IMG/VR virus record: IMGVR_UViG_3300047481_001561
Span: 1-44,657 of that record
DNA length: 44,657 nucleotides
From: a virus
Direction: 5' to 3' (one strand)
In this document: positions 1 through 44,657 of the stretch, in pieces
Layout: each line of letters starts with the position of its first letter
Numbering within the stretch: position 1 is the stretch's first letter
Program-made: the position numbers and the translations under genes
Notes under the pieces: generated by a model
What the model was told of the DNA's origin: nothing
Seen by the model: the letters and a program-made list of their open reading frames with translations, nothing else
Database searches by the model: none

Positions 1-2331
1 AGGTGGGGGTGGGGGTGGTGGAGCATCAACACTACCTCCGGTAGCATCTGCGGCTTTATTAAAATAAACAATCTTATAAGACTGTGAAAAAGCCGGTAGT
101 TCATTTTGACGAACATACCATCTCTCTCTTAGATACAATTTTGAGGTATCAGCCATTAGCCAAACTTGTCGCCAAGTAGTATTACCTACAGTTTGTATAA
201 AACTAGTGCCTCCTATACCTGCTCCTGTAACTGCATCACTTAATACTACAGTTGGTGTGTAACCTAAATTATGTGTATCTAATTCATGCAATACTGTGCC
301 AAATCGTAAAACATTTCCTCTACTACCTCTTTTTTTCCTGCGACGAGACGTATTGACCGCTTCAGCTGCATAATTTATTGTAACAGTACTTGTTATTTTA
401 ACTATATTTAAATAATCAAATCTACTATCAAAATAAATATGCTCAAACCAGTTCCAAGGTTTTCTAACAGGATCGTCTCCATCTGGTCCCTGTGAATTAT
501 AAATAGATATAACTTGCTCGCCGCTAGTTAATCTTACATCGTCCCACCATATATATTCACCGTTGTTTCCGTATACTCCAGTACCACTATTATCTGATCC
601 ATATAGCTTTAATTGAATATATTTTGTATTTGTATTTGTTAAAGTATATTTGAATCTAAATTTTTGCCACCAACCATTAACAGGAAAAGTGGCACTAGTT
701 GTTGTTGGAACAGTAGGCGCATCTCTAAGTTCAGTGGCCCCATAAGTAGTATAATGTAATGTTTGAAATTCTTCTGGAGTTTTTCCTTGATTATCTAATT
801 CGTAATTATAAGCAACATCTGGATACTTTCCAAAATAAGGTAAACACACAGTATTTTGTAATCTTCTAAACCAGTTAACATGTGATGAATTAATTCCACC
901 TACAGTAATTGGTGTGGCGCAAGCCATGTTTAATATATTAGAAGTTGTACCTGTAGTTTTTGGAGCCCAATTTATACCATCAATACTAATATAACATATG
1001 CCTCCGTCGCCAACAATTACGAAATTTGTACCAGTCCAAACCACAGAGTTTAAACTATTAGTTATACCATTAGATTGGTATACAAGGGGATACCAATTGT
1101 GCCCGTCTGGAGAAAATATTATCTTGCCTTGAGTGCCGCAGGCAACCCAATAAACTCCATTATAAGTAACAGAGTTCCATATAATTCCACTTAAAGAAGA
1201 ATCAAGGTTTACTGAAGTAAAATGAATGTTACTAACAGCGTTTGTAGTATCTTCTATGTTGGTTGATAGTGTAGAGACTAATATATGAGTACCTACAACA
1301 ACAACTAGGCCATTTGCAAAATAACTACCCCTAAAAGTTGCATCTTTATAACCATCTGATACTTTTTCAAAATATCCTCGTTGCGGCATTGTAGAACTAT
1401 CTAAATTACTTAATTCTGTTGCCCATATATAGCTAAATACGGGTATTTTTGCTGCCGCAGTATTTACATCTCCAGCTACTATTAAATATTTAGTACCAGC
1501 ACTATTTGTCCCTATTACTGAAGTTCGTAAATTACCGGTAAAACCTGCATAAGTTGCTACTTCGGTTGTAAGTTTTCTAAACTCAAAAGAAGTACTTGAT
1601 TGAGTATTATAATAATAAATATCTTGATCACTAGCTAAATAATATTTGCTTTGATTACTATTAAAAGTTCCATCTGCTACTATGGTGCCGGCACTATTAC
1701 ATGTATTATCTAATAGTAACAGGCTACCCCAGCTGCTTAAATCAGCAGTTAAACCTATATAACTACTTACAGAGCCACTATGTCGTATTAAACCAAAAGC
1801 TGATATTCCATTTACCCAGCAAATAGCTCTAGTAGTCCAATTACCACTACTAGGCGTATCTGGAAATGCTTTAGTTGTCCAGGTTAATCCCCCATCATTA
1901 GAAGTTAGAACATTATTACTATTTTGTAATGTTGCAACTATAATACCTGTTAATGTATGACTAGGAATATCAGTATTGGTTTCTGTGCTAATAACTGTTC
2001 CAGTGTCGTCGGCTTCAAGTATGCTTACCTTTGCTTTTGTTGGTACATTAGAACGTATCCATCCAGTTACTCGCCAAGTTTGTCCAACACGTGCTGGATA
2101 AAGATTATTAGCCAAAGTACCTATTGTATTTGTAGAAGAACCTGGTCCGGTTACATACATTTGTAAAGGATTACCTGTAGAACCGCTTACACCTACTGCA
2201 GGGCTTGGTGGAATTTGTCCAGAAGTATCCCTGGACAAACTACAGTTAGTTCCAGTAGTTGTAGTCCATTCTATTAAGTCTCTAGGATAGGGTACTACAT
2301 TTAATGTTCCGCCCCAAAATGTTTTAGCCAT
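1..2331 (-). CDS. Tail appendage or receptor-binding protein with Asp-box repeats (C-terminus outside window)
   Basis: An open frame of 777 codons starts at 2331 (MAKTFWGGTLNVV) and runs off the left edge inside a proline run, so the C-terminus is missing. Three Asp-box-like motifs of the S-x-D-G-x-x-W type are visible: SNDGGLTW near residue 150, SPDGHNW near 407 and SIDGINW near 449. In known families these lie on beta-propeller or sialidase-like folds. A beta-rich region ending in a basic SRRRKKRGSR stretch follows near residue 665. It is the last visible gene of the minus-strand tail block and overlaps the NlpC/P60 gene by 8 bases. The position downstream of the J-like tip gene fits a fibre, receptor-binding or decoration protein. 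Glycan binding is inferred from the Asp boxes only. Confidence 0.75.
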   Translation of the reverse strand, partial: MAKTFWGGTLNVVPYPRDLIEWTTTTGTNCSLSRDTSGQIPPSPAVGVSGSTGNPLQMYVTGPGSSTNTIGTLANNLYPARVGQTWRVTGWIRSNVPTKAKVSILEADDTGTVISTETNTDIPSHTLTGIIVATLQNSNNVLTSNDGGLTWTTKAFPDTPSSGNWTTRAICWVNGISAFGLIRHSGSVSSYIGLTADLSSWGSLLLLDNTCNSAGTIVADGTFNSNQSKYYLASDQDIYYYNTQSSTSFEFRKLTTEVATYAGFTGNLRTSVIGTNSAGTKYLIVAGDVNTAAAKIPVFSYIWATELSNLDSSTMPQRGYFEKVSDGYKDATFRGSYFANGLVVVVGTHILVSTLSTNIEDTTNAVSNIHFTSVNLDSSLSGIIWNSVTYNGVYWVACGTQGKIIFSPDGHNWYPLVYQSNGITNSLNSVVWTGTNFVIVGDGGICYISIDGINWAPKTTGTTSNILNMACATPITVGGINSSHVNWFRRLQNTVCLPYFGKYPDVAYNYELDNQGKTPEEFQTLHYTTYGATELRDAPTVPTTTSATFPVNGWWQKFRFKYTLTNTNTKYIQLKLYGSDNSGTGVYGNNGEYIWWDDVRLTSGEQVISIYNSQGPDGDDPVRKPWNWFEHIYFDSRFDYLNIVKITSTVTINYAAEAVNTSRRRKKRGSRGNVLRFGTVLHELDTHNLGYTPTVVLSDAVTGAGIGGTSFIQTVGNTTWRQVWLMADTSKLYLRERWYVRQNELPAFSQSYKIVYFNKAADATGGSVDAPPPPPPP

Positions 2332-3007
2332 TTTCGCCTTCTATAAACTTATCACCGTATTTAGATACTAACTCATCTATGTTTTTAATCCTATATACTG
2401 CATATATGGAATTTTTTAGTGTAGTATTTAGTATTTCAACGCAAGAAAATCTACCACCTAAGTGATGTAAAATTTTATTATTTCCCAATGCAATAGCTGC
2501 ATGATTTGCTACTGGGCCTAATTTAAATAAAACAGTATCATGTCGCTTAATGGTAGTTACTTGTTCCACATAGTCTGGTTTATGCTGAAAATATAAATCT
2601 TCTCCTTCGTCCCACCAGCCATAGGTTTTTTGCATAGAAGCCGGTATCCAAAGATCAAACTGGCGACTATAATAGTCATGCAGTAGAGTATGGCAATCAA
2701 AAATTCCATGAATAAAAATTCTATTTATAAAAGGATGATTTTCAATATACCTGTCTGGAAGAAATGTTTTATACATATCTTTGTTAGAGCCTACTAAACC
2801 AGTAGGCTTTTTCAACTTATTCATTTCTTCTCTTTCTCGTTCACTGATTGCATGTACATTATTATACTCTTTATAAAAGAGTATAGCAACAGTATTCCTT
2901 CCAGGCTCATACTCTACTACAGGTTTACCTTTATCATTAGCAATATATAATTTTCCTACTTGCTGTAATTTTTCATATATTACTGTAGGTAACTCATGAC
3001 CAAACAT
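2324..3007 (-). CDS. NlpC/P60-like tail assembly or cell-wall peptidase
   Basis: The protein has 227 residues. The C-terminal half shows an NlpC/P60 cysteine-peptidase pattern: Cys105 in FDCHTLL, His169 in ANHAAIAL and His181 in ILHHL, matching the Cys-His-His triad. Lambda tail protein K has the same domain C-terminal to a JAMM domain; the N-terminal 95 residues here sit where JAMM would be but no JAMM zinc motif is visible. It is likely a tail-tip component that cuts peptidoglycan or helps tip assembly. It is separated from the upstream tip gene by one base and overlaps the next gene by 8 bases. A second NlpC/P60 domain is fused to the adjacent tip protein, so the two may be partly redundant. 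Confidence 0.8.
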   Translation of the reverse strand: MFGHELPTVIYEKLQQVGKLYIANDKGKPVVEYEPGRNTVAILFYKEYNNVHAISEREREEMNKLKKPTGLVGSNKDMYKTFLPDRYIENHPFINRIFIHGIFDCHTLLHDYYSRQFDLWIPASMQKTYGWWDEGEDLYFQHKPDYVEQVTTIKRHDTVLFKLGPVANHAAIALGNNKILHHLGGRFSCVEILNTTLKNSIYAVYRIKNIDELVSKYGDKFIEGENG

Positions 3008-3008
3008 T

Positions 3009-6000
3009 TTAAACCTCTATTTTTATAAATTTATTTCCAAAATCAATTACAAATTTACCGTCTGTAGATTGTATTATTAAACCTACTTGTAGTTTATCTG
3101 CAGTTATTGTTCCTGCTTGAATTCTTGCTGCATCTATAAATCCCGCAGTAATTTTTGTAGCATTTAAATCACTAATTTTAGCATTACCTACAGCTAAATC
3201 TTTAATTTTTGCTGTTTCTATAGCAGCGTTAGCGATTTTGGCTGTAGTAATTGTGGCATTAGCAATATACGCTTGATCGATATAAACACCGGCCGGTACA
3301 GTAACACCATCAATAACTTCAGAAGTAGTTTTTACTATAAAAGGGTATGTTATTAAGTTCGAATTTGTTACCCAGCTACCTCCTCCTCCAGTAGTTGCTT
3401 TCCAATATTTAACAGTGGCTTTTGTATTATTTATAATAGGATTACCGCCAGCCGACTTACTTAATTGAAAAGGACTTCCTCCAGAAATTACATAATAAAA
3501 TGTACCATTAGAATTATAACTAGGACCAATACGTGGAGTACCAGTTTCTACCCCGTTTACGTATATAGTCTCATTTATAGCTGGGCTAATCCCTGTAAAA
3601 AATCCTACTTTTGTTGAATCTGTTGAAAAATCTGGGTGTAGTTTTGTGCTCAGTGTAAATGTAACTGGAGAATAGGCTATTTTACAAATGTAGTAATCTC
3701 TATGATTTTGCGAATCCTGTGTATCAAGTGTTACATAATCATTTACTGCATAAGATGCTGTAACTGACCAAATACCTCTATTTACAGGAGTAATTCCTAA
3801 GCCTAATGGAGCAGGTGCTGGCATTCTGCTTATTTCTTCATCTGTTTTCAACTCCCATACTTGTAACTGGCTAACATTCGGCCATACTTTTGCATTATGT
3901 ATATCTGGTTTATATACTTTGTGCCACGCACTTACACCACTAACAATACCTTCTATTGGAGTACTTGTATCTACCCAAATACGACCCATAAAATTATCAC
4001 CAGTTGGCGCAGTTGCGCTAACTTCGGCTGGTGGTGCTATAAAAAATGTGTCTGCTCTAATGCCAAACTCACTTTGTGGTGTGGCTCCTGGATAAGGTCT
4101 CGTACTAGATAGGCCAAAACCGCTTATGTGACCACCATTATCAATTCTTACAGACCACTGGTCTTTTAGCTGTTCAACTTCTACAGCTACTGGGGCCTCT
4201 CCGCGATCTACTTTATCTATTCGCTTGCCTAAACTTTGGTATAACTGTCCTTCAGATATTTTACCAGATAGAATATGTAATAACTTTTTAACGTCTTGCC
4301 CAGTTTCTATTACTACAGAATTACTAGGATTTATACTTAATACGTCTGCTTTTGTTTGATATTTGAACCACAGTTTATATCTAGTGCCAGGCTCTGCTGG
4401 AAATGAACCAACTAATCCTTCAAAAAAGCCTAGTGGTTTTCCGGCCACACTTGAAAATGTTACAGTAGTAGCATCTTCTGTATCTCCAAGTGCACGACCA
4501 AATATAACTGTTTGTTTATGCGTAGTACTTATTTGTGTTGTATATAGTTTACTAGTGCTTCCATCAGCATATGTTGGGTTATTATAAGTAATTTCGTTAG
4601 GATCCTCAATAGAAACTAAAACATTACTTATTACTGGGCTAACAACTATTTTTCCACTATTATCAGGAGTAACTGTAACTGTGCCAGGAGTCGGTGGGGG
4701 AGTAGTATCTACACCATCCAAACTCCACTTAGGTAAAACTGGTATTTGATTACTAAGTGTTATAGACCCGTCACTAGGATCATTAGGATCTATAGTACTA
4801 ACTATTGCGTACTTTAAATAATGTACTACTTCGACTGGCAGATCTGTTATAGTAGCCTGTAAACCTTGTGAATTTACACGAAGAGTACTAGAATTAGGTG
4901 TAAATCCGTTTGTGGTACTTAACCATAATTTTATACCTGCTACATCATCTCGTAATTGTCCATTTACTATTGGTTGATCTACGTTTATGCTAAAAGACCC
5001 TACTCCTGGTGTTAATTTATAGTTAGCTTGAGGTGGAACACCTGCTACTGGAGCATGCGGTTGTATATTCTGAATTAATATGTAACCTAGTGCACTATTA
5101 TCAGTATAGTTTCCGGCACGATCTATAGCCCTACATGCTATTCTATATTGTACACCCGCTTGGCTAATTCTAGGTCTATCAAACGTTGTAAGATCTACAG
5201 TTGTGGGTCCTGTTGTTCTTATAACTTTAACTACGCCAGACGTAAGATCTGTTCCGGTTGGAGTAGTTGCTGGAATAGTATTCCAAAAATCTCCGTATCC
5301 AGAATCTTTATAGACTCTAATTTCAAACTCTCTAAAATCATTTGGCATAGGAGTCATAACCGGTGTTAATTCCAGCAACTTGCCAACTCGTTTTACAAGT
5401 ATTGCATCAACTTCGCCGTAATTACTATCTTTACCAGTTACAGTATGATTTTGGTACGCTGTCCACGGACCTTGAGATCCATTCGAAGAAATATATCTTA
5501 ATCGTATTCTATAAGTTTTTCCAACCTCTGCATCATTTATATAAATACTATTAGCATCATATTTAACACGAATACTTTTTTCGTTGCCTGTAGGAGCACT
5601 GGCTAAATCATATTGACACTCTACTTCTGCAACATTATTAGGTAATCCTGTAATAGCTGTTTGTGCTGTATTAAAGGCTTCCCCAGTAATAGAAAAGTTA
5701 GCATAATTAACCTGTATCCGATAACTATAAATACCCTCTGATAAGAGTAAGGCTACTGTATCATCGCTTACTATACTGGTAATAACCGGTTTATCGGTTA
5801 ATTTAAACCCTGTTAGTGATCCTGGTAAAGTTATATTTGTTTCAAATGTATTTACACTAGTTAAAGTTAAATAATCTGTAAAAATATTGTAGCTATTAGT
5901 AACGCCATAATCTACTAAACTTATTCTAGCTGTTTTACTACTATTTGGCTCGATACTAATTACTACTAAATCATTAGATACTTTATTTAGCTCTCCAAAA

Positions 6001-9000
6001 AGAAATAAGTCCCCTGCATCTGCTAAATTTACACTTGTTCCTGATTTAACTCCAATTCCAGCACCAGTTAATGCAAATTTTTGGTATAGTCCGTTTGTTA
6101 AAGTTATATTTCCTGCACTACTAGTAGCATCAGCCCCTACATTTTTGTATTTAAACCAGTTACTACCAATTTCTGTAACTACAGCATTAGTAGTATTTAA
6201 ACTACTGTCGCTGACACCACTAATTACTAGTACATCATTTATACTAAAAGGATGTAAAGTATCTGTTGTCGTTATTGTTACTATGTTATTGTTTCTGCTA
6301 ATGTTAGATAGCGTAAAATTTGTTTTAATATTTGCTATAGTATTTTCTAGTGGATAACTGTTGCTTCTTACTCTTACTTGATATTGTTTTGCTGGATTAA
6401 TTAGTAATGCTTCATCTGCTACATAAGTATTTGCATCTAGTCTAGCTTTTATTCTGCCGCTGCCTGTTCCCCACATAGGTACTTCATGGGTAACTGTTAC
6501 TCTATCTCCTCTATTACATATAATGTACTCAATATCGGTATTAATAGTATAGGCTTCTCTACGTAGTATAGCTTGAGCCATATGCCATTTAGCATGGTCT
6601 ATTACCAGCGATTTTTTTGTTACTCCAGGTAATTCTATAGCTTCAAATATTTCACTATTATTTTCAGTTTTTCCTGCATTATATACAATAATTTCGGACT
6701 GCTTATAATCCTCGTCTTCATCAAAATATGTAACACGTAATCCATCAGGTAATTTTGCTAAAGCTCTGGTGCTTTCAAATCCCCAACTGTTATGTTGACT
6801 AAAATGTTGAACAATATTTGTTTTTGGTTCATCAATAACAATTGTCCATTTTCCATCCATTAACGTAGGGCTAGCTCTACCAGCAGCACATATATCTCTT
6901 AATATATCTAAAAGGCTACGCTGGCCCGCAATAACTGCGTTATAAGTAAATCCTTTGTTAGCGCAATAATAATGCCAGTACTGTAATCTTACTAAATCTA
7001 CTCTATTTTCAATCTCGGACCATAATATTCTGCGAGGATTAGCGGCACTTAATAAAACGTGTATAAATAAACTTGCAGGGTTATTTATACTTGCTAACTG
7101 CCATGCTGGTTTATTAATTGTACCCCAGGTAGCTCCTCCAGTCCAATCATATCCATATGCTTGGACTACAGCATTTATACCCTCTAATTGACCGTTTAAT
7201 TCTTGACTAGATTTTAACCTAAGTGCAGTTTTTGTTAATTGTGAATTTGCAGGATCTTTTATGGGTGCAGCAACTCGTCTTGCTGTTAAAGAAAGTAAAT
7301 TTACTTGATGAGAAAATCTCCAATCTTTTGCCCTTTTAATATTGCTAGAGTCTGATTGGATCCATTTGCCACCAAGTGTAGCTTCACATGCTGCTCTAGT
7401 AGTTTTTGACGTATCTAAAATGTCTTCATAATAAGATCCGCCGCTATATGAATCTGTTGCTAGAGTGCTTACGTAGCAAGCACCGGATCCAGCTACAAAA
7501 GAATTCCATTCAGTTGTGCCTTCTGAAGGAGCATCGCTCCAGGCACCAGTAAGTCTAGTTAGTCCAATTTGAATACTATTTCTACCTGTTCCAGCAGGAA
7601 GCTGTAATTCAAAAGTTTTAGTAAAAGCATCCTTTTTTTGTTCACTACCGAATGCTACTACACCGTTAGCGTCTGCTCCTGGAATAGTTGTAATAGGTTG
7701 CCATCCACTACCAGTATTCCATTCAAACTTAACTTGTACTGGATAACTACCGCCGTTGGTATCTGTTACAGCAAAACTTTTACCTGCATCTTTGCCACTA
7801 GCTAATATTTTTCTTAGTCCTTGTGGAAAGTGAACAGCTATTTGGATACTTGTGTATGGTTCTTGTGTGCTGCCTAAATTGGGTACACTGGCTTCAATAC
7901 GAGATGGACTAGCCACACTTCCTGCAAAAGGATGTGTGTCATTTGGTAGTTCTTGGTTTTTATATACTTGCGCTATATCCTGGCCATATATATCATTAAG
8001 GTTGGATAAATTATTAGCTATTCCATTAAAATTATGATGTTGTATTTTATCTACAACATAATTACTAATATCTATTTCGCCTATTCTAAGTGTATTAGGT
8101 ATTAATGATAACGGTCCATAGCCCCAAACTAATAATGAAGATAAATAAGTATCGCGATCATTTTGAAAAGATACAAAGTTTACAGCGCCAATAGGAGGCG
8201 TTATGCGCATTTTTCCTAAAACTATAGGTATGGCTTCATAAGGCGTGGCTCTATTTTGATTGCCTGTAGCCATTAATTGTGCTTCGGCACTTCCAGGATC
8301 AGTTTGATTAGATGTTGGCGGTCTAATAGGGGCTATTGCATTAACAAGAGCTGCACCTGCTATACTAACACCTGCAGTCATTATTGCTCCGACAACAGTT
8401 TTGGAAAAAGCTGATGCTGCAGCTACATTACCAAATGCTGCAAAAGATCCTTGAGAAATAGCATAAGCTATTTGAGGAGCGTATATACTAATTACAATTA
8501 TAGCAATAAATGCAAAAATTCTTTTTGCACTTCCACCTCTAGCAAGTGCTCTATACTCTACTTTGTCGGTATCTTGTAGAACAAAAGTTGTCCATCGATC
8601 TTGTTCTACTACTTGCCCATTAACAATAATTATAATTTTTTCTACAAGTTTTGTACTTACCTTCCATTTATCAAATAGCCAAGTAGAGACTTCTTGTAAA
8701 GTAGTTCCCGCAGGAATTGGTAAATTATAACTTTGTGTTCGTAAGGGGTGAGGAACAGCGTTAAGTATTGCATACTTTTCTGCACTATAATTATAAAAAC
8801 CTAATATTCGATCTTTCCATCTGTGGCTAGAAATACTTTCTATAGTACTTGTACTGTCTTCATTTACATGTAAGAATTGAGTAGTATTAACTAATACTCC
8901 TACATGAGTACCTCGACCCATCATTCTAAATAATACTATTGATCCTTCCTTAGGCTCCTTTGTTTCCGTCCAGCCTTCACGATATTGATTAATTAATTCT

Positions 9001-9167
9001 TCTAATCGTTCTATATCACTGGTAGTATAGTATTCGGTTGAAAAGCTTGGTAAATTTATATTAAATTCATTTTTATAAACAAGACGAACTAACCCCCAGC
9101 AATCTACGCCATTGCTATCTCTACCGCCATCTTTAAAAGGTATACCAATATATTTATTTGACCACAT
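3009..9167 (-). CDS. Giant tail tip protein: NlpC/P60 + lambda I-like + lambda J-like fusion
   Basis: The protein has 2052 residues. Residues 1-130 form an NlpC/P60 domain with Cys23 (VDCWGLV), His88 (GTHVGV) and His100 (FLHV). Residues about 130-215 resemble the ubiquitin-like N-terminus of lambda tail protein I. Hydrophobic segments (FAFIAIIVISIYAP and the AAAS/GAAL region) follow at about 220-275, as in lambda I. The remainder is a lambda J-type tip protein with beta-sandwich (fibronectin III-like) repeats and a C-terminal helical region rich in ITTAKIANAAIETAKI. Lambda makes K, I and J as separate proteins; here all three functions are in one chain. It likely forms the tail hub, receptor contact and peptidoglycan-cutting tip. 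It overlaps the upstream gene by one base. Confidence 0.85.
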   Translation of the reverse strand: MWSNKYIGIPFKDGGRDSNGVDCWGLVRLVYKNEFNINLPSFSTEYYTTSDIERLEELINQYREGWTETKEPKEGSIVLFRMMGRGTHVGVLVNTTQFLHVNEDSTSTIESISSHRWKDRILGFYNYSAEKYAILNAVPHPLRTQSYNLPIPAGTTLQEVSTWLFDKWKVSTKLVEKIIIIVNGQVVEQDRWTTFVLQDTDKVEYRALARGGSAKRIFAFIAIIVISIYAPQIAYAISQGSFAAFGNVAAASAFSKTVVGAIMTAGVSIAGAALVNAIAPIRPPTSNQTDPGSAEAQLMATGNQNRATPYEAIPIVLGKMRITPPIGAVNFVSFQNDRDTYLSSLLVWGYGPLSLIPNTLRIGEIDISNYVVDKIQHHNFNGIANNLSNLNDIYGQDIAQVYKNQELPNDTHPFAGSVASPSRIEASVPNLGSTQEPYTSIQIAVHFPQGLRKILASGKDAGKSFAVTDTNGGSYPVQVKFEWNTGSGWQPITTIPGADANGVVAFGSEQKKDAFTKTFELQLPAGTGRNSIQIGLTRLTGAWSDAPSEGTTEWNSFVAGSGACYVSTLATDSYSGGSYYEDILDTSKTTRAACEATLGGKWIQSDSSNIKRAKDWRFSHQVNLLSLTARRVAAPIKDPANSQLTKTALRLKSSQELNGQLEGINAVVQAYGYDWTGGATWGTINKPAWQLASINNPASLFIHVLLSAANPRRILWSEIENRVDLVRLQYWHYYCANKGFTYNAVIAGQRSLLDILRDICAAGRASPTLMDGKWTIVIDEPKTNIVQHFSQHNSWGFESTRALAKLPDGLRVTYFDEDEDYKQSEIIVYNAGKTENNSEIFEAIELPGVTKKSLVIDHAKWHMAQAILRREAYTINTDIEYIICNRGDRVTVTHEVPMWGTGSGRIKARLDANTYVADEALLINPAKQYQVRVRSNSYPLENTIANIKTNFTLSNISRNNNIVTITTTDTLHPFSINDVLVISGVSDSSLNTTNAVVTEIGSNWFKYKNVGADATSSAGNITLTNGLYQKFALTGAGIGVKSGTSVNLADAGDLFLFGELNKVSNDLVVISIEPNSSKTARISLVDYGVTNSYNIFTDYLTLTSVNTFETNITLPGSLTGFKLTDKPVITSIVSDDTVALLLSEGIYSYRIQVNYANFSITGEAFNTAQTAITGLPNNVAEVECQYDLASAPTGNEKSIRVKYDANSIYINDAEVGKTYRIRLRYISSNGSQGPWTAYQNHTVTGKDSNYGEVDAILVKRVGKLLELTPVMTPMPNDFREFEIRVYKDSGYGDFWNTIPATTPTGTDLTSGVVKVIRTTGPTTVDLTTFDRPRISQAGVQYRIACRAIDRAGNYTDNSALGYILIQNIQPHAPVAGVPPQANYKLTPGVGSFSINVDQPIVNGQLRDDVAGIKLWLSTTNGFTPNSSTLRVNSQGLQATITDLPVEVVHYLKYAIVSTIDPNDPSDGSITLSNQIPVLPKWSLDGVDTTPPPTPGTVTVTPDNSGKIVVSPVISNVLVSIEDPNEITYNNPTYADGSTSKLYTTQISTTHKQTVIFGRALGDTEDATTVTFSSVAGKPLGFFEGLVGSFPAEPGTRYKLWFKYQTKADVLSINPSNSVVIETGQDVKKLLHILSGKISEGQLYQSLGKRIDKVDRGEAPVAVEVEQLKDQWSVRIDNGGHISGFGLSSTRPYPGATPQSEFGIRADTFFIAPPAEVSATAPTGDNFMGRIWVDTSTPIEGIVSGVSAWHKVYKPDIHNAKVWPNVSQLQVWELKTDEEISRMPAPAPLGLGITPVNRGIWSVTASYAVNDYVTLDTQDSQNHRDYYICKIAYSPVTFTLSTKLHPDFSTDSTKVGFFTGISPAINETIYVNGVETGTPRIGPSYNSNGTFYYVISGGSPFQLSKSAGGNPIINNTKATVKYWKATTGGGGSWVTNSNLITYPFIVKTTSEVIDGVTVPAGVYIDQAYIANATITTAKIANAAIETAKIKDLAVGNAKISDLNATKITAGFIDAARIQAGTITADKLQVGLIIQSTDGKFVIDFGNKFIKIEV

Positions 9168-9748
9168 TAGAATAACCCTGGAAAATATGCTGGAGTAAAT
9201 GTATGTTGAGGAAATGGCTCTCTATCATAATTTATCATTGATAAATCAGCAGTAACCGTGTCCTTATTATACGTTATATTATAAATATAAAAATCAGTAA
9301 ATACTACCTCTGGTATGTTTGGAGTACTACTAAGAATAATTTCTAATTTTACTTTTGGTGGACCATTGATGGATCTTATAAGGGGAGTAAGATATTGTGT
9401 AACATCATATATTACAATACTGGCTCTTGAAGACCTACCATCTGTTTCATCAGGTAAAGTTATTTCTAGAGGTAAGTATAAGTAATTTTCGCCTCTACTA
9501 ACAACTCCATATATAATATCGTCATCGTCTGTACTATAAGTAGCTGCTCCTCCAGTACTAGCATCACCGATTACTACGGAAGATGAAAGTCTTTGTATAA
9601 ATCCATCAGCTAATCTAGCTACTATTTGAGTTTCATCGTCAGGATCATAAATAGTTAATAAAATAATTAAATCATCACCACTTTCAGGAGCTAATACTGC
9701 TCTAATAGCGGCTGGTGTCATAGGCGTTGCGGACTCTAACCTACTCAT
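9167..9748 (-). CDS. Minor tail protein, DUF1833-like
   Basis: The protein has 193 residues and is all-beta in appearance: LIILLTIYDPDD near the N-terminus, repeated beta strands, and a C-terminal NITYNKDTVTADLSMINYDREPFP stretch. It resembles DUF1833 phage tail proteins, which lie just before the tail tip gene in lambda-like clusters in the place of lambda L. It overlaps the upstream gene by 4 bases and the tip gene by one base, so translation is probably coupled. It is likely part of the tail hub or distal tail. The family match is from memory of its motif pattern. Confidence 0.65.
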   Translation of the reverse strand: MSRLESATPMTPAAIRAVLAPESGDDLIILLTIYDPDDETQIVARLADGFIQRLSSSVVIGDASTGGAATYSTDDDDIIYGVVSRGENYLYLPLEITLPDETDGRSSRASIVIYDVTQYLTPLIRSINGPPKVKLEIILSSTPNIPEVVFTDFYIYNITYNKDTVTADLSMINYDREPFPQHTFTPAYFPGLF

Positions 9749-10113
9749 GGTAGTACTTCCATTTGCATATCTACGTTATAGTAGCCTGGTGCTAAATAAG
9801 TTAAAGTAAATAACTGGCCTTCGCCAGTAGGAAGTATTCGAACATCTTCATTGACGCCGGTTCTAGGATGTAGAAAATTAAATCTAAATATCCCTTTAAT
9901 AGTATTATATATAAAATTTTCTAATATTTGTACTTGGTCATTTGTCATCAAGAAGGTCATATTAATAACTTTGGGAATTTGTCCAATTCTACGCATCTTT
10001 GGCAGACCTTTTTCGGTAGGAGTTCTACTAAGTAGAACTCCTCCTGTTTCTGTAAAACCTTTTAAGGGTGTCTGTGGTAGGTCTGTTGGCCAAGTATAAC
10101 TAGATGTAGCCAT
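9745..10113 (-). CDS. Minor tail protein (lambda M-like position)
   Basis: The protein has 122 residues with the pattern seen in distal-tail or M-like minor tail proteins: an N-terminal segment that matches the target of a tube (WPTDLPQ), a central MTNDQVQILENFIYNTIKGIFRF helix and a beta C-terminus (GYYNVDMQMEVLP). It lies directly between the tape measure and the L-like gene, where lambda M sits. It starts 2 bases after the tape measure stop. It likely joins the distal end of the tail tube to the tip. The role is inferred mainly from position. Confidence 0.6.
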   Translation of the reverse strand: MATSSYTWPTDLPQTPLKGFTETGGVLLSRTPTEKGLPKMRRIGQIPKVINMTFLMTNDQVQILENFIYNTIKGIFRFNFLHPRTGVNEDVRILPTGEGQLFTLTYLAPGYYNVDMQMEVLP

Positions 10114-10115
10114 TA

Positions 10116-13100
10116 TTATCTCCTAATTAATGTTGGCTGTATACCAAACGTACTAGATATAGCTTGTCTCGTAGATCCACCGCTTCTAGTAATTTCTGAG
10201 CTTGCCATCTCGCCGATTATTAGCTCAACTCTTCTATTACCTTGACTATCTGTAGTTTCTTTTTGCTGTACTTGTTGTCCACTGTAGTTATGTATATCTA
10301 TTTTAACATTCCCTCTACTTGATTTTTCGTGTTCTGGATCTCTATAATCGTTTCTCATTTTTACACCAAGAGCACCATCTTTCATACGACTTAAAGGCAT
10401 TATTGCTTCTGGACCTGCTTCTCCCATTAAACCTAATCCATCAGCAGCTTTAAATAAGGTAGGTTTATTTACAATTTTATTTGTAAACATTCCCCCTTTA
10501 GCGTATCCTGGTATACTATATTCTCTAGTATAATCCATGGCTCCGCCCATGGCATATTTACGTATTCCTGCATCAAATGCTCCGCCCATTGCCATAGCTC
10601 CACCACCCTGAGCAGCTATAGGTGTACCAAATAAATTACTAAATAAATTACCTAATAATGGTTTTAGTGCATTTACATATAATGCGTGCATTTGTAAGCG
10701 CATTTCATAACGTAATATATCTTGCAAGAAGCTGTTAATTACATCTTTAAAAGCACCTTTACCAGTAGTTGCCCAATTAACAATTGCATCTGCCATACCA
10801 TCAAACATTTTTTCAAACTCATTAGCAAAATTTTTGAACCTATCTGGAACCATAACACTACGTTCTACTAATTCCTTAGCATTTTCAGCGCGTCGTACTA
10901 CCATATTACGTCTAGCATCTAGGTTTGCCAAATCTTGCTCAGCCTTAATTACAGAAGGATCAGTTTTGGGATCTACCTTTTCAACCCCTTCAGCAGCTCT
11001 TTTAGCGGCAGCTAATGCTAATTCTAGTCGTACCTTTTCAGCAGCTATATCGCGCAATTCACGTTCGACATTAAGGTCTATTTGTTTAATTTGTAAGTTA
11101 GCACTAAGCCTATTTTTCTCATCTTGAGTATACATACCTAAACTATCAAGAATATCAAATCGTTGTTGGTCTATGGCAAGCTCATGTGACTTTAGTTCCG
11201 CTATACTTTCGTAAATTAATTTCTCGGCCTCTAACTGACTTAATCGTAATGCATCTTGCTCAGCAATTTGTTTAGTAGTTAAATTGGAATCTTCTACTGA
11301 TCTAGTAATAGCTTCTACTGCTTTTCTAACGGCTTCATTTGCCTGTATTTGTTCTCTTGTTTTATCAACTATTTGACTTAGCGAAGCTAATCTGGCCTGA
11401 TCACCTGCACTTATTTGCCCATCTACTCCATACTGTTTTACAAGGTCTTCTCTGAAAACGTTCAATCGACCTTCTTCTTCTGCTAGAGTTTTTGCTTCGC
11501 CGGCCCTTTCTCTGCCCATTTGCAGTCCACGCAACCTTCTATCTTGGTCTTGCCTCATGCGTTCTGATTCAGAAGTAGTACCTGTTATAGCACTTTTTCT
11601 TGCGTTAGCTAATTTTATTTCTCTGTCAAGCGTACGTTCTGTAATTTGCAAATTATAGGCAGCTTGTTTGCCTTGTTCTTCTAAGGCTGTTTTTTGAGCT
11701 AACAGTTCTTTTTTACGACTACGCTCTAGTTCAATTTGACCGGTTTTTTCTGCAAACTGTGTTCCTACTTGTGTGGGATCTTGGCCGGCTTTAAGTGCCA
11801 TATCTCTAGCAGTTTGTGCTCGCTGTAAAGCCGCATCTGCTGCTTGATCTATTAACTTATATTGCTCTTGTAGTACAGTTTGAACTAAATCTAATTGAGC
11901 CCCAAGTCTTTCAGGAGTATCACTGCCTATAGCCCCGATAATATTACTTAACTTATCAAATTCAAATTGTATTTTATCTGTTTGACGTTTGGCTTCAATG
12001 TCTAGTATTTTTATTGCAGCGTCAAAATCAATAGATAATTTTTTAGCTGCAGCATTTGCTACACCTAAAGCAGTTTTAGTTCTTCTTTCCTGTATAGCTA
12101 GCAAATCAGTATTTTCTGGTATTTGTTTTTGTAGTTCTTGAAGTTGTGCATCAAAACTTTTTTGTGTTGTGCCAGAAGTAAATTTACCACCAGTTTCTAA
12201 AAATTGTTTCTTTAGCTCTCTGGCACGCATGCCTTGCTGTATTTTTTCACCAGCATCACTAACAATTCCTTCTCCTGATGTTACTTTGCGCAGCGCTTCT
12301 CTATCTTTAGCATCTTGAATTTCAAGACGTAATAATTCTATTCTATCAGCTAATCTATCTTGACTGGTAATTAACTCTAGTTCTACATCAACCTGTCTTT
12401 TTGATATATCTGCTACAGCTTTAGTACCGCTAACTGTATCTGCAAAACCTTTACTAACAATGTCTTTTTGTGACTGTAATTGTACTTGTGCTAATTTAAG
12501 TTTAAATTGTTCTATACTAGCAGCTACTTGTTCTGCTATGCTTCGTTTAATAAAGGTTTCAGCTTCTTTGCCTAGTGCTTGAATTTCGTTTCGTATTTTT
12601 TCAACGCCTTGTTCTTGTGCAGATACTATTCGTTGTTGTGCTGCTATTTGTTCATCTAGCTCTCTTTTACCAGCATTAGTTAAATTTTTACTTTGTCTGC
12701 GTTTCTCTAAATCAGCTAATTTATCCCTAAAACCTTCTAATTGTTTTGCTGCACTTTCATACGCTGGTTTTAGTTCGTTAAATTGAAATATTAAACTTTG
12801 AATATCTAGCGCGGCTGTGCCAAATAATGATAGGTCTGTATTACTTAATTTATCAAGTCCGGCGGCTACAGTAGTAAATGACTCGTCTGTTAGAGCTTTG
12901 TTTAATTCACCACTATATTTAATAGCACTAGAAAAGAAAGTAGTCATTGGGCTACTATCTTTCATGCTATTCATAAAACTAGCCATAGATTTTTCAGCTA
13001 AATCTCCGCTGTCTTTTAAGCCTTTTAAATATACGCTACTTTCTTGTACGCGTTTATTTACTTGACTAAGAGCAGACTCTACCTCGGCCATTTTATCAGG

Positions 13101-15335
13101 GCCACCAGCCCCTACTGCTTCAGCAACATTTGTTGCTGTTAATCTTGAAGTAGGTATGTCTAATATTTGGGCGTATTGCTGTTTAAAAGCTTCTCTAGCC
13201 GGGCCAGCGGGTAAGGCCTCTATACTAGCCATTACTGCCTTTCCTAGTTGATTAGATAATTTTTCTCCCATACTATCAATGCCAGGAAGAAATCTTAAGA
13301 ATCCTTCAACAAAATTGTCAAACCAACTACTTTCTGCTTTAAACTCATTAAATGCTTTTATAGAGTTTCTTACACTAGTAGTTAGTGAGTCTAAACTATT
13401 TGCATACGCAATTGCTGCTTCTAAACTTAATGAACCTTCCCATTTTTTATTTGTATCTATTGCAGTTTTAGTAACATCTTCTAGTTGTTCTATGCTATCT
13501 TTTAACTTACTAGCACTTTTACTATTAGTACTAAATAAGCTATCTAGTACCTCAAATATTGAATAAGCTACGCCTAAATAACCAAAAAACCTACTTACAG
13601 CATTAAATAGTATGCCAAAGCCTTGAGCTAATGCTTGTATACTTCCTGTAACAATAGTAGTAGCTTTACCTAGGCCTGTCATGCTTTTATCAGCGCCAAC
13701 AGTTTTTACGAGATTACCTATAGCTCCGCCTACACCTTCACTATATACATCCTTACTAACTTGTTCGCGAGCTTTTGCACCAGCATACTGTGCTTGAGCT
13801 TTTCTTACATTTTGTTCAATTTGCCAAGTTCTGGATAGTATAGTTGCTTCTTTATCCATTGCATTTTGAGTTAAATCATGAGCAATATTAATTTTAGTTT
13901 GAATATCAAGTATACGCTTTTCAATGTCTAGTACCGCTTGGGCTTTCATGGCTTTTTGTTTTTGCAAATCATTGCCACGAGTTAGTTGATTGTTTATTTT
14001 AGCTTCTTCTGTTTGAATTTCTTTAGCTGTACGTATTCGCTGATTATCAGGATCATACCCACTACTTCTAAAACCTTTACCGCCCATACCAGCTAATTCA
14101 CGCTTAGCAGTTTCAAGCTGTTTTTCTAGTTCTGGTAAGCCGGCTTTTTGTTGCGCTTTAGTAACTAAATTTTCTTGAAAAGCGGTACCTATATCTTCTA
14201 AGTTAGCTTTTGCACGTTGAGCACTTGCTGTAAGACTTTTTTGCCAATTACCTAGTGCAGGTATGGCTTGTTGTGTAATTTTTACAGCGGCCAGCGCTAT
14301 AGCTGCACCTATTAGGCCTGTGTTATCTGCCAGTACTTTAGCTATAGGGCCTACTACAGTATTTACTACTTTTAATATATCTTGTGCGGTATTTTTAAGT
14401 TCAGCTAACAATTTATCATAGGGATTGCCTTCTTGTGCAATTTCACCAAACTTTTTACGACCTTCCTCTAGCACTGCATTGGCAAATGCTTGGCGACGTT
14501 CAAAATCTGTTAGTTGGCTTTCTGTTTTACCAACTTTACGTGCATAATCTTCAGCTGCTTTACCGGTTTTAGTAAATAAACCTAGTTCGTCCAATAGTTC
14601 TGGTTCTAGTTTAACAATACCGCGACTAAGCCTGCTAACGGCATCACTCATGTTAACACCAAGTGCCTGACTAGCACCTTTTGCTACTTCAGCAACAGCT
14701 AAAATTTGGTCGCGACCTAATCCAGCAGAACTAGCTTTTGTTACTGCTTCGGCTGCTTCGCGAAAACTAACCATGCCATCAGTAGCAGCTACAAAGCTTT
14801 TACTCATGCTTACTAAACTTTGACCTGTAGCGGCTCCTAGCTGTTCCATGCCACGTACCATAATTTCAGTACTCATAGCTTCACGTAGTGCAGTAAATGC
14901 GGCACTTACGGCAAATACGTTTGCAGCATAGGTAGCATATAGTCTAACTAGCCCGCCTAAGCCTTGAGCTTCAGCGGCAAAGTCACGTGCACCAGCTCCT
15001 CCACGACCACTGACTCCGCCAGCAGTTGTATAATCATCCATGGAAGTAGTGCCATATGCAGCACGTCTAGGAGTTGGACGTGTTTGATCACGTGTACTAT
15101 CCTGCATACCTGTACTAACAACAGTGCGCTGTAGTCTAACGGTTGAATCTGGTGCTTCTGTAGCGCGCAAGGCTTGTGCTCCGGTTTTGGTTCCGGTAGC
15201 AGGGATTCCTCCACTAGCTAATTTTTGTGTTTTATCTAGCTTGTTATTTAAATTTTCTACTTCAGCAGTTCGTTTTTTAATAGTACCTTGCTGATCTAAC
15301 AAACTAAGATTAATATTTACTTGATTTTCTGCCAT
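10116..15335 (-). CDS. Tail tape measure protein
   Basis: The protein has 1739 residues, mostly alpha-helical and rich in coiled coil (Glu, Lys, Gln, Ala), with hydrophobic patches near residue 130 (FAVSAAFTAL), 345 (LIGAAIALAAV) and 580-600. The C-terminus carries the GEAGPEAIMPL motif typical of lambda-type tape measures, after a Gly/Ala-rich segment with repeated AMGGA. Tape measures set tail length at roughly 0.15 nm per residue, so a tail of about 260 nm is expected (inference). A consensus promoter lies 56 bases upstream, separating its transcription from the chaperone genes, which end in a terminator at 15441-15475. Confidence 0.95.
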   Translation of the reverse strand: MAENQVNINLSLLDQQGTIKKRTAEVENLNNKLDKTQKLASGGIPATGTKTGAQALRATEAPDSTVRLQRTVVSTGMQDSTRDQTRPTPRRAAYGTTSMDDYTTAGGVSGRGGAGARDFAAEAQGLGGLVRLYATYAANVFAVSAAFTALREAMSTEIMVRGMEQLGAATGQSLVSMSKSFVAATDGMVSFREAAEAVTKASSAGLGRDQILAVAEVAKGASQALGVNMSDAVSRLSRGIVKLEPELLDELGLFTKTGKAAEDYARKVGKTESQLTDFERRQAFANAVLEEGRKKFGEIAQEGNPYDKLLAELKNTAQDILKVVNTVVGPIAKVLADNTGLIGAAIALAAVKITQQAIPALGNWQKSLTASAQRAKANLEDIGTAFQENLVTKAQQKAGLPELEKQLETAKRELAGMGGKGFRSSGYDPDNQRIRTAKEIQTEEAKINNQLTRGNDLQKQKAMKAQAVLDIEKRILDIQTKINIAHDLTQNAMDKEATILSRTWQIEQNVRKAQAQYAGAKAREQVSKDVYSEGVGGAIGNLVKTVGADKSMTGLGKATTIVTGSIQALAQGFGILFNAVSRFFGYLGVAYSIFEVLDSLFSTNSKSASKLKDSIEQLEDVTKTAIDTNKKWEGSLSLEAAIAYANSLDSLTTSVRNSIKAFNEFKAESSWFDNFVEGFLRFLPGIDSMGEKLSNQLGKAVMASIEALPAGPAREAFKQQYAQILDIPTSRLTATNVAEAVGAGGPDKMAEVESALSQVNKRVQESSVYLKGLKDSGDLAEKSMASFMNSMKDSSPMTTFFSSAIKYSGELNKALTDESFTTVAAGLDKLSNTDLSLFGTAALDIQSLIFQFNELKPAYESAAKQLEGFRDKLADLEKRRQSKNLTNAGKRELDEQIAAQQRIVSAQEQGVEKIRNEIQALGKEAETFIKRSIAEQVAASIEQFKLKLAQVQLQSQKDIVSKGFADTVSGTKAVADISKRQVDVELELITSQDRLADRIELLRLEIQDAKDREALRKVTSGEGIVSDAGEKIQQGMRARELKKQFLETGGKFTSGTTQKSFDAQLQELQKQIPENTDLLAIQERRTKTALGVANAAAKKLSIDFDAAIKILDIEAKRQTDKIQFEFDKLSNIIGAIGSDTPERLGAQLDLVQTVLQEQYKLIDQAADAALQRAQTARDMALKAGQDPTQVGTQFAEKTGQIELERSRKKELLAQKTALEEQGKQAAYNLQITERTLDREIKLANARKSAITGTTSESERMRQDQDRRLRGLQMGRERAGEAKTLAEEEGRLNVFREDLVKQYGVDGQISAGDQARLASLSQIVDKTREQIQANEAVRKAVEAITRSVEDSNLTTKQIAEQDALRLSQLEAEKLIYESIAELKSHELAIDQQRFDILDSLGMYTQDEKNRLSANLQIKQIDLNVERELRDIAAEKVRLELALAAAKRAAEGVEKVDPKTDPSVIKAEQDLANLDARRNMVVRRAENAKELVERSVMVPDRFKNFANEFEKMFDGMADAIVNWATTGKGAFKDVINSFLQDILRYEMRLQMHALYVNALKPLLGNLFSNLFGTPIAAQGGGAMAMGGAFDAGIRKYAMGGAMDYTREYSIPGYAKGGMFTNKIVNKPTLFKAADGLGLMGEAGPEAIMPLSRMKDGALGVKMRNDYRDPEHEKSSRGNVKIDIHNYSGQQVQQKETTDSQGNRRVELIIGEMASSEITRSGGSTRQAISSTFGIQPTLIRR

Positions 15336-15390
15336 AGCTACTCCACAGCACTTTGTTCTAGACTACACAACTTTGTGTAAGATTAAACCA

Positions 15391-15419
15391 ATTATATCAC
15401 AAGGGGTTTGAAATGTCAA
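15391..15419 (-). promoter_or_regulatory. Promoter for the tape measure and distal tail genes
   Basis: On the minus strand TTGACA (15414-15419) is followed after 17 bases by TATAAT (15391-15396), a perfect sigma70-type match. It lies between the chaperone terminator and the tape measure start at 15335. It would give the long distal tail genes an independent transcript. Confidence 0.8.
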
Positions 15420-15440
15420 ACACAAAAATTTTTAGTAATA

Positions 15441-15475
15441 AAAAAGCCCACTAACTACTGTTTAGCGGGCTTTTT
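15441..15475 (-). terminator. Intrinsic terminator after the tail chaperone genes
   Basis: On the minus strand AAAAAGCCCGCTAA pairs with TTAGTGGGCTTTTT and ends in a T run. It overlaps the last codons of the T-like frame (stop at 15455). It separates chaperone transcription from the tape measure transcript that starts at its own promoter. Confidence 0.75.
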
Positions 15476-15769
15476 CTGTTTTTCATTTAATATATTGCTA
15501 CGTATACCATCAATTATTCTAATAAGCGTTAGTATAATTTTATGTTCCTGTGGCTCAACTTCTGTATAGTGTAAAATTTCTGTTAGGCCAATATAACTTT
15601 TACCTAAGTATATGCCATTAAATCCTTCCCAGTCATCTTTTAGCATACGGTAGACTAGTAATGCTTGTTGCACTTCTAGTGGTAAGTCGTCCAATTCTAC
15701 GGGTATTTCACTTTCAATTGGCTCTGTACCTAAGTGTTCACACATAGTGAAATAATCTTCTTTAGTCAT
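15455..15769 (-). CDS. Tail assembly chaperone T-like extension (expressed by -1 frameshift)
   Basis: This frame has 104 codons from its own ATG, but is better read as the C-terminal part of a G-T fusion. From the slippery site at 15838-15844 the -1 frame stays open through KLFEEQITVVEKQLKG into MTKEDYFTM with no stop. The fusion would be about 258 residues. The T-like part is acidic and helical (IPVELDDLPLEVQQALLVY). In lambda, gpGT recruits tail tube subunits to the tape measure and is absent from the virion. No convincing ribosome binding site precedes the ATG at 15769, which supports expression by frameshift. Confidence 0.8.
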   Translation of the reverse strand: MTKEDYFTMCEHLGTEPIESEIPVELDDLPLEVQQALLVYRMLKDDWEGFNGIYLGKSYIGLTEILHYTEVEPQEHKIILTLIRIIDGIRSNILNEKQKKPAKQ

Positions 15770-15819
15770 ACCAATTTCACTATTTGAAAAGTATCCTTTT
15801 AGCTGCTTTTCAACTACAG

Positions 15820-16230
15820 TTATTTGTTCTTCGAAAAGTTTCCCAGGTCACTTACCTGTTCACTGACAAAACTATCAAAGTTAGTACTATTTTTCATTAA
15901 ATATAGCGCATTTTCTGCTGTATAATTAAGCTCACTTTCTGGATCTAAAGCACTGACGTCTACTGGAGCTAGCTGTTCTAAGTAACTAATTTTTAATCCG
16001 CGCCAATTTTTAACAGCATTATCTACATATAATTTTAAAAATAGCTCATCGTCAAGTTCTTCTTGTGGCTGACGATTTTTAAATGTAGTTTTAGTTGCTT
16101 TTTTTCGAATATTAATAAGTGTTTCACGACTTAAAAAAGCTACATTAATAATAAATCCTGGCATACCAGGAAATTCTACTTCAACAGCTTTTGATGGTAC
16201 TAGTAAAGATTTTAAACTGAGTTCAGACAT
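15820..16230 (-). CDS. Tail assembly chaperone G-like
   Basis: The protein has 136 residues and sits between the tail tube and tape measure genes, the usual place of lambda G. It ends five codons after a slippery heptamer, G GGA AAC, that is in the correct phase (CTG GGA AAC). Most ribosomes would make this short form and a fraction would shift -1 into the T-like frame. The sequence begins MSELSLKSLLVPSKAVEVEFPG and contains LFLKLYVDNAVKNWRG, similar in style to chaperones that bind tail tube subunits. Confidence 0.85.
   Translation of the reverse strand: MSELSLKSLLVPSKAVEVEFPGMPGFIINVAFLSRETLINIRKKATKTTFKNRQPQEELDDELFLKLYVDNAVKNWRGLKISYLEQLAPVDVSALDPESELNYTAENALYLMKNSTNFDSFVSEQVSDLGNFSKNK
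15838..15844 (-). promoter_or_regulatory. Programmed -1 ribosomal frameshift site (GGGAAAC)
   Basis: On the minus strand the heptamer GGGAAAC has the X XXY YYZ form and is read as CTG GGA AAC in the zero frame. Lambda uses GGGAAAG at the same place in its G-T pair. The -1 frame continues open into the T-like protein, while the zero frame stops at 15820-15822. Confidence 0.85.
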
Positions 16231-16250
16231 ATTTATATTATTTGGTTAGT

Positions 16251-16271
16251 AGGGCTAGCTAATCTAGCCCT
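16251..16271 (-). terminator. Hairpin between tail tube and chaperone genes
   Basis: AGGGCTAG and CTAGCCCT form an 8-bp stem with a 5-base loop in the gap after the tail tube gene. There is no T run. It may be a transcript-stabilising or partially terminating hairpin that raises tail tube mRNA relative to chaperone mRNA. Confidence 0.45.
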
Positions 16272-16276
16272 GTTGG

Positions 16277-17932
16277 TTAAGCAAAATACTTAATAACGAT
16301 TTCGTTATCTTTGATAATGTCAAATTTACCGTTATCATGCCCTTGAGCAGTAAAATTAACAGTAGTTGTAATTACAGACTCAGCATTAACTGTAGGTATA
16401 GTTAATACAGCAGCAGGCATTTGTAGTAAAACTTTTGTAGCATTATTAATACCGCCAATTTCTATTTGTAAAAAGAATTCAGGGTCACTATCACTATTTA
16501 CTTGTGAAATTAAATCACTAAATAGATTAGCACTATATCTATTAGTATTATTAGTTGCATCACCAGTACGTAAATAAGCTGTCAAACTACCAGTTATGCT
16601 TCTACTACCAGTAAAATATGCAATTGGTTGATTAATAGCACCCATATAAGCCGGTGTTAGATAAGTAATATTATTTGTTAGTGTAATACTACCACCAGTT
16701 AATGGCATTGTATATTGTTTTACGTCTGAATCTGCGTTAATTGTGCCGAGATAATTAGGGCTGCTACCTTCTGTACCAATTTTAGTAGCTAATGTAATTG
16801 TGCTTAATTTATTAGCAATAAATGGTGAATCAAATAGTTTTCCTCTGAAGGTGCCTTGTAATTGATTAGTAACGACACCAGTTGTACCTATAGTACCTGT
16901 TCCACCACTAGTAGCTGCGGCAGCAAATCCACTAGGTGTATCTATACGTACAACGCGCCTAGCTTGACCACTCCACTGAATTGTAGCAATAGCGTCTATT
17001 CCAAAATCAATAGTGGCAGTATTCAGTGAACAATCGTGTAATAAAAATGTATTTTGATCAAATACTACAATTAATCCAAAACGCTGTAATTGATGACTAT
17101 TAGAGTTTGTTAATATTAAAGTGGCTGGATCTGATCCGCCTGCCGTACTGTCTTTCCAAGCACCTACTCCAGTTGGCCTTGTATTTATCATATTTGACGA
17201 TGGAGTACCTGCTTGATCAGGACTAAACATTGCGTTCCAAAGTACATTTTCTTCGCAAGTAATTGCTGTAGGTGTACCAGTAGAAGCGAGAGTAATATCA
17301 AAAGTAATAGCTGTGGCTGCTTCAGCACCACTATCAGGATCAAATACAGTAGCTGTAAGCGTATCTCCTGTTGAATAACCTTTGCCGCCATCAGCAATAC
17401 CAAATCCAACTAATTTATTATAAGTCGCTGTAAGTAAAGGATCTGTACCAAATACAGGATATAAAACTGCTGCACGTGTATTTGCACCTGCTGGAGCTGC
17501 ACAAATTACTTGAGTATTAGGACCATAATCGCTGGCAATTGCAGCGGTAGTCGTGTTTAAAGCGGTTTGACTTGGTGGTGATGCAACGTTCCATGCAATC
17601 ATAGCAGTACCACCGTAACTTGGAGTTAGCACCGTTATAGCTCCAGCAGTACCAACTTGAGCTGGACGCATGTATGTACTAAAGCTAAAATCTACCGGAT
17701 TAAGTGAAGTATTAAATGTGCGCTGACCACGTACAGGAGCGTTACCTGTTTCATTAACACCAATAGTTTCTACGGCAGTTGTTTGGCTAAAACTAAGATC
17801 GTCTAATACTTGAATTTCAAAAGTATTACTAGGAAGGTGTCCTGTTGTTTTAATTACACCACGGTTTGGGTCTTCTACCTGTATATTAGTAGTAAAAAAT
17901 ACTTTACTATTACGTAATAAATTAACTGACAT
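16277..17932 (-). CDS. Major tail tube protein
   Basis: The protein has 551 residues, long for a tail tube subunit (usually 150-350), and is rich in beta-forming Thr, Gly, Ala and Asn. The start MSVNLLRNSKVFFTTN and the RGQRTFNTSLNPVDFSFSTYMRP segment resemble tube proteins, and the C-terminus (SVITTTVNFTAQGHDNG) is typical of the last beta strands. The extra length in the middle (about residues 100-330) may be an inserted surface domain. A good ribosome site (AAAGGGAAA) precedes the ATG. It sits between the tail terminator-like gene and the chaperones, as expected for the most abundant tail protein. Confidence 0.8.
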   Translation of the reverse strand: MSVNLLRNSKVFFTTNIQVEDPNRGVIKTTGHLPSNTFEIQVLDDLSFSQTTAVETIGVNETGNAPVRGQRTFNTSLNPVDFSFSTYMRPAQVGTAGAITVLTPSYGGTAMIAWNVASPPSQTALNTTTAAIASDYGPNTQVICAAPAGANTRAAVLYPVFGTDPLLTATYNKLVGFGIADGGKGYSTGDTLTATVFDPDSGAEAATAITFDITLASTGTPTAITCEENVLWNAMFSPDQAGTPSSNMINTRPTGVGAWKDSTAGGSDPATLILTNSNSHQLQRFGLIVVFDQNTFLLHDCSLNTATIDFGIDAIATIQWSGQARRVVRIDTPSGFAAAATSGGTGTIGTTGVVTNQLQGTFRGKLFDSPFIANKLSTITLATKIGTEGSSPNYLGTINADSDVKQYTMPLTGGSITLTNNITYLTPAYMGAINQPIAYFTGSRSITGSLTAYLRTGDATNNTNRYSANLFSDLISQVNSDSDPEFFLQIEIGGINNATKVLLQMPAAVLTIPTVNAESVITTTVNFTAQGHDNGKFDIIKDNEIVIKYFA

Positions 17933-18013
17933 ATTTATTTCCCTTTAATTAAAGGTATTTGTCCAGCTGTTACGAGATGTTTATCTGTATTTGGCTGTTC
18001 AAAATACGGTTGC

Positions 18014-18454
18014 TTACATGACCTGATAACGGACTTGTAAGTTAATCTCGCCAACTGCATAGGGAGCTAATAGGCCCTCATCCGTAGTTATTGAGTCTAT
18101 TAAAATTTCTGTGGTTTCATGGTTATTGTCTGTATCGTATACTAGTCGTCTGTTTAAGTCTATGCAAGTTTCTAAGTCTGCAAGCAATTGTTCTAGTTGC
18201 TCTTGTGCATCTTCTTCGCTTTTACAGTAGACTTTAACACATACTCGTAGTAATCCCCAGGTAAAATCACTAGGAAGATAGTCGCGAGTTTCTGTGCCAG
18301 GACTTAAATAAACGCTGGGAAAATCTTGTATCTCATCCCAAAACTTTAGTTTGGCAAAACTGTTACTGCTTAGGTTAGTTATATATGGTGGATAACCATC
18401 TATAACCTTAAACTTTTCGGCAAGGGCCGCTACAATCTTTGCTCGTTTGCTCAT
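18014..18454 (-). CDS. Tail terminator / minor tail protein (lambda U-like position)
   Basis: The protein has 146 residues with an alternating helix-strand layout: a helical N-terminus (KRAKIVAALAEKFKVI), then strands around VYLSPGTETRDYLP and WGLLRVCVKVYCKSEEDAQEQLEQLLADLE. This matches the size and pattern of tail terminator proteins that cap the tail tube and join it to the head. Its start overlaps the end of the upstream gene by 4 bases (ATGA). The function is inferred from order and shape. Confidence 0.65.
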   Translation of the reverse strand: MSKRAKIVAALAEKFKVIDGYPPYITNLSSNSFAKLKFWDEIQDFPSVYLSPGTETRDYLPSDFTWGLLRVCVKVYCKSEEDAQEQLEQLLADLETCIDLNRRLVYDTDNNHETTEILIDSITTDEGLLAPYAVGEINLQVRYQVM

Positions 18455-20226
18455 ACTAGTACGGCCCTTAATCTTGAAATCTTTAGTTGTTGTGCTACTT
18501 CGCGTATTGACTTGGAGATCAATGTTTTAGGATCTCTGCTACGAGGATATTGCTGCTTGCCACCTTGGCTAAACGTAGCATATGGATTACGCATGTAATT
18601 ATAGAATGCAGTTACAGTACCTTCACGACTTTGCGTTAGTCGCTCTACTTGTACACTTTCTGCAAATCTGCCACTCCGTAGGTTGAGTACATCCTTGCGA
18701 GTTCCAGTACCCATATTTTGTTTCACAGTTTGAGCAAGATTGATATTCAATAAATTTTGCAAACTTAACAAGTCTACTTCTTGCTGCAACTTTTGTTCTT
18801 GTACTGTTTTGCTCTTGGGTATTCTAGTAGCTTTTGATTTTAAGGTTGTAGTAGGTAATTTTACCTTTTTAACCGCACCTTTATTAAGGTTTAATTTAAC
18901 TATATTCTCTGCTGTAACAGAAGCTTCTGCTTTCTTACTAGTAGCTTTACTACTAGTTTTAAACTTACCTGTTTTTAATAATTCTACAAAACCTACCTCT
19001 AGCGATTGAATAAGTGTTGGTGAAAACTTTAAGCCAGTTACTAGTCTACGTAAGTTGTCTGCACTTAGCACACGATCTATTAAACTACTTCGTAATTTTC
19101 TGTAAGTAGTACCAAATAAATTTTGTATAATTTGATCAGCTGCTTGTGTTTCACCTTGTAGTATAGTTTTATTAGTCTTAACTGTCATTGGCACAACTAC
19201 TGCTAGTTGAGCTTGCATAAGAGTTTTTATTTGCGGTGAAACTTGTTTAGAAAATTGTACGCTGTAGTTTATTTGTCCACTAGTATTAACAAAACCCTTT
19301 ATAATATCTGTGCCATTTTGTGGCTCGCTAGATTGAGCTGCTAACAACATTATCTGTTGTATCCACGGACTTATAAAACCAACTATTTCAACTGCTCCAG
19401 TTTCTGGATCTGTACTTTTAGCACCAGTATGACCAAATACAACAATTTCACCTATTGTAAATGCGCGATTAATATCAGCAGCAGGTGTATTTTTATTGAT
19501 CTTTGATTTATCTGTGCTTTTTTCTGCTAAAAATATACCACTACTACTAAAACTTTCTCTAATGATTGGTGTAAGTACGCTGTTTACTGCGCTACGCAGT
19601 GTGGCAAAAGTAGCACCAAGAAATATTTCTTGTGTAGATTCGTTAAAGTTTTCTACTATGCTACCAGCATTTTTTAATTTGCAGGGAGTTTTTCTTGCAA
19701 ATTCTGTTCTAATAGCTCTGCCTGCAGCTGTAACTCTATATCTTGCTTTGCCAGTAGCTGCTGCATCACCCGCTTGTATGCCTGGCATAAATGCGGCTAG
19801 ACCACTATTAAGACTATTAAAAGCTCTGCTAACAATATCACTAAACTCTTCTAGTGTATGTTGTTTTGTGGCTATTTTACTAGTTATCTGCTTAATATCT
19901 ATTTGTGGTGGTCTATATGAATTTAGTAGTGATTGTAGCTCACTTTCAAAATCCAGATCATCACGGCGTATGCCACCAGCTAAACTTTCTATAAATTGTC
20001 TAGTGCTGCTCTCTGGATTACGTAGTTCTTGTACGAAATCTTGACATGCTTGCTGATATACTTGTGTATCTAATACTATTAGTGCAGGGGTTGCATTTTC
20101 TATCACATCGCGTAAATCATCGTTGGCTTTACGCAAAAATTCATTTATTTTAGCCTGCGATGTTTTTGGCAGTTTAGTAGCTTTTCTATAACCACTTATA
20201 AAGGATAGGAATTGTCCTGCATCCAT
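18451..20226 (-). CDS. Large neck-region structural protein, HK97 gp10-like C-terminus possible
   Basis: The protein has 591 residues and is not recognised over most of its length. The N-terminal 130 residues are helical. The middle is mixed with a Lys-rich linker (TSSKATSKKAEAS, LPTTTLKSKATRIPKSK). The C-terminal 90 residues (LNLRSGRFAESVQVERL, YNYMRNPYATFSQGGKQQYPRSR, then a helical end) resemble the HK97 gp10-type head-tail joining fold. It lies between the connector gene and the terminator-like gene, where a gp10-like protein of about 150 residues is normal, so it may be a gp10-like domain with a long N-terminal addition. Confidence 0.5.
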   Translation of the reverse strand: MDAGQFLSFISGYRKATKLPKTSQAKINEFLRKANDDLRDVIENATPALIVLDTQVYQQACQDFVQELRNPESSTRQFIESLAGGIRRDDLDFESELQSLLNSYRPPQIDIKQITSKIATKQHTLEEFSDIVSRAFNSLNSGLAAFMPGIQAGDAAATGKARYRVTAAGRAIRTEFARKTPCKLKNAGSIVENFNESTQEIFLGATFATLRSAVNSVLTPIIRESFSSSGIFLAEKSTDKSKINKNTPAADINRAFTIGEIVVFGHTGAKSTDPETGAVEIVGFISPWIQQIMLLAAQSSEPQNGTDIIKGFVNTSGQINYSVQFSKQVSPQIKTLMQAQLAVVVPMTVKTNKTILQGETQAADQIIQNLFGTTYRKLRSSLIDRVLSADNLRRLVTGLKFSPTLIQSLEVGFVELLKTGKFKTSSKATSKKAEASVTAENIVKLNLNKGAVKKVKLPTTTLKSKATRIPKSKTVQEQKLQQEVDLLSLQNLLNINLAQTVKQNMGTGTRKDVLNLRSGRFAESVQVERLTQSREGTVTAFYNYMRNPYATFSQGGKQQYPRSRDPKTLISKSIREVAQQLKISRLRAVLV

Positions 20227-20789
20227 TACGCATAGTCCGCCATATATTGATCTAGTACGCGTTTAATATGTGCTGGAAAGTTTGTAGTAGATACATACTG
20301 TATTTGTGTTACGTTAGGCGTAACATCGCGATTTACATGCACAGCACTATTATTCTTACTATAGTATTCTACAAGATCCATGGCAGCAAGTTTTAAATCT
20401 TCTGGTGTTTCTTCGTAACCACCTAAATAGGTAACTTGATAGCCTCGTATATATGGTTTAAACACTGCATCTTTAATACTGCGAATATTATTGCCGTCTA
20501 GTACCCAGTCTACATATTGACTGATTACAGTATAACTTTGTCCAAAGTCTATGCTACGTTCTACATATAAGACTTCTCTAACTGGTGTTTCATTTAATAT
20601 AAAGGTGTTAAATCCACCCTCAAACGTCTCTACTTTAGGATCGTCATAGTTGTCTATAAAACTTCTACGGCAATAAGTTTTTATAAGACTACTAACCTTA
20701 GGAATAAGTAAATCAATCTCTTGATCCTTATTACTACTAGTAATTCCTAAGTAATTCTTATACTCATTTCTAGTAATTAAGTCAGCCAT
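20226..20789 (-). CDS. Head-tail connector protein (gp6/gp15-like)
   Basis: The protein has 187 residues. The N-terminal ITRNEYKNYLGITSSNKDQEIDLLIPKVSSLIKTYCRRSF is the helical pattern of phage connector proteins of the HK97 gp6 / SPP1 gp15 family, followed by a beta insertion and a C-terminal helix (LKLAAMDLVEYYSKN). These proteins form a ring below the portal that receives the tail. It follows the capsid gene after a strong hairpin and overlaps the next gene by one base. Confidence 0.8.
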   Translation of the reverse strand: MADLITRNEYKNYLGITSSNKDQEIDLLIPKVSSLIKTYCRRSFIDNYDDPKVETFEGGFNTFILNETPVREVLYVERSIDFGQSYTVISQYVDWVLDGNNIRSIKDAVFKPYIRGYQVTYLGGYEETPEDLKLAAMDLVEYYSKNNSAVHVNRDVTPNVTQIQYVSTTNFPAHIKRVLDQYMADYA

Positions 20790-20803
20790 ATAAAAACTCC
20801 ATG

Positions 20804-20840
20804 TGTCTCTAAAACCCGACTATATCGGGCTTTAGAGACA
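20804..20840 (-). terminator. Strong hairpin between capsid and connector genes
   Basis: TGTCTCTAAA-CCCGA pairs with TCGGG-TTTAGAGACA across a 5-base loop (one internal mismatch). It lies in the 80-base gap after the capsid stop and has no T run. It may protect the 3' end of capsid mRNA or terminate partially. Confidence 0.5.
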
Positions 20841-20870
20841 GGACTCTTGCGAATCCTGCCTTAAGCTTAA

Positions 20871-22907
20871 TTAAGCGTAACGAACTGCTACTACGCCACT
20901 ACCTTCATTGCTTGTTAGGCGGGTCATACCAACACGTAAGCTAGCTACTAGAACACGACGCTGATTTACTACTTCATCATCTGTGTCCATGCGCATTGCA
21001 CGATGGTTACCAACAATAAAGTTACGTGGATTTACTAAGACCATTAGTGGGTCATTAGCAGATGCACCAGTTAACTGTGCTGTAACGATAACAGGTGTAT
21101 TACCAATGCTACCGATTTGACCAGTTAATAGTGTAGCACGATCGCCTACTTTATCAATTGTTTGGAAGGTGCTGTCTGCTAGTAGATCATAATAAGCTGT
21201 TGTACTTACAAATGCTACTAGTTCTGCTGGATCAAGACCCCAAGCACCTAGACTTTTACGAGCTGCAATAACATTAGCTACTGTTAGTGCACCACCTACA
21301 GCAACTGTTGGTGAGCTTGTGCCGCTACCGTCATAATAAGCAAGACCATTAATGCCTGCAGCATATGTTGTTGATCCAACATCATTACCGATAAGCATAG
21401 CTTTGTCTAGTGTCTTAGCCATACGACGTACAATAGCGTCACGGATAATAGGTACTAGTGCAATAAGTCCATCTTCCTCTTCTTCAAACGCAACATACTC
21501 TTTGGTTGCTAGTTTGTTGCTGCTTAGGTCGATTTCTTTTAGCGCATGTGTACGAACATCACCGCTGCTAACGCCTGTGTCAGTAGCAAACTGTGCATTT
21601 GTTACCCAAGTTGCGTTTGCATCTGTGTCTGGGTTAATAGGAATCTTCATAAATGGCTGGCTCATAGCGATTTGACGGATTGTACCGGCAACCACTAGTC
21701 TACGGCGCATTTCTTCTTCCATGTTTAAGCTAACTTCAGTTTCCCAGTTAGCACCTGGTAGGCGAATCTTGCCACCTGCACCACTGCTGCCTACAGCACC
21801 AGCTGTACCACCGCTAGCATACTTTTGTAGGATTTCGCGACCATACTGTGTTTCTTCTAATGGTCTGCCGGTGATCTTGCTGATAAATACAGCCTTTTCT
21901 TTCTCGGCAAAAGGAACGTCGCCATCTTTTGGCTCGATAAACTGCATACGACTACGCTGTAGTGCATCTAACTCAGCACTCTTGTTTTGTAGTTGCTCTA
22001 GCTCTTTGGCTTTTTCACGAATAGCACTCTCTAAGCCCTCAATCGCACTCTTGTGCTCGTTGGCTTGATCTTCTAGGCGCTTTTCAATGTCGCTTAGTAG
22101 ACGCTCTGCACCTGTGTCAACTGTTTGTACAACAGCTGGAGCAGCTGGAGCTACTGCACTAACTGCAGCTTTAATTTTTGCTTGTAGGGCTTCTTCTTCA
22201 GCAACCTTACGCTTAGCTTCTTCAGCAGCCTTTGTTTGTGCTTCTAGCACGGCTTTAGCAGTTTGCTCAGCAGCTTTAGCAGCAGCATCTGCTAGTAATT
22301 TCTCTAATTCCTTTGGATCCATATCCCATTCCTCATTTGTTGTGCTTTTTGCTGCTTTTGGGGTATCTAGCTTTTTAGCTGATTCCTTTGGTGCTGGTGC
22401 AAATTGCTGTTTAAATAACTCAAAATCTGCGGCAGTGTCAAATGCCTTGGCTAAACTAAAAAGTGTGTTTTGGTTTGCAGGTACTGAAACTACACTGATT
22501 TCATGTAGCTCTAGTTCTTTAACTAAAAACGTTTCGGTAGCATTGTCATAGTCCGCATCACGAACTCTAAATCCTACGCTAAATGCACTTAATATTCCCT
22601 TTTTAATCAGTTTGTATACATCACCCACTTCTCCAGGAATCTGCGCTCGAATCCACAAACCCTGATCTGTTACCTTGTGCTCAATCATTTTACCGATTGG
22701 CATCTGATGATTGTGATAGGCTAGTATAATTGGATTTTTAAGGTAATTTTTTAATCCACTATTCCATGCTGCCATAGGGATTACGTCACCTTGCCGATCA
22801 CGGTCTACTGTGCTAGCATATCCTTCAATAAAAATGCTATCATCAGACTCTGTACTAGCTGTAAACTTACTGCTTAAATAGAGTAATTTATCTAGCTTTG
22901 TATTCAT
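20871..22907 (-). CDS. Fused prohead protease and HK97-fold major capsid protein
   Basis: I place the start at 22907 (MNTKLDKL) because AGGAG lies 5 bases upstream and overlaps the portal stop; the product has 678 residues. Residues about 20-150 are an S78-type prohead protease with FIEGYASTVDRDRQGDVI, candidate catalytic His65 (LAYHNHQ) and Ser107/Ser110 (GILSAFSVGFRV), and the HEISVVSVPAN segment. Residues about 195-330 are Ala/Glu/Lys-rich coiled coil, a delta-domain-like scaffold. Residues about 370-678 are an HK97 capsid protein (IRLPGANWETEV through VGMTRLTSNEG). In HK97 these are separate genes. Cleavage between domains during maturation is expected but not shown. Confidence 0.9.
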   Translation of the reverse strand: MNTKLDKLLYLSSKFTASTESDDSIFIEGYASTVDRDRQGDVIPMAAWNSGLKNYLKNPIILAYHNHQMPIGKMIEHKVTDQGLWIRAQIPGEVGDVYKLIKKGILSAFSVGFRVRDADYDNATETFLVKELELHEISVVSVPANQNTLFSLAKAFDTAADFELFKQQFAPAPKESAKKLDTPKAAKSTTNEEWDMDPKELEKLLADAAAKAAEQTAKAVLEAQTKAAEEAKRKVAEEEALQAKIKAAVSAVAPAAPAVVQTVDTGAERLLSDIEKRLEDQANEHKSAIEGLESAIREKAKELEQLQNKSAELDALQRSRMQFIEPKDGDVPFAEKEKAVFISKITGRPLEETQYGREILQKYASGGTAGAVGSSGAGGKIRLPGANWETEVSLNMEEEMRRRLVVAGTIRQIAMSQPFMKIPINPDTDANATWVTNAQFATDTGVSSGDVRTHALKEIDLSSNKLATKEYVAFEEEEDGLIALVPIIRDAIVRRMAKTLDKAMLIGNDVGSTTYAAGINGLAYYDGSGTSSPTVAVGGALTVANVIAARKSLGAWGLDPAELVAFVSTTAYYDLLADSTFQTIDKVGDRATLLTGQIGSIGNTPVIVTAQLTGASANDPLMVLVNPRNFIVGNHRAMRMDTDDEVVNQRRVLVASLRVGMTRLTSNEGSGVVAVRYA

Positions 22908-22908
22908 A

Positions 22909-24096
22909 TTACTCCTTTGTCGTACTAGGCCTACCACCTATCGATGGATTGGCTGCTGAACCTGCTATATTAGCAGGTATTCTTATAGTATCGCCACCTT
23001 CTAGTTTGGCGTACCTTAATTCTTCACGGGCCTCATTAGGCGTTATAATTCCACCATTTACCAGTGTGCTGTGGTAGCTGGCCACATCTTTAAGCTCTGG
23101 CTGCAGTGCACTAATTGTACTAATTACAGGACTTAGGTCATAGCCAAAATATCGCTCTAGTGCACTGTTGTAGAGTCTAACTAGTGGTAATACGGTTTCT
23201 AGGTAGAATAGCCGCAAATTAGGCGAAATGTTTGCATTATTGCCACCTTGCAATAATATAGGCGGAATGCCTATAGCACTCATTATACGCTCACTGTGCG
23301 TGCGCATGGCTACGTCAAAATCTAGGTCACTGAAGTTTTGATCTGACAATTTATGCGGCTTCAGTCCACTATCAAGGATAATAGGTCGCTTTCCACCCGA
23401 CTTACTATTATAGCGCTGCTGCCAGTACTGTAATGTTTTCTCTTTAGCAGCTTGCGACAGTGTATTTTCTGATGTAAGCACTAGTCCAAATATAGTGCCA
23501 TTGTCAAAGAACTTTTGCTGAAACTCCTGCATGCTGTAGAGTATGCTAATATTTTCCATGCAAGCTTCTAGCCTGCTAGCACCGCGATAGATGCTATCAG
23601 CTGATAGGTCTTTAAAGTAAAATACCTCAGCTTCAGGAAAGTTTACCACTCCATTATAGCGATAGCCGCGTATGTATGTTTTACTATCAGTAATAATTTC
23701 CACATTATTAGCTGGCAGGTGGTACATAAATACACCATCAAAGTGTATGAACGCATTGCCGTCTAACAATATATCCTTAAACAGCGCACTGCGAAAATCA
23801 ACAGCTGACTGATAAGGATTAGGTCTAAAATTAAGTAGTGTTGTTAATGTCTTTTGACGTATGCCATTAACAACACCTTCGTGTACTTTATCTTTTACAT
23901 CATAGTCTAAGCTAGCACAAGCATTGACCAGCATGTTAACAGATCTGTTAACACTGTCTATGGTCTTATAAGCTGTGCGAAAATTAACTATGCGGGCCTC
24001 ACTGCCTATGTGAGTGCCTTCATCTAAGTGTATGCTTGTTTGGGCTGGATTTAGTTTTTCAACCACCCAACCACGTAATCTGTCCATTATTGCCAC
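22909..24096 (-). CDS. Portal protein
   Basis: The protein has 395 residues and matches the HK97-type portal pattern: SVNRSVNMLVNACASLDYDV near residue 50, FRPNPYQSAVDFRSALFKDILLDGNAFIHFD near 95-125, YRGASRLEACMENI, RIMSAIGIPPILLQGG near 265, and a helical C-terminus with NEAREEL. The portal is the dodecameric DNA channel at one capsid vertex. The start may be GTG at 24096 or ATG at 24087; AGGGGA is placed for the GTG. Its end carries the ribosome site for the capsid gene, linking their translation. Confidence 0.9.
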   Translation of the reverse strand: MAIMDRLRGWVVEKLNPAQTSIHLDEGTHIGSEARIVNFRTAYKTIDSVNRSVNMLVNACASLDYDVKDKVHEGVVNGIRQKTLTTLLNFRPNPYQSAVDFRSALFKDILLDGNAFIHFDGVFMYHLPANNVEIITDSKTYIRGYRYNGVVNFPEAEVFYFKDLSADSIYRGASRLEACMENISILYSMQEFQQKFFDNGTIFGLVLTSENTLSQAAKEKTLQYWQQRYNSKSGGKRPIILDSGLKPHKLSDQNFSDLDFDVAMRTHSERIMSAIGIPPILLQGGNNANISPNLRLFYLETVLPLVRLYNSALERYFGYDLSPVISTISALQPELKDVASYHSTLVNGGIITPNEAREELRYAKLEGGDTIRIPANIAGSAANPSIGGRPSTTKE

Positions 24097-24105
24097 TATA
24101 ATCCC

Positions 24106-24525
24106 CTAGGTAAATTTGGTGAAAAATCCACTGGACTTTTCAACCACACCACCAACAAGTTTGGCACGCTGAGTTTCAATCCAAGACTTTTGCTTGGGCA
24201 CACTAGCTACACTAGGGATTTTACCATAAACACTGTGCAGCATTACATGGTGTCGGTTGCACAGTGTGTACACCAGCTCATATAATTCTACATAATGCTC
24301 ACTAATAAACTCATCTCGAACTGCTAGAATACCACTATCAGTACTAATATCATAACCTAGGCTATCTGCCCACGCATATAACAGGTTAGTTATACTGTGC
24401 AGGTGGTGTAACTCAAGATCACCCGTACCACCGCAAATATAGCAACTGCCTTGTTTGACATAGGCTGCTTTAGCCTTGTCGCGTACCCATTTTACTGCAA
24501 TACGATTATTTGTATTTTTTGCCAT
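24106..24525 (-). CDS. HNH endonuclease
   Basis: The protein has 139 residues with a zinc-binding HNH layout: Cys28-x2-Cys31, LELHHLHS with His40/His41, and CNRHHVMLH near residue 88. HNH proteins next to the large terminase aid DNA packaging in several phages, such as HK97 gp74. Its place between large terminase and portal suits that role rather than a free-living homing nuclease. It has its own promoter at 24538-24566. Confidence 0.85.
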   Translation of the reverse strand: MAKNTNNRIAVKWVRDKAKAAYVKQGSCYICGGTGDLELHHLHSITNLLYAWADSLGYDISTDSGILAVRDEFISEHYVELYELVYTLCNRHHVMLHSVYGKIPSVASVPKQKSWIETQRAKLVGGVVEKSSGFFTKFT

Positions 24526-24537
24526 CTTTTAAACACA

Positions 24538-24566
24538 ATTATACCACTAGTGCTACTAAAAGTCAA
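24538..24566 (-). promoter_or_regulatory. Promoter before the HNH-portal-capsid genes
   Basis: Minus-strand TTGACT (24561-24566), a 17-base spacer and TATAAT (24538-24543) lie in the 60-base gap after the large terminase. The upstream flank is AT-rich. It would boost portal and capsid transcription relative to terminase. Confidence 0.8.
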
Positions 24567-24585
24567 GTAGCAAAATTTTTTAGGG

Positions 24586-25875
24586 TTAGATTACATAACT
24601 GTAAAGTGCATAACGCACTGCATCAGCCATGTGACTAAAACGATTATGCTTTGGGCGCTCACGAGTTAATCCCTCACGATCATCCCACTGATATTGATCT
24701 AGCATTGCCAGAACATGTTGACAACTGTGATGAACCTTAAATCTACCTTGCTGCACTAAGGTTTGCACATAGGCAATGCCTGGTAGTACATCTTTTTTAG
24801 CGCGTGTAGTACTTAACTCATAGTTGTAGGCTAGGTCCGCTGCAAATTGTGCAGCTGCACTATCAATAAATATAGTTTCTACCGAATATTGTTCAACAAA
24901 ACGGGTAAAGTGCTCGGCGTGCTCACGTGTAGTGCGCTCCGATTCTAGGTAGTCCTGTATACAATAAAAACAGTCAGTTGCATAATCATAGGTAATAGTT
25001 ACCCAGGCTGTTTCGTCCTTGTAACCTGGATCTAGTCCAGCTATAGTTTCGCCACGTAGATCTGGCAACTCTTCTAGCACATACTCCTGGCGGAAACCTT
25101 CATAAATCTGACCCAAGTAGCTGGTAAAGCTGGCCATATACTCCTGCTCAAACTCTGCTTTAGGCATGCTGCGGCGTGCTTCCTCCACATCCGACTCAGC
25201 CATCCTGGTATTTTCAGTATAATCTGCTTGTATACTCACCCACTCGGGAAAGTTGGTATCAAAGCCACGACTAAAAAACTTTGAAAACCAGTTGTTTTTA
25301 CCACGCGGTGTACTAATAAATATTGCCTTGCTATTCGGCTTGTCTAGTGTAGGACGTAGCTGTACATTAAATGCTTCCTCACCACGCTCGCTCAGGGCAG
25401 CCTCATCAAATATTATAAGGTCATAACTACGCCCAACTGTACTATCCACTGTACTAATAGATCCCATGCGAATAGTTGAACCATTCGACAATTCGATTAC
25501 TTTGTCCTTAAGATTATCACGTGTTACTTCCAGGTCAAAGTGCTTGATCAATTTACGCTGTAGCTCAAACGAGATTGAACTGAGATTATAGTTTGGCGAT
25601 ATAATTAACACATTACAGTTGGGCACTAGGGTTACCAGCTGACCTATAACATTGGCTATGTAGGTTTTGCCTAATCGCCTGGCAAGTGCTGCACAAATAA
25701 AACGATATTGTGGGCTGTTGATAGCATTGATCAATGCAATCTGCGGACGATTGATTGTATCGTAGATCCCAAGCAAACGCAGGTAGTTGTCAATAGGCAG
25801 TTTAATAAATCGACGGTCGGCTGGAAACTCGTATATATAATCACACTCTACATCTGTTCTGCTTACTGTTAACAC
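24586..25875 (-). CDS. terL: Terminase large subunit
   Basis: The protein has 429 residues. The ATPase domain has Walker A ARRLGKT at residues 65-71 and Walker B YDLIIFDE at 151-158. The RuvC-like nuclease domain has acidic sites in IAGLDPGYKDE, IFIDSAAAQFAAD and HMADAVRYAL. It translocates and cuts concatemeric DNA at the portal. The start is GTG at 25875, overlapping the stop of the small subunit, which indicates coupled translation. Confidence 0.95.
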   Translation of the reverse strand: MLTVSRTDVECDYIYEFPADRRFIKLPIDNYLRLLGIYDTINRPQIALINAINSPQYRFICAALARRLGKTYIANVIGQLVTLVPNCNVLIISPNYNLSSISFELQRKLIKHFDLEVTRDNLKDKVIELSNGSTIRMGSISTVDSTVGRSYDLIIFDEAALSERGEEAFNVQLRPTLDKPNSKAIFISTPRGKNNWFSKFFSRGFDTNFPEWVSIQADYTENTRMAESDVEEARRSMPKAEFEQEYMASFTSYLGQIYEGFRQEYVLEELPDLRGETIAGLDPGYKDETAWVTITYDYATDCFYCIQDYLESERTTREHAEHFTRFVEQYSVETIFIDSAAAQFAADLAYNYELSTTRAKKDVLPGIAYVQTLVQQGRFKVHHSCQHVLAMLDQYQWDDREGLTRERPKHNRFSHMADAVRYALYSYVI

Positions 25876-26351
25876 TACACACCTTCACCACTAATTAATT
25901 TATGTATAAGCTGGCCGTACTTGGTACCATCACCACCTTCATTGATCTGCACGTTAACCTGCTTGCTGGGGCCTGGGCTACCCTGTCGGATCTTCTCCAG
26001 CTGTATTTCACGGTCTAACAAGTCCATGCTCATTTTATGTGATAAGGCTAGTAGTTCGGCAATGTCTTTTGAACTACCTACTCCCGCCTCATCTAGTTCT
26101 TGAAACTTTTGCTTGATTATGGCATCCATGGCTTGACGCATAAGAAAACGGTTGTTGTAGCCGGTGTCAAAGAATACCTGATCAATATAACCACGTACTT
26201 CACGACGAGCTAGTGTGGTTGTTACCAGTTCGGGATCAATGCTTAGTTCATGGGCAACCGCTCTGGCGTCTTGCAGTTGAAGATAGCAGTTGGCAATTTC
26301 TAGTGCTTCTGGACTTATTTTGATGGTTTCTGCGGGCAGGTGAGTGGTCAT
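25875..26351 (-). CDS. terS: Terminase small subunit
   Basis: The protein has 158 residues. The N-terminal half is helical with an HTH-like region (CYLQLQDARAVAHELSIDPELVTTTLARREVRGYIDQVF), and a central oligomerisation helix (QEL...IAELLALSHKMSMDLLDREIQLEKIRQ) follows. Small terminases recognise the packaging site and stimulate the large subunit. GGAG lies 7 bases before the ATG. It is the first gene after the divergent promoter region and overlaps terL. Confidence 0.85.
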   Translation of the reverse strand: MTTHLPAETIKISPEALEIANCYLQLQDARAVAHELSIDPELVTTTLARREVRGYIDQVFFDTGYNNRFLMRQAMDAIIKQKFQELDEAGVGSSKDIAELLALSHKMSMDLLDREIQLEKIRQGSPGPSKQVNVQINEGGDGTKYGQLIHKLISGEGV

Positions 26352-26371
26352 GGTTTACTCCAATTTTTATG

Positions 26372-26401
26372 ATTGTAACACTAGTGGTGGTTTAGGGTCA
26401 A
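26372..26401 (-). promoter_or_regulatory. Second promoter just upstream of the small terminase
   Basis: Minus-strand TTGACC (26396-26401), 18-base spacer and TACAAT (26372-26377). The -35 overlaps a copy of the dispersed motif TGACCCTAAACC, so a protein binding the motif would block or modulate this promoter. Confidence 0.6.
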
Positions 26402-26512
26402 GCATAGATTTTGGCACCTTAGCTTGTTTGGAAAAATTTCTTGAAGTACGCGTGTGGGAGGGCCCACCGCTATAGATTATATAATAGTCTGATAACCGCC
26501 CCTGTCCACCTA

Positions 26513-26542
26513 AGTATAGCAGTAATCTTTCGGTTTTGTCAA
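26513..26542 (-). promoter_or_regulatory. Main promoter of the virion gene block
   Basis: Minus-strand TTGACA (26537-26542) and TATACT (26513-26518) are 18 bases apart. Transcription would start near 26506 and run into terS. It is divergent from the plus-strand promoter at 26571-26599, with a CCG-N5-CGG-like operator between them. Confidence 0.75.
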
Positions 26543-26545
26543 CTG

Positions 26546-26556
26546 CCACTCGTCGG
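26546..26556. promoter_or_regulatory. Operator-like half-degenerate CCA-N5-CGG site
   Basis: CCACTCGTCGG matches the repeated CCG-N5-CGG motif with one change. It sits between the divergent virion and early promoters, close to both -35 elements. It is a single copy here, unlike the 21-bp pairs elsewhere. Confidence 0.5.
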
Positions 26557-26570
26557 CTGACAAACGGTAC

Positions 26571-26599
26571 TTGCTACTGCTGCTCGATAGACCTATAAT
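26571..26599 (+). promoter_or_regulatory. Promoter of the first plus-strand early gene
   Basis: TTGCTA (26571-26576), 17-base spacer and TATAAT (26594-26599). It lies 33 bases before the start of the HTH gene at 26632. Confidence 0.7.
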
Positions 26600-26631
26600 A
26601 AAAACTCGATAAACAAACAGGAGTAGCTGAA

Positions 26632-26958
26632 ATGGCAACAGCCAAAGCCCCTAATTATAGCCCTGAGCAAACTGCTCAGATTGTAGAACAATACCAAGCC
26701 GGTGTTACGGTTGAGCAGATTGCCCAGACTATGGGCAGGACTGTTCGCTCAATTGTAGCGAAGCTCAGTCGTGAAAAGGTTTATATCGCTAAAGAATATA
26801 AAACCAAGAACGGTGAAGCTCCCGTGAAAAAGGATGTTCACGCCGACTTCATCGGTGCTGCTCTCAAGCTCAGCGAGAACGATATAGAATCGTTAACGAA
26901 GGCTAACAAGAGCGCACTTCGCGCAATCTCGGATTTTATCCGTAACTCTGCCAACTAG
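26632..26958 (+). CDS. HTH DNA-binding protein, paralogue 1
   Basis: The protein has 108 residues. Residues 8-50 form a helix-turn-helix of the recombinase/sigma-4 type (SPEQTAQIVEQYQAG, then VEQIAQTMGRTVRSIVAKL), followed by a basic stretch and a second helical region ending NKSALRAISDFI. Three further copies of this gene lie at 30325, 31806 and 41325. AGGAG lies about 8 bases before the ATG. It is first after the divergent promoter region and may control it. A regulator role is inferred; the target is unknown. Confidence 0.75.
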   Translation: MATAKAPNYSPEQTAQIVEQYQAGVTVEQIAQTMGRTVRSIVAKLSREKVYIAKEYKTKNGEAPVKKDVHADFIGAALKLSENDIESLTKANKSALRAISDFIRNSAN

Positions 26959-26960
26959 GG

Positions 26961-26983
26961 TATAGGGGGCGCAAGCCCCTATA
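26961..26983 (+). terminator. Hairpin after HTH paralogue 1
   Basis: TATAGGGG and CCCCTATA pair across a GCGCAAG loop. There is no T run, so it is more likely a partial terminator or mRNA-stabilising hairpin than a full stop, and the next gene follows at 26992. Confidence 0.5.
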
Positions 26984-26991
26984 TAAATGTT

Positions 26992-27204
26992 ATGAAAAAT
27001 GTAGCACTTGCCACTGATCCAAAAATTATAGCGTTCAATCGTCGAGCTGAAGTTGCCGTTGAGGAACCGTTACAGTTTTTTATTGTTCCCACTGATTACA
27101 AAGGTTTCATGTGGCTTATAAAAAATAGAATCTTGGGCCGCAAGCTCACTGGGCCTAGCTATAATAAGCATTACAATACACTTACTGGATCAATGCAAGA
27201 ATGA
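26992..27204 (+). CDS. Hypothetical small protein
   Basis: The 70-residue product has no recognised family. It is mixed basic and hydrophobic (LQFFIVPTDYKGFMWLIKNRILGRKLTG). No clear ribosome site is visible; the gene follows a hairpin by 8 bases, so it may depend on read-through from the HTH gene. Its stop overlaps a possible further small gene. Confidence 0.55.
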   Translation: MKNVALATDPKIIAFNRRAEVAVEEPLQFFIVPTDYKGFMWLIKNRILGRKLTGPSYNKHYNTLTGSMQE

Positions 27205-27287
27205 GAACACTCACCCTAGCCCTGTGGCTGTACGTTATGTTTATGATAACATTCCTTGCACGCTACTGTTTCACGTGAAACAGTAGC
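27201..27287 (+). CDS. Possible 28-residue peptide overlapping the parS-like palindrome
   Basis: An ATG overlaps the previous stop (ATGA) and opens a short frame, MRTLTLALWLYVMFYDNIP and so on, with a hydrophobic first half. The last codons run through the 26-bp palindrome at 27263-27288. Coupled translation is possible, but the peptide has no independent support. Confidence 0.25.
27268..27283. promoter_or_regulatory. Exact parS-type (ParB-binding) site
   Basis: TGTTTCACGTGAAACA is identical to the widely conserved bacterial chromosomal parS consensus. It is the core of a perfect 26-bp palindrome at 27263-27288 lying after the first plus-strand genes. The corresponding place in cassettes 3 and 4 holds a T-run terminator, but this palindrome has no T run on the plus strand. 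No parA or parB gene is visible in the window. Binding by host ParB is an inference. Confidence 0.6.
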
Positions 27288-27290
27288 AGC

Positions 27291-27408
27291 TTATAAAAAA
27301 TATACCGCTATATTTTTTATAGCGCAGGCGCCAAATTATAGCATATAATTTGCAACCGTGTCAAGCCCCAGAGCCGCCGTTTGTCGGGTAGGATCGACCG
27401 CTGGTCGG
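27291..27408 (-). promoter_or_regulatory. Regulatory cassette 1: operator pair, minus-strand promoter, hairpin with T run
   Basis: Two CCG-N5-CGG operators lie at 27377-27387 and 27398-27408, 21 bp apart. The minus-strand promoter is TTGACA (27359-27364), 18-base spacer, TATAAT (27335-27340). The operator centres are about -54 and -75 from the expected start. The transcript would begin near GGCGCC and meet a stem CGCTATA/TATAGCG (27306-27324), then a T-rich stretch, giving an RNA of only about 40 bases. The -10 is also half of an AT palindrome (AAATTATA, GCA, TATAATTT). Confidence 0.75.
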
Positions 27409-27448
27409 CTGATGTGTGGTAGACTGTGGGGGTATGGGTGGTAGGCAA

Positions 27449-27491
27449 TTGTCGCTTGGGCGACATTTGACCTCAAAAATTCAGGTATACT
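27449..27491 (+). promoter_or_regulatory. Plus-strand operator palindrome and -10 element for the HAD gene
   Basis: The inverted repeat TGTCGC/GCGACA (27450-27465) is centred 28.5 bp before TATACT (27486-27491). The same arrangement occurs before the second HTH gene at 30225-30268. No good -35 is seen at 17 bases, which suggests activator dependence. Confidence 0.45.
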
Positions 27492-27615
27492 TGTTTCTGT
27501 TGTAAGGCATGACTCTAGGCGGCCAGTAACCCCGCCTACCCTCGGATAGGGCCGATAGGGCAAGGGCAGACAAGTTAAACCTTACAACATTCTAGACTTT
27601 ATAAGGATATAGGTT

Positions 27616-28092
27616 ATGAAAAGGATAGCGATCTATGATATGGATGGCACAATCGTTTGCAGTATGCACAGGTATCGTACCATTGTTGATAACGGTATTG
27701 AGCGCATTGACCTCGACTACTGGCGTGCTAATGAATATCGCGCACTTGATGACAGTTTGTTACCACTTGCAGAACAATATAAAAACGATCTCGATGATCC
27801 CCACTGTATTGTTGTTATTGCTACTGCCCGCATTTTGCGGAACGCTGATCGTGCATTTATTTATAGCAAACTAGGCACTCCCGATCATATCGTTAGCCGT
27901 AATGAAAATGATAACCGTTCTGGCGGTACTCTCAAGATTGAGGGACTAAAACGGATTTTCAAATTGTATAGCAATTTAGGTTATCATTTTAATGACGCTG
28001 TATTTTATGAGGATAATGTAGCATATCTTAAAGCGGTTTGTGATTACTTTAACATTAGGGGCGTTTATGTTCCAAGCAAACAAGGACATTGA
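27616..28092 (+). CDS. HAD-superfamily phosphatase
   Basis: The protein has 158 residues. HAD motif I is YDMDGT (nucleophile Asp8, acid Asp10), motif II is VIATAR near 70, Lys in TLKIEGLKR serves as motif III, and motif IV is FYEDN near 137. It likely removes phosphate from nucleotides or polynucleotide ends, as in phage polynucleotide phosphatases, but the substrate cannot be read. It begins an operon with two tiny genes and has its own regulatory region. AAGGA precedes the ATG. Confidence 0.8.
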   Translation: MKRIAIYDMDGTIVCSMHRYRTIVDNGIERIDLDYWRANEYRALDDSLLPLAEQYKNDLDDPHCIVVIATARILRNADRAFIYSKLGTPDHIVSRNENDNRSGGTLKIEGLKRIFKLYSNLGYHFNDAVFYEDNVAYLKAVCDYFNIRGVYVPSKQGH

Positions 28093-28093
28093 T

Positions 28094-28264
28094 ATGGAAA
28101 ATGTAGCAACCATTCGTGATAAGTTTATTGATCTTTATTATAACATTTATGGCTTTTATCCTAGCTTTGGCAGTTATAGGGATTGGAACGATCCTCAATG
28201 GCTAAATCGCATGTATGATAGCCTTTATAAAGAATATAACAGTTTACCAGAGGAATTAGTATGA
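28094..28264 (+). CDS. Hypothetical small acidic protein
   Basis: The 56-residue product starts MENVATIRDKFIDLYYN, preferred because AAGGA is 7 bases upstream. It is rich in Tyr and Trp (FYPSFGSYRDWNDPQWLN) and predicted helical. It begins one base after the HAD gene stop and overlaps the next gene by ATGA. Function unknown. Confidence 0.6.
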   Translation: MENVATIRDKFIDLYYNIYGFYPSFGSYRDWNDPQWLNRMYDSLYKEYNSLPEELV

Positions 28265-28464
28265 GCGAGCAATATTGGAAAGACCTAGCCAACCGTTCTA
28301 CGTTTTGGCATAAACTTGCTAGTCGCATGTTGTTAAAAAATGCAGAACGATATTTACAATGTTCTAGAAACGATATTAGTCGCGGCCACTTGGTAGGCGC
28401 TGAATTGTACCAAAAAATGGCACAGCGTAATCTTGCAATTTGGGATAGCTTGCACAAAGTTTAG
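28261..28464 (+). CDS. Hypothetical small helical protein
   Basis: The 67-residue product is basic and helical (WHKLASRMLLKNAERYLQC, GAELYQKMAQRNLAIWDSLHKV). Its ATG overlaps the preceding stop, so it is translated with it. Its end abuts a parS-like site. No family is recognised. Confidence 0.6.
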   Translation: MSEQYWKDLANRSTFWHKLASRMLLKNAERYLQCSRNDISRGHLVGAELYQKMAQRNLAIWDSLHKV

Positions 28465-28479
28465 GTTTCACGTGGAACA
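28464..28479. promoter_or_regulatory. Second parS-like site, one mismatch
   Basis: Read on the minus strand it is TGTTCCACGTGAAACC, which fits TGTTNCACGTGAAACA at 15 of 16 positions. It overlaps a 9-bp hairpin, ACGTGGAAC/GTTCCACGT (28470-28490). It lies 1.2 kb from the exact site and again at the end of a plus-strand operon. Confidence 0.45.
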
Positions 28480-28489
28480 TGGTTCCACG

Positions 28490-28609
28490 TTATAAAAACC
28501 ACACCGATATAAATTTTATATCGGTGGCGCCAAAAATTATACCATAATTTTTGCGGCCGTGTCAAGGCCTGCGGCGACCGTTCGTCGGCTGGTAGCTGCC
28601 GCTGGTCGG
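28490..28609 (-). promoter_or_regulatory. Regulatory cassette 2: operator pair, minus-strand promoter, palindrome with T run
   Basis: Operators CCG-N5-CGG lie at 28578-28588 and 28599-28609 (21 bp apart). The promoter is TTGACA (28560-28565), 18 bases, TATAAT (28536-28541), then GGCGCC. A perfect 25-bp palindrome, CACCGATATAAA-T-TTTATATCGGTG (28502-28526), follows the start site, and GGTTTTTATAA on the minus strand follows that. The geometry equals cassette 1. Confidence 0.75.
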
Positions 28610-28675
28610 TCGGATGTGCGGCGGCCCCTAGCCGATGGACGGCGGCGAATTGTGGCACTATCTGGCATTTTATGG

Positions 28676-28681
28676 TATACT
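28676..28681 (+). promoter_or_regulatory. Extended -10 element before the exonuclease gene
   Basis: TGGTATACT contains an extended -10 (TGnTATACT). No clear -35 is present at 17 bases. It lies 32 bases before the exonuclease start. Confidence 0.45.
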
Positions 28682-28712
28682 AGGGGTTGCTCAACTTTTA
28701 AGGTTATAAATT

Positions 28713-29405
28713 ATGAAACGACAATACTTCGCTGTTCTAGATACTGAAACGACCATTAACGATACCGTTATGGATTTTGCCATTGTGGTTTGTGACCGTC
28801 ACGGCAAGATTTACAATAGTTGTAGCGTTCTAGTTCGTGAGTTCTATGATCCTGCTACACTGTTCCATGATAAAAATGCTAACGGTTTTTGGTCTAATGC
28901 TAACTTAGAGCGTCGTCGTGCTAATTATCAGAACATGCTAGATTCTGGTACACGTATGCTTGCGTCTGTAACTGCTATAAATAATTGGATCAATAAATGT
29001 ATCGGTACTTATGATCCGATCCTTACTGCATACAATCTAGCTTTCGACTCTAGCAAATGCGCTAATTCTGGTATCGTTCTAGATTCTTTCACTAGCCGCT
29101 TTTGCCTTTGGCAAGCCGCTGTTGGCAATATCTGCCGTTCCAAAAAGTATAAGCGTTTTGTGCTCGACAATCATCGTTTCAATAATGCGACCGATAAAGG
29201 TAATATGACGTTCAAGACTGATGCCGAGACTGTTGCAGGTTTTGTAACTGGTAATCTTATTACTGAGCCGCATACTGCGCTTGAAGATGCTAGAGATTTC
29301 GAGATTCCAATCCTACAAAAAATTGTACGTTCTAAAGGTTGGCGCGATCGCATCGAACCCTATGACTGGAAAAAGTTTCAGGTAAAGGATCATTACAATG
29401 TTTGA
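28713..29405 (+). CDS. DEDD-family 3'-5' exonuclease (DnaQ/RNase T-like)
   Basis: The protein has 230 residues. Exo I is VLDTETT (Asp10, Glu12), Exo II is in AYNLAFDSSK near 110, and Exo III is HTALEDARDFE near 190 (DEDDh type). Such enzymes trim 3' ends of DNA or RNA, as in proofreading or nucleotide scavenging. It overlaps the next gene by 8 bases, forming a three-gene operon with the SemiSWEET-like and SprT-like genes. Confidence 0.85.
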   Translation: MKRQYFAVLDTETTINDTVMDFAIVVCDRHGKIYNSCSVLVREFYDPATLFHDKNANGFWSNANLERRRANYQNMLDSGTRMLASVTAINNWINKCIGTYDPILTAYNLAFDSSKCANSGIVLDSFTSRFCLWQAAVGNICRSKKYKRFVLDNHRFNNATDKGNMTFKTDAETVAGFVTGNLITEPHTALEDARDFEIPILQKIVRSKGWRDRIEPYDWKKFQVKDHYNV

Positions 29406-29649
29406 AGCATTCGGCGTTCTAGGTTCTATACTGCTTGGGGCTTCGGCCCTGCCCCAAGCTGTCGAATCCTATCGTTCTAAAAATTCAGACGGGCTTACCT
29501 TAGGTTTTATAGCGATGTGGTGGATTGGTATGGTTTCCATGACAATCTATATCGTACCCAAGGGTGATATGATTCTTATAGCAAACTATATTGCCAATCT
29601 ATTTCTTGTAACAATTATTGCGAGGTATAAATTATGGCCGATTCGTTGA
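29398..29649 (+). CDS. SemiSWEET-like PQ-loop membrane protein
   Basis: The protein has 83 residues, the usual size of a SemiSWEET half-transporter. Three hydrophobic helices are visible (about 5-22, 36-53, 58-77). The first ends in LPQ (Pro19-Gln20), the PQ-loop motif, and YRSKNSDGLTLGFIAMWWIGM follows as in SWEET families. SemiSWEETs dimerise and carry sugars. AAGGA precedes the ATG, and both ends overlap neighbours, so it is truly part of the operon. The substrate is unknown. Confidence 0.75.
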   Translation: MFEAFGVLGSILLGASALPQAVESYRSKNSDGLTLGFIAMWWIGMVSMTIYIVPKGDMILIANYIANLFLVTIIARYKLWPIR

Positions 29650-30023
29650 TAAAAGTTGTAACAGCCGCTGTTACCCTACACTGGACTGCTATGCAAGAAT
29701 TATGGCCAGAACTAAAAAGGCATAGCGTTCCAAAAGTTAGAATTAGCAATCGCATGTATCGCACTGCGGGTTTAGCCCATTGCGAGGTGCATGAGGTAGA
29801 ATTTGCTAGCAAATTCTTTAACCGTTATAAAGCTGAGATGCTTTGCGTTATTGTACCGCATGAGCTAATCCATGTTGCAGATTATATAATTAACGGCGAA
29901 GACCCTACCGACTTTTGGCATGGGCCTGATTGGCGTCGCATGATGCTAGAATATGGCTTGCCACCAAGTGCAACCCACGAATATTATATAAATAAAAACG
30001 AACCAATTGTGAGGACGTTATAG
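29634..30023 (+). CDS. SprT-like zinc metalloprotease
   Basis: The protein has 129 residues with HELIH at 76-80 and His96 in WHGPDW, the HExxH...H layout of SprT-like proteases. The N-terminal half has FNRYKAEMLCVIVPHE typical of the family. SprT/Spartan proteins cut proteins, in some cases those crosslinked to DNA. It overlaps the SemiSWEET-like gene by 16 bases and ends just before a strong terminator. Confidence 0.8.
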   Translation: MADSLIKVVTAAVTLHWTAMQELWPELKRHSVPKVRISNRMYRTAGLAHCEVHEVEFASKFFNRYKAEMLCVIVPHELIHVADYIINGEDPTDFWHGPDWRRMMLEYGLPPSATHEYYINKNEPIVRTL

Positions 30024-30028
30024 AAACA

Positions 30029-30055
30029 ATAGCGGCGCAAGCCGCTATATTTTTT
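30029..30055 (+). terminator. Intrinsic terminator of the exonuclease operon
   Basis: ATAGCGGC and GCCGCTAT form an 8-bp stem with a GCAA loop, followed by ATTTTTT. It ends the plus-strand operon just upstream of cassette 3. Confidence 0.85.
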
Positions 30056-30060
30056 GCTAT

Positions 30061-30205
30061 ATCGCTCTAAGTTATAGAATTTATAGCGATGGCGCCAAAA
30101 TTATGATATAATTATATCATAATTATTGTGCCCGTGTCAACCCCTTGGGGGTGCCGCTGGTCGGATGGTGTCTGCCGTTGGTCGGGTTGGGTTGCCGCTG
30201 ATCCA
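30061..30205 (-). promoter_or_regulatory. Regulatory cassette 3: three operators and minus-strand promoter
   Basis: Operators lie at 30154-30164 and 30175-30185 (21 bp apart) with a weaker third copy at 30195-30205. The promoter is TTGACA (30135-30140), 18 bases, TATAAT (30111-30116). A longer AT palindrome surrounds the -10 and GGCGCC follows. ATCGCT/AGCGAT repeats (30061-30090) sit where the other cassettes have their palindrome. Confidence 0.7.
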
Positions 30206-30224
30206 CCTGATGAATGGTAGGCCA

Positions 30225-30268
30225 ATTGTCGCCGTGACGACAATCTACCAGGCAAACCCGTGTATAAT
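30225..30268 (+). promoter_or_regulatory. Plus-strand operator palindrome and -10 for HTH paralogue 2
   Basis: ATTGTCG/CGACAAT (30225-30244) is centred 28.5 bp before TATAAT (30263-30268), matching the HAD gene promoter. The flank GGTAGGCCAATTGTCG is shared almost exactly with 27440-27456. Confidence 0.5.
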
Positions 30269-30324
30269 AGATTCTGTTGCAGGGGACATGGGGTCGAATC
30301 TGCAACGGTTCTAGGAGTTATAGC

Positions 30325-30651
30325 ATGGCAGAAAAAGCCGTTAACTATACGCCTGAGCAAACTGCTAAGATTATAGCAGATTATCAGGCAGGGGTTGCCG
30401 TCGAGCAAATCGCTCAGGCAATGGGTAAAACCGTTCGTTCGATTGTAGCGAAACTTTCTCGTGAGAAAGTTTACGTTGCAAAACAGTACGTTACAAAAAC
30501 TGGCGAAAAGCCTGTTAAAAAAGATGTAACGGCCGATGCGATCGGTGCGATCCTTCGCTTGTCAGAGAATGATATAGATTCTCTAACTAAGGCAAACAAA
30601 AGCGCTCTCAAGGCGATTTTCGATGCCTTAGCAAACAGCAAACCGCTGTAA
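30325..30651 (+). CDS. HTH DNA-binding protein, paralogue 2
   Basis: The start at 30325 (MAEKAVNYTPEQ) is chosen over an upstream ATG because AGGAG lies 8 bases before it. The protein has 108 residues and is very close to paralogue 1 through the HTH (VEQIAQAMGKTVRSIVAKL and SREKVYVAKQY) and in the NKSAL C-terminal helix. It follows cassette 3 directly. Paralogues 1 and 2 likely arose by duplication within this block. Confidence 0.75.
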   Translation: MAEKAVNYTPEQTAKIIADYQAGVAVEQIAQAMGKTVRSIVAKLSREKVYVAKQYVTKTGEKPVKKDVTADAIGAILRLSENDIDSLTKANKSALKAIFDALANSKPL

Positions 30652-30657
30652 AAATCA

Positions 30658-30678
30658 GAGCGGCCTAAAAAGCCGCTC
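30658..30678 (+). terminator. Hairpin after HTH paralogue 2
   Basis: GAGCGGC and GCCGCTC form a 7-bp stem with a 7-base loop. Only a short GTTCT follows, so termination would be partial, as after paralogue 1. Confidence 0.5.
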
Positions 30679-30704
30679 GTTCTAAACTCTAGAAAGGAAC
30701 TGTT

Positions 30705-31019
30705 ATGGAAAAGATGACTAAAAATCAAAAGATTATCCGCAAAGATATATTGGCTTATGTGCGCGAGTGTGGCGGAATTGTTCACAGTCGCCCGCCCGTA
30801 GGCGATGAAAACGGGTTTTGCCTTGTTGCTATGCCTTGTGTGCTCAATCCACGTCATGCTAAATTTTATGACGTTGCATTTAGCTGGTGTGCTGATAACG
30901 ATAAGTTTGATCGCAAGATCGGAGAGTTCTTAGCCCTAGAGCGTTGGGTAAATCGTGAAACTACCAAGATGCCAGGTTATATAATTGATAACATGCTTGA
31001 AATGGATTTGGTAGACTAG
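30705..31019 (+). CDS. Hypothetical protein
   Basis: The 104-residue product is not recognised. It has a helical basic N-terminus (KNQKIIRKDILAYVREC), a Cys/Pro/His-containing middle (GFCLVAMPCVLNPRHAKFYDVAFSWCADND) and an acidic end. AAAGGA lies 7 bases before the ATG. It is the last plus-strand gene of the block and ends in a strong terminator. Confidence 0.65.
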   Translation: MEKMTKNQKIIRKDILAYVRECGGIVHSRPPVGDENGFCLVAMPCVLNPRHAKFYDVAFSWCADNDKFDRKIGEFLALERWVNRETTKMPGYIIDNMLEMDLVD

Positions 31020-31033
31020 GGTTCTAGAAACTA

Positions 31034-31062
31034 TAACGGCCCCCAAGCGGGCCGTTATTTTT
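31034..31062 (+). terminator. Intrinsic terminator of the last early operon
   Basis: AACGGCCC and GGGCCGTT pair, followed by ATTTTTC. It closes plus-strand transcription just before cassette 4. Confidence 0.85.
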
Positions 31063-31093
31063 CTGATAACGGTTATAAATTATAGAATTTGCA

Positions 31094-31195
31094 CCGCTAT
31101 AATTTTTATAGCGGCCGCGCCATTATACTAGTATAATGGCAGGCGTGTCAAGCGATTTTGCCGCCATTCATCGGCCCCTAACTGCCGCTTGTCGG
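31094..31195 (-). promoter_or_regulatory. Regulatory cassette 4
   Basis: Operators lie at 31164-31174 (CCA-N5-CGG) and 31185-31195 (CCG-N5-CGG), 21 bp apart. The promoter is TTGACA (31146-31151), 18 bases, TATAAT (31122-31127), directly followed by GGCGC. The palindrome CCGCTATAA-AAA-TTATAGCGG (31094-31114) lies at the expected start of the RNA. No T run follows it here. Confidence 0.7.
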
Positions 31196-31235
31196 GTCGG
31201 TTTTGGGTGTAATTGGGTATAGTTATGGTTATTAT

Positions 31236-31343
31236 ATTGTTATAAAAAACATAACAATCTTGCGCCAAAATTTTACCACAAAATTTTGGCCGCTGTCAAG
31301 CGATTTTGCCGCCGTTTATCGACCCTAAGCCGCCGCCTGTCGG
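31236..31343 (-). promoter_or_regulatory. Regulatory cassette 5
   Basis: Operators lie at 31312-31322 (CCG-N5-CGA) and 31333-31343, 21 bp apart. The promoter is TTGACA (31294-31299), 18 bases, TAAAAT (31270-31275), then TTGGCGC. ATTGTTAT/ATAACAAT (31236-31258) forms the downstream stem. It follows cassette 4 by about 40 bases with no gene between them. Confidence 0.65.
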
Positions 31344-31436
31344 GTAGTTTTCATAACGGTATAAAAAGCATAATCGTGCTAAATTCTATAAACCATAACG
31401 ATATAGACCCCATAACGATATAGGTTCTATAAACCA

Positions 31437-31454
31437 GCACACCCCTAGGTGTGC
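31437..31454 (-). terminator. Hairpin downstream of the repeat-A promoter
   Basis: GCACACC and GGTGTGC pair across CCTA. On the minus strand it is followed by TGGTTTATAG, so it may end the transcript from the promoter at 31506-31535. Confidence 0.4.
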
Positions 31455-31455
31455 T

Positions 31456-31558
31456 GCGCCAGTGCAAAAACTCAAGTGCAAAACTTTGAGCTGGTCTGCG
31501 CCAACATTATAGTGGAAATCCTTGGGCCAAGTCAAGTAAGTTTTTCTGACCCTAAACC
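31456..31558 (-). repeat. Promoter-bearing direct repeat, copy A
   Basis: This unit and 31633-31743 share TGCGCCAGTGC, AGTGCAAAA, CTGCGCCAACATTATAGTG, AAATCCTTG and TGACCCTAAACC in the same order. On the minus strand it holds TTGACT (31530-31535), 18 bases, TATAAT (31506-31511), then GTTGGCGC, like the cassettes but without CCG-N5-CGG operators. A stem CTCAA/TTGAG followed by TTTTTG lies about 30 bases after the start. Confidence 0.65.
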
Positions 31559-31632
31559 AGAGCAGGTTGCAAGCAGTCCCAAAAAAATTTGCCGCGGTTT
31601 AGGGTCAGGTTGCCACGACCACAAAAAATATT

Positions 31633-31743
31633 TACTTGCGCCAGTGCCTAATCTAGTGCAAAATCAAAATTTCTGTGGTCCTGCGCCAACATTATAGTGC
31701 AAATCCTTGACACAAGTCAAGAGAATTTTTCTGACCCTAAACC
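31633..31743 (-). repeat. Promoter-bearing direct repeat, copy B
   Basis: Second copy of the unit at 31456-31558. The promoter is TTGACT (31715-31720), 18 bases, TATAAT (31691-31696), then GTTGGCGC. The TGACCCTAAACC motif (31732-31743) lies just upstream of an A-rich stretch next to the -35. No gene is present in 31020-31805 on either strand; the stretch is filled by cassettes 4-5 and these repeats. Confidence 0.65.
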
Positions 31744-31765
31744 GTAATAACCCACGGTCACGGGC

Positions 31766-31791
31766 AATAAAAAACCCTGCACAGGGCAGGG
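31766..31791 (-). terminator. Terminator after HTH paralogue 3
   Basis: On the minus strand CCCTG and CAGGG form a stem, followed by TTTTTTATT. It ends the two-gene operon 32911-31806. Confidence 0.75.
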
Positions 31792-31805
31792 CTATTTGTG
31801 TAGGA

Positions 31806-32126
31806 TTAAATCGATTTATCCAGTTTAGGGTCAAGTAATCGCCTGTTAAGTAAGATTAACACCGATTTATTCACCTTTTCTAGGCTTTCTAACTGATCGC
31901 TGGGAACCCCCAATGTTTGGGCAAGTTGTTCGATATACTCCCACTTCTTTACCGGCACCTCGCCACGTTTGTTGAGGTACGTCTTTTTTTGGTAGACACC
32001 CAAACTGGAGAGCTTGGCAATTATGCTACGGTCAGGGACGCCAAGAGTATTAGCAATCTCCAACGTAGTTGCTCCGCCTTTATATTGTTCAACAATCTTA
32101 TCTGTAATTTCTTTGGTATATTTCAT
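31806..32126 (-). CDS. HTH DNA-binding protein, paralogue 3
   Basis: The protein has 106 residues. It shares the layout of the other three copies (KEITDKIVEQYKGG, LEIANTLGVPDRSIIAKL, GEVPVKK, then LESLEKVNKSVLILL) but is more diverged in the HTH. It follows the 32141 gene by 14 bases. No strong ribosome site is visible; the dispersed motif GGTTTAGGGTC sits just upstream. A copy of the motif is also read as codons at its C-terminus (LDPKLDK). Confidence 0.7.
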   Translation of the reverse strand: MKYTKEITDKIVEQYKGGATTLEIANTLGVPDRSIIAKLSSLGVYQKKTYLNKRGEVPVKKWEYIEQLAQTLGVPSDQLESLEKVNKSVLILLNRRLLDPKLDKSI

Positions 32127-32140
32127 GGTAGTTTTTGACC

Positions 32141-32911
32141 CTAAACTGCAGCAATTTTACCAGTATTAATCTGCCAAGGCAGCAGCTCACTAATTGGTGT
32201 TTTAGCTGGTTCAACTTTTTGTCCATTAAACAATTCGCTGTCTACTAGTGGTGGTGGCATACTATCCCAGTTGTGGGGGTCTAGGATCATAGTCGATCTG
32301 CGGTTTTTAGGATGTGCTAGCCAAATTTGACACATCATGCTCTGTAATAAGATAGTCTGGTCACCTAATTGTGTGTCCCCCACCCCATACAATTTCCAAG
32401 TACTTTCAGCTGGCCTGGTTGTACCAGCTTTGGGTCCGCTGCGATAGGCTAAACCTTGCTGTCTAATAGCTAGCAATTCTTCGTTAGTAATGTTAGGTAT
32501 GTTTTGTGTTAAACTTTCATAGAGCAGTGGTTCTAGGATCCATTTAAGCTCGTGATGATCCTGCCAGTGGCTGTAGGGCTGGTTGTAGCTTTGGCGTAGT
32601 CCTAGTAAGACTAGTGGGGTAAGTTGTCCGTACTCAGGCTGTTGTGTTTGATTTTTTATTAGCAGGCTGCGGCGAACTCTGGTTAATCTGTAGAGTGTTT
32701 TGTCTAGGTCACTACTAGTATTCTTTTGCACAGTTTCTAGTGGATTGTTATAGAGTCGCCAACGACCAAAGTGTGCTACTAGTTGTGGTAGCAGCCAACT
32801 ACTGTAGTTTTGCAGTGGACTATTTTCCAGGTGTTCTAAAAATTGATCGTTGCTGTAGTTAGCCCAAGTTTCTAGGCCTAGTGTGTAAATGTCTTGTTTC
32901 TTGATGTACAT
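32141..32911 (-). CDS. Hypothetical protein
   Basis: The 256-residue product is not recognised. It is helical, rich in Leu, Gln, Tyr and Trp, with a Pro-rich C-terminus (DPHNWDSMPPPLVDSELF). It could have two lobes, residues 1-150 and 160-256. The stop codon lies within a copy of the dispersed motif. It is transcribed from the promoter at 33176-33205 through a 250-base leader. No Shine-Dalgarno is visible before the ATG at 32911. Confidence 0.65.
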   Translation of the reverse strand: MYIKKQDIYTLGLETWANYSNDQFLEHLENSPLQNYSSWLLPQLVAHFGRWRLYNNPLETVQKNTSSDLDKTLYRLTRVRRSLLIKNQTQQPEYGQLTPLVLLGLRQSYNQPYSHWQDHHELKWILEPLLYESLTQNIPNITNEELLAIRQQGLAYRSGPKAGTTRPAESTWKLYGVGDTQLGDQTILLQSMMCQIWLAHPKNRRSTMILDPHNWDSMPPPLVDSELFNGQKVEPAKTPISELLPWQINTGKIAAV

Positions 32912-33067
32912 ATGTTGTAGTCGGGTTAAACCCTAGTTAGGGCTGGTTATGGGGTGGACAATTAATTAAATTAGTTTCGATTTTTAGTTTTTTAAAATTT
33001 TTTAACCGGATTTTTACTACTTAAACTCTTGTGTTGTTGACTTGACCCTAAGCTGCGTCATTCTCAC

Positions 33068-33122
33068 TCAACTTGTAGCTACCGTCTGGCGGGACCCCAA
33101 CCCCCCCGACTGCTACAAGTTG
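33068..33122 (-). other. Leader hairpin with a G-rich loop
   Basis: CAACTTGTAGC and GCTACAAGTTG form an 11-bp stem around a loop of about 30 bases. On the minus strand the loop has a run of seven G and one of four G. It lies in the untranslated leader of the 32141 gene and could be a regulatory RNA element. The rest of 32912-33308 is AT-rich with one promoter and two dispersed motifs. Confidence 0.45.
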
Positions 33123-33175
33123 ATCCTTGCTTTAGTCAGTCAACACACATACATTAATTTTTATAATTATATATG

Positions 33176-33205
33176 ATTATAACATGCGTCTGGTAGTGAT
33201 TTCAA
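33176..33205 (-). promoter_or_regulatory. Promoter for the 32911-31806 operon
   Basis: Minus-strand TTGAAA (33200-33205), 18-base spacer, TATAAT (33176-33181), with an AT-rich upstream stretch. A GGTTTAGGGTCA motif lies 30 bases further upstream (33234-33245). Confidence 0.75.
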
Positions 33206-33308
33206 GTGAATTTTTTCTGTGGAGGTTTGCTATGGTTTAGGGTCAGAGGTGTTAGAAAAACAAGGAAAAACTTTTTTAGAAGGGGTAGTCTGTTTTTCTA
33301 GCGGGTTT

Positions 33309-33515
33309 TTAAAGATAGCGGTTAGTTTCTATGGTGTAGACTAAGAGTTGTGCAAATTCTGGTGTGCTCAATTCACTCTTGTAAAGTCTTAGTCCCCACT
33401 GTGTAAGGGCGGCTGCAATGGCTAGGGTGTCGTCTTGGTAGTGTATGCGTAGCTTGTCGATAAACTCACTTACGTCATCGTTTAATTCTTTTAGCTGCTT
33501 GTCGGTTAATTCCAT
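33309..33515 (-). CDS. Hypothetical small acidic protein
   Basis: The 68-residue product is helical (LTDKQLKELNDDVSEFIDKLRIHYQDDTLAIAAALTQWGLRLYK). AGGAAA is 5 bases before the ATG. It is the first gene after the terminator of the large RNA at 33528-34495 and may be expressed by read-through. No family is recognised. Confidence 0.6.
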   Translation of the reverse strand: MELTDKQLKELNDDVSEFIDKLRIHYQDDTLAIAAALTQWGLRLYKSELSTPEFAQLLVYTIETNRYL

Positions 33516-33524
33516 GTTTTTCCT

Positions 33525-33558
33525 AGTAAAACAAAAGCCCGCACAAGGCGGGCTTTTG
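33525..33558 (-). terminator. Intrinsic terminator of the first large RNA
   Basis: GCCCGC and GCGGGC pair with flanking A/T extensions (AAAA, TTTT) and end in TTTTGTTTT on the minus strand. The shorter TTTT on the other side could also work for the plus strand. Confidence 0.85.
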
Positions 33559-34495
33559 AACTGTACATGTTTTTAGTTTAATGGCGGTGGATTGCTTTTA
33601 TGTAGCGCTACTACGACCACCATACATCTTTGTCTACACTCTAGCTAGTTGCGAATTAGCGTAAGTCGGTGTAGGCGATGCCACGAACATCGGCTGTTCT
33701 TAGTTGCTGTTCGGTCTTGGGTTCCAGCCAAGATATGGGCAACTAGCGCGGGTAGGGTTTTCACCTACATTCCCCACTTAAGGGATGTTTGCTTACAAAA
33801 CCGCGACTAACCCAGGCTCTGGGGTCAGGCCTTGCCATTTATTGTTGGCGCACTGCCCTGTTAGGGCATAATCAGTATTTTATACTAGCTGCGGTATTAT
33901 CTGACTATACATAATACGCTAGACCCTAAACCGGATCGGTTGCCAGGCTAGAGGGCTTATTTCTAGCACACCTTTGCTCTGAGCACGTTTGAGCTACTGG
34001 CATATTTGTTAACGACTGTCTACCCCACAGCTCCAGTTAACTACGGCTTGTGGCATGTAACCCTGAGTTCATTATCCAACTGGGTTGGCAAGAGGAATAG
34101 CTCAAGGACTGTAGTGGGTGGCCGCCATGCACTGTGGCAGAATCGGCTCCACTGGTTTCTAACTCTCGTGTTAGATAACGCATAACTACGTATATGCTAC
34201 GGTAACAGGTCTTTTGGTTAACCCCTATAACTGTTAACAAACTAGGGGGCTGGTTCCTTTAGGGTGGTTAGCAGCTTCCACCATAATGTATATCCGTTCC
34301 GCAGCAGGTCAGCTACGCAAGCTCGTTGGCCGCAGATTTCAACACATTTGTATAACCACCAAAAGGCATGGGGTCAAATCAGCAGTTATACAAATAGGTT
34401 GAGGTGGGTCTGTGTTAAGGGTAAATTCAACACAGATTAAGAACTTATCCAACAGATTAGTGTTGGCCCTGGTTCGCCCTAAACTGTCACTCAAT
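33528..34495 (-). ncRNA. Candidate large structured noncoding RNA 1 (about 970 bases)
   Basis: This minus-strand stretch has no credible gene, begins at a consensus promoter (34502-34530) and ends at a strong terminator. Stems visible in order include TCTGTGTT/AACACAGA, ATTTGTATAAC (34385-34395) with GTTATACAAAT (34346-34356), CCCCTA/TAGGGG, CTAAC-ACGAGA-GTTAG, a two-part stem CTAGC..GTATTAT/ATAATAC..GCTAG (33886-33922), GCCCT/AGGGC, and GTAGG-TGAAAAC-CCTAC (33752-33768). It shares the GGTGAAAnnCC hairpin, a CCCTnAGTGG...AATGT stretch and GGTTTAGGG motifs with the RNA at 37114-38048. It may be related to large phage RNAs such as GOLLD or ROOL, which also lie near phage tRNAs. Confidence 0.65.
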
Positions 34496-34501
34496 AATAA
34501 T

Positions 34502-34530
34502 ATTATACACTACGGGGACTCTTGTTTCAA
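34502..34530 (-). promoter_or_regulatory. Promoter of large RNA 1
   Basis: Minus-strand TTGAAA (34525-34530), 17 bases, TATAAT (34502-34507). The upstream AATATTCAC stretch resembles an UP element shared by the promoters at 33176, 35431, 36094 and 41669. It overlaps the end of the 34510 gene. Confidence 0.85.
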
Positions 34531-34704
34531 GTGAATATTTTTAATTGCCCCTAGGTCTAGCAGTGTTTCGATTACAGTTTGTGGTAGCCCGCTAATTGGG
34601 CCCACATAGTCTGGCAGTCCATAGCCCTGCCAATATTTACAGTTACTGCCAGTTAATTCTACCAAACCCTTGCCAACTTCAACTTCTAGCGTCATCATTG
34701 ACAT
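34510..34704 (-). CDS. Hypothetical small protein
   Basis: The start at 34704 (MSMMTLEVEVGKGLVEL) is chosen because GGAGGAA lies 6 bases upstream; a longer frame would overlap the promoter. The 64-residue product is mildly acidic with no family match (GYGLPDYVGPISGLPQTVIETLLDLGAI). It has its own promoter. Confidence 0.65.
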   Translation of the reverse strand: MSMMTLEVEVGKGLVELTGSNCKYWQGYGLPDYVGPISGLPQTVIETLLDLGAIKNIHLKQESP

Positions 34705-34731
34705 GTGTTGTTCCTCCAGATCAATAATAAT

Positions 34732-34760
34732 ATTATACACTGTTGGGCTGGCCGTTTCAA
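34732..34760 (-). promoter_or_regulatory. Promoter for the 34704 gene
   Basis: Minus-strand TTGAAA (34755-34760), 17 bases, TATAAT (34732-34737). The downstream ATTATTATTGA matches that of the promoters at 34502 and 35431. Confidence 0.85.
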
Positions 34761-34777
34761 GTAAAAATTTTTAGTGT

Positions 34778-34897
34778 TTATAAGAACCACAGCTTAATGT
34801 GGTAAATGGCTAGCATAACCGTGGTAAATATAGCAGCTAAGGCTACTAGTAGTAAGTAGGTAATAGCCCAGCGTTTATAGTATTCGCTAGCGTTCAT
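34778..34897 (-). CDS. Single-helix membrane peptide
   Basis: The 39-residue product starts MNASEYYKRW and has one clear membrane helix (AITYLLLVALAAIFTTVMLA). Its ATG overlaps the stop of the upstream gene (ATGA). It is one of several tiny membrane proteins in this block; function unknown. Confidence 0.55.
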   Translation of the reverse strand: MNASEYYKRWAITYLLLVALAAIFTTVMLAIYHIKLWFL

Positions 34898-35172
34898 GTT
34901 TCGATAAAGTTATAGAAGTTAATGATACTGTCCACACTATTAGCCCAACGATCAAATTCATTGAGAGGACAGCTAATATCTACAAGGAAGTCTGGATATG
35001 CCCAGTAACGAAAACGGTACAGCCTATTACCACGCTTAGCCATTGCACCTAACTTGAAGAAGTCACGGTCAACCTTAAAACCCTTACGCTTTAGCATAGT
35101 CTTAAATTGGCTAGCACTCATGCCACTGAGTTGATCTCGGCTAGGCTTCTTTGCAGTATACTTGAATCTCAT
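34894..35172 (-). CDS. Hypothetical basic protein
   Basis: The 92-residue product has a Lys/Arg-rich N-terminus (KYTAKKPSRDQLSGMSASQFKTMLKRKGFKVDRDFFKLGAMAKRGNRL) and a more acidic end. It may bind nucleic acid. AAGGAG lies 6 bases before the ATG, at the end of a structured 250-base leader. Confidence 0.65.
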   Translation of the reverse strand: MRFKYTAKKPSRDQLSGMSASQFKTMLKRKGFKVDRDFFKLGAMAKRGNRLYRFRYWAYPDFLVDISCPLNEFDRWANSVDSIINFYNFIET

Positions 35173-35424
35173 AGGTACTCCTTATAATTTGCTATTTGTT
35201 TAGTGCTATCGTGCAAATTTAGACATATGGTAGCTAACCAGTCATAGCCGATGCAGTTATTTCAGGATTCGTCTCCGGCCGATTGAACCCGAATAGCTAT
35301 AGCGTCCTATAGCGATACCTTGATAACACTAAACAAATAGGGTTAGAGGGAGTACCGCGGCTAAGTCATAGCTTAGCCTAATAACAGTTGGTTGTACTCT
35401 CTGGCGATTGTTCTCTAACACAAT
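35173..35424 (-). ncRNA. Structured leader RNA with a 19-bp long-range stem
   Basis: The leader between the promoter at 35431-35459 and the 35172 gene contains CTATTTGTTTAGTGTTATC (35322-35340) paired with GATAGCACTAAACAAATAG (35192-35210), 19 bp with one G-U pair. It encloses about 110 bases with internal stems such as GCTATAG/CTATAGC and ATTCG/CGAAT. The stem ends about 9 bases before the ribosome site. It could be a cis-regulatory element, or a processed small RNA. Confidence 0.55.
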
Positions 35425-35430
35425 AATAAT

Positions 35431-35459
35431 ATTATACAGACTTCTGTCTGACAAATCAA
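35431..35459 (-). promoter_or_regulatory. Promoter of the structured leader
   Basis: Minus-strand TTGATT (35454-35459), 17 bases, TATAAT (35431-35436). The spacer has a CAGACAGAAGTCTG inverted repeat that could be an operator. Confidence 0.8.
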
Positions 35460-35469
35460 GTGAATATTT

Positions 35470-35670
35470 CTAGTCTTTATAGTTTACCAAAACTTGAAGG
35501 CAATCCCACTGGCCATATGTGAATTGCAGGGTACGGTTGTTGATAGTAACATCAAACCCCTCACCATTATGCCACTCACACACTTCCATAAAATCCGTAG
35601 GACTAGCATGATGGCAGTATGCCTTAAGTTCAGCAAATTTAGCCTTACGTGTATACACTTCAATGGTCAT
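35470..35670 (-). CDS. Hypothetical small protein
   Basis: The start at 35670 (MTIEVYTRKAKFAEL) is chosen because GGAGT lies 5 bases upstream. The 66-residue product contains EVCEWHNGEGFDVTINNRTLQFTYGQWDCLQVLV, which looks like a small beta domain. It overlaps the upstream gene by 11 bases. No family is recognised. Confidence 0.6.
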   Translation of the reverse strand: MTIEVYTRKAKFAELKAYCHHASPTDFMEVCEWHNGEGFDVTINNRTLQFTYGQWDCLQVLVNYKD

Positions 35671-35866
35671 TGTAGACTCCAAAGTGTTGTTTGATGTAGT
35701 CAATGCCTTCTATGTGCGGCGCTACCGCAATAACTTCTAGTACCGTAAGCTGTACCAGCCTGTTGATAAATTGTACCTGTGTTTGCCAACTATTGCTATT
35801 ACCGCTAGGAAATGCTGCTGTTAGTTCTGCTGCCTTATTCCACAACTGTTCAACATTTTTATTCAT
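35660..35866 (-). CDS. Hypothetical small helical protein
   Basis: The 68-residue product (MNKNVEQLWNKAAELTAAF, QTQVQFINRLVQLTVLEVIAVA) is predicted helical with an amphipathic middle. It overlaps the gene before it by ATGA and the one after it by 11 bases, so it belongs to a three-gene operon. Confidence 0.6.
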   Translation of the reverse strand: MNKNVEQLWNKAAELTAAFPSGNSNSWQTQVQFINRLVQLTVLEVIAVAPHIEGIDYIKQHFGVYNDH

Positions 35867-36069
35867 AGGTAATTCTCAACACTGTAGTATTCATCAAAGG
35901 CTAGGTCTATACTATGTCCACAGTACGCCCAAACAATCTCAGCAGATTCATCATAGCTCATCATCTGCTCTTCTGCGTGAGCTGTATCTTCTGCCTTACA
36001 TACAAATGGCAGTGGCTCGTCTAGGAAATTTTGACCGTCGAACCTATATAACACAACGTAATCTTTCAT
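35863..36069 (-). CDS. Hypothetical small acidic protein
   Basis: The 68-residue product is strongly acidic (AEDTAHAEEQMMSYDESAEIVWAY). GAGGAG precedes the ATG by 6 bases. It is the first gene behind the promoter at 36094-36122. Small acidic early proteins of phages often bind host proteins, but nothing specific is visible. Confidence 0.6.
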   Translation of the reverse strand: MKDYVVLYRFDGQNFLDEPLPFVCKAEDTAHAEEQMMSYDESAEIVWAYCGHSIDLAFDEYYSVENYL

Positions 36070-36093
36070 TGCCGCTCCTCACATTATATAAAT

Positions 36094-36122
36094 ATTATAC
36101 GCGGGTTAGGCACGCAGTTCAA
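36094..36122 (-). promoter_or_regulatory. Promoter for the 36069-35470 operon
   Basis: Minus-strand TTGAAC (36117-36122), 17 bases, TATAAT (36094-36099). It has the AAATATTCTC upstream flank seen at the other promoters of this block. Confidence 0.85.
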
Positions 36123-36137
36123 GAGAATATTTTCTAT

Positions 36138-36224
36138 TTAGCCGAATAGGATGGCCAATATGAGTGCAAGTACTAGTAGGACAAAAACTATGGTACGCTT
36201 GTAGCCGTGGTTGTCGTGATCCAT
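36138..36224 (-). CDS. Single-helix membrane peptide
   Basis: The 28-residue product, MDHDNHGYKRT followed by a hydrophobic stretch (IVFVLLVLALILAILF), is a likely one-helix membrane peptide. It lies 13 bases after the 36238 membrane protein and is probably co-expressed with it. Confidence 0.5.
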   Translation of the reverse strand: MDHDNHGYKRTIVFVLLVLALILAILFG

Positions 36225-36237
36225 ATTTAATTACCCG

Positions 36238-36447
36238 TTAAAAATAAAATATTAGGTATATGAGTAGGACTAGCGTTGGTATGGCTAGGAGCAGTAATCC
36301 CCAGATTTGTCTGTGGATCATTTCCTGCTCGTAGAGCTCAATCTCTTGGGGGTTAAGCGTTTGCCTAACCTGTTTAGGCAGTTCACTAAAGCCTGTGAAG
36401 AATAGTACCAGACCCAAAACCGTAATAATCGCTAGTAGTATACTCAT
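36238..36447 (-). CDS. Two-helix membrane protein
   Basis: The 69-residue product has two membrane helices (SILLAIITVLGLVLFFTGF and WGLLLLAIPTLVLLIYLIF) joined by an acidic, Gln-rich loop (LPKQVRQTLNPQEIELYEQEM). It overlaps the upstream gene by ATGA. Hairpin topology with both ends on the same side is likely. Function unknown; a holin is possible by topology only. Confidence 0.6.
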   Translation of the reverse strand: MSILLAIITVLGLVLFFTGFSELPKQVRQTLNPQEIELYEQEMIHRQIWGLLLLAIPTLVLLIYLIFYF

Positions 36448-36725
36448 ATGCGCTCAAGCTGCCAATTATTGCAAGTACCACGAATGCCGTCATCATACTC
36501 TACTAGTACATTGCCCCAAAAGCTCTCCGGTCCGTCATAGTGTAACCATTGCTTGATAACTGTAGCCACCATACCATTTGGACCTACTAAGACCTTAGTA
36601 CCACTAGTAAACTTTGCAGTTTGACCACTACTATCTATCTTACAAGTGCAAGCACTAAACTCCTCACACTCGTCGTCTATTTGTAAGAAGTCCCAGTCAG
36701 GGCATAAGTGTTTATACAGTGCCAT
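36444..36725 (-). CDS. Hypothetical protein
   Basis: The start at 36725 (MALYKHLCPDWDFLQIDDE) is chosen because GGAG lies 7 bases upstream and a longer frame would overlap another gene. The 93-residue product has CEEFSACTCK and a beta-rich C-terminal half (TKVLVGPNGMVATVIKQW, GNVLVEYDDGIRGTC) reminiscent of small SH3-like barrels. Confidence 0.6.
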   Translation of the reverse strand: MALYKHLCPDWDFLQIDDECEEFSACTCKIDSSGQTAKFTSGTKVLVGPNGMVATVIKQWLHYDGPESFWGNVLVEYDDGIRGTCNNWQLERI

Positions 36726-36876
36726 AGACACGCTCCAACAAAACCTGTTCAGCTGCTTTAAGTGCAGCGTTCCAACTAGGTGTGTCGTATGGATCGCCGT
36801 CTGCGCCAACGCCCGAATATCCGCGTAGATCATCTAGTACGTCAAGCACAGCCTTGAGTTCAACAATCTGGGTCAT
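36712..36876 (-). CDS. Hypothetical small protein
   Basis: The 54-residue product (MTQIVELKAVLDVLDDLRGY, DTPSWNAALKAAEQVLLERV) is two helices joined by a Gly/Asp loop. It overlaps genes on both sides (14 and 17 bases), a pattern of a tightly packed operon. No family is recognised. Confidence 0.55.
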   Translation of the reverse strand: MTQIVELKAVLDVLDDLRGYSGVGADGDPYDTPSWNAALKAAEQVLLERVYGTV

Positions 36877-37102
36877 AGCTCATCCACTCATCGTATTCAC
36901 TAGGCTCATAAACACTACTATCAATATCGCTAGTAAAGTCGATGGCATCACCAAACTCGTCGTAGACATGGCAATCGTATTGTGTTGGATCTGCATCTGC
37001 ATGCCACCTAGCGAACTCCAATCTAGCCTCGTAAAGGTAATCAACCTCAAACTCATCAACAACGGCACTAGTCAAGCTGTTAACAACTTTACACTTATAC
37101 AT
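36860..37102 (-). CDS. Hypothetical acidic protein
   Basis: The start at 37102 (MYKCKVVNSLTSAVVDEFEV) is chosen because GGAG lies 5 bases upstream and a longer frame would cross the terminator of large RNA 2. The 80-residue product is strongly acidic at its end (SDIDSSVYEPSEYDEWMSYDPDC). It may be expressed by read-through past that terminator. Confidence 0.6.
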   Translation of the reverse strand: MYKCKVVNSLTSAVVDEFEVDYLYEARLEFARWHADADPTQYDCHVYDEFGDAIDFTSDIDSSVYEPSEYDEWMSYDPDC

Positions 37103-37113
37103 TTGTTCTCCAG

Positions 37114-38048
37114 ACAAAAATGGCAGCCAAGTGGCTGCCAAAGAAAAACCATACAAAAGCTGATTACTATTCCTCACCTTTTGGGCGCTACACTACATGG
37201 CTAGCTATGCTTGTATCGAACCCTAATCAGCTTTTGTATGGCTACCGGTTACAAAATCCGGCGTTACACTTTCGGAGTAACTGTTCTACCTATCCCGCTA
37301 CCCTACTTCGTTTAAGACTCGCCGCCTTTATACACGCTGATAGCCACGTGTTATGATATTGCTATCATATTCAAACACATTTGAACCTTTCTTCTGTGCT
37401 CAGACACAATCTCCCATCTAGAGTGGGCGTGGGGTATGTGCTTGAATATGATACCAGTCCCTAAACTGGATCATATTGTCTTTTTACTCTAGGACGACAG
37501 TCCGCAAGTCTCAAATAGCCCTATGCGTAGTCCACCATCACTCGCATATTTTAGTTGACGGGACTTTCACCCGCCTCGACATTGGCCGCCTAGCCACTAG
37601 GGAAATGTGACAGCAAGCTTATCGGGCCTTATTATCCTTACCCTAAACCGCGGCAGGTGATAGTATTGAGGCTATCAGCGTCAACCTTGTGGGTTTTGGG
37701 TTTCGCTGGAGTTGCACCAGCTCATCAGAGGATTTAGTTAGCTACCACTCCCACATGGCCCTAACTTGAGCAGTTACTCTGTCCATACCTTAGTCGGGGT
37801 AAGGTACGCCCCGTTACCGTTTTACCCTAAACCTGGATGAATGGCCCAGTGGGAGGTCTGGCAACTAACCTAAAGCCTCTAACGCTAGCTTTATCGCGCT
37901 CGGCCATTGGGTATGGCCGAGATTAGTTAGTACAGTCAGTGGTCGCTACAATGCACATTTTGTGTAATATATAAATATTTATTTAGTGTGGCAAAATGTC
38001 ATTTAAAGCTGTGGGCCTTGTCAGGCTTTACTTTCCTCACTGACTATA
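37114..38048 (-). ncRNA. Candidate large structured noncoding RNA 2 (about 935 bases)
   Basis: This minus-strand stretch lacks genes, starts at a consensus promoter (38055-38083) and ends in a GC-rich T-run terminator. Clear stems include CTCGGCCAT-ACCC-AATGGCCGAG, GCGGG-TGAAAGT-CCCGT (37557-37575), TATCATATTCAA/TTGAATATGATA (37363-37374 with 37442-37453), CCAGT/ACTGG, and an 18-bp perfect long-range stem near the 3' end (37149-37166 with 37224-37241). It has three GGTTTAGGG-type motifs (37457, 37639, 37823). Promoter type, length, shared hairpin and motifs link it to the RNA at 33528-34495. Confidence 0.65.
37116..37140 (-). terminator. Intrinsic terminator of large RNA 2
   Basis: TGGCAGCC and GGCTGCCA form an 8-bp stem with an ACTT loop, followed by TTTTTG on the minus strand. 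Confidence 0.9.
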
Positions 38049-38054
38049 AATAAT

Positions 38055-38083
38055 ATTATACAGGGTTTGGGCTACTAGTTCAA
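38055..38083 (-). promoter_or_regulatory. Promoter of large RNA 2
   Basis: Minus-strand TTGAAC (38078-38083), 17 bases, TATAAT (38055-38060), with an AAAATTTTATC upstream flank. It lies just after the 38094 gene. Confidence 0.85.
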
Positions 38084-38093
38084 GATAAAATTT

Positions 38094-38402
38094 TTAGTCT
38101 TGAACTACTATGTGCTCATAGGTTCGCCTAGCAGCACCAAAAAGGTAGTCGCGTACAATTTCTTGACGCATAAGTTCACAAGTCCAGGTTACAAGCTCGC
38201 GGCTATAGTGTTCAAATTCACTGGTATAATCACAACTCCAGTCAATGTTACCAGGCCCAGGGCCGTGTGGTTCGTCACCCCAAAATACAAAGCCACATTC
38301 ATGTGCCAAACTCTTAAATCTTGGCGACAATTTTATGGGTGTTTGTGGTTGCAGATTTGGTTTAAGCGCACTATTGATTGTGTTAATAATTTCCTGATCC
38401 AT
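38094..38402 (-). CDS. Hypothetical protein
   Basis: The 102-residue product has a Gly/Pro-rich middle (FVFWGDEPHGPGPGNIDWSCDY) and a helical C-terminus with RDYLFGAARRTYEHIV. It follows the 38404 gene by one base. No family is recognised. Confidence 0.6.
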   Translation of the reverse strand: MDQEIINTINSALKPNLQPQTPIKLSPRFKSLAHECGFVFWGDEPHGPGPGNIDWSCDYTSEFEHYSRELVTWTCELMRQEIVRDYLFGAARRTYEHIVVQD

Positions 38403-38403
38403 T

Positions 38404-38616
38404 TTAGTCCTTTACTTCCCAAGCCCAGTTGGTGATAACCCAATCGTCGAGGCAATCTTCCCAGGTAAACTTACTATCAACCTCACTTTTACCAAACTTC
38501 TTACACATACGTTCATACCAATATGGCCAGTATTCTACGCGTATTTCTTGCTCGGTAATTAAACGTGGTTCAGTATCTTCAAACTCATTATACTTGAATA
38601 CTCTCGTCTTCGCCAT
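38404..38616 (-). CDS. Hypothetical small protein, Trp-rich
   Basis: The 70-residue product has six Trp residues (VEYWPYWYERMCKKFGKSEV, FTWEDCLDDWVITNWAWEV). It overlaps the upstream gene by 29 bases. Function unknown. Confidence 0.6.
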   Translation of the reverse strand: MAKTRVFKYNEFEDTEPRLITEQEIRVEYWPYWYERMCKKFGKSEVDSKFTWEDCLDDWVITNWAWEVKD

Positions 38617-38761
38617 CTTGATTAACTCTAGTAAAGTTTAAGCAGGTTACCCTGTAATCGTCTATTACATATTCTAAGGTACGTGTAGTTGGCTGGCTGC
38701 CAAAGTCTCGACTGTAGACTAGGTTACCATCACGCTCATAGATCTTTATCTGTGTGCTCAT
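38588..38761 (-). CDS. Hypothetical small protein
   Basis: The start at 38761 (MSTQIKIYERDGNLVYSRDF) is preferred because AAGGG lies 6 bases upstream. The 57-residue product is beta-rich. It overlaps the genes on both sides (26 and 29 bases). No family is recognised. Confidence 0.5.
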   Translation of the reverse strand: MSTQIKIYERDGNLVYSRDFGSQPTTRTLEYVIDDYRVTCLNFTRVNQDGEDESIQV

Positions 38762-38963
38762 CTTGTGCCCTTTCTGGTGGAGACTCAAGTCCAAAGTACA
38801 GCTTAATAGCCATAGTAAGTTGTGTTTTACTGGGTTTACTAGCCTGTACAATTTGTAACACATCATCAACGACTAGGTTAACCAGTTTATTATAATCAGT
38901 ATTATTATCTGCCCAGCGACTATAGCTTTGCTGTTTATATCGTTTAATTAGTTCCTGTTTCAA
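38736..38963 (-). CDS. Hypothetical small protein
   Basis: The 75-residue product is helical and basic at the N-terminus (MKQELIKRYKQQSYSRW), with LVNLVVDDVLQIVQASKPSKTQLTMAIKLYFG in the middle. It overlaps the gene before it by 4 bases. Function unknown. Confidence 0.6.
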   Translation of the reverse strand: MKQELIKRYKQQSYSRWADNNTDYNKLVNLVVDDVLQIVQASKPSKTQLTMAIKLYFGLESPPERAQDEHTDKDL

Positions 38964-39229
38964 TGTGGTGCTCCAAGATAGTGTCGGCCAATAAGGTTTA
39001 GTATTACAAATACGCTAAACCAAAGCATGCCGTAAAGAAAATAGCGTTCATAGCGATTTTTAATTGCATACCAGGGAATCTGCTTAAAGGTGTACACATC
39101 TTGTATCCACAGCTGATCGTTATCAATATAATTTAGCTGTGGTGGCTGATAGTAGCGGCCAATCTTAACACGTTGATTTAGTTGTATAGGTATTGGTACA
39201 ATCTCGCCATCACGAATTATGTGTGCCAC
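38960..39229 (-). CDS. Hypothetical membrane-anchored protein
   Basis: The 89-residue product starts at GTG (39229), overlapping the upstream gene by 20 bases. The N-terminal 55 residues are soluble; a single C-terminal helix (YFLYGMLWFSVFVILNLIG) is likely in the membrane. No family is recognised. Confidence 0.55.
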   Translation of the reverse strand: MAHIIRDGEIVPIPIQLNQRVKIGRYYQPPQLNYIDNDQLWIQDVYTFKQIPWYAIKNRYERYFLYGMLWFSVFVILNLIGRHYLGAPH

Positions 39230-39365
39230 GTTTTAGTTCCTCTATGTGTTCTTCTATGATTTTTGCAGCCATTTGATTGAAAGTAATGTCCAATTCATGC
39301 GCACGCTTAGCAATGTGCAAGAACTCTTCATCAGTTAGCTCAACTTGTACAGTTTCCATTTCCAT
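39210..39365 (-). CDS. Ribbon-helix-helix-like small protein
   Basis: The 51-residue product, METVQVELTDEEFLHIAKRA then FNQMAAKIIEEHIEEL, has a short strand followed by two helices, the layout of Arc/MetJ-type DNA-binding proteins. Its ATG overlaps the stop of the metallophosphoesterase gene (TAATG). It could be a regulator of this block. Confidence 0.55.
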   Translation of the reverse strand: MEMETVQVELTDEEFLHIAKRAHELDITFNQMAAKIIEEHIEELKRGTHNS

Positions 39366-39928
39366 TACATGGCCCTTTCGCCGTGTTCGTGAAAGCCCAC
39401 ATGACCGCCACGAAATTTAATTATACGCTTACATTCTTCAAAACTGATTGGTGTGTAGTTGACACGCTCTACACTTACGTTAAAGTATCTAGGGTCAACT
39501 TTATCCCCAGGCAGTACAACCTCGCGGTAGTGCAGGTGACCATGTATATTACAGCCAAATCTAGCCAGACTATCTGGGTGTACTGGTATATGACTCAACA
39601 GCATACCATCAAGTACATGATAGCCACGAACATCGTCTACATAACTGAGGTATTCTTCAGCAGGAAAAATATCGTGATTGCCTTTGATCAACACTTTACG
39701 TCCACGTAGTCTGTCTAGGGTATGTATACTCTTGCGATTGATAACCACATCACCTAGCATGTATACACGGTCTTTAACCCCAACAACACGATTCCAGTTC
39801 TCAATCATGTGCTCGTCCATCTCCTCAACACTACTAAAGGGGCGCAGCCAAGTGCCGTCGTGTCGGGTAAACTTTATAATGTTTGCATGACCAAAGTGCA
39901 TGTCACTGATAAGCCAACAATTACTCAT
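39365..39928 (-). CDS. Calcineurin-like metallophosphoesterase
   Basis: The protein has 187 residues with the family motifs in order: SDMHFGH (Asp9, His11), GDVV, GNHD, SHIPVH and HGHLHY. It hydrolyses phosphodiesters or phosphomonoesters with two metal ions. Phage homologues are often annotated as nucleotide or polynucleotide phosphoesterases, and the substrate here is unknown. It lies in a run of overlapping small genes, so it is co-transcribed with them. Confidence 0.85.
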   Translation of the reverse strand: MSNCWLISDMHFGHANIIKFTRHDGTWLRPFSSVEEMDEHMIENWNRVVGVKDRVYMLGDVVINRKSIHTLDRLRGRKVLIKGNHDIFPAEEYLSYVDDVRGYHVLDGMLLSHIPVHPDSLARFGCNIHGHLHYREVVLPGDKVDPRYFNVSVERVNYTPISFEECKRIIKFRGGHVGFHEHGERAM

Positions 39929-40052
39929 CTTTATCCTTCCTACTATGTAACCTATTCCCTAACCATACTGCTAGGGCTAAGGTAGTTACAAGTACAATAA
40001 CCTTAAATTCTATTACATCCCATATAGTATGTGTTAGGTCTAGTGTTAACAT
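39921..40052 (-). CDS. Single-helix membrane peptide
   Basis: The 43-residue product has one hydrophobic helix (VIEFKVIVLVTTLALAVWLG) and a basic/acidic tail (RLHSRKDKDE). AAAGGAA precedes the ATG. It overlaps the phosphoesterase start by 8 bases. Confidence 0.55.
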   Translation of the reverse strand: MLTLDLTHTIWDVIEFKVIVLVTTLALAVWLGNRLHSRKDKDE

Positions 40053-40060
40053 ATATTCCT

Positions 40061-40285
40061 TTAGTCGTATTGACTCTTAGCCTTGTCATCCCAGGTATCG
40101 TGGTCTAATACATCACTTATACCCTTATTATACACTAACTGTAGTAGTTGTGCAAGTTCATAATCCCTGAGGTTAAAAACACTAATTGCCAGGACGTCGC
40201 TTGGCTCTCTGCGGAGAATCCTAGCAATGTCCTGGCTATATAGCTCAATAACACCTCTTGTTACATGCGGCAGTGGTTGTTTCAT
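40061..40285 (-). CDS. Hypothetical protein
   Basis: The start at 40285 (MKQPLPHVTRGVIELYSQDI) is preferred over a GTG ten codons upstream because AGGA lies 8 bases before it. The 74-residue product is helical. It overlaps the upstream gene by 4 bases. Function unknown. Confidence 0.55.
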   Translation of the reverse strand: MKQPLPHVTRGVIELYSQDIARILRREPSDVLAISVFNLRDYELAQLLQLVYNKGISDVLDHDTWDDKAKSQYD

Positions 40286-40617
40286 TGCCAAGTCCTGTGC
40301 CGTTCTGCTATCCACTCGATACCGTCATATTCACAAATCATCCAATCAACGTCACTGGGTATTTCAACAATTTTAAGCTCGCTGTGGTTGCCATTAGCAG
40401 CTTCGCCTAGGGTTTCTAAGCACTGAATGAGGTCTGGATCATCGCGGTTAAGATCGCAAGCATACATATAATTATTATTGCTCACAATAAAATAGCTGTG
40501 ATCATAGTCGTCGCAAGCATGTTGCCAGCCCTTACGTTTAGCAATAAAACTGTATGCTTCATCGCTAAGATCAAACCCACCATAATCACTGTTAATTGCA
40601 ATTTTAGTTACATCCAT
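40282..40617 (-). CDS. Conserved phage hypothetical protein
   Basis: The 111-residue product contains DDPDLIQCLETLGEAANGNHSELKIVEIPSDVDWMICEYDGIEWIAERHRTW, a segment I recall from hypothetical proteins of many large phages. It seems to be a compact alpha/beta protein. Its exact role is not known. It overlaps both neighbours. Confidence 0.7.
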   Translation of the reverse strand: MDVTKIAINSDYGGFDLSDEAYSFIAKRKGWQHACDDYDHSYFIVSNNNYMYACDLNRDDPDLIQCLETLGEAANGNHSELKIVEIPSDVDWMICEYDGIEWIAERHRTWQ

Positions 40618-40988
40618 TGATCTTTCCTAAATTTGTTAAACACCTGTTTAACCTCTTCTGGGCGATCTGGCATGCTTTCTACCACCTTAGCTTCTAATTT
40701 ATCTATTAGATGGCCTAGTCGCTCACCGTCCCAGATAGCATTGTGTATGGCTAAGAAACCACTAACCTGTGCCTGCACATAACTTTCAGGCCCAAAACCG
40801 AATACGTCGTAGAGAGTGTGGCGATAGCTACTGCGTTGTTCAATTTCAGCATTATACAAGCGGCGCATAACACTGCAAAATGCTTTTAGCTGATCGTCCT
40901 TGCTAAGACCATTCCAAAACTTGTCATGATCTTCTTCAAGATCCGCTTCCCACCGCTGAAAACTATTATGTAATTCTTGGTCAAACAT
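40608..40988 (-). CDS. Hypothetical protein
   Basis: The 126-residue product is helical and acidic (FQRWEADLEEDHDKFWNGLSKDDQLKAFCSVMRRLYNAEIE), with a Phe/Gly segment (YDVFGFGPESYVQAQVSGF). It overlaps genes on both sides. No family is recognised. Confidence 0.65.
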   Translation of the reverse strand: MFDQELHNSFQRWEADLEEDHDKFWNGLSKDDQLKAFCSVMRRLYNAEIEQRSSYRHTLYDVFGFGPESYVQAQVSGFLAIHNAIWDGERLGHLIDKLEAKVVESMPDRPEEVKQVFNKFRKDQWM

Positions 40989-41280
40989 TTAATACCTCTG
41001 CTGGAAAATCTATTCGTCCATCCCACTCTAGTTGCTGCGACTCAAAGTCTGTGAGAATATTATCTTCAACTACATGATAGCCCAACCAGGTTTCCCACCA
41101 CATTGGTGTATTGTGCAGCTCAATAACTGCCTTGGCTAATTCTACCTTACGCTTAACATCTTCATCAGTATAGCCGCATGGTAGTTGAACTACGTAATCA
41201 CCAGCACCTTTAGCTTTCCAGTATGGGTCGTTGGCTGTACCGTAATTGTTGTAAACTTGTGTGGTAATGATAATTTTCAT
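40981..41280 (-). CDS. Hypothetical protein
   Basis: The start at 41280 (MKIIITTQVYNNYGTA) is chosen because AGGA lies 7 bases upstream. The 99-residue product has NDPYWKAKGAGDYVVQLPCGYTDEDV and a C-terminal acidic half. It lies after the hairpin that follows HTH paralogue 4. Function unknown. Confidence 0.6.
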   Translation of the reverse strand: MKIIITTQVYNNYGTANDPYWKAKGAGDYVVQLPCGYTDEDVKRKVELAKAVIELHNTPMWWETWLGYHVVEDNILTDFESQQLEWDGRIDFPAEVLNV

Positions 41281-41299
41281 AACTGTCCTAGAAGTAAGA

Positions 41300-41320
41300 T
41301 GGGCCAGCAATGCTGGCCCA
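41300..41320 (-). terminator. Hairpin after HTH paralogue 4
   Basis: TGGGCCAGC and GCTGGCCCA form a 9-bp stem with a 3-base loop. Only a weak T-rich tail (TCTTACTT) follows, so it is probably a partial terminator between the regulator and the genes below it. Similar hairpins follow paralogues 1 and 2. Confidence 0.55.
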
Positions 41321-41324
41321 CAAT

Positions 41325-41630
41325 TCAAACACCAAGTTTTTGTGCAAGTTGCTCAAGAACTTCGTGGTTGGCTTTTTCCAGGCTTTCAAACACTTCGCTA
41401 GGAACACCAACTGCACCTGCAATACGCTCAACAAGATCAGCCTTCTTTACACGAGGTTGGGAGACCTTGGTCTTAGCCACGTAAACACCTTCGCGGCTAA
41501 GTTTGGCTACAATGCTACGGGTGCTCTTGCCAAGGGTTTGTGCAATCTGCTCAACAGAAGTACCACTTTTGTACTGCTCAACAATCAACTGGGTTTGCTC
41601 TGGGGTGTAGTTTTGTGCTTTGTTTTCCAT
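41325..41630 (-). CDS. HTH DNA-binding protein, paralogue 4
   Basis: The start at 41630 (MENKAQNYTPEQTQ) has AGGAAAAC upstream; the product is 101 residues. The HTH (VEQIAQTLGKSTRSIVAKL) and SREGVYVAK segment match the other three copies, followed by LVERIAGAVGVPSEVFESLEKANHEVLEQL. It is served by two tandem promoters and followed by a partial terminator, as expected for a regulator made in excess of downstream genes. Confidence 0.75.
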   Translation of the reverse strand: MENKAQNYTPEQTQLIVEQYKSGTSVEQIAQTLGKSTRSIVAKLSREGVYVAKTKVSQPRVKKADLVERIAGAVGVPSEVFESLEKANHEVLEQLAQKLGV

Positions 41631-41668
41631 TTTGTTTTCCTTTGGGTTGTTAATCAATCAATAATATG

Positions 41669-41697
41669 ATTATACAGACAATCAATCAACCCGTCAA
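41669..41697 (-). promoter_or_regulatory. Proximal promoter of HTH paralogue 4
   Basis: Minus-strand TTGACG (41692-41697), 17 bases, TATAAT (41669-41674). The spacer ends TTGTCTG, as in the distal promoter. Confidence 0.85.
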
Positions 41698-41754
41698 ATG
41701 AATATTTTTAGTTGTTTATTTGGTTTTACTGGTTGTCTGCCAATCAATATGTAT

Positions 41755-41783
41755 ATTATACAGACAAACCACTGATACGTCAA
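41755..41783 (-). promoter_or_regulatory. Distal promoter of HTH paralogue 4
   Basis: Minus-strand TTGACG (41778-41783), 17 bases, TATAAT (41755-41760), 86 bp from the proximal copy, with a similar spacer and an AT-rich upstream flank. Confidence 0.85.
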
Positions 41784-42013
41784 CGGAGTATTTTTAGTTG
41801 TTTAAGCAGACTGTACAGTTTAGGTGCTAATTCCCAGCTCCAACTTGCCAGCTGCCAGCCAGCTATTGCTGCCAAGACAGCAATAAAAACTTTGACCGGA
41901 AGTAGCAATCCTAGTACAGTAATTATGCAGTAGGCAAATAAAAAGCCCAGTGCAGCACATACAAAATTATGGTCGCGCCAACTGGCACGCAGCTCATTTA
42001 GCCACCGTTTCAT
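41780..42013 (-). CDS. Hypothetical membrane protein
   Basis: The start at 42013 (MKRWLNELRASWRDHNF) is preferred to a GTG nine bases upstream because GGAGG lies 9 bases before it. The 77-residue product has one or two membrane helices (FVCAALGFLFAYCIITVLGLLLPVKVFIAVLAAIAGWQ). Its end overlaps the distal promoter of paralogue 4. Confidence 0.6.
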   Translation of the reverse strand: MKRWLNELRASWRDHNFVCAALGFLFAYCIITVLGLLLPVKVFIAVLAAIAGWQLASWSWELAPKLYSLLKQLKILR

Positions 42014-42182
42014 CTTCGTCACCCTCCTCTACAGGCCACCAACGCATGTGTTGAGCAGCCCAGTCTACATCATGTTCTGGATAACCATTGTCAATTAACC
42101 ATTGCTCAATGGGCCGGTCTCGCTTATAAATCTTAGGAAATCCATAACGCCAACCGCTTGGCGGATCAACCCACATCATCAT
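41994..42182 (-). CDS. Hypothetical small protein, Trp-rich
   Basis: The 62-residue product (MMMWVDPPSGWRYGFPKIYK, DVDWAAQHMRWWPVEEGDEDE) is Trp-rich with an acidic end. It overlaps the upstream gene by 4 bases and the downstream one by 20. Function unknown. Confidence 0.55.
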   Translation of the reverse strand: MMMWVDPPSGWRYGFPKIYKRDRPIEQWLIDNGYPEHDVDWAAQHMRWWPVEEGDEDETVAK

Positions 42183-42433
42183 TGTTTATTCTCCAAGGTT
42201 AGTTCTTGCTCAAACCAATAATTTTCTACTGCAATTTTTGCACTATCTTGACTGGCATAGTGACCAAGATATTTTTCACTGTTATTAGTAAAGGGAAATT
42301 CTTCAACATAGATTTTACTAGTCCAAGTAAAACTATTGCCTACATATTGCCATATAGTACCCATTATACGACCATCTATATTTCTAACATAGTGTATAGT
42401 CGTATTATTCTCATTTTTCCAAGTGTATTTCAT
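42179..42433 (-). CDS. Hypothetical protein
   Basis: The start at 42433 (MKYTWKNENNTTIHYVRN) is preferred because a longer frame would run into a hairpin. The 84-residue product is beta-rich (GRIMGTIWQYVGNSFTWTSKIYVEEF) with a helical end. No family is recognised. Confidence 0.55.
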   Translation of the reverse strand: MKYTWKNENNTTIHYVRNIDGRIMGTIWQYVGNSFTWTSKIYVEEFPFTNNSEKYLGHYASQDSAKIAVENYWFEQELTLENKQ

Positions 42434-42454
42434 TGTGTGTCCAGTAATAATTAG

Positions 42455-42476
42455 ACTACCTAGCACGCTAGGTAGT
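42455..42476 (-). terminator. Hairpin between small genes
   Basis: ACTACCTAGC and GCTAGGTAGT pair with a short loop in the gap before the 42433 gene. No strong T run follows, so termination is uncertain. Confidence 0.4.
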
Positions 42477-42486
42477 GTGATTGCTA

Positions 42487-42702
42487 CTAGTCTAACCGTT
42501 CACCACAGTGTGGGCAACGTTTAATATCCTTGCGGTGTTGATGTAGTACATCTTGCCACTCTTTTATTTCTCGTATAGTTTTTTTAAGTGTTCTACGACA
42601 ACGAATAGGCTTGTCTTTTTCTAGTTCGTCTCGAAGACGTTTTCTAAGTTGCGCTACTCGTTGCTCGAATACAGCTAAAAATCCACCAGCTGTATCACCC
42701 AT
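42487..42702 (-). CDS. Small basic protein with a C-terminal zinc knuckle
   Basis: The 71-residue product is highly basic (RVAQLRKRLRDELEKDKPIRCRRTLKKTIREIKEW) and ends CPHCGERLD, half of a zinc ribbon, with one upstream Cys. AGGAG lies 6 bases before the ATG. It may bind nucleic acid. It lies 9 bases after the pstS-like gene. Confidence 0.6.
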   Translation of the reverse strand: MGDTAGGFLAVFEQRVAQLRKRLRDELEKDKPIRCRRTLKKTIREIKEWQDVLHQHRKDIKRCPHCGERLD

Positions 42703-42711
42703 TGATTACTC

Positions 42712-43722
42712 CTAGTGTTTGATTTGACTCCAGACTCGACTGCGTATGTCTGCCTGTAACTTATCAGGTAAGTGAACATAATCAAGTTCTGCACTTAATT
42801 TCGCACCGTTTTTAAATGCCCAGTCAAAAAACTTGACAACTTCTTGACTAGCCTTTTTATCCTGTGGTTCACGATACATAATTATAAAGCTAGCAGTAGT
42901 CACAGGCCAAGTATCCTTGCCAGGTTGATTTACAATGCTCAAGCCCATGCCTGGAACACTAAACCAGTCTGCTCCTGCTGCAGCTGCTGCAAAAGTTGTG
43001 TCATCAGGAGCAACAAAGTTACCGGCTCTGTTTTGTAACAACATAAAATTCATATTGTTTTTCTTTACATAGGCATATTCGACATAACCAATACTGCCTT
43101 TAATTCTGTTTACATTAGCAGCAACACCTTCGTTACCTTTGCCACCTACTGAGCTAGTAGCGGGCCATTTTACTGCTGCTCCTCGTCCAACTCGTTTCTC
43201 CCACTCTGGGCTAATACTAGTGAGATAATCAGTCCAATTAAAAGTAGTACCAGATCCATCAGCTCTATGAACCACTGTAATGTTGGTGTTGGGTAGGGAT
43301 TTCCCAGGATTAAGTTTAACAAGCTTATCATCGTTCCATTTGGTAATGTTTCCCATAAAAACTTCTGCCATGACAGGCCCTGTAATGCGAAGTTCACCTG
43401 CCTTGAATCCATCAAGATTGATAACAGGCACTGTGCCACCGATGATAGCAGGGAATTGAACTTGTCCCAATTTGTCAAGGTCTTCGCCTTTTACCGGAGC
43501 GTCACTAGCCCCAAATGCAACAGTCTTATTATTGATCTGACGAATACCGCCACTGCTTCCGATACTTTGGTAGTTTAATGTGTTGCCCGTAGCTTTGTTA
43601 TATGCTTCTGCCCACTTAGCATAAATGGGATATGGAAATGTAGCACCTGCTCCAGTAATTTCTGCCGCTTGTGCTGTTAGACTAATTGTTAGTCCTGTGA
43701 TGAGTGATAATAAACGTTTCAT
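42712..43722 (-). CDS. pstS: PstS-like periplasmic phosphate-binding protein
   Basis: The protein has 336 residues, the normal PstS length. A signal peptide (MKRLLSLITGLTISLTAQA) is followed by the mature start ITGAGATFPYPIYAKW. Phosphate-binding segments are visible: SIGSSGGIRQI, FGASDAPV and VHRADGSGTTF. It would deliver phosphate to the host PstCAB transporter during infection, an auxiliary metabolic role known for pstS genes of aquatic phages. AGAGG precedes the ATG. No Pho box is recognised. It resembles betaproteobacterial PstS from memory, suggesting capture from such a host. Confidence 0.9.
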   Translation of the reverse strand: MKRLLSLITGLTISLTAQAAEITGAGATFPYPIYAKWAEAYNKATGNTLNYQSIGSSGGIRQINNKTVAFGASDAPVKGEDLDKLGQVQFPAIIGGTVPVINLDGFKAGELRITGPVMAEVFMGNITKWNDDKLVKLNPGKSLPNTNITVVHRADGSGTTFNWTDYLTSISPEWEKRVGRGAAVKWPATSSVGGKGNEGVAANVNRIKGSIGYVEYAYVKKNNMNFMLLQNRAGNFVAPDDTTFAAAAAGADWFSVPGMGLSIVNQPGKDTWPVTTASFIIMYREPQDKKASQEVVKFFDWAFKNGAKLSAELDYVHLPDKLQADIRSRVWSQIKH

Positions 43723-43877
43723 TGAACCTCTTTATATTGAACCATTGCTTGAATAAATAAATCATGATTTTTGGCAACTCCACCCTGCGGTTGCCAACCT
43801 AAACGCAAAAGAGCGTTGACCTCTAAAACTAGGGCGTCAACGCTAGGTGATTTTAATATAATGTATTTTGTAATCAT
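43719..43877 (-). CDS. DUF1737-like small protein
   Basis: The 52-residue product (MITKYIILKSPSVDALVLEV, LLRLGWQPQGGVAKN) fits the small DUF1737 family common in phages. The A of its ATG is the last A of the tRNA-Cys CCA end, so no ribosome site can lie upstream except inside the tRNA. The stop overlaps the pstS-like start by 4 bases. Translation from an unprocessed transcript, or leaderless translation, must be assumed. A longer frame through the tRNA is not likely. Confidence 0.65.
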   Translation of the reverse strand: MITKYIILKSPSVDALVLEVNALLRLGWQPQGGVAKNHDLFIQAMVQYKEVQ

Positions 43878-43954
43878 GGAATGGAGGGCGGGATTTGAAC
43901 CCGCGATTGTACGATTTTGCAGATCGTTGCCTTGGACCACTCGGCCACCTCCAT
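43877..43954 (-). tRNA. tRNA-Cys (GCA)
   Basis: The acceptor stem is ATGGAGG/CCTCCAT, followed by discriminator U and an encoded CCA (43877-43879). The anticodon arm is ACGAT-CTGCAAA-ATCGT, giving GCA for Cys. The T arm is GCGGG-TTCAAAT-CCCGC. U73 is the expected identity base for Cys. Confidence 0.9.
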
Positions 43955-43963
43955 GTTGTTTGT

Positions 43964-44041
43964 TGGTCTCGGATGAGGGATTCGAACTCTCGACCTTCTG
44001 CTCCCAAAGCAGACATTCTAACCAGGCTGAACTAATCCGAG
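43964..44041 (-). tRNA. tRNA-Pro (TGG)
   Basis: The acceptor stem is CTCGGAT/ATCCGAG with A73 and encoded CCA. The anticodon arm is TCTGC-TTTGGGA-GCAGA, giving TGG for Pro. The T arm contains GAGAGTTCGAATC. It lies 9 bases from tRNA-Cys. Confidence 0.9.
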
Positions 44042-44069
44042 ATAATTCTTATTATCTTGAAATGCGTTG

Positions 44070-44417
44070 TTATCCATGTTTCTTAGCACAATCAATGTTA
44101 ACTCGCATTGCCGCCGCAGAACTGAATTGTTCGCCGTTCTTAAAGGTCCACTCATTGAGTTTGAACTCTTTTAATACTCTATCACCATTCCACCATTGAC
44201 GTTGAGTTTCAATGTATCCTAGTTCTTCTAACTGATTACGCAACTTTGTAAACTCGTCATGATCTTTGTTACTAATACTCAACCCTTTGTCATATCCCTT
44301 GAGAATTTTAATCAAGTCCTCATGAGTAGGATTGTTTCTGTCCTTGATGTAATCATGTTCAGTGCAAACGGTAACATCACAAATATATTGTTCATCAATC
44401 GTGAATTGTCTTAACAT
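44070..44417 (-). CDS. Hypothetical protein between tRNAs
   Basis: The start at 44417 (MLRQFTIDEQYICDV) is preferred because AGGAG lies 5 bases upstream; an ATG one codon earlier is also possible. The 115-residue product has helices and a strand pattern (FTKLRNQLEELGYIETQRQWWNGDRVLKEFKLNEWTF) resembling a winged-helix domain, but no family is recognised. It sits between two tRNA pairs on the same strand. Confidence 0.6.
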   Translation of the reverse strand: MLRQFTIDEQYICDVTVCTEHDYIKDRNNPTHEDLIKILKGYDKGLSISNKDHDEFTKLRNQLEELGYIETQRQWWNGDRVLKEFKLNEWTFKNGEQFSSAAAMRVNIDCAKKHG

Positions 44418-44466
44418 CATCACTCCTAATAGACCTTGTTGGCTGACACTAATCCCAGTTTGCAGT

Positions 44467-44542
44467 TGGCAGGAGGTACAGGACTCGAACCTGTGCATGT
44501 CGGAATCAAAATCCGATGCCTTACCAGCTTGGCGAACCTCCA
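44467..44542 (-). tRNA. tRNA-Gln (TTG)
   Basis: The acceptor stem is TGGAGGT/ACCTCCT with an open first pair, as in known tRNA-Gln, then G73 and encoded CCA. The anticodon arm is TCGGA-TTTTGAT-TCCGA, giving TTG for Gln. The T arm is ACAGG-TTCGAGT-CCTGT. Confidence 0.9.
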
Positions 44543-44550
44543 GTTGTTTT

Positions 44551-44625
44551 TGGCCCGACCGGAGGGAATCGAACCCCCATTCACACTTTAGAAGAATGTT
44601 GTCCTATCCGTTGAACGACGGTCAG
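44551..44625 (-). tRNA. tRNA-Arg (TCT)
   Basis: The acceptor stem is CTGACCG/CGGTCGG with one G-U pair, G73 and encoded CCA. The anticodon arm is ACATT-CTTCTAA-AGTGT, giving TCT for Arg (AGA codons). It lies 8 bases from tRNA-Gln. The last 32 bases of the window hold nothing recognised. Confidence 0.85.
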
Positions 44626-44657
44626 TTGGTTACTAATCTAATTGCAAAGTCTTTTAA

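Follow-up and report, generated by a model that had tools for sequence, protein, structure and literature searches.

The window analysed here, i.e., the whole stretch of 44,657 bases from one virus record, belongs to a tailed phage, as indicated by its portal, terminase, head, and tail genes, and carries a large structured non-coding RNA, hereafter RNA1, that sequence comparison confirms as a real feature. The reading that we favour with moderate confidence is that RNA1 is a free-standing phage gene whose RNA is itself the product, acting in trans as a scaffold or particle and representing a new family. The host RNA polymerase would start at a sigma-70-type promoter and produce a transcript of about 970 nt stopping at an intrinsic terminator, two steps deduced from conserved sequence. 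Covariation and the gain and loss of modules show that the RNA folds around two or more conserved cores, combined with side modules that can be exchanged; during infection, it would serve in trans as a stable RNA scaffold or a multimeric particle. This last step is drawn by analogy with the roles suggested for the GOLLD and ROOL RNAs, since the size of RNA1, its setting, and its two cores with tolerated modules follow the pattern of giant phage RNAs. Few bacterial or phage RNA families are known to be as large. A covariation-supported family of this size is of interest in that the presence or absence of modules provides natural deletion variants showing which parts are dispensable.

RNA1 occupies an ORF-poor stretch between two ORFs (34510-34740 and 33309-33515, both minus), with a predicted start near 34495 and an end near 33528 (Table 1). 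The original prediction had placed it at 33528-34495 with its own promoter and terminator; these limits were right to within a few bases, and both elements were found, the perfect 11-bp stem noticed at the time being the terminator stem (33558-33532, minus). The promoter block TTGAA...TATAATATT is kept in all five sequences that include the 5′ end (one relative, G040, is cut off there) and the terminator in all six; because both are kept, a discrete RNA1 transcript is likely. The predicted fold of the RNA strand (-313.6 kcal/mol) was better than that of all 20 dinucleotide shuffles (-278.2, sd 7.9; z -4.5), with a weaker folding excess on the opposite strand (z -2.4). The window holds two copies of a 40-nt promoter block 230 bp from each other (34491-34530 and 34721-34760, 78% identical), one ahead of RNA1 and the other ahead of ORF 34510-34740, and the promoter of a second giant RNA of the same phage (RNA2, see below) is of the same type.

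Relatives were searched in 43 IMG/VR records, 38 of them obtained via the portal protein (from the 80 portal loci kept out of 348 relatives) and five via the 68-aa ORF located behind the terminator, using the DNA of RNA1 and RNA2 as queries. RNA1-related DNA was found in seven other records: one identical (G001), five divergent (G043, G040, G041, G012, and G042), and one reduced to a 44-nt tip (G039). Six distinct sequences, from the window and the five divergent relatives, were used in all counts; G001, whose RNA1 does not differ from that of the window, and G039, which only has the last 44 nt, were left out, and the G040 contig begins within RNA1 and has no 5′ end. The complete copies measure 973 (cut at 33524-34496), 855, 921, 1155, and 1076 nt, and the truncated G040 copy 934 nt. 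Matches of 16-18 nt in G013 and G016 (E 0.04-0.06) were taken as chance. When 25 of the 43 records were searched with covariance models of the two cores (R1 and R2), the six known records were recovered; two low-scoring R1 matches, one in G038 (8.9 bits) and one in G029 (5.0 bits), were also taken as chance, and R1 gave no match in the 42 remaining portal loci (fragments of 3-9 kb).

Further from this group, blastn of RNA1 against 50,697 annotated phage records revealed no close DNA relative. The portal protein itself is 39.9% identical to its top-listed match among annotated phages, all 1,531 matching records being below 60%, and a search of genome_contigs turned up no relative of this protein. 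Exact RNA1 words occurred in 16, 10, 7, and 11 stretches of viral_contigs, including 20 loci outside the known relatives; these 20 loci gave weak matches only with nhmmer (best E 0.12 over 44 nt, in L190), no match with R1, and a single one with R2 at E 6.3, and one RNA1 word searched in genome_contigs had no match. As judged from these sequence searches, the RNA1 family is narrow so far.

One could suspect an artefact, i.e., a decayed gene or a protein gene that went undetected, as short open frames do occur in single sequences; start-to-stop ORFs on the RNA strand reach 67 aa at most (34037-34240, TTG start). This longest ORF is broken in relatives, however, and no conserved protein frame was found in the stretch: all eight window frames of at least 45 codons tested with tblastn meet a stop in at least one relative, 67 of the 84 pairwise indels in RNA1 have lengths not divisible by three, and bases that pair change in concert (see below). 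Sequence comparison has already refuted this reading, to which we leave a minute probability.

Covariation was then looked for in the homologues, and compensatory changes are present by pair counts in the six sequences, although one has to keep in mind that six sequences represent few independent changes. Mean column identity is 89% in the alignment of the 5′ core (A3) and 88% in that of the 3′ half (A4). In A4, 13 of the 72 consensus pairs show changes of both partners that preserve the pairing, in 8 of the 15 helices (shuffles: mean 7.0, with none out of 500 as high as 13), and in A3, 7 of the 56 pairs do so (2.8 in shuffles, 1 out of 500 as high); these shuffles ignore the relatedness of the sequences, so such frequencies are not probabilities. 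Six of the seven two-sided pairs of A3 are located in one hairpin, and eight of its ten helices have none. When further pair types are counted, 202 of 500 shuffles score as high as A3, which is no excess, and 35 of 500 as high as A4, a weak one. A second control, in which the partners were slid by one to three columns, keeps the relatedness but favours any structure derived from the same sequences, as is the case here: paired cells dropped from 97.7% to 30-39% in A4 and from 96.7% to 33-49% in A3. Over the whole length, with columns present in fewer than four of the six sequences dropped, as in all whole-length scans for folds, loops, and long matches, the alignment contains 156 conserved runs of at least six pairs, whereas 40 column permutations, which do not keep neighbouring bases together, average 27.

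Much of the covariation case is carried by the hairpin at 34158-34175, whose stem reads UCUAAC/GUUAGA, CUUACU/AGUAAG, or CUAUAA/UUAUAG depending on the sequence. The long hairpin at 34338-34402 combines a changing stem with a conserved loop (z -6.2; 26 consensus pairs, of which 6 two-sided, and 6 unpaired cells); its 18-nt, 89% complementary stem (34339-34356/34385-34402) is probably the two-part stem reported in the original prediction. More generally, long invariant blocks, such as GACCUGUUACCGUAGCAUAUACGUAGUUAUGCGUUA, alternate with stems of changing sequence along the RNA1 alignment. The wider fold of the 5′ core and the overall fold, both of them models, are less settled than single hairpins, since the isolated 5′ core folds partly differently from the whole alignment.

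Table 1. Coordinates of RNA1, its elements, and neighbouring features (window positions unless a locus is given).
Feature	Position	Strand	Details
RNA1	33528..34495	minus	~968 nt, from predicted start to U-run of terminator; non-coding
RNA1 promoter	34502..34530	minus	-35 TTGAAA, 17-nt spacer, -10 TATAAT; sigma-70-type; 11/12 consensus
RNA1 intrinsic terminator	33532..33558	minus	11-bp stem, then U-run
5′ core domain	34119..34345	minus	alignment A3, model R1, pair counts
3′ core domain	33582..33855	minus	alignment A4, model R2, pair counts
Hairpin, 6/6 pairs changed on both sides	34158..34175	minus	invariant loop ACGAGA, 34164-34169
Hairpin, 3/5 pairs changed on both sides	33685..33699	minus	pair counts
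Long hairpin, changing stem and conserved loop GACCCYAUGC	34338..34402	minus	loop 34367-34374; GAUCCCAUGC in G042
Optional module, 108 nt	34003..34110	minus	absent from G043, G041, and G042; present in G012; partly in G040
Insertion site, 156 nt in G042	34403..34406	minus	3′ part of the insert also opens the truncated G040 copy
Insertion site, ~105 nt in G012 and G040	34345..34346	minus	alignment
Fourth variable site (approximate bounds)	33868..33946	minus	other sequence and length in G041, G012, G042, and G040
Motif GUUUAGGGUC	33922..33931	minus	UUUAGGGUC kept in 6/6 though surroundings exchanged
68-aa ORF, function unassigned	33309..33515	minus	starts 16 nt after terminator stem
RNA2, second giant RNA	37121..38050	minus	promoter, structured RNA, terminator, ORF: same layout as RNA1
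RNA2 hammerhead-like cores	L148 431-485; L146 392-453		Hammerhead_3 matches / core by sequence

Modules of roughly 50-160 nt have been gained or lost at four sites in RNA1. Folded alone, the optional modules are no more stable than shuffles (z -1.3, -1.1, 0.2, and -0.9), and these folding scores count mildly against each of them being a separate domain. The loop ACCCUAAA (34265-34258) is complementary to the motif at 33930-33923, the 8-bp match being conserved in all six sequences, and the two form a candidate pseudoknot or kissing contact. It is the sole long non-nested match, and about one conserved 8-bp match of this kind is expected by chance. Hairpin-loop to hairpin-loop complementarity of at least 5 bp conserved in all six sequences was not found in the one predicted structure considered, so no kissing contacts like those of the known RNA cages were seen in that structure.

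These motifs bear on another possible role, in which RNA1 would pair with phage transcripts and thereby regulate them: copies of the GUUUAGGGUC motif are dispersed through the genome, and the loops ACCCUAAA and GACCCYAUG of RNA1 are complementary to it. The window contains 14 sites within one mismatch of GTTTAGGGTC compared with a mean of 2.2 in five shuffles (which keep single-base composition only), one of them some 10 nt upstream of where the regulator-like gene 31806-32126 starts, and the 8-bp match is conserved in the six sequences. However, about one such match is to be expected by chance, as said above, and the motif occurs on both strands, with two copies upstream of -35 boxes, an arrangement that suits a DNA operator better than RNA pairing; we consider regulation by base pairing improbable. 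The sites are found at 26390, 31321-32137, 33044-33235, 33922, and 36411-37823, RNA1 and RNA2 included; the two copies mentioned lie directly upstream of their -35 boxes, others flank the regulator-like gene, and the motif may be a DNA operator.

The main rival to a self-standing RNA starts from what lies behind the terminator. The 68-aa ORF was found in six records by a pattern search that can miss diverged copies, and in five of the six sequences (window, G043, G040, G041, and G042) a gap of only 16-22 nt separates its start from the terminator stem, leaving no room for a promoter; RNA2 shows the same ORF-after-terminator layout in four out of four cases. RNA1 could, thus, be a giant cis-acting leader, either an attenuator or riboswitch-like, gating read-through into the next gene. 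The window, G043, and G041 share one homologous place where 6-7 contiguous pairs (wobble allowed) can form with the 5′ arm of the terminator, and G040, G012, and G042 have a 6-pair segment for this arm at another place, but no antiterminator place is common to all six sequences among the best three listed for each. Likewise, relatives of RNA1 gave a few weak riboswitch matches (SAM-II and AdoCbl-II, E 3 to 8.2), but on RNA1 all riboswitch and leader families stay below their Rfam gathering scores, and the leader matches fall on the terminator end. In G012, which is not among the records found with the 68-aa ORF, a different long ORF follows the terminator; this change of next gene fits an RNA working on its own. 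Finally, we know of no attenuator of at least 900 nt with optional modules. We, therefore, hold the leader to be unlikely, less so than regulation by base pairing, and both readings may be right in part, with a self-standing RNA1 whose leaky terminator feeds the small gene.

RNA1 was also compared with known RNA families. At Rfam gathering scores, the whole window contains four tRNAs only, and a permissive scan (E<=10) of RNA1 and its relatives gave weak matches, mostly at the terminator end, with neither GOLLD nor ROOL among them. The GOLLD model matched weakly in 4 of 13 records, none over the cut-off and none in RNA1 (controls: 5 of 14 weak, none over), and the ROOL model matched none of the 13 records at E<=10 and none of the 14 control genomes. 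One of the weak GOLLD matches (G040, 29101-29256, 11.1 bits, E 0.022) lies inside an open frame of 1429 codons and was discarded. The original prediction had hesitated between a relative of GOLLD or ROOL and a new class; the negative Rfam searches, with controls that stay below the cut-off as well, favour the latter. The sequence evidence thus supports RNA1 as a new family of giant ornate phage RNAs that is neither GOLLD nor ROOL. No description of RNA1 was found in the literature covered (mostly open papers, with searches that were not aimed at this phage group).

The same scans bear on whether RNA1 might be a catalytic RNA, self-cleaving or intron-like. Its neighbour RNA2 holds a hammerhead-like core, and highly conserved junctions such as those of RNA1 would be typical of ribozymes; no ribozyme or intron family was found on RNA1 at E<=10, however, and the group II intron model group-II-D1D4-1 (RF01998) matched none of the 13 records (controls: 9 of 14 matched, 2 over the cut-off), so that we give catalysis a low probability, similar to that of base-pairing regulation. 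The one intron match obtained (13.9 bits, E 9.4) sits in RNA2. A supposed resemblance of GGGUGAAAGUCCC in RNA2 and GUAGGUGAAAACCCUAC in RNA1 to part of group II introns found no support in the group II model search.

The analogy behind the proposed trans-acting scaffold or particle has to be weighed feature by feature. According to the published account, Rfam profiles of March 2024 retrieved 806 GOLLD and 1,596 ROOL sequences, both RNAs form cages, and their function is an open question (PMC12286853). Like RNA1, GOLLD (RF02032) is described there as phage-borne, longer than 800 nt, and rich in stems, with conserved and exchangeable parts (PMC12286853); with 855-1155 nt in its five complete copies, RNA1 falls within this size class of phage-borne RNAs above about 800 nt. 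GOLLD is also reported from phages with tRNA islands (PMC12286853), and RNA1 has tRNA genes at the same genome end. The proximity to tRNA genes claimed in the original prediction holds only in this broad sense and is weak for RNA1, the nearest tRNA being 9.4 kb away (43877). This distance is 8.4-9.4 kb in the window, G043, and G042, all three having the order tRNA genes, RNA2, and RNA1, with RNA2 in between. RNA1 differs from GOLLD in having no covariance-model match and no tRNA inside, and in its four variable sites with both cores conserved, whereas GOLLD has a conserved 3′ region and a less conserved 5′ half. GOLLD assembles as a 14-mer RNA cage via kissing loops and A-minor contacts; in the one predicted structure of RNA1 considered, no conserved loop-loop complementarity was seen (see above). 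ROOL (RF03087) shares with RNA1 the large size, the phage or prophage setting, the multiple stems, and a variable linker (PMC12286853), but the ROOL model, with its 574 positions, falls about 400 nt short of RNA1.

Large RNAs have also been described in other lytic phages. An RNA of about 800 nt is reported as the most abundant transcript of Vibrio phage ICP1 (PMC7567579), and phage K is reported to have the long RNAs lnc001 and lnc002 (PMC9241854); as described in these sources, they resemble RNA1 by their size range and their location in an ORF-free gap of a lytic phage (PMC9241854, PMC7567579). R1 and R2 had no match in the two phage K stretches, and the comparison with ICP1 is one of descriptions only. 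No large-RNA Rfam family was found in the phage K stretches at E<=1. A sub-threshold match to DUF3800-I RNA (43.4 bits, cut-off 44.2) overlaps the end of lnc001 (L203, 1133-1269).

RNA2 provides an internal comparison for RNA1, being a second giant RNA in the same genome. It shares with RNA1 the promoter type, the size, the terminator, the ORF directly behind, and the GUUUAGGG motifs, and folds with a z of -8.8. Yet the best blastn match between the two is at E 0.14, and R1 and R2 have no match in RNA2; apart from a short motif, no relationship between the two RNAs can be detected. Clear relatives of RNA2 are present in G001, G043, G042, and G012, and a weaker one in G035; G034 and G035 have a stretch of about 100 nt of RNA2 in common. 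Matches of 15-24 nt in G013, G015, G018, G029, and G038 were taken as chance. The hammerhead-like core of RNA2 (CUGAUGA, a stem II of changing sequence, and GAAA) is found in the window, G043, G012, and G042; with the Rfam model Hammerhead_3, G012 reaches 28.0 bits and G043 23.2, both under the gathering score of 48.5, and the window and G042 give no listed match at E<=10.

In G035 (L200, 357-1600) and G034 (L201, from 2598 downwards), a tRNA-Glu is followed, about 100 nt away or less, by the same hammerhead-like core. In these 100-kb relatives, the core is followed by an ORF-poor stretch of about 1.1 kb, with frames of up to 98 codons in G035; this stretch may be a third giant RNA, and R1 and R2 have no match in the ORF-poor stretches of the two records. 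Conversely, no ORF-free gap above 736 nt was found in G011, G032, G008, and G013 (the latter without its final 3.8 kb) when ORFs below 80 codons were ignored, a scan that is blind to a giant RNA holding a chance frame of 80 codons; giant RNAs are likely absent from these four records. A more ambitious picture, which we put forward as possible but doubtful, is that of a phage lineage with several unrelated giant RNA genes side by side (RNA1, RNA2, and the 1.1-kb stretch) that would be exchanged and remodelled like cassettes, some of them with hammerhead cores freeing them from adjoining transcripts, and with RNA1 self-assembling into an RNA-only particle. If this picture is true, giant RNA particles would be a common phage tool rather than a pair of oddities.

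Other features were observed in these phages. Directly behind the RNA2-like stretch of G035 (L149, 807-977), a tRNA match of 40.3 bits extends over 171 nt, i.e., a tRNA interrupted by some 100 extra nucleotides, which ARAGORN does not report. G042 apparently has its own tmRNA (L217, 180-609), in a permuted form according to ARAGORN, with the tag ANDEVFALAA; the Rfam scores are 96.5 bits for beta_tmRNA and 114 bits for tmRNA_permuted, and this tmRNA may hint at a betaproteobacterial host. In the window, a stem AACTTGTAGC/GCTACAAGTT round a C-rich loop, seen by eye in an ORF-poor stretch (33070-33125), is perhaps a small RNA. Lastly, a phosphate-binding-protein-like gene (42712-43722) adjoins the tRNAs and a phosphoesterase-like gene is located at 39365-39928; both are possible phosphate-related auxiliary genes.
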